Shown here in pieces: positions 1 to 35,737 of a stretch of DNA of 35,737 nucleotides (the stretch's first letter is position 1; each line of letters opens with the position of its first letter). This DNA comes from Eubacteriaceae bacterium (lineage in GTDB: Bacteria; Bacillota; Clostridia; Eubacteriales; Anaerofustaceae). The notes under the pieces are model-generated. The model saw nothing but the letters and a program-made list of their open reading frames with translations, was not told the DNA's origin and ran no database searches. The stretch covers positions 1-35,737 of the forward strand of contig JAAYHF010000045.1 in the NCBI GenBank assembly GCA_012727485.1, given 5' to 3'. The translations under genes and the position numbers were made by a program.

Positions 1-2
1 CC

Positions 3-497
3 TTAGCCTCCCGTGGCGATGTGAAAACCGACTCCCCGCTTTGGGATAAAATTCTGCTCTCCTGCTTCTGGTTTTTGCACTATTTTGCGGTTTATTACTT
101 CGCCGGGCTTGGGGAAAAGGGGGCGGGCAAGCTTAACGCCCTTTATTGGGCGGGGCTCATCTCGGTTATTATCGCCGGATATATCACCCTTAGAGCCACC
201 CTTGAGAACACCTATCTTGAATCCACCGCAAGGCTTCAAAAGGACAGGAATCAGCGGGTCTGCACCACAGGACCCTATGCCGTTGTGCGCCACCCCGCCT
301 ATATAAGCATAATAATCAACTGCATCGGGCTTTCGCTCATCTTCCCTTATGCGCTGTGTATTCTCTGTTGCGGGGCAATAGCCCTGATAATCGTAGTTCG
401 CACAAGCCTGGAGGATAAAATGCTCCTCGGGGGGCTTGAGGGTTACGGGGAATATGCGGCGAAGGTGAAATATCGGCTGATACCCTTTATATGGTAA
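3..497 (+). CDS. Isoprenylcysteine carboxyl methyltransferase (ICMT)/PEMT-like membrane methyltransferase, probably truncated at left window edge
   Basis: ORF 21-497 starts at GTG but the frame stays open to the window start; membrane segments and ICMT-like motif GPYAVVRHPAYISIIINCIG. Confidence 0.75.
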   Translation, partial: LASRGDVKTDSPLWDKILLSCFWFLHYFAVYYFAGLGEKGAGKLNALYWAGLISVIIAGYITLRATLENTYLESTARLQKDRNQRVCTTGPYAVVRHPAYISIIINCIGLSLIFPYALCILCCGAIALIIVVRTSLEDKMLLGGLEGYGEYAAKVKYRLIPFIW

Positions 498-879
498 AAA
501 ACAGGAAGGGCGAAACCATGGGGATAATTCCCGAAATGAACAAGGCAACGCCGCACAAACCGTTCGAGGCTCAAGCGGACAAGCCGCCGAACCGACTGCC
601 CCAAGGAAAACGGGAGCGGAAAATGCCCTTCGCAAATATCCGGGCGTTATCCGAATCCGACCGAAGGGGTTGCTCGGCGTTTTGGGCGAAATCTCCTTCG
701 CTTACCCCTGCGTGAAGGGATTTAAGGCGCTTTTATTGGGGGCGGGCTTGGGGGAAGGAATTGGGCGGGTTATATCTCACAGATAATACCGCTTCAAAGC
801 GAAAGCTTCGCCGCTGTGGATATAAACTTAAAGAATTTAAGTTCAAGCATCGGCTTACTATTTTCAATGGGGGAGGGCT

Positions 880-1554
880 ATGTACAGAATATATATTGTG
901 GAGGACGACGAGGCCATTTCCCTGCTTGTGAAGGAGGTGCTCGAGCGCTGGGGTTTCGAATGTCGAAGGGCGCAGAACTTCGGGGACATAATCGGGGAAT
1001 TCGGGGAATTTGCCCCGCATTTGATCCTAATGGATATTTCCCTTCCCTATTACAACGGCTATTACTGGTGCGCCGAAATAAGAAAGCGCAGTAACACCCC
1101 GATAATCTTCCTTTCCTCCCGCAGTGAGGACACGGACATCGTCATGGCGGTGAATATGGGAAGCGATGATTATATAACAAAGCCCTTTTCCACCGAGGTG
1201 TTACTGGCGAAGATAAACGCCATGCTCAGGCGCACTTACAGTTACAACGAGGAAATAACCTCCTTGGAAGCAAAGGGGGCAATTTTAGATGTGGGCAGAT
1301 GCGCCCTGCTTTATAAGGAGCTTACCCTTGAGCTTACCAAAAACGAACTCAGGATCCTTATGACGCTTATGGGCAAAAAGAACAGCGCGGTCTCAAGGGA
1401 GGAAATAATGAAGGCCCTCTGGGAGGACGAAAGCTTCATAGACGACAACACTCTCACAGTTAATATAAACCGTCTGCGAACCAAGCTGACCCGGGCGGGG
1501 CTGACCGATTTTATAACCACTAAAAAGGGAATGGGTTACATGATAAATGATTAG
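880..1554 (+). CDS. OmpR-family response regulator (BceR-like)
   Basis: Receiver domain (VEDDEAI...HLILMDISLPYYNGY...ITKPFSTEVLLAKI) plus winged-helix output domain (TLTVNINRLRTKL); GGGAGG RBS upstream; overlaps next gene by 8 nt. Confidence 0.93.
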   Translation: MYRIYIVEDDEAISLLVKEVLERWGFECRRAQNFGDIIGEFGEFAPHLILMDISLPYYNGYYWCAEIRKRSNTPIIFLSSRSEDTDIVMAVNMGSDDYITKPFSTEVLLAKINAMLRRTYSYNEEITSLEAKGAILDVGRCALLYKELTLELTKNELRILMTLMGKKNSAVSREEIMKALWEDESFIDDNTLTVNINRLRTKLTRAGLTDFITTKKGMGYMIND

Positions 1555-2515
1555 GAAGTATCTTTCCCACAGGAAAAGCCTTTTTCTGATAAATATCATA
1601 AGCGGGGGCTGTTATTTTCTGCTTTTGCTTTTAAGCGCCTCCCCGAAGGATATTATCCGTTACGGCGCGCTGATGCATTTCACGGTTTTACTGCTTTTCT
1701 GCGCCTTCGATTACCCCGCCTTTGCCCGCAAGGTGCGCTCCCTGAACGAAATCAACGAAAATCTGCGGGAAGCCCCACAGGAATATCCCGAGGCGGCAAA
1801 CGCCTTGGAGGAGCAATATCTTAACATTATCGGGGATCTTTATGCGATGCTTTCGGAACAGCGGGATAAATACGATGCCTCCCGCAAGGAACTCATTGAT
1901 TATTACACCCTCTGGCTGCATCAAATAAAAACCCCCATTTCCGCCATCTGCCTCACCGCCGAAAGCCCCGCCCCCTCCGGGGCCATGATACTCAGGGAGA
2001 TATTCAAGATAAGCCGCTATGTGGAAATGGCCTTGCAATATGTGAGAATGGAGGACATTTCCTCGGATATGGTGGCGACAAGATGCGAATTGGATAAGGT
2101 TATCAGCGAATGTATAAAGAAATATTCGGATCTTTTTATTTATAAAAACCTGAGCGTGACCTTTGAAAAAAGCGGGGCGGTCGTCACCACCGACGAGAAA
2201 TGGCTCACTTTTATCATTGAGCAGTTTTTAAGCAACGCCATTAAATACACCAACCTCGGCGGGGTGAAGTTTTACTTTTCAGAGAGGACACTATTCATAG
2301 AGGACACGGGCATAGGGATATTGCCCCGGGACATTCCCCGTATATTCGAAAAGGGTTACACAGGCCACAACGGCAGGCTCGACAAAAAAGCCAGCGGCCT
2401 CGGACTGCACATGGCAAAGACCATCTCCGAAAAGTTGGGGCTTACCCTCGGGGTGACCTCCTCCCCCTCGGGCAGTTGCGCTTCGATTTATTTCGGCAAT
2501 CTTACGGAAATGTAA
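1547..2515 (+). CDS. Sensor histidine kinase, intramembrane-sensing BceS-like
   Basis: Two N-terminal hydrophobic segments with a short loop, H-box LWLHQIKTPISA, N-box EQFLSNAIKYTN, G-boxes EDTGIGI and ASGLGLHMAK. Confidence 0.92.
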   Translation: MIRKYLSHRKSLFLINIISGGCYFLLLLLSASPKDIIRYGALMHFTVLLLFCAFDYPAFARKVRSLNEINENLREAPQEYPEAANALEEQYLNIIGDLYAMLSEQRDKYDASRKELIDYYTLWLHQIKTPISAICLTAESPAPSGAMILREIFKISRYVEMALQYVRMEDISSDMVATRCELDKVISECIKKYSDLFIYKNLSVTFEKSGAVVTTDEKWLTFIIEQFLSNAIKYTNLGGVKFYFSERTLFIEDTGIGILPRDIPRIFEKGYTGHNGRLDKKASGLGLHMAKTISEKLGLTLGVTSSPSGSCASIYFGNLTEM

Positions 2516-2607
2516 GTTTATTTCCCTCCCCTGTAAGGCGAAGTTATGGCAGAAAATTTTCCGAGGGCGTATACTCGGCTCATATTGATGGTATCGGAGG
2601 AAAATTA

Positions 2608-3375
2608 ATGGAACTGCTGGAAGTAAAACACATAAAGAAAGTATACAACACCCGCCTTGGGGCAAAACAATGCGTCGCCTTGAGCGATATATCCTTTGAG
2701 GTGGCTCGGGGGGAATTTGTGGGGATAATGGGGCCTTCCGGTTCAGGTAAAACCACCCTGCTCAACCTCATCGCTTCGTTGGATAAGCCCTCCGGCGGAG
2801 AAATTCTCCTTTCGGGCAAAAACTTCTCCCAAATAAAAAACAGGGAGCTTTCCAAATTCAGAAGGGAAAACTTGGGATTTGTTTTTCAGGATTTCAACCT
2901 TCTGGACACATTTTCGATAAAGGACAATATCCTTTTGCCCCTGGTTTTGGCGGATACACCCGTGGCGCAAATGGAGGAGAGGATTTCTCCGATAGTAAGG
3001 GAGCTTGGCATAGAAAGCCTTACGGAAAAATTCCCCTATGAGGTTTCAGGGGGAGAGAAGCAAAGGGCGGCCATAGCAAGAGCGATAATCACCAATCCGA
3101 AGATAATCCTGGCGGACGAACCCACCGGGGCGCTGGATTCCAAATCCTCGGCAAATCTGCTCAAGACCTTTGAAACCCTCAACAAAGGCGGGCAGACCAT
3201 ATTAATGGTTACCCACAGCATCGACGCCGCAAGCTACGCTTCACGGGTGATATTCATAAAGGACGGAATGCTCTACAATCAAATATACAAAGGCGGGGAA
3301 AGCCGCAAAGCTTTCAGGGAGAGGATCATGACAAATATGAGCCTGCTCACCGAGGGGGAAGGCGAAGATGAATAA
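2608..3375 (+). CDS. ABC transporter ATP-binding protein (BceA/MacB type)
   Basis: Walker A GPSGSGKTT, signature VSGGEKQR, Walker B IILADEP. ORF track starts at 2476; ATG 2608 with GGAGG at 2596-2600 is the likely start. Confidence 0.93.
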   Translation: MELLEVKHIKKVYNTRLGAKQCVALSDISFEVARGEFVGIMGPSGSGKTTLLNLIASLDKPSGGEILLSGKNFSQIKNRELSKFRRENLGFVFQDFNLLDTFSIKDNILLPLVLADTPVAQMEERISPIVRELGIESLTEKFPYEVSGGEKQRAAIARAIITNPKIILADEPTGALDSKSSANLLKTFETLNKGGQTILMVTHSIDAASYASRVIFIKDGMLYNQIYKGGESRKAFRERIMTNMSLLTEGEGEDE

Positions 3376-5428
3376 GAACAACTCCCTTTACCAAAGGCTG
3401 GCCAAGGCCAACATCAAGCGCAACAAGCAGATGAACCTGCCCTATTTTGTAACCGCATCGATCATGGTGGCGATGTTTTTCACAATAATCAACACCTATT
3501 TCGCCCAATCCGTGAGCAATGTCAAATATGCGGGAACAACCACCACCGGGGTAATGCTGATTTTCGGCATTATAGTGATGTCGTTTTTCACCTTCGGTTA
3601 TATATTTTATCTGAACAGCTTTCTCATCAAGCGCAGAACAAAGGAATTCGGGCTTTACGGCATACTCGGGCTGGAAAAACGCCATGTGGGAAAGATAATC
3701 GCCAAGGAAGCCTTCATGGTCAATTCCGCCGCGGTTTTAACGGGCATTGCGGGGGGGATTGTTTTCGGAAGGCTCATATTCATGATGTTAATGGCGATGG
3801 TGGGGCATATTGCGGAGGGTACCTACGCCCTCTCCCCGATTTCCTTCATCGTAACCTTCATATATTTCGGCCTTGTCTTCACCTCCACCACCCTTTATAA
3901 CCGCTTTAGGGTGAGCCTGACGGATCCGATAAACCTTTTGACCAGCGAAAAGCAGGGGGAAAAGAAGATAAAGGGCATTGTCCCCATAACCGTTGCGGGC
4001 GCTTTGCTTTTGGGCGGGGCTTATGTCTTTTCCATATTCGTGAAGGTGGGGGTTCTTGCCATTACGATGTTTTGGCCCTGCGTTTTTGCGGTTATCCTCG
4101 CCACCTATCTGCTTTTCTATGCGGGCAGTCAATTCGTTTTGGGCGCTCTCAAGAAGAACAAAGATTTCTATTATAAAGCCCGCAACTTCGTTTCGGTTTC
4201 CTCCCTTACCCACCGCATGAAGCAAAACGCCACGGGCTTGGCGAATATCTGCATTCTTTCCACCATGGTTTTGGTTACGGTTTCCTTCTGCTGTGCTTTG
4301 TATTTCGGGCAGGAGAATATACTCGCCTCCCGCAACCCCAACGATGTGACCTTCAACCTTTTCCACGATAAGAGCGCCGTCGCCCCCGAAAAGGAAGAAA
4401 TGCTTCAAATAGCGCAAAACCTTGCGAAGGAAACAGGCATTGAAACGGAAAGCCTTTTCGGATATTACAGCCTTAAGGATACCTGCATACTTTACAAGGG
4501 GGAATTTATCTTTAAAGACGAAAACGCCAAAATGAATGGCGTTGACTTAGAAGCCTTCGACGGTTCTTTAGCTGTGCATATCATCACCTTGGAGGATTAC
4601 AACGGCGTAACGGGGGAGAAGGCCTCCCTTGCTCCCGGGGAGATAATTGTATTGACCCCGAGGCCAATCAACGACACCGCCGAACTTAAAACCGCTTCAA
4701 AGCAGTTCGCAATAAAGAAGATCGTCGCCGACAGTCCCTTCACCAAGGGTAAAAACAGCGATGTGGAGGACATATTCTTCGTCGCCGCCGACGAAAAGAA
4801 CGCCCTCGAACTGAGGAATGCGATAAACCCCGGCAATGAGCTTGATGCGATTTTCGGCGCAGATACCCGCTATTTCACAATCATAGCGAATTTAAAGGGA
4901 AAAAGCGACGATAAGATCGCCTTCGCCAAGACTCTGCCCACCCTCGCCTTTGACTCCATTAAGGCGGTGAGCCCCGAGGATTCCTACTATTACAATATCT
5001 ATTCCATGGAGATAAACCGGATAGAAACCGGGGCTGTATACGGCGGACTGCTCTTTTTGGGGATGTACTTTTCGGTGCTTTTCCTCGTGAATACGGTAAT
5101 CGTGATGTATTTCAAGCAGGTTTCCGAGGGTTACGACGACAGGGAGCGCTTCAGTATCCTTCAACAGGTGGGCATGAGTTCCGAGGAGGTGCGTTCCACC
5201 ATAAACCGTCAGGTGCTTATAATCTTCTTCGCCCCTCTCCTCGTCGCCCTGCTTCATGTGCTGGCGGCGGGAAATATATTAAAGCTGATGGCTGATGTGT
5301 TCGTTATGGCGGAAACTGCTCTCGTTATAACATGGATATTCATCACCGCCGCGGTGTTTTCGCTGATATATATCATCGTTTTCAGGCTCACGGCGAAGAC
5401 TTATTACAGGATTGTGGAGTGGAAATAG
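3368..5428 (+). CDS. FtsX-family ABC permease (BceB-like) with large extracellular domain
   Basis: ATG overlaps end of ATPase gene; multi-TM protein with FtsX-like segments (RRTKEFGLYGILGLEKRHVGKII; RERFSILQQVGMSSEEVRSTINRQ) and ~200-aa soluble insertion. Confidence 0.92.
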   Translation: MNKNNSLYQRLAKANIKRNKQMNLPYFVTASIMVAMFFTIINTYFAQSVSNVKYAGTTTTGVMLIFGIIVMSFFTFGYIFYLNSFLIKRRTKEFGLYGILGLEKRHVGKIIAKEAFMVNSAAVLTGIAGGIVFGRLIFMMLMAMVGHIAEGTYALSPISFIVTFIYFGLVFTSTTLYNRFRVSLTDPINLLTSEKQGEKKIKGIVPITVAGALLLGGAYVFSIFVKVGVLAITMFWPCVFAVILATYLLFYAGSQFVLGALKKNKDFYYKARNFVSVSSLTHRMKQNATGLANICILSTMVLVTVSFCCALYFGQENILASRNPNDVTFNLFHDKSAVAPEKEEMLQIAQNLAKETGIETESLFGYYSLKDTCILYKGEFIFKDENAKMNGVDLEAFDGSLAVHIITLEDYNGVTGEKASLAPGEIIVLTPRPINDTAELKTASKQFAIKKIVADSPFTKGKNSDVEDIFFVAADEKNALELRNAINPGNELDAIFGADTRYFTIIANLKGKSDDKIAFAKTLPTLAFDSIKAVSPEDSYYYNIYSMEINRIETGAVYGGLLFLGMYFSVLFLVNTVIVMYFKQVSEGYDDRERFSILQQVGMSSEEVRSTINRQVLIIFFAPLLVALLHVLAAGNILKLMADVFVMAETALVITWIFITAAVFSLIYIIVFRLTAKTYYRIVEWK

Positions 5429-5457
5429 TTAAAAAGAGAATTAAAGGAATTAAAAAA

Positions 5458-5517
5458 GGCGGCAATACCGCAGGGGCGGCACAATACCGCAAAGGCGGCG
5501 GTATTGCCGCCTTTTTT
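5458..5517 (+). terminator. Rho-independent terminator after Bce-like module
   Basis: Perfect 14-bp inverted repeat GGCGGCAATACCGC (5458-5471) / GCGGTATTGCCGCC (5498-5511) followed by T7. Confidence 0.85.
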
Positions 5518-5814
5518 TATAAGCAGAAAAAGTATTACCGCATAGATTACCCCGTCATTTGCCCCCTCGGAATAAAACGGCTTACCCGCTTAAACGCTCG
5601 CCGCCCCAAAAGGCAAAAATGACAAGCCGTTTACGGGTTGACCGCTTTCGGGTTAGTTGCTTTCGGTTTGGTCGTTGAGGTTTGGCTTTTTCGGGTTTGC
5701 AAAAATTTTACAGAAGTTTTTTCTCCCTTGATACGGCGTTGAGGAAGTCTTTTCATTTGACAAAATGCCCAAAACAATATGCGAGCAAGGCGCATATTCC
5801 CGACAGAGCTTTTC

Positions 5815-6372
5815 TTACTTCCCCTTTTTATCCGCCAAAAGCGGCTTGACCGCCTTATAGATTATCCCGGTTTTCTCACTGCCGAAATTTTTGGTCAAAG
5901 CGTTGTTGAAGCCCTGCTTTGTCTTATATTGCTCAAGCATTTTACATATGGCGGGTATATCATCTTTAAAATCGGGGATAAGGCTTTCGAGCTTCTTTTC
6001 TGTCTCGCTGACGGTTTGGCGCATGAGGTTATTCGCCAAGGATACCCTCACTCCCCTTTGTTCCCAAAAGGCGGCGGTGGAATTAAAGCCGTTGTCCTTG
6101 GTCACAAGAAAAAATTCCTCCCTCTCGTTTTTGGCGATGAGATAGCCCAAAAAGGTTATAAGCTGGAAATCCAGACTGTTCTTGCCCCCGGTGGTGACAT
6201 TCACATAATCTATTTTCGCATGGGATTCGTTTATCAGCTTGTGCATGGCGAAGGTGATGTTATTCGCCTTTTCGCTGTAAAAAATATGAACGCTGTCCTC
6301 CTCGGTGAGCTTTTCAACCCCCGCAAGCCCCTTTAGGGTGACATTTTCGTAATCGACCAAATATATTGACAT
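5815..6372 (-). CDS. PIN/NYN-like domain protein (putative nuclease fold)
   Basis: 185 aa; YLVDYENV near N-terminus and FFLVTKDNGFNS acidic motif typical of NYN/PIN-like proteins; AGGAG-like RBS upstream on minus strand. Confidence 0.7.
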   Translation of the reverse strand: MSIYLVDYENVTLKGLAGVEKLTEEDSVHIFYSEKANNITFAMHKLINESHAKIDYVNVTTGGKNSLDFQLITFLGYLIAKNEREEFFLVTKDNGFNSTAAFWEQRGVRVSLANNLMRQTVSETEKKLESLIPDFKDDIPAICKMLEQYKTKQGFNNALTKNFGSEKTGIIYKAVKPLLADKKGK

Positions 6373-6775
6373 TTTAACTGCTCCTTTCTCGGAGTGAAAT
6401 TTTTTAAATGAATACGGTTCGCCCTTCGAACCGCCTTTATTTTACTCCTATTATTCACTCCGTGCAACCCACGGTAAGCCTCCCTTCCCGTTTTTCGGCG
6501 GTTTTTCGGGGGATTGGGAATGATACCCCATTGATAAGCCGCAGATAATATCCCTAAGGCAAGCTTAAGGCATTTTCCATGCCTCCGCTACTTTTCACCG
6601 TACAAGTAGGTAAATACCCCTTAAGGCAAGTTTAAGGCTCGTTTTCGGCTTGCTCGGTTTGCGGCAGGGTTTTATGGGCGCAAAGCGAAACAGCACATTT
6701 AAACCTTATGATACGCTCTTTGCAATCGGGCGCGATGCCAAATAAGGTATAATAAACCGAAGGGGAGCAAAAATA

Positions 6776-7207
6776 ATGAAAATACTAATCATAGACGGGC
6801 AGGGGGGCAACATAGGCCGATCTCTTGCGGAAAAGATAACCGCCGCCTTCCCCGGGGAAGAAATAACCGCTGTGGGAACAAACAGCGCCGCCACGGCAAA
6901 TATGCTCAAAGCCTCCGGCATAAGGGCGGCTACGGGGGAAAACGCCCTGAAGGTCGCCTGTAAAAAAGCCGGGGTCATAATCGGGCCGATCGGAATTATT
7001 GCGGCGGATTCCCTCATGGGGGAGGTTACGGCGGAAATGGCGGCGGCGGTGGGAAGCAGTGATGCCGTGAAGATATTGATTCCCATGGCGCAGTGCGGGA
7101 TATTTGTGGCGGGGGTGCGGGAAGCGGGCGCCTCGAAGCTCATCGAGGACGCGCTGGAAATTTTACGGACAGTCATTGATGCGTCGCAGAAGGGTATTAT
7201 ATCTTGA
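6776..7207 (+). CDS. DUF3842-like protein
   Basis: 143 aa, MKILIIDGQGGNIGRSLAEKI...GTNSAATANMLKAGA-like...GPIGIIAADSLMGEVT; resembles the DUF3842 family from memory. Confidence 0.75.
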   Translation: MKILIIDGQGGNIGRSLAEKITAAFPGEEITAVGTNSAATANMLKASGIRAATGENALKVACKKAGVIIGPIGIIAADSLMGEVTAEMAAAVGSSDAVKILIPMAQCGIFVAGVREAGASKLIEDALEILRTVIDASQKGIIS

Positions 7208-7533
7208 TTTTGCGGCGATATGGCCTTTGATCTTAACTCGAATAATTAAGCGTCCGTAATCGGGATATGATTGATACCGCTTCAATGGGGATTGAAGATA
7301 GGATTTTAATGCTTTGCGGCTTAATTTGCCTGTTCGGGAAATAAACGCTTGACGAGAAGGCTTTATCGGGTCACGGCGGGCGACATGGAAAAGCAAATCG
7401 AAGGAAGCGGAAAATAAGCCAAAAGCCAAGATACTGCGGAGGTTTATGACAGACCGAAAATATCAGGGGTTTTGCGAAGTAGACCCGGTCAAAATAACAA
7501 AACCATACATATAAAATAATTTCATAAGCAAAG

Positions 7534-7578
7534 CGCAAGCGCAAAGACACAACATTTTCGCGCTTGCGTGATTTTTTT
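7534..7578 (+). terminator. Candidate terminator hairpin
   Basis: CGCAAGCGC (7534-7542) / GCGCTTGCG (7560-7568) followed by TGATTTTTTT; itself flanked by GACCCGGTC / GACCGGGTC inverted repeats. Confidence 0.5.
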
Positions 7579-7742
7579 ATTCAATTATGACCGGGTCGGT
7601 TTAACAAGTTCGGTTTGCCTGATTATGGGAACTTTCTTACTTGATAAGTATTATCGTGTTTTATGCGGCGTTGCCCTTAAACCTTCTCAAAACTATCCGT
7701 ATCATAAAACAACCTGAAAATCAAGCTGCCTTGCCCCCCCAA

Positions 7743-8279
7743 CTATCCGTTCACCACCAACTTCGCCTTCTTCAAAGCGATGACAATCGGCGGGATTATC
7801 GCAATATGCAGAATTATCCCGGGTATGCCGTTGGTAAAGGCCCCCGCGATGAAGGCGGCAAAGGGAAACTCCGTGGAGGTAAGCCCCGCTATGATAAACC
7901 TCACCGCACCCCATACCACCCTGCCCGCAAGCATGGAGATGATGAGGGTGAGATAAATATAGGAGTTCTTTTTCGGGAAAGCATTGTAAAGCGCGCCGCA
8001 AAGCGCTCCGTAAATCGCCAACTCAAAGGCCATGGCCACCCCGGTGGGAAAAACGGGGGGCATACCGAAAAGGGCGAAGCGAAGCAGGGGAGCGATAAGC
8101 CCCGTCAGAAGTCCCCAGGGCCAGCCGCAGAGGAAGCCGCAGATAAAAACGGGGATATGCATGGGAGAAAGGGCTCCGCCTATCTGGGGAATCTGCCCGG
8201 TCAAAAGGGGCAACACCATGGCAAGGGCAAGGCAAAGGGCGCAGTAAACGATTTTTTTAACGATGTTAGGGTCTTTCAT
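7743..8279 (-). CDS. ECF transporter S component (substrate unknown)
   Basis: 178 aa hydrophobic protein; KIVYCALCLALAMVLPLLTGQIPQIGGALSPMHIPVFICGFLCGWPWGLLTGLIAPLLR pattern of S components. Confidence 0.85.
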   Translation of the reverse strand: MKDPNIVKKIVYCALCLALAMVLPLLTGQIPQIGGALSPMHIPVFICGFLCGWPWGLLTGLIAPLLRFALFGMPPVFPTGVAMAFELAIYGALCGALYNAFPKKNSYIYLTLIISMLAGRVVWGAVRFIIAGLTSTEFPFAAFIAGAFTNGIPGIILHIAIIPPIVIALKKAKLVVNG

Positions 8280-8431
8280 AATTCATATTTCCTTTCTATG
8301 GAAATTGGTTCCTTTCTTTAGTTCTATCTTTTGGAATATAAAAAAGCATATTCACAGCCTGATAAAGACCGTATTTATGCCCTTCGGGGATAAGATACCT
8401 TCCTTGGTAAATATAATGAACGGTTATGATC

Positions 8432-8498
8432 AAGGGCTTCAGCCCTGCCCTTGGCTTATGCCTTGGGCTTTCGGGGCTGTTTTCTGCTGTAAGCCCTT
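8432..8498 (-). promoter_or_regulatory. Candidate structured 5' leader RNA upstream of the ECF S-component gene
   Basis: On the minus strand AAGGGCUU-A-CAGC pairs with GCUG-AAGCCCUU, enclosing a nested GCCC-AA-GGC-AUAA-GCC-AA-GGGC hairpin. No recognised riboswitch consensus. Confidence 0.35.
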
Positions 8499-8565
8499 CG
8501 ATGACTTTATAATACATTATGCGACGGAGAAAAGTCAAGGTTTGGGGAATGTAATATAGCATTAG

Positions 8566-8668
8566 GCAATGCAACACAAGACTCAACGCAGGACAGTAGC
8601 AATGCAACACAGGACAGTTGCAATGCAACACCGTACAGTTGCATTGCAACTGCTTTGTGTTGCATTGC
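8566..8668. repeat. 21-bp tandem/inverted repeat cluster (GCAATGCAACAC)
   Basis: GCAATGCAACAC at 8566, 8599 and 8620, with reverse-complement copies at 8638 (partial) and 8657-8668; the outermost pair GCAATGCAACACAA / TTGTGTTGCATTGC is perfect. Confidence 0.85.
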
Positions 8669-9306
8669 GAGAAACAACTTCGTCGCATATAAGACACTTG
8701 CTTTAAGCCGCGCGAATAATTCAATTATAAGAAACCACCGATTAAATACCCACACAAACCCCAAAACTATAAACAGCCCTCAACAGCCCTCAAAAAGTCA
8801 AAAAACCGAAATCTCCGCCCGTTTTCGCCGTTTTACCCAAAATAGTCAGACCTCTCCCGTCAGGCCGAATAAGGTTATCTACCGCCATATTGTTTTTCGT
8901 TGAGGAATTGGGTCGGAATGATAAGTCAACGCAACGATATTGCGGTATTATCGCAGGTGAGCCGCAGTATTTTGGAATTGTCGCCTGTCATTATTTGCGC
9001 CCTATGGAATCGAGATTTGCTCTCTTTACTTCCCGCCAAGTAAGTAATATCAGCCGCAAATGCAACAAAGCATTACGACGGCTTTTTCCGCCGTGACCCG
9101 GTCACTTCGCAAAAATCAACTAAACATACTCATTCGATATTGACCCCACCCGCCCCCTTTCTTTGCCCGTAATATCCGATTACGCACACCCCCCCCTTCC
9201 TCTTATTTACCCTCCGGTTAAATTTCCATGAAGAAACAATTAACTCCCTTTACATCAAACCATGTCGGTATTAAACTGTCTACGCCCGACATAATTGGAG
9301 AAAAAA

Positions 9307-10089
9307 ATGAATATTATCGAAGAAATTATCCGCCTTTCCGCCATACCCATGACCCCGCCCAAACCCTACGGCCTCTTTCACCTGATTTTCTTCACGGTGG
9401 GCTTTACCTTAAGCATACTCATCGCCCGCCGCCTGAAAAACCTTTCCGAAGGGGCGAGCCGCCGCCTCATCTTCGGCGTGGGGCTTTTTTTGGCTTTATG
9501 CGAAATCTATAAACAACTTTTTTATTTTTATGTGATCGGCAATCATTCCTATCAGTGGTGGATATTTCCCTTCCAAATGTGCAGTATCCCCATGTATTTC
9601 TGCCTTATCGCCCCCCTGCTGAGGGAGGGGAAGCTCAGGCGGGGTATGTTTGACTTCATGTTTTCCTATAACCTTTTGGGGGGCTTCATTTCCTTCTTTG
9701 AACCCTCGGGGCTGATCCACGACTATCTCTTTTTGACCCTCCACGCCTTTGTTTGGCACATGAGCCTGATTTTCTTGGGAGTTTATTTGGGATTTTCGGG
9801 GAAGGCGGGCTGTGAGAAGAAGGATTATAAAAGCGCCACAGTCACCTTTTTGGGGCTTTGCGCCGTGGCTTTTTTGATAAATGTGGCTCTTTGGAATGTT
9901 TCCGGGGGGGAGGTAAATATGTTCTTCATAGGCCCCGCCAACAGCTCTTTAGCCGTTTTCAAGGTAATAGCGGAAAGATGCGGCTGGTATGTATCGACCC
10001 TGCTTTATATACCCTGCGTATGTCTCGGTGCCTATCTTACCTTTTTGCCCTTTAAAATGGGCAGGCAACGCCTTAAGGCAATGCCTTAA
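9307..10089 (+). CDS. YwaF/TIGR02206-like integral membrane protein
   Basis: About 260 aa multi-TM protein with FPFQMCSIPMYF and HAFVWHMSLIFLGVYLGFSG; ATG 9307 preceded by GGAG at about 9297. Confidence 0.75.
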   Translation: MNIIEEIIRLSAIPMTPPKPYGLFHLIFFTVGFTLSILIARRLKNLSEGASRRLIFGVGLFLALCEIYKQLFYFYVIGNHSYQWWIFPFQMCSIPMYFCLIAPLLREGKLRRGMFDFMFSYNLLGGFISFFEPSGLIHDYLFLTLHAFVWHMSLIFLGVYLGFSGKAGCEKKDYKSATVTFLGLCAVAFLINVALWNVSGGEVNMFFIGPANSSLAVFKVIAERCGWYVSTLLYIPCVCLGAYLTFLPFKMGRQRLKAMP

Positions 10090-10454
10090 GTTAAGGCAAT
10101 GCCGAAAGAAAAGCCCGTAATTAAAATAAGTAACCGACACATCGGCATAAACGAAGAAAAACGCAAGCGCAAAAGCAGACTCCCTTTACGCATGCGATTT
10201 TCGCATTTTGCGAGTATCTGTTACTTGCCCCAAAAGTCCCTCTACCTCGAAAATACCCACGATTAAAACCCCATTTCTTAACTGCTTTTGTGCGGGGAAG
10301 TTTGCCGAAAATGTTTTTTAGCGGCCAAATAGGTGAAAAAGGCGGGCGGTGGGTTTTCCGGCATCTTCGGGGCGGTAAGGAAAGGCGCTTCTTAATATGG
10401 TGAAGCTGTCTTGATATAAAGTAAAAAGACCGTAAAGGCGGTTTTTTATGAAAT

Positions 10455-10496
10455 GACCGGGTCACAAAATGAAGCTTTCTGCATTGTGACCCGGTC
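10455..10496. repeat. Perfect 13-bp hairpin GACCGGGTCACAA / TTGTGACCCGGTC
   Basis: Arms at 10455-10467 and 10484-10496, downstream of the XpaC-like gene. Confidence 0.8.
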
Positions 10497-10541
10497 TGAA
10501 TGTAAAATTAATGATGGCAGATCCTGTGCCGATATTCCGAG

Positions 10542-11222
10542 CTATTCCTCCGAGGTGTCCGCAGTGGGTGAGAAGATCTCCCCGGAAAGCCCGTCCAAAT
10601 CCATCACCGTTTGAAGGGCTGAAATTTCAGCGGATATATCGGCGGCGGTGTCGGTTATGATCTCGTCGTAAAGTTTTTCAAAGGCGGCTTTAATATCCTT
10701 TATAACCTTTTCGATCTCCGTCATGCTTCCCCTTATTTTGGCTGTGCGAAGGGGTTTTTCGATGAGGGTCGTGTAGGTTGTGAGCAGTTTTACCGTGGTG
10801 GGCAGATAATAGGAGGTGAATCGGCTCAGGGAGGCGGCGTTCTCCTTTTCCATTGCCTGAGCGAATATCTCCGAGGTGATTTTTCGGATATAAATAATAT
10901 CCTGCTTCATCTCCCCTTCTTCTGTTTTGCCGATGACCTGCCCGAATAGGCGGTCGTACTTCTTCGCCTGAACAGAAAGGGTCTCCTCGGGGGAGGGGGG
11001 AACTTTATAATTGATCCTTGCGCCCGTTGCCTTGGTTTCCTTATCGGCGGCGGGCTTTTTTGTGATTTGCTTTTTATCCTTTTCGTCTTTTATCGCCAAG
11101 GAAATCAAAAATGAAATAATCATCGCAGCCAATATGCCGCTTTTTCCCAGAAATCCCACGAACACCGCCCAAAATATCAGCGTTCCCCAACCGAAATCAT
11201 CTTTCTTGCTCTTGTTAGCCAT
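10542..11222 (-). CDS. XpaC-like (5-bromo-4-chloroindolyl phosphate hydrolysis) family protein
   Basis: N-terminal TM segments, long helical C-terminus with MTEIEKVIKDIKAAFEKLYDEIITDTAADISAEISALQTVMDLDGL. Confidence 0.65.
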   Translation of the reverse strand: MANKSKKDDFGWGTLIFWAVFVGFLGKSGILAAMIISFLISLAIKDEKDKKQITKKPAADKETKATGARINYKVPPSPEETLSVQAKKYDRLFGQVIGKTEEGEMKQDIIYIRKITSEIFAQAMEKENAASLSRFTSYYLPTTVKLLTTYTTLIEKPLRTAKIRGSMTEIEKVIKDIKAAFEKLYDEIITDTAADISAEISALQTVMDLDGLSGEIFSPTADTSEE

Positions 11223-11786
11223 GTCAGCCTTCCGTTTATGTTGTTTATTATTGAAGCGTATATGCGCCTTTGCGTCAACCGAGATGTTTAGCGTCCGGTA
11301 AAAAGTCGCAAAAATTGCCGCCCGCCCCGTCGGTCATCGTTCTTTCTATTATATATGGAAAGGTTTTTACTCCTTCTCTGCTCTCCCGAAGGTCATCTGG
11401 CGCATCGCCTGCCCGTTGACTTTTCGGGGCAAGCCGAAACCTTCGCCTTTGTGACCGTTGCCGCCCTGCTTAGTCTTGCTTTTCCAAAGTGCCGCCATCG
11501 GTGCGGTGAAAGCCGTATTTAGCCGATTTTGCCGCATACTGCGCCGTTTTTACGTATATAAGAAGGGCGCTTAAGCATCTTTTACCGCCATGCTTCAGCC
11601 CTATCGAAGCGTTCACCGAGGGGAACAATCTGCGCTCATTTTCTCCGCAAAAGAATTATATCATAAAAGCGGCTCTTACCAATTCCGACAGACTTTCCCC
11701 AATGATTAAAAAGGGCGTTTTTATATGGAAAACCCTTTCTTATTGAGTTATAATAAGGAAAACAAATAAATACGGAGGCGCAGGAA

Positions 11787-12539
11787 ATGTATAAATTATG
11801 GGACGAACTGAAAAGAATAAAGAAACTTCGTTGGATAGATCTCACCCACAGGCTGGATAACGACAGCCCCTTCTGGAGCGGCATACCCGAGGGGAGCGTG
11901 GAGCTTGCCAAAACGGTTTACGATTGGGGAGAGCCGATGCTCGAATGCCACATTCAAACATTTAAATTCCCCGGTCAATTCGGCACCCATATCGACTTCC
12001 CCGGGCATTTCATCAAGGGCGGACAGCTTTCCGAAAAATACGGCATAACCGACACCGTCTATCCCCTTTGCGTGGTGGATATAAGCGAGAAAGCAAAACA
12101 AAACCCCCGCTATACCGTGAGTGCAAAGGACATAATGGAATATGAGGAAAAATACGGGCAGATACCCGAGGGAGCTTTCGTGGCGCTAAGAAGCGATTGG
12201 GGCAAAAAGTGGCCCGATATGAACGCCATTTCGGGCTTGGCCGAGGACGGCAGCGAGAACTTCCCCGGTTGGTCGCTGGAAGCCCTGAAATACATATATG
12301 AAGTCCGCAATGCGGCCGCAAACGGTCACGAAACTCTGGACACCGATTCTTCCGCCGCCGCCGAGGAGGCGGGGGATCTGGCCTGCGAACGCTATGTGCT
12401 TGAAATAGGCAAGCTTCAGGTGGAAATGCTCTGCAATTTGGATCAGCTTCCCCCGGCGGGGGCAATTATAGTGGTGGCCTTCCTTAATATAAAGGGCGCC
12501 ACCGGCCTTCCCGTGAGGGCATGGGCAATAGCCGAGTAG
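11787..12539 (+). CDS. Cyclase family protein (kynurenine formamidase-like)
   Basis: IDLTHRLDNDSPFWSG, FGTHIDFPGHF metal-binding motif, C-terminal LPPAGAIIVVAFLNIKGATGLPVRAWA; GGAGG RBS. Confidence 0.88.
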   Translation: MYKLWDELKRIKKLRWIDLTHRLDNDSPFWSGIPEGSVELAKTVYDWGEPMLECHIQTFKFPGQFGTHIDFPGHFIKGGQLSEKYGITDTVYPLCVVDISEKAKQNPRYTVSAKDIMEYEEKYGQIPEGAFVALRSDWGKKWPDMNAISGLAEDGSENFPGWSLEALKYIYEVRNAAANGHETLDTDSSAAAEEAGDLACERYVLEIGKLQVEMLCNLDQLPPAGAIIVVAFLNIKGATGLPVRAWAIAE

Positions 12540-12632
12540 GTACAGACCGTCAAAAGCTATTAAGGGCATGGGCTATTGCCGAATAGTGAATCAAGACAAA
12601 AGCCATTGAGGGCATAATAGCTCAAACCAAGG
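12516..12632 (+). repeat. Degenerate ~46-47 bp tandem repeat overlapping the 3' end of the cyclase CDS
   Basis: AGGGCATGGGCAATAGCCGAGTAG at 12516, AGGGCATGGGCTATTGCCGAATAG at 12563, AGGGCATAATAG at 12609. Confidence 0.75.
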
Positions 12633-12674
12633 AAAAAGCCTTTTAGAAGCATTTTAAGGAAAGGAAAGGTTTAT

Positions 12675-13205
12675 ATGAAGGATAAATACGATTTTTTAAA
12701 GTTCGCTCGGGAGAGATATTCCCTGAGGGCCTTTTCGGAAAAGAAGGTGGAAGCGGCGGATTTGGAAGCCGTTCTCGAGGCGGGAAGGCTCGCCCCCACC
12801 GCCCATAACGACCAGCCCCAGCGCATACTCGTTATACAAAGCGAGGAGAATCTGGCGAAGCTGAAAAAATGCACCATGAGCCATTACAACGCCCCGGCGG
12901 CCCTGCTCGTCTGCGCCGATAAAACCGCCTGCTGGAAGCGCGCCTACGACGGAAAGCTCAGCGCCGACATAGACGCCTCCATCGTCGCCACCCAAATGAT
13001 GCTTCAAGCCCAAAGTCTGGGGCTGGGTACCACCTGGGTGATGCACTTCGACCCGGTTGCCATGAGGGAGGAATTTGCCGTCCCCGATAATTACGAAATG
13101 ACTGCCCTGCTCGTCCTCGGCTACCCCGCCGAAGGCGCTCAACCCTCTGCCCGCCACACCGAGCGCAAACCCTTGGGGGAGACGGTTTTTTACGATGAGT
13201 TTTAA
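12675..13205 (+). CDS. Nitroreductase family protein
   Basis: ARERYSLRAFSEKKVEAADLEAVLEAGRLAPTAHNDQPQRILVI is a typical FMN-dependent nitroreductase N-terminus; GGAAAGG RBS. Confidence 0.9.
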   Translation: MKDKYDFLKFARERYSLRAFSEKKVEAADLEAVLEAGRLAPTAHNDQPQRILVIQSEENLAKLKKCTMSHYNAPAALLVCADKTACWKRAYDGKLSADIDASIVATQMMLQAQSLGLGTTWVMHFDPVAMREEFAVPDNYEMTALLVLGYPAEGAQPSARHTERKPLGETVFYDEF

Positions 13206-13252
13206 GCTTAAAAATAGTGTATTCACGGCGATTTATTAAACGAAAAAATTAT

Positions 13253-13288
13253 CAAAGAGAAGGAAATTATCTCCTTCTCTTTGCTTTT
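13253..13288. terminator. Terminator between convergent genes
   Basis: Inverted repeat CAAAGAGAAGGA / TCCTTCTCTTTG with a short loop followed by CTTTT. Confidence 0.75.
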
Positions 13289-13372
13289 AGACTTTGTATT
13301 GATATATGGTCTGTTTTTTATGAGCTCGTTATTAAAGTGTCAGCCGTCGGTTTGATTTCATAAGCCCCGAAG

Positions 13373-16162
13373 CTAAAAATTAAATTCGCTTTCCCAATCG
13401 AATTGCCCCGCGTCCTCGGTGTTTTGCGGCCAATGGGCGCACCATTCGGGAACGGAGGGATTTTTGACCCTGTCCAAACTCGGGGTGTAGGGCTTGATGT
13501 CCAAAACGGGGGTGGCGTTGAAGGCATCTATATAGTCAATTCCCACAAGGGCGTTTTTCTTATCGAGCCATATCAGCCCGCAGGTACTCACCGCAATGGG
13601 GTTGGGGCGCTGGGGGGAACGGGTGGCGAAGATGCCCAGCTTATCCGGGCCCTTTGTGTAGGGCTTTTCCGTGGCAAGCACGCCTCTGTCCTCGGCGGTG
13701 TCCGCCCCATCGAACCACCAATAAACCTGAATATGGGAAAATCCCTCCAAGCCCTCCAAGGCGGGGGCGTATTTCGTATCCAAAGCGATGTAATAACCGT
13801 CTTCTTTGCTGACTATCCTGCCTATGGGGTTAATTTTTATCTGCATTTCCTTTTCGGTGTTCTCCTTGTAATCGTAATAATTTGCGGCAAGCTCCCTGCG
13901 CTGTTCTTCCGTTAAGGTCTTGCCCGAAAGGGACATTCTAAGGCATTTGGCGGTGTTGGTTTGGGAATTTTCCGCCATTTCCGACGGTTTACCGCAGAAA
14001 ACCACCTCGCCGCCGCCGCTTCCCCCGTCCGGGCCGATGTCGATGATATAATCGGCTCTTTTTATCACGTCCAAATTATGCTCTATGATAATAACCGTGT
14101 TGCCCTTATCCGCAAAACCCTCGAAAAGCTCCATGAGTTTTTCGCAGTCGGAGGGGTGAAGTCCTGTGGTGGGCTCGTCCAAAATATATATGCTCCCCTT
14201 TTTCCTTAAATATTTCGCCAATTTCAACCTTTGACGCTCCCCGCCGGAGAGGGTGGAGAGGGGCTGACCCAACCTCATATAGGATAGACCCACCTCGCAA
14301 AGGGAAGAAATACCCTTTGCGATCTTTTTATCATCGAAAAACTCCGCCGCTTCCCCGGCGGTCATGGAAAGCACCTCCAAAATGTTCTTGCCCTTGTATT
14401 TGTAGCTTAATGCCTCATCGCTGAAACGACTGCCTAAGCAGGCCTCGCAGGTGGTGACTATCGGATCCATGAAAACAAGCTCGGTGACGATCACCCCCTT
14501 GCCGTGGCATACGGGGCAGGCCCCCTCGGAATTGAAGCTGAAAAGTCCGGGGGAAACATTGTTTTGCGAGGCGAAAAGATTTCTTATGGCGTCCAAGAAA
14601 CCCAAGAAGGAAGCGGGGGTGGAGCGATTGTTGGCGGTGATGGGGGATTGATCCACCTTTATCACCCTGTCCTCATATTGATTGGCAAAGACCTTGCTTA
14701 TCAGCGTGCTTTTTCCGCTTCCCGCCACCCCCGTAACTGCGCATATCACCCCGAGGGGTATATCCACATCGACATTTTTAAGGTTGTTCAGATTCGCCCC
14801 CCTTACGGGCAAAAATCCCTTCGGAGTGCGGGGGGAGGTTTTAAGCAAAACATTGCGGCTCAGGGCTTGCCCCGTCAGAGTGCCGCTTTCGAGCAGTTTT
14901 TCATATTCGCCCTGAAAAACCACCTCTCCGCCGAGCCTTCCCGCCAGGGGGCCCATATCTATCACCTCGTCGGATATGGATATGACGTCCTTATCATGTT
15001 CCACCACAAGCACGCTGTTGCCCCGCTCCTTCAGATCCTTGAGCAGATTGTTCATTCTGTGGACATCTCTCGGGTGCATACCCGTGGAGGGTTCGTCGAA
15101 TATATACATCATATCAGTAAGGCTTGAGCCCAAAAATCTCACCAATTTTAGCCGCTGGGCTTCCCCTCCGGAAAGGGAGGAGGTATCTCTGTTCAAATTC
15201 AGATAACCCAAACCTATGTCTATCATTCTCGTCAACCCCTCCCTTATGCGCTCAACCACTGCGGCCACCCTTTTGTCCTCGAGCCTTCCCAATAAATCCC
15301 TCAGCACGGGCAGTTCCATTTCGCACATATCGGAAATATTGTAACCCATTATCCAGCAGGCAAGGGATTCCCTGTTCAGCCGCTGTCCGTGGCATACGGG
15401 GCAGACCCGCCGGGAGATGAGCCGGGCGGATTTGTCTTTTTGATATTCCCCGAGTTGGGATAAATCCCTTGTGAGATAGCGCTTTTTATATGAATTGTAT
15501 ATTCCCTCCACCCTCTCGGAAACCCTTTCGCCTTCGGGAGTGGGGCTTGCGTAGAGCAGAAGATTCATTTCCCTTTCGCTGTAATCCTTGAGGGGTTTAT
15601 CCATATCAAAGAGCTTCGAAGCGCCGTATTGCCTTAAATACCAACCCCCCACCCGAAAGGTGCTGTCCGTTATCGCCCCTTCGGAAAGGGATTTTTCCAT
15701 ATCCAAAATGGCGTAAATATTTATATCCGTGACATTTCCGAGCCCGGAACACTCCGGACACATTCCCGCGGGGTCGTTGAAGGAAAACATCGAAGCGCCC
15801 CCCACATAGGGCTGACCGATGCGGGAGAAAAGCAGGCGAAGGGCGGTGTAAAGCTCGGAGGCGGTTCCCACTGTGGAGCGCATATTCGTCCCGAGGGAGC
15901 TTTGATCCACCACCACCGCCGGGGAAAGGTTTTCCAGCAGCTCCACCGAGGGTTTTTCGTATTTGGGCATACGGTTTCGCACGAAGGCGGGGTAGGTATC
16001 GTTCATTTGTCGGGAAGCCTCCGAAGCTATCGTATCGAATACGACGCTGGATTTTCCCGAGCCTGAAACCCCGGTGAATACCACGATCTTGTTTTTGGGA
16101 ATGTTCAGGGAAACATTCTTCAGGTTGTTCTGGGTCAGACCCTTAATGATGATATTTTTCAT
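13373..16162 (-). CDS. UvrA-like (class II/UvrA2-type) ABC ATPase fused to C-terminal TrmO/TsaA (UPF0066)-like domain
   Basis: Two Walker A motifs (TGVSGSGKSS, TGVAGSGKST), SGGEAQRLKL and SGGERQRLKL signatures, Zn-type CPVC/CEAC motifs, then IGRIVSKEDG...GIFATRSPQRPNPIAVS...VLDIKPYTPSLD. Confidence 0.9.
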   Translation of the reverse strand: MKNIIIKGLTQNNLKNVSLNIPKNKIVVFTGVSGSGKSSVVFDTIASEASRQMNDTYPAFVRNRMPKYEKPSVELLENLSPAVVVDQSSLGTNMRSTVGTASELYTALRLLFSRIGQPYVGGASMFSFNDPAGMCPECSGLGNVTDINIYAILDMEKSLSEGAITDSTFRVGGWYLRQYGASKLFDMDKPLKDYSEREMNLLLYASPTPEGERVSERVEGIYNSYKKRYLTRDLSQLGEYQKDKSARLISRRVCPVCHGQRLNRESLACWIMGYNISDMCEMELPVLRDLLGRLEDKRVAAVVERIREGLTRMIDIGLGYLNLNRDTSSLSGGEAQRLKLVRFLGSSLTDMMYIFDEPSTGMHPRDVHRMNNLLKDLKERGNSVLVVEHDKDVISISDEVIDMGPLAGRLGGEVVFQGEYEKLLESGTLTGQALSRNVLLKTSPRTPKGFLPVRGANLNNLKNVDVDIPLGVICAVTGVAGSGKSTLISKVFANQYEDRVIKVDQSPITANNRSTPASFLGFLDAIRNLFASQNNVSPGLFSFNSEGACPVCHGKGVIVTELVFMDPIVTTCEACLGSRFSDEALSYKYKGKNILEVLSMTAGEAAEFFDDKKIAKGISSLCEVGLSYMRLGQPLSTLSGGERQRLKLAKYLRKKGSIYILDEPTTGLHPSDCEKLMELFEGFADKGNTVIIIEHNLDVIKRADYIIDIGPDGGSGGGEVVFCGKPSEMAENSQTNTAKCLRMSLSGKTLTEEQRRELAANYYDYKENTEKEMQIKINPIGRIVSKEDGYYIALDTKYAPALEGLEGFSHIQVYWWFDGADTAEDRGVLATEKPYTKGPDKLGIFATRSPQRPNPIAVSTCGLIWLDKKNALVGIDYIDAFNATPVLDIKPYTPSLDRVKNPSVPEWCAHWPQNTEDAGQFDWESEFNF

Positions 16163-16598
16163 AAATCCTCTTTTCTTCTTTGACCGTAATCAAGCGTAGC
16201 ATGATTAAAAATATACTTCAAGGGGTATTTAAGGGCTTTTTTACCGAATTTTTTAAGTGTTGGCAAAAAAGGGCTTGATTTAAAATGTCTTTTTTTTGTA
16301 AGGGAATTTTGGGGAGGGGTTGTTGAGTTTTGTTGAGTTTGTGTGAAATCATTTGCGAATGGGGCTTTATAAAAAGAACAGGTCACAATCAAGGCTTCCC
16401 GTTGCGGCCTGTCAGCCCTTAGTCCTGCGGTCGGGGCGAAATGTTTGGGCTTAAGCCCGTAAGGGTAAATCGCTGTAAATAATCTCCCGATAAACAATAA
16501 AGGGAAACTCTCTTTCGATCTTCGCTTAGTTTTGAAAGGGATTGTTTTCGCAATGGCAATCGAATCATTCCTTGCTTCGCCGCCACTGCGAACGGTGC

Positions 16599-16780
16599 CT
16601 TAAGGCAAAAGCGCACAGTGGGAAGGTCGATAGACGGCATAATTAAACCAAAAGGCAAAGGTGTTTGCCGCATGAAATAACCCTATTTCAAAGGCGAGAT
16701 TTGTATTCATGAAACATTGCCCTTTATATCTTAAGAATAAGGTTGAGATTTCTTTTTCATGGATTGCTTTTGTGAGTTAA
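16599..16780. repeat. Dispersed intergenic repeat, copy A
   Basis: Shares GGTCGATAGAC(G/A)GCATAATT, CCAAAAGGCAAA, GCATGAAA, TATATCTTAAG and TTTCTTTTT.ATGG.TTGCTTTT with 25186-25368 in the same order. Confidence 0.8.
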
Positions 16781-17184
16781 AGCCTTATGAAGAAACTCCA
16801 TATTCATAAAGCGGAAACAAGCCGAATAACGGTAAAGTACTCGGAATGGGGTGAGGCTCAATCTATGAAAACCACGAAACTCATTTATTTTTATACTTTA
16901 CACCCCGTCCCCCTTCTTCTAATCCTCTCTTAACATTAACATTGCTTAGCCCGATCAATAATCAAACCTTTATGATACCCTCCTTCGAATCGCCCGTTGG
17001 CTGCTTTTCAAAATAAACCCCTTCACCCCTTTTCCCCCGAAAAGAAAGCCGACTTAAACCATAATAACCGATAAAAAAGGCGCGGCATAAAATGCAAGGC
17101 CGACGCCCATTTTTATTTTAATTATTCATTAATCAATTAATTCCCCCCGCCCTGTCATATTTATACAAATTCCTGCATTTTATA

Positions 17185-17213
17185 TTGACTATAAGCTACG
17201 CTTACTGTAATAT
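17185..17213 (+). promoter_or_regulatory. Putative vegetative sigma promoter of peptidase/Opp operon
   Basis: TTGACT (17185-17190), 17-bp spacer, TAATAT (17208-17213). Confidence 0.65.
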
Positions 17214-17246
17214 ATGAAAAATAATCACGCTTTACAGGGGAAATAT

Positions 17247-18491
17247 ATGAACACTTATCAGCAAAGACGCAAGAAATACCAAGATGCCATGAAGGACAAT
17301 TCCATGGCGTTTCTTTACAGCGGAGACGAAGCGGAATCTTCCCACGACGAATGTTTTGCCTTTGAGGTATATCGTAACTTTTATTATCTGACGGGGGTGG
17401 ACACGCCCAAGGCGATCTACCTCGTTTTCAAGGTCGCCGGGGTTGTCAGCGAAACCCTTTTGATGCACACCCCCACCGAGCATGAACAACGCTGGAGCGG
17501 CATCAAATTCGATATTGACGAATTAAAGGAGAAAACGGGCATTTCCGCCATACGCCCCTTGGAGGATTGGGAAGATGTTGTCTCCAGAGGCCTTTTCGGC
17601 AGCGGAGTGAAGGATTGCTATATGGATATGGCAAGGTGGAGAATGAGCTATCCCTATAACGGCGAACAAAAGCTTGCCCACCAACTTCTCAAAGCCTACC
17701 CCTATCTCACCATGCACAATTCCTATGAAACCGTCGCCCAAATGCGCACAGTAAAGACCCCGGAAGAAATAGCCGCCCACCGCAAGGCCTGCCTTATCAC
17801 CGAGCAGGCGGTCAAGAATATGCTGGATAACATCAAGCCGGGAATGATGGAATATGAGGTGGAGGCCTATTACGATTTCGTGCTTAAAAGCAACGAGGTC
17901 ATGACCCCCGCCTTCCCCACCATAGCCGCCGGCGGCATAAACGCCTGCTATATGCATTATATGAGAAATAACAGCCGCCTTGCCGACGGGGATATGATCC
18001 TGTTTGACTTGGGCGCCAGATGGGATTATTACTGCGCCGATGTTTCCCGCACCTATCCGGTGAACGGAAAATTCACCGCAAGGCAAAAGGAGCTTTACAA
18101 TGTGGTTTTGGCGGGTCTTAACGCCGCCTTGGAAGCCACAAAGCCCGGTCAGCCCAAGGACGAGCTTCAAAATATCAGCAAGCAGGTCATGGCGCAGGAA
18201 TTGATGAAGCTGAAAATGATCGAGACCCCCGAGGAAATATCGAAATATTATTTCCATGGGTCGGGACATTTCATCGGCCTTGATACCCATGATGTGGGCG
18301 CAAACGGCATGACGCTCGCCAAGGACATGGTTTTCACCCTCGAACCCGGGCTTTACTTCGACGATGAAAAAATAGGCATACGCATAGAGGACACGATTCT
18401 TATCACCGAGGACGGAAAAGAGGTGCTTTCGGGCGGAATTCCCAAGACTGTGGAAGAAATTGAGGCCTATATGAGCCGTCGGAAGGGGTGA
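17247..18491 (+). CDS. Xaa-Pro aminopeptidase-like M24 metallopeptidase
   Basis: M24 motifs ILFDLGARWDYYCADVSRTYPV, HGSGHFIGLDTHDVG, TLEPGLY, GIRIEDT. ORF track start 17214 overlaps the putative -10 region; ATG 17247 with AGGGG is more likely. Confidence 0.92.
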   Translation: MNTYQQRRKKYQDAMKDNSMAFLYSGDEAESSHDECFAFEVYRNFYYLTGVDTPKAIYLVFKVAGVVSETLLMHTPTEHEQRWSGIKFDIDELKEKTGISAIRPLEDWEDVVSRGLFGSGVKDCYMDMARWRMSYPYNGEQKLAHQLLKAYPYLTMHNSYETVAQMRTVKTPEEIAAHRKACLITEQAVKNMLDNIKPGMMEYEVEAYYDFVLKSNEVMTPAFPTIAAGGINACYMHYMRNNSRLADGDMILFDLGARWDYYCADVSRTYPVNGKFTARQKELYNVVLAGLNAALEATKPGQPKDELQNISKQVMAQELMKLKMIETPEEISKYYFHGSGHFIGLDTHDVGANGMTLAKDMVFTLEPGLYFDDEKIGIRIEDTILITEDGKEVLSGGIPKTVEEIEAYMSRRKG

Positions 18492-18495
18492 GAAT

Positions 18496-19422
18496 GTGTT
18501 CAAATATATAATGCGCAGGCTTTTCATTTCGATAGCCGTCATATTCATCATCGCCACCACCACCTTTTGGATGTGCCGTGCCGTTCCGGGGGGGCCCTTT
18601 GACAGGGAAAAACCCTTAAACCCGACGATAATCGAGAACCTGAACAAGAAATATCATCTCGATAAGCCGGTTTTCGAGCAGTACATAGATTATATGGTCG
18701 ATGTGGCGAAATTCGATTTCGGCCCTTCATACTTCTATAAAAACGAAACCGTGAACGACTATATAGACAGATGCTTCCCCGTTTCCTTTATTTTGGGCAT
18801 CTTTGCGATGATAGTCGCCATTTCGCTGGGAATACCCGCAGGAATCATATCCGCCTTAAAACAGAATAAATGGCAGGATAACATTTTAAAGGTCTTAACG
18901 ACGATTTTGGTTTCCCTGCCGAATTTCGTCATCGCCAGCGGGCTGATGTATTTTTTAGGCTATAAATTAAGAATACTGCCCGTGGCGATGTGGGGTACTC
19001 CCCAGCAGGCGGTCATGCCCGTTTTGGCCTTAGCAGCCTACCCCCTTTCCTATATAACCAAAATGATGAAATCGAGTATGCTCGAGGTTTTGAATAACGA
19101 TTATATCCGCACAGCCCGTTCCAAGGGAGTGCCCCGGGGCAAGCTCATTTACAAACACGCCCTGAAAAACGCCATTCTCCCGGTTATCACCGTTCTCGGC
19201 CCGATGTTTGCGGGAATAATTACGGGAAGTTTGGTGGTGGAAAAGATATTTACCATTCCAGGGTTGGGTCAGCAATTCACCGCCGCCATAACCAATCGGG
19301 ATTACACGATGATAATGGGCCTTACGATCTTCTATTCCTCGCTTTTGATAGTGTCCATACTCATTGTTGACATTCTTTATGCCGTGATAGATCCCCGCAT
19401 AAAGCTTTCGGAGGGAGCCTGA
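18496..19422 (+). CDS. Oligopeptide/dipeptide ABC transporter permease (OppB/DppB-like)
   Basis: FKYIMRRLFISIAVIF..., RTARSKGVPRGKLIYKHALKNAILPVIT EAA motif. Confidence 0.93.
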   Translation: MFKYIMRRLFISIAVIFIIATTTFWMCRAVPGGPFDREKPLNPTIIENLNKKYHLDKPVFEQYIDYMVDVAKFDFGPSYFYKNETVNDYIDRCFPVSFILGIFAMIVAISLGIPAGIISALKQNKWQDNILKVLTTILVSLPNFVIASGLMYFLGYKLRILPVAMWGTPQQAVMPVLALAAYPLSYITKMMKSSMLEVLNNDYIRTARSKGVPRGKLIYKHALKNAILPVITVLGPMFAGIITGSLVVEKIFTIPGLGQQFTAAITNRDYTMIMGLTIFYSSLLIVSILIVDILYAVIDPRIKLSEGA

Positions 19423-19423
19423 T

Positions 19424-20359
19424 ATGACAGATAGTTGCGAAATGATGGAAAAAACCGAGGAAATATCGTTCAAAAGGGTAAGCAAGGATCAAAAAGAGGC
19501 CGAAAAAATATTGCGCCCCGCCACAACCTTTATTCAAGATGCCTGGGCCCGCTTCAAGCGGAACAAGCTCGGTCTTGTGGGGCTTATCATAATTGTTATT
19601 ATGCTTATTTTCGCCATAATCGGGCCGATGGTTATTCCCTATGATTACCGCAGTCAATCCCTGGACAATGCCTTCAAGGCTCCGGGAGCCGAGCATTTGA
19701 TGGGAACGGATAATTTGGGGCGGGATATGTTCGTGCGCCTTGCCTACGGGGCGAGAATATCCTTGGCCTGCGGGTTTGCCGCAAGCCTTATCTCTTTGGG
19801 CATAGGCGTTATCTACGGCACGATCTCAGGCTATGCCGGGGGCAAGGTTGATGAAATAATGATGAGGATAGTCGATATTATTTCCTCGATCCCCTCAATG
19901 TTGTATGTGATACTGCTCATGGTGGTTTTGGGCAACAGCCTGACAAATGTTTTCATAGTCATCGGGGTGACAGGTTGGCTCGGAATGGCGAGGCTGGTGC
20001 GGGGGCAGGTGCTTTCCCTCAAGGAAAGGGAATTTGTGCTTGCCGCCAAGGTTTCCAATGTTTCGAATTGGCACATCATGTTAAAGCACCTTATCCCCAA
20101 TGCCTTCGGGCCGATAATCGTTTCCATGACCCTGAGCATTCCCAGCGCCATTTTCCTCGAAGCTTCGCTTCAATTTTTGGGGCTTGGTATTTCGGCTCCC
20201 ATGCCGAGTTGGGGAGGGCTTGCCCAGGAGGGTATTTCAGCCTTGAGAAGTTATCCTTATTTGCTCTGGTTTCCGGCGATTTTCATATCCGTTACCATTT
20301 TGGCCTTTAACTTTTTAGGCGATGCTCTCAGGGACGCGCTTGATCCCAAGCAGAATTAG
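19424..20359 (+). CDS. Oligopeptide/dipeptide ABC transporter permease (OppC/DppC-like)
   Basis: HLMGTDNLGRDMFVRLAYGARISL and EAA-like loop; OppC-type N-terminal DAWARFKRNKLGLVGL. Confidence 0.93.
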   Translation: MTDSCEMMEKTEEISFKRVSKDQKEAEKILRPATTFIQDAWARFKRNKLGLVGLIIIVIMLIFAIIGPMVIPYDYRSQSLDNAFKAPGAEHLMGTDNLGRDMFVRLAYGARISLACGFAASLISLGIGVIYGTISGYAGGKVDEIMMRIVDIISSIPSMLYVILLMVVLGNSLTNVFIVIGVTGWLGMARLVRGQVLSLKEREFVLAAKVSNVSNWHIMLKHLIPNAFGPIIVSMTLSIPSAIFLEASLQFLGLGISAPMPSWGGLAQEGISALRSYPYLLWFPAIFISVTILAFNFLGDALRDALDPKQN

Positions 20360-20368
20360 GGGGAAAAG

Positions 20369-21355
20369 ATGAACAATATTCTTGAAGTAAAAGAACTTTC
20401 CACCTCTTTTTTCACCAAATTCGGGGAAATAAAGGCGGTGGACAAAATATCCTTCACCCTTGAGGAAGGGGAAGTCATAGCCATAGTCGGGGAATCCGGC
20501 TCGGGCAAATCCGTGGCAAGTATGTCGATTATGGGTTTGGTGGATACAGGCGGCAAGATAGTGAACGGACAAATCCTTTTTAACGGCAAAGATGTGGTGG
20601 GTTTAAAGGAAAAGGAAATGGAAAAGATCCGCGGAAGCGAAATTAGCATGATTTTCCAAGATCCGATGACCTGCCTGAACCCCGTTTTCACCATCGGAAG
20701 CCAGATGGAGGAATCCTTAAAATTGCATTTTAAGGAAATGACCAAGGCTCAGCGCCATGAGAAGATAATCAATATGTTGGATATGGTGGGAATAGCCAAT
20801 CCCGAACAGCGCGCCAAGCAATATCCCCATGAGCTTTCCGGGGGAATGCGCCAAAGGGTGATGATAGCCATGAGCCTGCTTTGTAATCCGAAGCTTCTCA
20901 TAGCGGACGAACCCACCACCGCCCTCGATGTCACAATTCAGGCGCAGATTATAGATTTGATGCGTAATATTAAAGAAGAATTCAACACCGCCATTATTCT
21001 CATCACCCACGATTTGGGGGTTGTGGCTTCCATAGCCGACAAGGTGATGGTGATGTACTGCGGCGAGGTGGTGGAAAGCGCCGAGGTGAGAAAGCTTTAC
21101 TACGAATCCAAGCACCCCTACACCTGGGGTCTGCTGAAAGCCCTGCCCCGCCTTGATATGAAAGATAACGAGCTTCAGCCCATACCCGGCTCAACCCCGG
21201 ATCTGCTCTTGGAGCATGAGGGTTGCAATTTCTTCGAGAGGTGCGAATACGCCATGGAATGTTGCCGCAAGGCAAAGCCGCCGGTTTTCGAAGCGGGAGA
21301 GGCTCATAAGGTGAAATGCTGGAGATACCACCCCGATTTCAAGGAGGATATTTGA
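20369..21355 (+). CDS. Oligopeptide/dipeptide ABC transporter ATPase (OppD/DppD-like)
   Basis: GESGSGKSV, LSGGMRQRVMIA, LLIADEPTTALDVTIQAQI, C-terminal CNFFERCEYAMECCRKAKP. Confidence 0.94.
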   Translation: MNNILEVKELSTSFFTKFGEIKAVDKISFTLEEGEVIAIVGESGSGKSVASMSIMGLVDTGGKIVNGQILFNGKDVVGLKEKEMEKIRGSEISMIFQDPMTCLNPVFTIGSQMEESLKLHFKEMTKAQRHEKIINMLDMVGIANPEQRAKQYPHELSGGMRQRVMIAMSLLCNPKLLIADEPTTALDVTIQAQIIDLMRNIKEEFNTAIILITHDLGVVASIADKVMVMYCGEVVESAEVRKLYYESKHPYTWGLLKALPRLDMKDNELQPIPGSTPDLLLEHEGCNFFERCEYAMECCRKAKPPVFEAGEAHKVKCWRYHPDFKEDI

Positions 21356-21356
21356 G

Positions 21357-22361
21357 TTGAATACCATATTAAGCGTTAAAAACCTCAAAAAATACTTCCC
21401 GATAAAAAGGGAGGGTAAATTTTTCGGAGTGAAGCACGATGTGTTAAAGGCGGTGGACGATGTTTCCTTCGATATATACGAAGGGGAAACCCTGGGGCTT
21501 GTGGGGGAAAGCGGTTGCGGCAAAACCACCCTGGGGCGCACCATAATGCGCCTTTACGACCCCACGGGAGGGAAGATAATATTCAAGGGAGACGATATAA
21601 CCGAACTTGACCAAAAACAGCTTCACCCCTACCGCAAGGATATGCACATGATATTCCAAGATCCCTACGCTTCGCTCAACCCCCGCATGACCGTTTCCGA
21701 AATCATCATGGAATCCATGATAAACGACACCGCCCTTTCCGCATCACAGCGCAAGGAAAAGGTGCTTGAATTATTGGATTTGGTGGGGCTCAACAGCGAC
21801 CACGCCACCCGTTTCCCCCATGAATTCAGCGGAGGACAGCGGCAGAGGGTGGGAATTGCCCGTTCCTTGGCGGCGAATCCGAAATTCATAGTCTGCGACG
21901 AGCCCATAAGCGCCTTGGACGTTTCCATTCAGGCCCAGGTGGTGAATCTGCTAAAGGATCTCCAAAAGCGCCTCGGCTTGACTTATTTGTTTATTGCCCA
22001 TGATTTATCCATGGTTCAATATATTTCAGATCGTGTCGGTGTTATGTATTTGGGAAGAATGGTGGAATTGGCTTCCTCCGAGGAGCTTTATAAATCCCCC
22101 CTTCACCCCTACACCACCGCTCTTATGTCCGCCGTTCCGGTACCGGATCCGGATAAGGAAAGGCAAAAGAGGCGCATAATCGTTGAAGGGGAAGTTCCTT
22201 CGCCCATAAATCCCCCAAGCGGCTGTGCATTCAACACGAGATGCCCCAGGGCGACGGATAAATGCAGGGGTGTTGCTCCTTCCTTCACGGAAGTCACCCC
22301 GAATCACTTCGTTGCCTGCCATTTGTTCGATAACGAAAAGAAAGAGGAAAAAATTCAATGA
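21357..22361 (+). CDS. Oligopeptide/dipeptide ABC transporter ATPase (OppF/DppF-like)
   Basis: TTG start; GESGCGKTTLGRTIMRL, FSGGQRQRVGIARSL, CDEPISALDVSIQAQV, C-terminal CAFNTRCPRATDKC. Confidence 0.94.
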   Translation: MNTILSVKNLKKYFPIKREGKFFGVKHDVLKAVDDVSFDIYEGETLGLVGESGCGKTTLGRTIMRLYDPTGGKIIFKGDDITELDQKQLHPYRKDMHMIFQDPYASLNPRMTVSEIIMESMINDTALSASQRKEKVLELLDLVGLNSDHATRFPHEFSGGQRQRVGIARSLAANPKFIVCDEPISALDVSIQAQVVNLLKDLQKRLGLTYLFIAHDLSMVQYISDRVGVMYLGRMVELASSEELYKSPLHPYTTALMSAVPVPDPDKERQKRRIIVEGEVPSPINPPSGCAFNTRCPRATDKCRGVAPSFTEVTPNHFVACHLFDNEKKEEKIQ

Positions 22362-23956
22362 AAAAATTGACCCTGCTGCTCCTTTCACTGCTGCTTATAG
22401 CCGGCTTTGCGGGATGCGGCCAGACCGGACAGGACGAAGGCGGCGTAAAACGCCTTAATTACAATATCGGTTATGATCCCGATACTTTTGACCCCCAGGC
22501 CTGCAATAACTTGGAAAATAATGTTATATTAACCCAGATATACGATACCCTTTTAAGAGAAAACCTCAATGGCGTATTCGAACCCTCCCTTGCCGAATCC
22601 TACACGGTAAGCGAGGACGGCCTCGTTTACACCTTCATTCTCAAGGAAGGCTTGAAGTTTGCGGACGGCAGCCCGCTTACCACCGAAGACGTTATCTATT
22701 CCTGGGCAAGAGCTTTGGATCCGGCCAACGCTTTTGAGTATGCTTATCAGCTTTATTACATAAAGAACGGCGAAAGCTACAATATGGGCAATGCTTCCGC
22801 CTCCGATCTCGGCCTTAAAGCCGTTGACGCACGCACCCTCGAAGTTACCCTGGAAAACCCCGCGCCCTATTTCGCTTCCCTCACCGGGTTCGGAACTTAC
22901 GGAGTAATAAGCAAGGCCTTTGCCGAAGCTCAGGCGACCTACGGTGCGGATTTGGATTCCACCCTTGCAAGCGGGCCGTTCATGCCTGCCGAATGGGTAA
23001 AGGAACAGTATCTCAAAGTCGTTAAGAACCCCAATTATTGGGATGCCGCCACTGTGAAGATAGATGAACTTTATATTTACGCAGTTTCTGAGTCTGCCAC
23101 GGAAATTCAGATGTATGAAACAGGGCAGTTGGATATAACTTCCAGATCAATGTCCACCGCCGACCAGAAAAGGCTTGCCGAAGAAGGTGTGCTTCAAATT
23201 CGCGGCAACCTCAGCAACCGCTATATCATGGTTAATAATACCCACGAAGCAATCAATGATGTTCGCGTCAGAAAGGCTCTGTGCCTCGCATTGGATCGCG
23301 AATCCATCGCAGTTAATGTCGTAAACAACGCCACCGCCATCGGAGGATTTATCCCCAATAAAATGGCTGCTGTGGACGATCCCTCAAAACTTTTCCGCAC
23401 CGAGGATCTTATTCCCGCCAACGGAGATTTGGAACAGGCAAAGGCACTTTTGGCCGAAGCCGGCTATCCCGAAGGTAAGGGCTTCCCCGTTTTGGAAATG
23501 CTTTACACCACAAACGAAGCCAATAAGGCTCTGGCAGAAGCTCTTGCCGAAATGTGGAGAACGAATCTCGGTATAGAAGTGAAAGCCGTCAACCTCGAAG
23601 GTGCAGTCAGGAGAGAGCGCAAGGACAGCGGAGATTTCGACTTCTCGTTGGACGGTTGGTCCACCGACTATATGGATCCCTATTCGTTCCTCGAACTTGC
23701 CTTGTCCAACAATGCTTACAACGAAGGACAATACTCCAATCCCGAATACGATGCTCTGCTTAAGACAGCCAAATCTTCCAACGATCAGACAGTCCGTCAG
23801 AATGCAATGGCCGCCGCAGAGAAAATACTTATCGAAGATATGGGAGTAATTCCCCTGTATGTTTCCCAAGGCTCTTATCTCCAAAAGGATAATGTTATAA
23901 ATGTTTACTATTCGCTTATGGGCGGAACTGACTTCAAATGGGCGGAGATTAAATAA
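22358..23956 (+). CDS. Peptide-binding lipoprotein (OppA/DppA-like, SBP family 5)
   Basis: Lipobox LLLIAGFAGC; SBP_bac_5 features SYTVSEDGLVYTFILKEGLKFADGSPLTTEDVIYSWARALDP. Confidence 0.93.
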   Translation: MKKLTLLLLSLLLIAGFAGCGQTGQDEGGVKRLNYNIGYDPDTFDPQACNNLENNVILTQIYDTLLRENLNGVFEPSLAESYTVSEDGLVYTFILKEGLKFADGSPLTTEDVIYSWARALDPANAFEYAYQLYYIKNGESYNMGNASASDLGLKAVDARTLEVTLENPAPYFASLTGFGTYGVISKAFAEAQATYGADLDSTLASGPFMPAEWVKEQYLKVVKNPNYWDAATVKIDELYIYAVSESATEIQMYETGQLDITSRSMSTADQKRLAEEGVLQIRGNLSNRYIMVNNTHEAINDVRVRKALCLALDRESIAVNVVNNATAIGGFIPNKMAAVDDPSKLFRTEDLIPANGDLEQAKALLAEAGYPEGKGFPVLEMLYTTNEANKALAEALAEMWRTNLGIEVKAVNLEGAVRRERKDSGDFDFSLDGWSTDYMDPYSFLELALSNNAYNEGQYSNPEYDALLKTAKSSNDQTVRQNAMAAAEKILIEDMGVIPLYVSQGSYLQKDNVINVYYSLMGGTDFKWAEIK

Positions 23957-23958
23957 CA

Positions 23959-25077
23959 ATGGCTGAAAAGAAAGAAAAAGAACGCATTTTAGAACCCTAC
24001 GGCGACGTTGATTTGCAGATGATGGAAGATTTCTGCCAGGCTAAGGGAGTTTCCGGGCAGGAAAAGGAAGCGAGCAGAGTGATGAAAAGGTATCTGGAAG
24101 GTTATGTGGATACCATTGAATACGACAACCTCGGCTCGATAATCGGTTGCAAGAAGGGCGAAGGAGAAGGCCCCAAGGTCGCATTCTTCGGCCATTTGGA
24201 CGAAGTCGGCTTCTATGTAATCAAAATAGAGGAAGAAGGCTATATCCGCCTTTCCAAAGCCGGCGGAATGTGGGGTCATGTGCTTTTGGCTCAGGAGGTC
24301 ATGATCACCACCAGAGAGGGCAAGGAAATCATCGGCATGATAAGCGCCCCCGCACCCCACGGTATGCCCGAGGAGGTTGCCAAGAGGGTCAAGGATTTGG
24401 ACGAGCTTTTTGTCGATATAGGCGTATGCGATAAGCAGGAAGCCGAAGCCCTTGGGATCCGCAAGGGCGATATGGTCACCCCCGTGGCGGCCTTCCGCGT
24501 CATGTCAAACCCCAACTATCTTATGGCTAAGGCCTGGGACGACAGAATAGGCGGCATTATCGCCACAGATATAGTCAGACACTTAAAGGGCGAAAAGCTC
24601 AAGGCCGATGTTTACGCCGTGGGCAGTGTGCAGGAAGAAGTGGGCTTAAGGGGAGCTAAAACCGCCGCTTATGCGGTTTCCCCGGATATAGGCATCGCAC
24701 TGGACGTAACCCTTGCCAACGATGTGCCGGACAGCAAATTCGGAGAGCCTCTGGGAAGCGGCGTCACCCTAACCATAATGGACGGCTCCGCCATCGCCAA
24801 CCGTGAGTTGGTATATTACATGGAGGATCTTTGCAAGGAATTGGGCATCACCTATATCCACGACATATTCCTTCGGGGAGGCACGGACAGCGGAGAGATT
24901 CACACCACCAAAAACGGAATAGTGAATATGACAATCTCCATTCCCGCCCGTTCCATTCACTCCCACAGAGGGATAATCCACCGCAAAGACTATGCGGATA
25001 CCGTCAAGCTCTTGACGGAATTTGCCCGCAGAGTGGACTGGGATCTGGTGTATAAATTCAGGGCAAGCAATATCTGA
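23959..25077 (+). CDS. M42-family metallopeptidase (glutamyl aminopeptidase/endoglucanase-type)
   Basis: GHLDEVGFYV, KAWDDRIGG, SVQEEVGLRGAKTAAY, RGGTDSGEIH, IPARSIHSHRGI. Confidence 0.93.
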   Translation: MAEKKEKERILEPYGDVDLQMMEDFCQAKGVSGQEKEASRVMKRYLEGYVDTIEYDNLGSIIGCKKGEGEGPKVAFFGHLDEVGFYVIKIEEEGYIRLSKAGGMWGHVLLAQEVMITTREGKEIIGMISAPAPHGMPEEVAKRVKDLDELFVDIGVCDKQEAEALGIRKGDMVTPVAAFRVMSNPNYLMAKAWDDRIGGIIATDIVRHLKGEKLKADVYAVGSVQEEVGLRGAKTAAYAVSPDIGIALDVTLANDVPDSKFGEPLGSGVTLTIMDGSAIANRELVYYMEDLCKELGITYIHDIFLRGGTDSGEIHTTKNGIVNMTISIPARSIHSHRGIIHRKDYADTVKLLTEFARRVDWDLVYKFRASNI

Positions 25078-25099
25078 AGCATTTGATTAAAACAAAAGG

Positions 25100-25135
25100 A
25101 AACCCTTCGGGCATAAATCCCGAAGGGTTTCTTTT
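25100..25135 (+). terminator. Rho-independent terminator at end of peptide operon
   Basis: AAACCCTTCGGG / CCCGAAGGGTTT hairpin followed by CTTTTT. Confidence 0.9.
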
Positions 25136-25185
25136 TCGGCGTTAAAACCCAAGGACAACCTTCGGAGTTTATGCCCGAAAAGTAT

Positions 25186-25368
25186 TAAGGCAATCGCACA
25201 CGGTCGATAGACAGCATAATTGAAGCCAAAAGGCAAAATTGGATTTTTGATTATTTAAGGCGTTTATCGCATGAAAGCAACCCTGTTCAAAGGCAAGAAT
25301 AATATTCAAGAAGATAGCATTTATATCTTAAGCAAAAGGTAAGGTTTCTTTTTTATGGTTTGCTTTTA
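25186..25368. repeat. Dispersed intergenic repeat, copy B
   Basis: Colinear with 16599-16780; contains imperfect inverted repeat GCATGAAAGCAACCC (25269) / GGTTTGCTTTTATGC (25358), 13 of 15 positions pairing. Confidence 0.8.
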
Positions 25369-25388
25369 TGCGTTATAACACCTAAATT

Positions 25389-25660
25389 CATCGGATTTAC
25401 ATCAAAACCTTTTTCTGTCAGAGTCCGAAGGTCATCTGATTTACGGTTTCACAAGAACATTCTTCGGGTGAACTCGAACATCATCTGATTTACGGTTTAG
25501 CATCACAAGAACATATTTCGGTATACCCGAAGACTATTTAATTTTCGAATTCTCACCATAAGAACATACTTCGGGTTCACACCACAAGAACATTTTTCGG
25601 GTTTTGTACCCGAAAGTCATCTGATTTACGGTTTAGCACCAAAGGAACATTCGAATTTTC
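25389..25660. repeat. Irregular intergenic repeat cluster
   Basis: CATCTGATTTACGGTTT at 25433, 25482, 25618 (variant near 25389); (C)ACAAGAACAT(A/T)(C/T)TTCGGGT-type motifs near 25450, 25504, 25558, 25573. Confidence 0.8.
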
Positions 25661-25814
25661 CCCGCGATACCCTTCGGCTCAACGCAAAAAATCAACCGAT
25701 TTCTTTACTCGAAGGAATTGCCTTTTGCGCTCTTTCGCGTTTTTTAAGCAATACCCAAATGCAAAAAGGTCAAATAAGGTTATAATATCTTTTAGAACGA
25801 TGAAGGGAACCGAT

Positions 25815-26348
25815 ATGGCCGAAAGAGAAGATAATGCTTTTTACTATTGTCTTTTTTGCAGAACGACATACGAAAAAAAGATAATGGAGGATATCTCCCG
25901 AAAACAGCCCGAGCTTAAATCCACTTCCCTTTATAAGGACAAATGGAAGATAACCGGGGGCATACGCAGTACGGTAAAGGAAAATATGTTGCCGGGCTAT
26001 GTTTTCATTCGCAGTGAGCAGGCCTTGGAACACGGCTTTTTCAGGGGTATGGCGAATGTTATCCGCCTTTTGGGCAATCCGGATATGGGTTATGCCCTTG
26101 ACGAGGGCAATTTGAAATTCGCAAAATGGGTCTTTGAATACAACGGACTTATTAAAACCTCCCTCGGCTACACCGTGGGCGGGCGGGTGGTTATCACCGA
26201 AGGCCCCCTTAAGGATTTGGAGGGCAGTATAGAAAAGGTGAACAAGCCCCGTCAGGTGATGCTGGTGAACATCGGCTTCGATGATAAGGAGATAAAGGTC
26301 TGGTTACCCTTCCTTTACGCCCGGGAGGAGGAAGAAGGCGGTTCGTAG
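25815..26348 (+). CDS. NusG-paralogue transcription antiterminator (LoaP-like)
   Basis: N-terminal NGN-like domain (YYCLFCRTTYEKKIMEDI...LPGYVFIRSE...GMANVIRLLGNP) and KOW-like GGRVVITEGPLKDLEGSIEKVNKPRQVMLVNI. ATG 25815 with AGGGA RBS preferred over track start 25725. Confidence 0.82.
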   Translation: MAEREDNAFYYCLFCRTTYEKKIMEDISRKQPELKSTSLYKDKWKITGGIRSTVKENMLPGYVFIRSEQALEHGFFRGMANVIRLLGNPDMGYALDEGNLKFAKWVFEYNGLIKTSLGYTVGGRVVITEGPLKDLEGSIEKVNKPRQVMLVNIGFDDKEIKVWLPFLYAREEEEGGS

Positions 26349-26461
26349 AATTAAGGATTTATTCTTTATTGTTCCTAAAACCGCTTTCGGGCGGGGATTG
26401 ATGATAAAATCAATCTAAATTAAAAGCTGAAATAAAACATTTAAAAGAGAGGCGGCAGGAA

Positions 26462-26827
26462 ATGATAAAAGGTTTACACCACATAGCGATAATAGTTTCG
26501 CAAAAAAGCTCGCTGAAATTCTACGAAGCGCTGGGTTTCAAGGAGGTTTCTTCACTATTTCGGGAGGAGCGCAAAGACGAGATTGTGATGATGGAGGGAA
26601 ACGGGATAACCCTGGAAATTTTCATCGACCCGACCCACCCCGCCAGAGTGACCAATCCGGAGGCCAACGGACTGCGCCACATCGCCTTTGAGGTGGACGA
26701 TGTGGAGAAAACGGCCCTCTCCCTCAGTGAATACAACCCCGAACCGGTGAAGGTCAGCCCCATTTCGGGAAAGAAGATAACCTTCTTAAAGGATCCGGAC
26801 GGACAGCCCATAGAATTGCACGAATAG
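26462..26827 (+). CDS. VOC-family (glyoxalase/bleomycin-resistance-like) protein
   Basis: KGLHHIAIIVSQKSSLKFYEALGFKEV...GLRHIAFEVDDVEKT...FLKDPDGQPIELHE. Confidence 0.9.
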   Translation: MIKGLHHIAIIVSQKSSLKFYEALGFKEVSSLFREERKDEIVMMEGNGITLEIFIDPTHPARVTNPEANGLRHIAFEVDDVEKTALSLSEYNPEPVKVSPISGKKITFLKDPDGQPIELHE

Positions 26828-26836
26828 GGTGAAGAA

Positions 26837-27469
26837 ATGTATAAAAATGTTATAAAAAGGCTTTTGGATATTATCCTTTCGGTTATGGCGCTGATAGTTT
26901 TGGCGCTCCCCCTTATTTTTGTTGCCCTGCTGATAAAAATCGACGATCCGGGCCCCGCCCTTTTCTTCCAAAAGCGGGTGGGTAAGAAGGAAAACGGTGA
27001 GATCACCTATTTTCAGCTTGCGAAATTCCGCACGATGAAAATGTCCACCCCCCACGATGTCCCCACCCATCAGCTTGAAAACCCGCAACAATATATAACG
27101 AAGGTGGGAAAGTTTTTAAGAAAGACCTCTTTGGACGAACTGCCCCAGCTTCTGAACATATTAAGCGGAAAAATGAGCTTCATAGGCCCCCGCCCCGCCC
27201 TTTGGAATCAATACGATTTGATCGAAGAAAGGGAAAAATATTCGGCCAACGACATTCTCCCCGGCTTGACGGGCTGGGCGCAGATAAACGGCAGGGACGA
27301 GCTGGAAATTCCCGTTAAGGCGAAATTGGACGGGGATTACGCCGCCAAGTTAAGCTTCGCCATGGACGTGAAATGCTTTTTCGGCACCATAACCGCCGTG
27401 CTTAAAAAGGAAGGCGTGGTGGAAGGGGGAACGGGGGAGCTTAATAGGAATAAGACGGACGAAAAATAA
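26837..27469 (+). CDS. Bacterial sugar transferase (undecaprenyl-phosphate sugar phosphotransferase, exopolysaccharide priming type)
   Basis: KRLLDIILSVMALIVLALPLI..., GPALFFQKRVG, FRTMKM, LRKTSLDELPQLLNILSGKMSFIGPRPA, LPGLTGWAQINGRDEL. Confidence 0.94.
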   Translation: MYKNVIKRLLDIILSVMALIVLALPLIFVALLIKIDDPGPALFFQKRVGKKENGEITYFQLAKFRTMKMSTPHDVPTHQLENPQQYITKVGKFLRKTSLDELPQLLNILSGKMSFIGPRPALWNQYDLIEEREKYSANDILPGLTGWAQINGRDELEIPVKAKLDGDYAAKLSFAMDVKCFFGTITAVLKKEGVVEGGTGELNRNKTDEK

Positions 27470-27481
27470 CATAAAAGGAAC

Positions 27482-27506
27482 GCTTGACGAATCAAGCCTA
27501 GTTTTT
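27482..27506 (+). terminator. Terminator after sugar transferase gene
   Basis: GCTTGA-CGAA-TCAAGC hairpin followed by CTAGTTTTT. Confidence 0.65.
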
Positions 27507-27611
27507 CTCATGTAAGATTTTCCTTGCGTTATAAGGCATCGCCGCATAAATCGCAGTCGGTAATATACAATTATCTCGACGGCTTTCCTCGCAAGGGTAA
27601 GGTTAATGGGA

Positions 27612-27655
27612 TTTAAGGCGGTTGCCGCATGAAAGCGACCCTTACCAAAGGCGGC
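27612..27655. repeat. Partial, diverged copy C of the dispersed intergenic repeat
   Basis: TTTAAGGCGGTTGCCGCATGAAAGCGACCCTTACCAAAGGC resembles TTTAAGGCGTTTATCGCATGAAAGCAACCCTGTTCAAAGGC of copy B. Confidence 0.6.
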
Positions 27656-28083
27656 GCAAAAGCGCAGGAGGGGCTTTCCTTATCGTTAAAAGAAGATAGG
27701 TCTCTTTTCCGAAGTTTACTTAGTCTTGTGCAATACGATGTCGAATGACCCGCAGAACTGTCATTGAACTGCGGGCTTTATATTTCTCATATTCTTCTTT
27801 GAAGCAACCGGGGATAAACCATGTAAATCGGGCGCAGTTCAACGCCTTTCGTCAAAGACAAGCGAATTAAAGCTAACCCTCGGCGGGCTTCTTTAGCCAA
27901 ATTCGGATTTATCGGCGTAATCTCTGCGTTATGCTTTCTTTATTTTAAGACCTAAGGTGTCTTATGCCCGTGTTTATGCTTATTGGATTTGCGGCTTTTT
28001 CGTTGTTTTGCGGTTGTGCCGATTTGCGCGGACGGCGACGATTTATCGGGGGGTATCCTTTTTGGCGCAAAGAAAATGTATAT

Positions 28084-28689
28084 TTATGCGTTTTTCTCCT
28101 GCTTGTCTACCCAGTTTTTGAAAGTCACATGACTCACCCCCAAAATCGCAGCCGCGTCCCTTGTGCTTATATTTCCCTTGAGATAGGCTCTTTTGAGCCT
28201 CGGAAACTGCGGGGGGATAGGTATGGGTTTTCTGCCGAATTTAACCCCCCTTATTTTTGCCGCCTCAATGCCCTCCGCCTGTCTTTGGCGTATCATCTGC
28301 CTTTCGGTTTCCGCCACATAGCTGAGCAACTGCAAAACAATATCTGCAATCAAGACCCCGGTCAGATCCTTTCCCTTTCTCGTGTCCAAAAGGGGCATAT
28401 CCAAAACCACCACCGCCGCCTTTATGTCTCTGGTAATGTAGCGCCATTGTTCCAAAATCTCGCTGTAATTGCGCCCGAGCCTGTCAATGCTTTTAATGAC
28501 CAATATGTCCCCCTCCCTGAGATTGCATATAAGCTTTTTATAGCCGGGTCGCTCGAAATCCTTGCCTGATTGCTTGTCCGAAATAATGTTTCTTTTTTTT
28601 ATTCCGAAATTTGTCATGGCAATGACCTGCCTGTCCTCGTTTTGTTCCTTGGACGATACTCGAATATAGCCGTAAGTTTTTCCTTCCAT
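28084..28689 (-). CDS. Serine recombinase/resolvase family protein
   Basis: YGYIRVSSKEQNEDRQ catalytic-Ser motif, DKQSGKDFERPGYKKL, IKSIDRLGRNYSEIL, C-terminal HTH (STRDAAAILGVSHVTFKNWV). ATG 28689 with GGAGG RBS. Confidence 0.93.
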   Translation of the reverse strand: MEGKTYGYIRVSSKEQNEDRQVIAMTNFGIKKRNIISDKQSGKDFERPGYKKLICNLREGDILVIKSIDRLGRNYSEILEQWRYITRDIKAAVVVLDMPLLDTRKGKDLTGVLIADIVLQLLSYVAETERQMIRQRQAEGIEAAKIRGVKFGRKPIPIPPQFPRLKRAYLKGNISTRDAAAILGVSHVTFKNWVDKQEKNA

Positions 28690-29242
28690 ATTTCCTCCGT
28701 ATTTAATCTGCATTTTAATTTTACCAAGAGGGGCGGATTATTTGAAATTCGTTTGAAATAAAAAGCAATTATATGCCGTATATGCCCGCAAAAAGGCAAA
28801 ACCCTCAAATAAAAAACAGGCCGGGAATTTTCGCCGATAAAAGGCGTTAAAGGAAAAGAAAGGAAATAAGCGATTTTAGGGGGGGAGGAATTCGGGTTTG
28901 TCGTCAATGATGAGAACCCGATTAAACTTTAAGAAAGCTTATTAGCCGATAAATCGCTTTAATATCGGGCTATTCGTCAAAAATGCGCTGTTAAAGTCAA
29001 AGATATATATCGAAAAACACCGAACACACAAGAAAAACATGGTAAAAAAAGTTACGGCGCATATATGGGGCGTCACCCGCAATAGGGCGTAAGCATTATA
29101 AAACCATTGCGCCAAAAGCCGTACCATGCAAAAGCAATCATTCGGAAACGACCGCCCCATCGTTTAAAAAATAAAAAATATGTCAGATACGAAAAGCAAA
29201 TGCAAATATTTTCCGTAATTCTCCTTTTATGCGATCCTAAGA

Positions 29243-29320
29243 GCGTAACGCAAACTTATTGCGTAACGCAATCCTTAGTGCGTAACGCATCATAATGCGT
29301 AACGCATCATAATGCGTTTA
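29243..29320. repeat. Iteron-like array of GCGTAACGCA
   Basis: GCGTAACGCA at 29243, 29261, 29280 and 29297, plus partial TGCGTT at 29313; spacing 17-19 bp. Confidence 0.88.
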
Positions 29321-29601
29321 TACCGCAAAGAAAAGAAAATATATTTTATAGTGAATTGCATGGGGGCTTAACGGTGTCTGTAAGTTTATTGTGCGGGGTT
29401 GCAAATATATCCCCAATCAATGACCGTGAAGCAAGACAAATCGTTTTTTATTATGTTTTCGGGCTGTTCGCCGCATTGAAGGATTTTATTTTAAACTTTC
29501 GACCCTTCGCCGTTCAAAGCCGATGGATTTATTTTAACATAACAAACAAAGGAAGGGATAAAGAAGCCTTGCCCTTACTCTTGATGTTTCGCCCTTAAAG
29601 C

Positions 29602-29646
29602 AAAGCCGCAAGAACGCAATTTCCTGCGCTTTTTGCGGCTTTATGT
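29602..29646. terminator. Hairpin/terminator downstream of cyclophilin chimera gene
   Basis: AAAGCCGCAA (29602-29611) / TTGCGGCTTT (29633-29642). Confidence 0.6.
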
Positions 29647-29681
29647 TTTCGGGGCGGGTATGGCGGGTTTGAAGCTTTCTG

Positions 29682-30992
29682 CTATTGCCTGCGTATCTTG
29701 ATTGATTTTATAACAGGCTGTTCTTGGGCGGGTATGGTGCCGTTGCCGTCGATGGGTTCGGCTTCGGCGCATATTTTATCCACGACCTCCATTCCCTCGG
29801 TCACTTTCCCGAAGGCCGCATAATCGCCGTCCAAGGAAAGGGTGTCCTCATGGACTATGAAAAATTGGGAGCTTGCGCTGTTATAGGCCTTGGAGCGGGC
29901 CATGGAAACCGTTCCCCTCGTGTGGGAAAGGGGATTGTCGTAACCGTTGGCGCTGAATTCCCCGATAATCGTTTTCTCGCTTCCGCCGTAGCCCGTGCCC
30001 AGAGGGTCGCCCCCCTGTATCATGAAGCCCTTCATTATGCGGTGGAAGGTCAGCCCGTCGTAAAAGCCGTTTTCCGCCAGCGAAACGAAGTTTTCAACGG
30101 TTATGGGAGCCGCGCTTTTGTCCAACTCAATGGTTATTTTCCCGTAGCCCGTAATTTCGATATCCGCATATATTTCGGTTTGCTCGGCGGGCGGGTTCGT
30201 ATCCTGCCCGCTGTCGTCCTCGGGCTGTTGCGTTTCGGCGGGGTTCTGGGTTTGCCCCCGGTTGTCGGTCTTGCCGTAGGGTTTTTGGGCGGAGAAATAA
30301 ACGAGCAACCCTGCGGTCAAAAGGCACAAAGCCCCCGCAATAAGCGAATAGATGATAACCTTCTTTTTATGGGCCGCCGAAGCGGGTTGCGCCGCCCTCT
30401 CTATCCCCTTTGCCGCCTGTTCGCCAAGCTCGGCGGGAATTACTATGCCGGCTATCCTTTCCGCAAATTCTTCCTTTATAATTTGTTCGATTTTTTGATA
30501 TTCGCCCTTGCCGTAATCAACCGGCAGGGCGATATCGAGCTTTTTTGTTTCTTCCTCGGTGAGCCCCGCCGCATTGCCTGCGATAAAAAGGAACCTGTCG
30601 CCTCCGTGTAAATTTTCAAGGCAATAATCGACGATTTTTTTGCCGTCCGAGTTGCTGTCGAAAAAGTCTTCATCGAAAAAAGAACCCGAATAAGCACTGC
30701 GGGAAGTTTTGGCGGCCTTTTTATCCTTTTTCATAAGCCTTTCTTTGCAACCGCTTACGGTTTTACATATGACAAAGCGGGCGTAATCCTCCCGGGAGGA
30801 TATTTCCCCCGAGAGGACAGCATCCCAGGAACTTTTAAACACCCCCGAGGCGAGGGCTACGGCGGGGCCGCTTTCCCTTAAAAGAGTGCGGGATAAATAA
30901 TAAACCTTCCCGATATTTTCTTCGTAAAGGGCTTTCATCGCAGTTTTGTCGCCCTTGCGGGCTTGTTTTATGAGGTTATTCGATGTGGTCAT
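29682..30992 (-). CDS. Chimeric membrane protein: sigma-factor-like N-terminus, single TM, extracellular cyclophilin-type peptidyl-prolyl isomerase
   Basis: N-term LIKQARKGDKTAMKALYEENIGKVYYLSRTLL...VFKSSWDAVLSGEISSREDYARFV resembles ECF sigma region 2; TM VIIYSLIAGALCLLTAGLLVYF; C-term FHRIMKGFMIQGGDPLGTGYGG...GTVSMARS...SSQFFIVH cyclophilin motifs. Confidence 0.88.
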   Translation of the reverse strand: MTTSNNLIKQARKGDKTAMKALYEENIGKVYYLSRTLLRESGPAVALASGVFKSSWDAVLSGEISSREDYARFVICKTVSGCKERLMKKDKKAAKTSRSAYSGSFFDEDFFDSNSDGKKIVDYCLENLHGGDRFLFIAGNAAGLTEEETKKLDIALPVDYGKGEYQKIEQIIKEEFAERIAGIVIPAELGEQAAKGIERAAQPASAAHKKKVIIYSLIAGALCLLTAGLLVYFSAQKPYGKTDNRGQTQNPAETQQPEDDSGQDTNPPAEQTEIYADIEITGYGKITIELDKSAAPITVENFVSLAENGFYDGLTFHRIMKGFMIQGGDPLGTGYGGSEKTIIGEFSANGYDNPLSHTRGTVSMARSKAYNSASSQFFIVHEDTLSLDGDYAAFGKVTEGMEVVDKICAEAEPIDGNGTIPAQEQPVIKSIKIRRQ

Positions 30993-31162
30993 AAGAAATC
31001 CTTTCTTGCTTTAGGCTGTCCGCCGAACTTTCCGTTGGCGGGTTATATGGGTTATGATAGCATATCGGCGGCGGTAAGCGAATAAGCGGAATAATTAAGC
31101 TTTGCGGTTTTTATTGCTTGGGGCGGGGAAGCGGCATTATAATGACAGCGGAAAACCCGAGG

Positions 31163-31198
31163 GGAGCGCAAACCCCGGCGGGAGCGCAAACCCCGACG
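31163..31198. repeat. Two tandem 18-bp units GGAGCGCAAACCCCG(G/A)CG
   Basis: 31163-31180 and 31181-31198 differ at one base. Confidence 0.8.
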
Positions 31199-31469
31199 GG
31201 GGTTTGGAATGATTGCGTAAAGGTAACTTTTTCGGGGATATTTTCGGGAAACGCTTCGGGGCAAAGCCCTATTAACGAGTCTTCAAAGCCCGAAGCCGAT
31301 AAACCGGGGCTGTTCGGCGCGTCGGCGGTTCTTCGCCCTTCGCGCAGTATATTGCCGCCAATTTTCCCGCCCCGAATGAGGTGAACCGAATAAACCGGAA
31401 AGTATCTGACAAGACGCACCGCACCCCGCAAACTTCATAAACACCGAATAGGAAAAAACAGGATAAAAA

Positions 31470-32573
31470 ATGAAAAACAGACCCAAAAGAAAAAAGACCC
31501 TGACGATCATTGCCTTGGCGGTTATACTCGCCTTGGGGGGAGTGGGCGGCTATGCCCTTTACGGCAACGCCCAAATGAAAAAGCTCCCCGCCCTCAGCGC
31601 CGAAGAAGCCTTGGACTACACGCTGAAGGGGAACGGGGAGGGGATAATCGCCCTTGGGGTAATAAGCGCATCAAAGCCTTCCTTCAAGGTTTACGGCGAG
31701 GACAGCCGCATAATCGAAGGGGGAGAGGAGAAAATATACGAAATAGGCTCTCTGACAAAGACCTTCACCGCCGCTTTGATTTGCAGGGCGGTTGAGGAAG
31801 GCAGGCTCGACCTCGATAAGACGGCGGATATTTACCTGACCGATTATTCGGAGGAAATCCCTTTTAAGGAAAATTCCCTTCCCACGATAAAACAGCTTCT
31901 AATCCACACCGCAGGTTTGAAGAATTATTATTTCGAGTTGCCCATGCTCAAAAACCCCTTCACGGGTTACAGCGATTACAGCGGTATTACGAAAGAAACA
32001 GCCCTGCGAAGGCTCGGCGGGATAGATTTTAAAAAGCGTGAATACCCCTTCGAATATTCGAACTTCGGTTATGCTATCTTGGGAATTATTTTGGAGGAAG
32101 TTTACGATAAGCCCTACGGGGAGCTTTTGGGCGATTATCTGAAAGAGTGCGGCCTTATATCCACCCGCATTTGTGAGAACACAAGCTTCGACAAGCAGTG
32201 GCTCTGGCAGGCAAGCGACGCCTATATCCCCGCAGGGGCGATCACCTCGAATATCGAAGATATGCTCAAATATGCCCAAATCATGCTCAAGGGCGGCGAG
32301 ATTACGACGAAGCTTGCGTATATTAACGCCACCACCGCCCAAAACGAAAAAATAGAAATCAGAATGGATTCCATGGCCTACGGCTGGATAATCGACGAGA
32401 AAAACAACATCGTCTGGCATAACGGCGGCACCGATTACTTCAACTGCTATTTGGGGCTGGATATTGAAAATCAAAACGCCGTGGTGATTCTCTCGAATTG
32501 CAAACCTTCCTACCGCATTCCCGCCACGGTGGTGGGCGTTAAAATGCTTTTGGAATTAAAACGCTCCCGATAA
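31470..32573 (+). CDS. Serine hydrolase of the beta-lactamase/PBP4-like family, membrane-anchored or secreted
   Basis: N-terminal signal/TM; SLTK (SxxK) in YEIGSLTKTFTAALICRAVEEGRLDL; YSNFGY (YxN); WHNGGT. Confidence 0.9.
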   Translation: MKNRPKRKKTLTIIALAVILALGGVGGYALYGNAQMKKLPALSAEEALDYTLKGNGEGIIALGVISASKPSFKVYGEDSRIIEGGEEKIYEIGSLTKTFTAALICRAVEEGRLDLDKTADIYLTDYSEEIPFKENSLPTIKQLLIHTAGLKNYYFELPMLKNPFTGYSDYSGITKETALRRLGGIDFKKREYPFEYSNFGYAILGIILEEVYDKPYGELLGDYLKECGLISTRICENTSFDKQWLWQASDAYIPAGAITSNIEDMLKYAQIMLKGGEITTKLAYINATTAQNEKIEIRMDSMAYGWIIDEKNNIVWHNGGTDYFNCYLGLDIENQNAVVILSNCKPSYRIPATVVGVKMLLELKRSR

Positions 32574-32604
32574 AAACTTGGGGCAATATCTTTTAAAACC
32601 ATGA

Positions 32605-32682
32605 AAAAGCAACCTATTCGCGCCGAAGGAAAAGGAAAAAGCCCTTGCGGATTCTCTCTTGACTTCGGGCAAGGTTGCTTTT
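32605..32682. repeat. Inverted repeat AAAAGCAACCT / AGGTTGCTTTT
   Basis: Perfect 11-bp arms (32605-32615, 32672-32682) downstream of the serine hydrolase gene; possible terminator or repeat-family relic. Confidence 0.6.
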
Positions 32683-32875
32683 GCGCCTGTCGCCATTGTA
32701 AAACCCCGAAAAACTATATATCCGTCAAAGACGGGAATTTCCGCGTTTATTGCGGGGATAGGGTTTCCGCCCGATTTACGCCCATTGCCGGGAAGAATAT
32801 CAAACATAGGGTATGTTGTTTTTCGATATATCCCTTTTGAATGTCTATTACAAAAAGCGCCTTCATCGCTTTCCC

Positions 32876-33286
32876 TTAAGGCCTCGAATAGGGCTTGTTG
32901 AATGAACCTATTTCGATGATGGTGCCCTCCGGATCGGAAATAAAACAGGTGCGCTGTCCCCAGCTTTCGGTGGTGGGGGGCATTATGCAAGCGGCGCCCT
33001 TGGAGATAACATTTTCAAAGGCCTCGTCCACCTCCTCGAAGCTATCCACATAAAGGGCTATCTCGCAATGGGCGTTCACCCCCTTCACATATTCGAATCG
33101 CCGCTCGGTCATTTTCTCGAAATCCTTCCTGCCGTAAAGCAGAAAAAGCATATTGTCCTTTATCAGATAAACATTATCCGTATCCTGTTCCTCGGTTATC
33201 TCGAAACCCAAAACATCCCGATAAAAGCGGATCATTTTGCCCATATCCTCCACAAAAAGACCGAAGCCGTCCAACCTCATTTTCAT
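32876..33286 (-). CDS. VOC-family protein
   Basis: GFGLFVEDMGKMIRFYRDVLGFEITEEQ...CFISDPEGTIIEIGSF. Confidence 0.9.
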   Translation of the reverse strand: MKMRLDGFGLFVEDMGKMIRFYRDVLGFEITEEQDTDNVYLIKDNMLFLLYGRKDFEKMTERRFEYVKGVNAHCEIALYVDSFEEVDEAFENVISKGAACIMPPTTESWGQRTCFISDPEGTIIEIGSFNKPYSRP

Positions 33287-34855
33287 TTAATCCTTTTCTC
33301 CTTTAGTTCCTTTTTCGGCCATGGCCTTTTCCAGCTTGGCTATCAGCGAACGCAAAACCCCGGCGGCATATTTTTTCATGGCCTGACTGCTTTTGAAGAA
33401 GGGAACGCTTCGCCGCAGATACTCCGCAAAGGCATCTACCAAATTGCGCTCCGAAACCTCATAAATATTGAAAGGGGAGGCGTTCATGGCGAGTATGGCG
33501 CAATGCCCCTCCTTCACATATACCATGGTGGGGTCCCTGTCCTCCGCCCTTCGGAAGGCGACATTATAATTTTGAGTATGCTCCAAAAGATAGAGAATAC
33601 TCTTTAGCTGGGCAAGATAGCCCGAGGGGGTGTAAAACTGCGGGGATATGCCCAAAGCGCCCGCGGCGGGAATGGGAACTTTCCCTTCCGTAATTTCCGA
33701 AACCTCCGCCAAGCGGATTATATCCGTAAACCTGTATTCCTCAAGGGTTTCCTTGAAATATCTGTATCTTTGAGCGAAGGTGGAAAGAAATAACTGCTTT
33801 TCGCGGGGTGAGGCGGCTTTCAGCGAGTTGGCGGCTTCCCAGGGGAGGGTGATGAAGGAAAGCTCACCGCTTCGTTGTATGCACTCGGCGGGGAAGCTTT
33901 CGAAATTAATCATGGCTTTGTGCATCGCTTCGGAATCCCTCAGCGCCCCGTATACCTTCATTATGGGCTCGCAAAGGGAAAGATATTTTTCGAATTGCTC
34001 CTTTATGGCCCCTGTCACCTTTTCTTCGGTGGTGAAAAAAGTGGGCGTCTCCTCGGTTATCACCCCTCCCACGGAAAAGGCGAATATGGCCGCGGGGCAA
34101 TCCGCCTGAAGTATCGTCACCCTGTTGAGGTTATCCCGCATTCTTTTATAATAATAGGAAGCGGCTTTGCCCGTCATATAAAGGGGAAACCAACGGTTCA
34201 GGGAATCGAAGGCCTGATCCATGTCCCTTATGGGGGCGGCTATCCTCCTGAAAAAGCAACCCTTTTGCGCCAAGGCCGCCATGGTGCTTTGAAGCTGTTG
34301 CGAATAACCGGGAGATTGGGTCACCCAATCCATTTCCTCATCGGAAAGCACATTTATTACATAGCCTTTCCCCCGGCTCAATACATGGTCCAAAAAGGTA
34401 CTCACCGCCTCCCGCCGCCCCTGATTGCCGTAAAAGGCGAGAAAACCGCCCTTTTGCGCGGGTGCGGGGGAAAGGACTTCCGCAGGGGGCTTTTCGTTTG
34501 GGGCAACTGAGGAAAATTGCCTCAAAAAATCCTCCGCCCGCCTTGAAACCGCGTCCGGGGAGGAAGAAGCGAGCCATTCGCATATCAGCCCGGTCAGCTC
34601 CTGCTCGTCTGCGGCATTTTTCATCGCCTCGTTATCGGCGGAATGGGCCAAAGCCTCCCTTTGCAAAGCGCCTGTGCATCTTTGGGCGAAAAAGCGGGAT
34701 ATTATCATAAGGCTTTCCCTGTTTTTCGGCGTGTCCCTCCTGCCTCGGCGCATTTTGCTTATCTGCGGCGCGGTTACGCTCAAGGCCTCCGCCAAATCCT
34801 TGCCCCGGGCGGCGGTAAGTTCAAATAATATGTTCAGTTTTTCATCGAATTGCAT
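33287..34855 (-). CDS. Large HTH-containing putative transcriptional regulator
   Basis: N-terminal Cro/C1-like HTH (RGKDLAEALSVTAPQISKMRRGRR) with ~450-aa C-terminal region of no recognised family; stop abuts the VOC gene start. Confidence 0.75.
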   Translation of the reverse strand: MQFDEKLNILFELTAARGKDLAEALSVTAPQISKMRRGRRDTPKNRESLMIISRFFAQRCTGALQREALAHSADNEAMKNAADEQELTGLICEWLASSSPDAVSRRAEDFLRQFSSVAPNEKPPAEVLSPAPAQKGGFLAFYGNQGRREAVSTFLDHVLSRGKGYVINVLSDEEMDWVTQSPGYSQQLQSTMAALAQKGCFFRRIAAPIRDMDQAFDSLNRWFPLYMTGKAASYYYKRMRDNLNRVTILQADCPAAIFAFSVGGVITEETPTFFTTEEKVTGAIKEQFEKYLSLCEPIMKVYGALRDSEAMHKAMINFESFPAECIQRSGELSFITLPWEAANSLKAASPREKQLFLSTFAQRYRYFKETLEEYRFTDIIRLAEVSEITEGKVPIPAAGALGISPQFYTPSGYLAQLKSILYLLEHTQNYNVAFRRAEDRDPTMVYVKEGHCAILAMNASPFNIYEVSERNLVDAFAEYLRRSVPFFKSSQAMKKYAAGVLRSLIAKLEKAMAEKGTKGEKD

Positions 34856-34938
34856 AATCGCTTTATACGACCTTTTATCAATATTTTCAAAATTATTTTA
34901 CCATAAATATTACCCTTCGGCAACATTAAAAGAAAGGG

Positions 34939-34960
34939 TTATTACCCAAAAAGGTAATAA
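34939..34960. promoter_or_regulatory. Candidate operator: perfect palindrome TTATTACC-N6-GGTAATAA
   Basis: 8-bp perfect arms (34939-34946, 34953-34960) between the HTH regulator gene and the divergent secreted-protein gene. Confidence 0.45.
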
Positions 34961-35140
34961 TAGAACTTGTTTTAATAAGCACAATAATTAAAATATAAGA
35001 TGTGAGCTTATCTAATGCCGATCTTTTAAGGCGCTTGCAAAGGTTTTTTTACGGATTTCTTTAAACTTATGTAAAAAGAAGAATAAGCAAACCCCGCAAA
35101 ACAAGAAGGAACATTACCTAAAAAAACAAAGGAGAGCGAA

Positions 35141-35737
35141 GTGAAGCGAAACAGTGCAAACCGCAGGAAACATTCGAACATATTCAGTTTGAAAACGCTG
35201 TTGATTGCCGCTTTGGTTTGCTTGGTTTTTTTGCCGGCGGGGGAGGTGGGGGCGGCGGATCCCATTACCTTTGACTTGGCAAAAGGTCCCGTTTCGATAA
35301 CGGCCGAGGGATATACCGGCTATTCTTCAGATTGGTCATCGGGGGGAGCTGATCTCGACGGTTTATACAATGCCGCAAATAAATATATTGTTACTCAAAG
35401 CGATCCCTTAACCGCAACAACGAATACCATTTCTGTTTCCGGTGCGGGTAGCTTTGATATTACGCTTTATGGTGTGAATATATCCGGAAGTGGTAGCAAT
35501 TCCGTTACGACTACGACCGGCGTCAGTATTTTAATTAATGCAACCAATACAGATACGAATGTAACCCTGCGGCTGAGCGGCACGAACACCATACAAAGAC
35601 TGCATTATCACGGTAGCGGCTCTCTCACCATAACCGATGCAGAAGGCGACGGCTCCTCAAGAGGAGCGCTTATCGCCACATCGGCAGGTACAAGCGATAA
35701 TTGGGGAGCGGCCATCGGCGGGACAGACGATCATGAC
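35141..35737 (+). CDS. Secreted surface/adhesin-like protein, truncated at right window edge
   Basis: GTG start with GGAGAG RBS; signal peptide MKRNSANRRKHSNIFSLKTLLIAALVCLVFLPAGEVGAAD; then Ser/Thr/Gly/Asn-rich beta-type sequence open to window end (199 codons). Absent from ORF track because no stop is present. Confidence 0.8.
   Translation, partial: MKRNSANRRKHSNIFSLKTLLIAALVCLVFLPAGEVGAADPITFDLAKGPVSITAEGYTGYSSDWSSGGADLDGLYNAANKYIVTQSDPLTATTNTISVSGAGSFDITLYGVNISGSGSNSVTTTTGVSILINATNTDTNVTLRLSGTNTIQRLHYHGSGSLTITDAEGDGSSRGALIATSAGTSDNWGAAIGGTDDHD

Follow-up and report, generated by a model that had tools for sequence, protein, structure and literature searches.

A predicted clostridial membrane protein that joins a degenerate ECF sigma-like domain to a cyclophilin

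The window analyzed here, a 35,737-nucleotide stretch of DNA from a Eubacteriaceae bacterium, encodes a protein in which a degenerate derivative of an ECF sigma factor precedes a single predicted transmembrane (TM) helix and a cyclophilin. The N-terminal domain descends from an ECF sigma factor and comprises region 2, an inter-domain linker and region 4. It is referred to here as a “pseudo-sigma” rather than a sigma factor, since the fold is kept and the domain is still under selection while the sigma signature is lost. There is about an even chance that the protein is a foldase anchored in the membrane and displayed outside the cytoplasm, with a pseudo-sigma on the cytoplasmic side that works through protein contact and not by directing transcription.

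The gene is a single uninterrupted ORF of 436 amino acids plus stop, read from the minus strand (Table 1). From the N-terminus, the product consists of a sigma-like domain (residues ~1–173), a basic juxtamembrane segment, the TM helix (~212–234), an acidic, Pro/Gln-containing linker and the cyclophilin (~274–436). An earlier note on this DNA had described the same ORF, with its strand unstated, and had recognized in it a TM helix, a Pro/Gln/Glu-rich linker and a complete cyclophilin; hydropathy, the sequence itself and a match to PF00160, respectively, agree with that description. A hairpin resembling an intrinsic terminator follows the gene, and the number of terminator-like sites in the region is not above chance in a simple scan.

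Table 1. Features of the gene and its product, with positions counted along the window
Feature	Residues	Position	Strand	Basis
Whole ORF, pseudo-sigma/TM/cyclophilin protein		29682..30992	-	Same architecture in 16 other genomes
Shine-Dalgarno-like AAAGGA, 6 nt 5′ of the ATG start		30999..31004	-	Direct sequence reading
Sigma region 2-like four-helix domain	1–97	30702..30992	-	SigW profile match, hhalign, AlphaFold, Foldseek
Family-specific inter-domain linker motif, consensus KDxKAFRxPxxxNF, here KDKKAAKTSRSAYS		30687..30737	-	Family alignments
Sigma region 4-like domain	117–173	30474..30644	-	Recognition helix degenerate; helix-turn-helix ~3 residues shorter
Juxtamembrane segment, IVIPAELGEQAAKGIERAAQ..KKK	186–211	30360..30437	-	Weakly anti-sigma-like
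Single TM helix	~212–234	30291..30359	-	Hydropathy scans; N-in/C-out orientation predicted by the positive-inside rule
Pro/Gln/Glu-rich linker, predicted extracytoplasmic	235–273	30174..30290	-	Sequence; pLDDT < 50 at 236–269
Cyclophilin (peptidyl-prolyl isomerase) domain	274–436	29685..30173	-	PF00160; active-site positions kept
Intrinsic-terminator-like hairpin, 3′ of the gene		29600..29643	-	8-bp stem, T-rich tail; fold z = -4.0

A chimeric assembly or annotation artefact could in principle fuse two genes in this way, and the source genome is a draft of 230 contigs. However, a search for the same architecture elsewhere returned 16 further proteins in separately assembled clostridial genomes, and their N-terminal halves, which are the most variable part of the protein (about 17–29% identity to that of the window protein), are nonetheless collinear with it. 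Local misassembly is excluded by this recurrence, and an artefact of either kind is extremely improbable. The protein is real and recurs in gut bacteria.

Recognition of the sigma-like domain required a family profile, because Pfam and PDB searches with the window protein as sole query yielded cyclophilin matches and no sigma match. NCBIfam sigma models matched the window protein weakly (best E 1.2e-4). The family was gathered by a genome scan, with 15 members extracted and a 16th added from a further clostridial genome (G377); one member (L009) lies at the start of a contig and is without the first part of region 2. Searched against the PDB, the N-terminal profile of the family matched SigW (5wuq) with E=9.8e-9 over profile positions 4–163, thereby covering regions 2 and 4, and further matches included 8z6g (sigma factor AlgU), SigH (4.5e-8) and SigE. 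In the reciprocal direction, a profile built from clostridial ECFs only recovered family members L017 (2e-15) and L006 (1e-14) as well as the window protein (6.5e-4). Alignment of the family to the clostridial ECF alignment with hhalign gave a probability of 99.5% (P 4e-22) and was collinear over positions 2–173, as compared with 2.0% for a reversed ECF alignment and 0.3% for a column-shuffled one. The family-specific motif KDxKAFRxPxxxNF occupies the place of the inter-domain linker of sigma factors.

Structure prediction points the same way. The AlphaFold model of residues 1–191 has a pLDDT of 82.6, with region 2 helices at residues 4–12, 16–38, 41–60 and 67–89. When the predicted fold was compared with the PDB using Foldseek, nearly all of the best matches were sigma factors, led by SigW-RsiW (three rows, probability 1.00, best E 0.035) and followed by AlgU-MucA, SigG1 and SigK, with SigE-RseA at rank 8. 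As these E-values are modest, it is the profile evidence that carries the case for sigma ancestry. The first ~90 amino acids had been likened to ECF region 2 in the earlier note, and the family profile, hhalign and Foldseek all uphold that assignment. The segment that the note took for a degenerate region 4, IVDYCLENLHGGDRFLFIAGNAAGLTEEETKKLDIALPV, is found at about residues 120–158, and its identification is likewise sustained by the family profile, hhalign and the residue comparison described below. The structural and profile check of residues 1–190 suggested there thus produced sigma matches, both with the family profile and with the AlphaFold model in Foldseek.

The extent of degeneracy was gauged by comparing the fusion family, residue by residue, with 31 ECFs of Clostridia, the same class. 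Within the core-binding signature of region 2.2 (DAxDxxQExF), the Gln found in 97% and the Glu found in 84% of the ECFs are both absent from the family. In regions 2.3 and 2.4, Trp falls from 97% of the ECFs to 0 in the family, Asn from 100% to 6%, and Arg from 81% to 0. The recognition helix of region 4 has likewise lost, throughout the family, two Arg residues (94% and 81% of the ECFs), mostly replaced by Ala, and a neighbouring Glu is present in 75% of the family. Altogether, 94–100% of the family have lost the residues that ECFs conserve at key positions for core binding, for the -10 element and for recognition by region 4. Buried positions, on the other hand, persist, and several structural ones are retained in most members (Ala 100%, Leu 100%, Ala 94%, Phe 81%, Cys 94% and, in region 4, Leu 81% and Arg 88%). 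According to the alignment, the region-4 helix-turn-helix of the window protein is also shortened by about three residues. The family cannot be told apart from working ECFs by the isoelectric point or net charge of its N-terminal domain, and charge is therefore not used here as an argument about that domain as a whole.

Despite these losses, both sigma-like regions are under purifying selection, and the domain is not debris. For the close pair L003/L017, dN/dS was 0.14 in region 2, 0.12 in region 4 and 0.04 in the cyclophilin. Other pairs for which it could be computed gave mostly 0.06–0.36, with one value of 0.48 (pairwise NG86 estimates, some of which are saturated).

Hydropathy places the start of the TM helix at about residue 212, directly after a Lys-rich stretch, and the AlphaFold model has an unbroken helix over residues 187–235. 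Because the Lys-rich stretch precedes the helix, the positive-inside rule would put the cyclophilin outside. Close relatives, most of which carry the same kind of cyclophilin behind a lipoprotein-type signal or short TM segment, also support this location. The protein is thus probably bitopic, with an extracytoplasmic cyclophilin and a cytoplasmic sigma-like domain. The juxtamembrane segment scored slightly above controls when compared with the pre-TM segments of clostridial anti-sigma factors (p about 1e-3), with near-zero bits, and no anti-sigma family was among the Pfam families listed. Given so marginal a resemblance, an anti-sigma identity is not claimed for it.

The cyclophilin domain matches PF00160 at residues 276–413 with E=1.2e-44 and 152.8 bits (Pfam cut-off 21.7). 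At the active-site positions, taken here to correspond to the numbering of human cyclophilin A, R55, F60, Q63, A101, Q111, F113 and L122 are identical in 16/16 aligned members and M61 is kept in 15/16, while most members have Ser or Phe in place of W121, and Tyr replaces H126. Judging from these residues, the domain is probably a catalytically competent foldase. Its likeness to the extracytoplasmic lipoprotein cyclophilins of Lachnospiraceae and Oscillospiraceae reaches about 73% identity over the domain, but the latter are carried on a lipoprotein-type signal or short TM segment and are without a sigma-like domain. Two further Clostridia have larger cyclophilin ORFs (L143 and L144), which proved to encode multidomain proteins of the signal-peptide type, not sigma fusions.

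Distribution of the family is patchy. It was found in 2/391 Clostridia, 1/67 genomes of the order and 1/398 genomes of a phylum sample, and the one further genome searched within the genus has no member. The same profile at a looser threshold detected ECF-type proteins in 215/391 Clostridia. No conserved partner gene (anti-sigma factor, second sigma factor or protease) occurs beside the 17 family members, whose shared neighbours are limited to the close-relative pairs L003/L017, L008/L036 and L018/L019; one additional neighbourhood similarity, between L006 and L012, is not adjacent to the gene. Nor did the cyclophilin loci contain any pair of an unfused sigma factor with a cyclophilin-bearing anti-sigma factor, and the clear ECF genes in L010, L066, L071 and L065 do not adjoin the cyclophilin. 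In a tree of cyclophilin domains, many branches of which are unresolved, the fused and unfused forms are interleaved. The N-terminus shared by the fused forms is most simply explained by one origin and repeated loss; the cyclophilin tree gives no proof of this. In Pseudoflavonifractor sp. An44, the second of two nearby cyclophilin genes (L073, 6296–7006) retains about 22 residues from the start of the sigma-like domain (MATQLEQAQRGQRKAMLEVYE); the remainder is gone, as is the TM segment.

A rival account treats the sigma-like part as a relic. An old fusion of the sigma/anti-sigma type would have given its TM helix to a cyclophilin outside the cell. The sigma-like domain would now do no more than fold and assist in anchoring or inserting the protein, whose function would be that of the many lipoprotein or TM-anchored cyclophilins in related genomes. 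The plain lipoprotein or TM-anchored state of most close cyclophilin relatives, the interleaved tree, the nearly vanished domain in Pseudoflavonifractor, the unconserved neighbours and the patchy distribution all agree with this account, and a loosely constrained anchor also fits the variable N-terminal half. Against it stand the purifying selection on both sigma-like regions, the family-specific KDxKAFRxPxxxNF motif and the near-invariant core positions. The relic account is possible but somewhat unlikely.

Known systems supply precedents for each element. Fused sigma/anti-sigma ECFs include IutY (ECF243), SCO4117 (ECF52) and members of ECF48 and ECF53, in which the sigma domains are considered active after proteolysis (PMC8999054). 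Like these, the window protein combines an ECF-like N-terminus, a TM helix and a presumably extracytoplasmic part in one chain, and SCO4117 also has a Pro-rich extracytoplasmic stretch (PMC8999054). Comparable fusions exist within the same bacterial class, namely L092 322–2112 (-), L131 875–2086, L132 1097–2356 (-) and L133 347–2455 (-), each of which encodes an apparently intact ECF with a C-terminal hydrophobic segment and an ectodomain in one ORF. These share the overall design but differ in that their sigma residues look intact (with Pfam sigma matches in L092) and in their ectodomains, some of which are SH3-like and none a cyclophilin. Another clostridial gene, L024 3606–6050 (+), is an 815-aa ORF for a zinc ribbon, a Hanks-type Ser/Thr kinase, a TM helix, an acidic Pro-rich linker and a cyclophilin. 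It resembles the window protein in placing a cytoplasmic signalling-type module before the TM helix, an acidic Pro-rich linker and the same type of cyclophilin. The module itself differs, being made up of a zinc ribbon and a protein kinase, and L024 is the single example seen. Since both kinds of fusion exist, the two halves of the design have been recombined in Clostridia.

This shared order of sigma domain, TM helix and ectodomain, seen in the known sigma/anti-sigma fusions (PMC8999054) and in the four clostridial ORFs with apparently intact sigma residues, raises the prospect of a membrane-tethered, working ECF sigma factor that is released by regulated proteolysis upon sensing unfolded protein, in the manner of IutY or SCO4117. 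However, core-binding, -10 and recognition-helix residues are lost across the family, and the window protein has a shortened region-4 helix-turn-helix and no Pfam sigma match. The sigma part would therefore be unlikely to be active if released, and the window protein further departs from the IutY and ECF52 type in having a foldase ectodomain and no recognizable zinc anti-sigma domain. A tethered working sigma factor is accordingly unlikely. The earlier note had offered two proposals, and of these the sigma-derived protein-interaction module is favoured; the lost signature residues and the shortened helix-turn-helix speak against a module able to direct transcription on its own.

Another close parallel to the pseudo-sigma is PhyR of the alphaproteobacterial general stress response, a sigma mimic that acts as a decoy by binding NepR (PMC8103513). 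The sigma-like domain of PhyR likewise keeps the ECF fold, and its regions for promoter and core binding are degenerate. PhyR differs in being a response regulator with a receiver domain, and the gene for its partner NepR usually lies at the same locus (PMC8103513). Neither a receiver domain nor a neighbouring NepR-type anti-sigma gene is present here. Because residues for binding core RNA polymerase and promoter DNA are lost and the fold is kept, protein-protein contact is the most likely role for the pseudo-sigma. The cyclophilin foldase would be displayed outside the cell on a flexible linker and held by one TM helix, with the pseudo-sigma inside. The latter could serve as a decoy that captures a partner in the cytosol, for instance an anti-sigma factor. 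Alternatively, it could remain compact and be held by the protein's own juxtamembrane segment (“self-masking”), on the model of the sigma/anti-sigma fusions (PMC8999054). Several observations count against contact as the role: the absence of a conserved adjacent partner gene, which is often present in sigma-mimic systems, the variable N-terminal half, the patchy distribution, the interleaving of fused and unfused cyclophilins, the marginal anti-sigma resemblance and the weak Foldseek E-values. More doubtful still is a one-protein switch, in which a ligand-bound or busy cyclophilin would alter a pseudo-sigma that titrates an anti-sigma factor, or one that is unmasked by proteolysis, and so report the folding load outside the cell to transcription.

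Each element of the protein has a precedent, and no description of a sigma/cyclophilin fusion was found in the open-access literature; nor did that literature yield an account of a degenerate sigma paired with an extracellular foldase. In the literature consulted, the documented use of such a domain as a protein mimic is that in PhyR, and the clostridial family would be a second, unrelated case. It would also give gut bacteria a very simple means, with a single gene, of coupling gene expression to folding in the envelope. Were the pseudo-sigma a mere anchor, the family would still illustrate that proteins of the sigma/TM/ectodomain type can be put to another use once their sigma function is lost.

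In the window, the gene is flanked on the left by a resolvase gene (28084–28713, minus strand) and on the right by a gene for a serine hydrolase of the PF00144 beta-lactamase family (31470–32573, plus strand), both of which are unrelated to it. Further to the right, a 522-aa ORF (33287–34855, minus strand) has no Pfam match at E 1e-5 and a start that looks helix-turn-helix-like by eye. On the other side, a NusG-type protein (PF02357; 25725–26348, plus strand) is encoded two genes upstream of a bacterial sugar transferase (26837–27469), an arrangement that resembles that of specialized NusG paralogues near polysaccharide genes.
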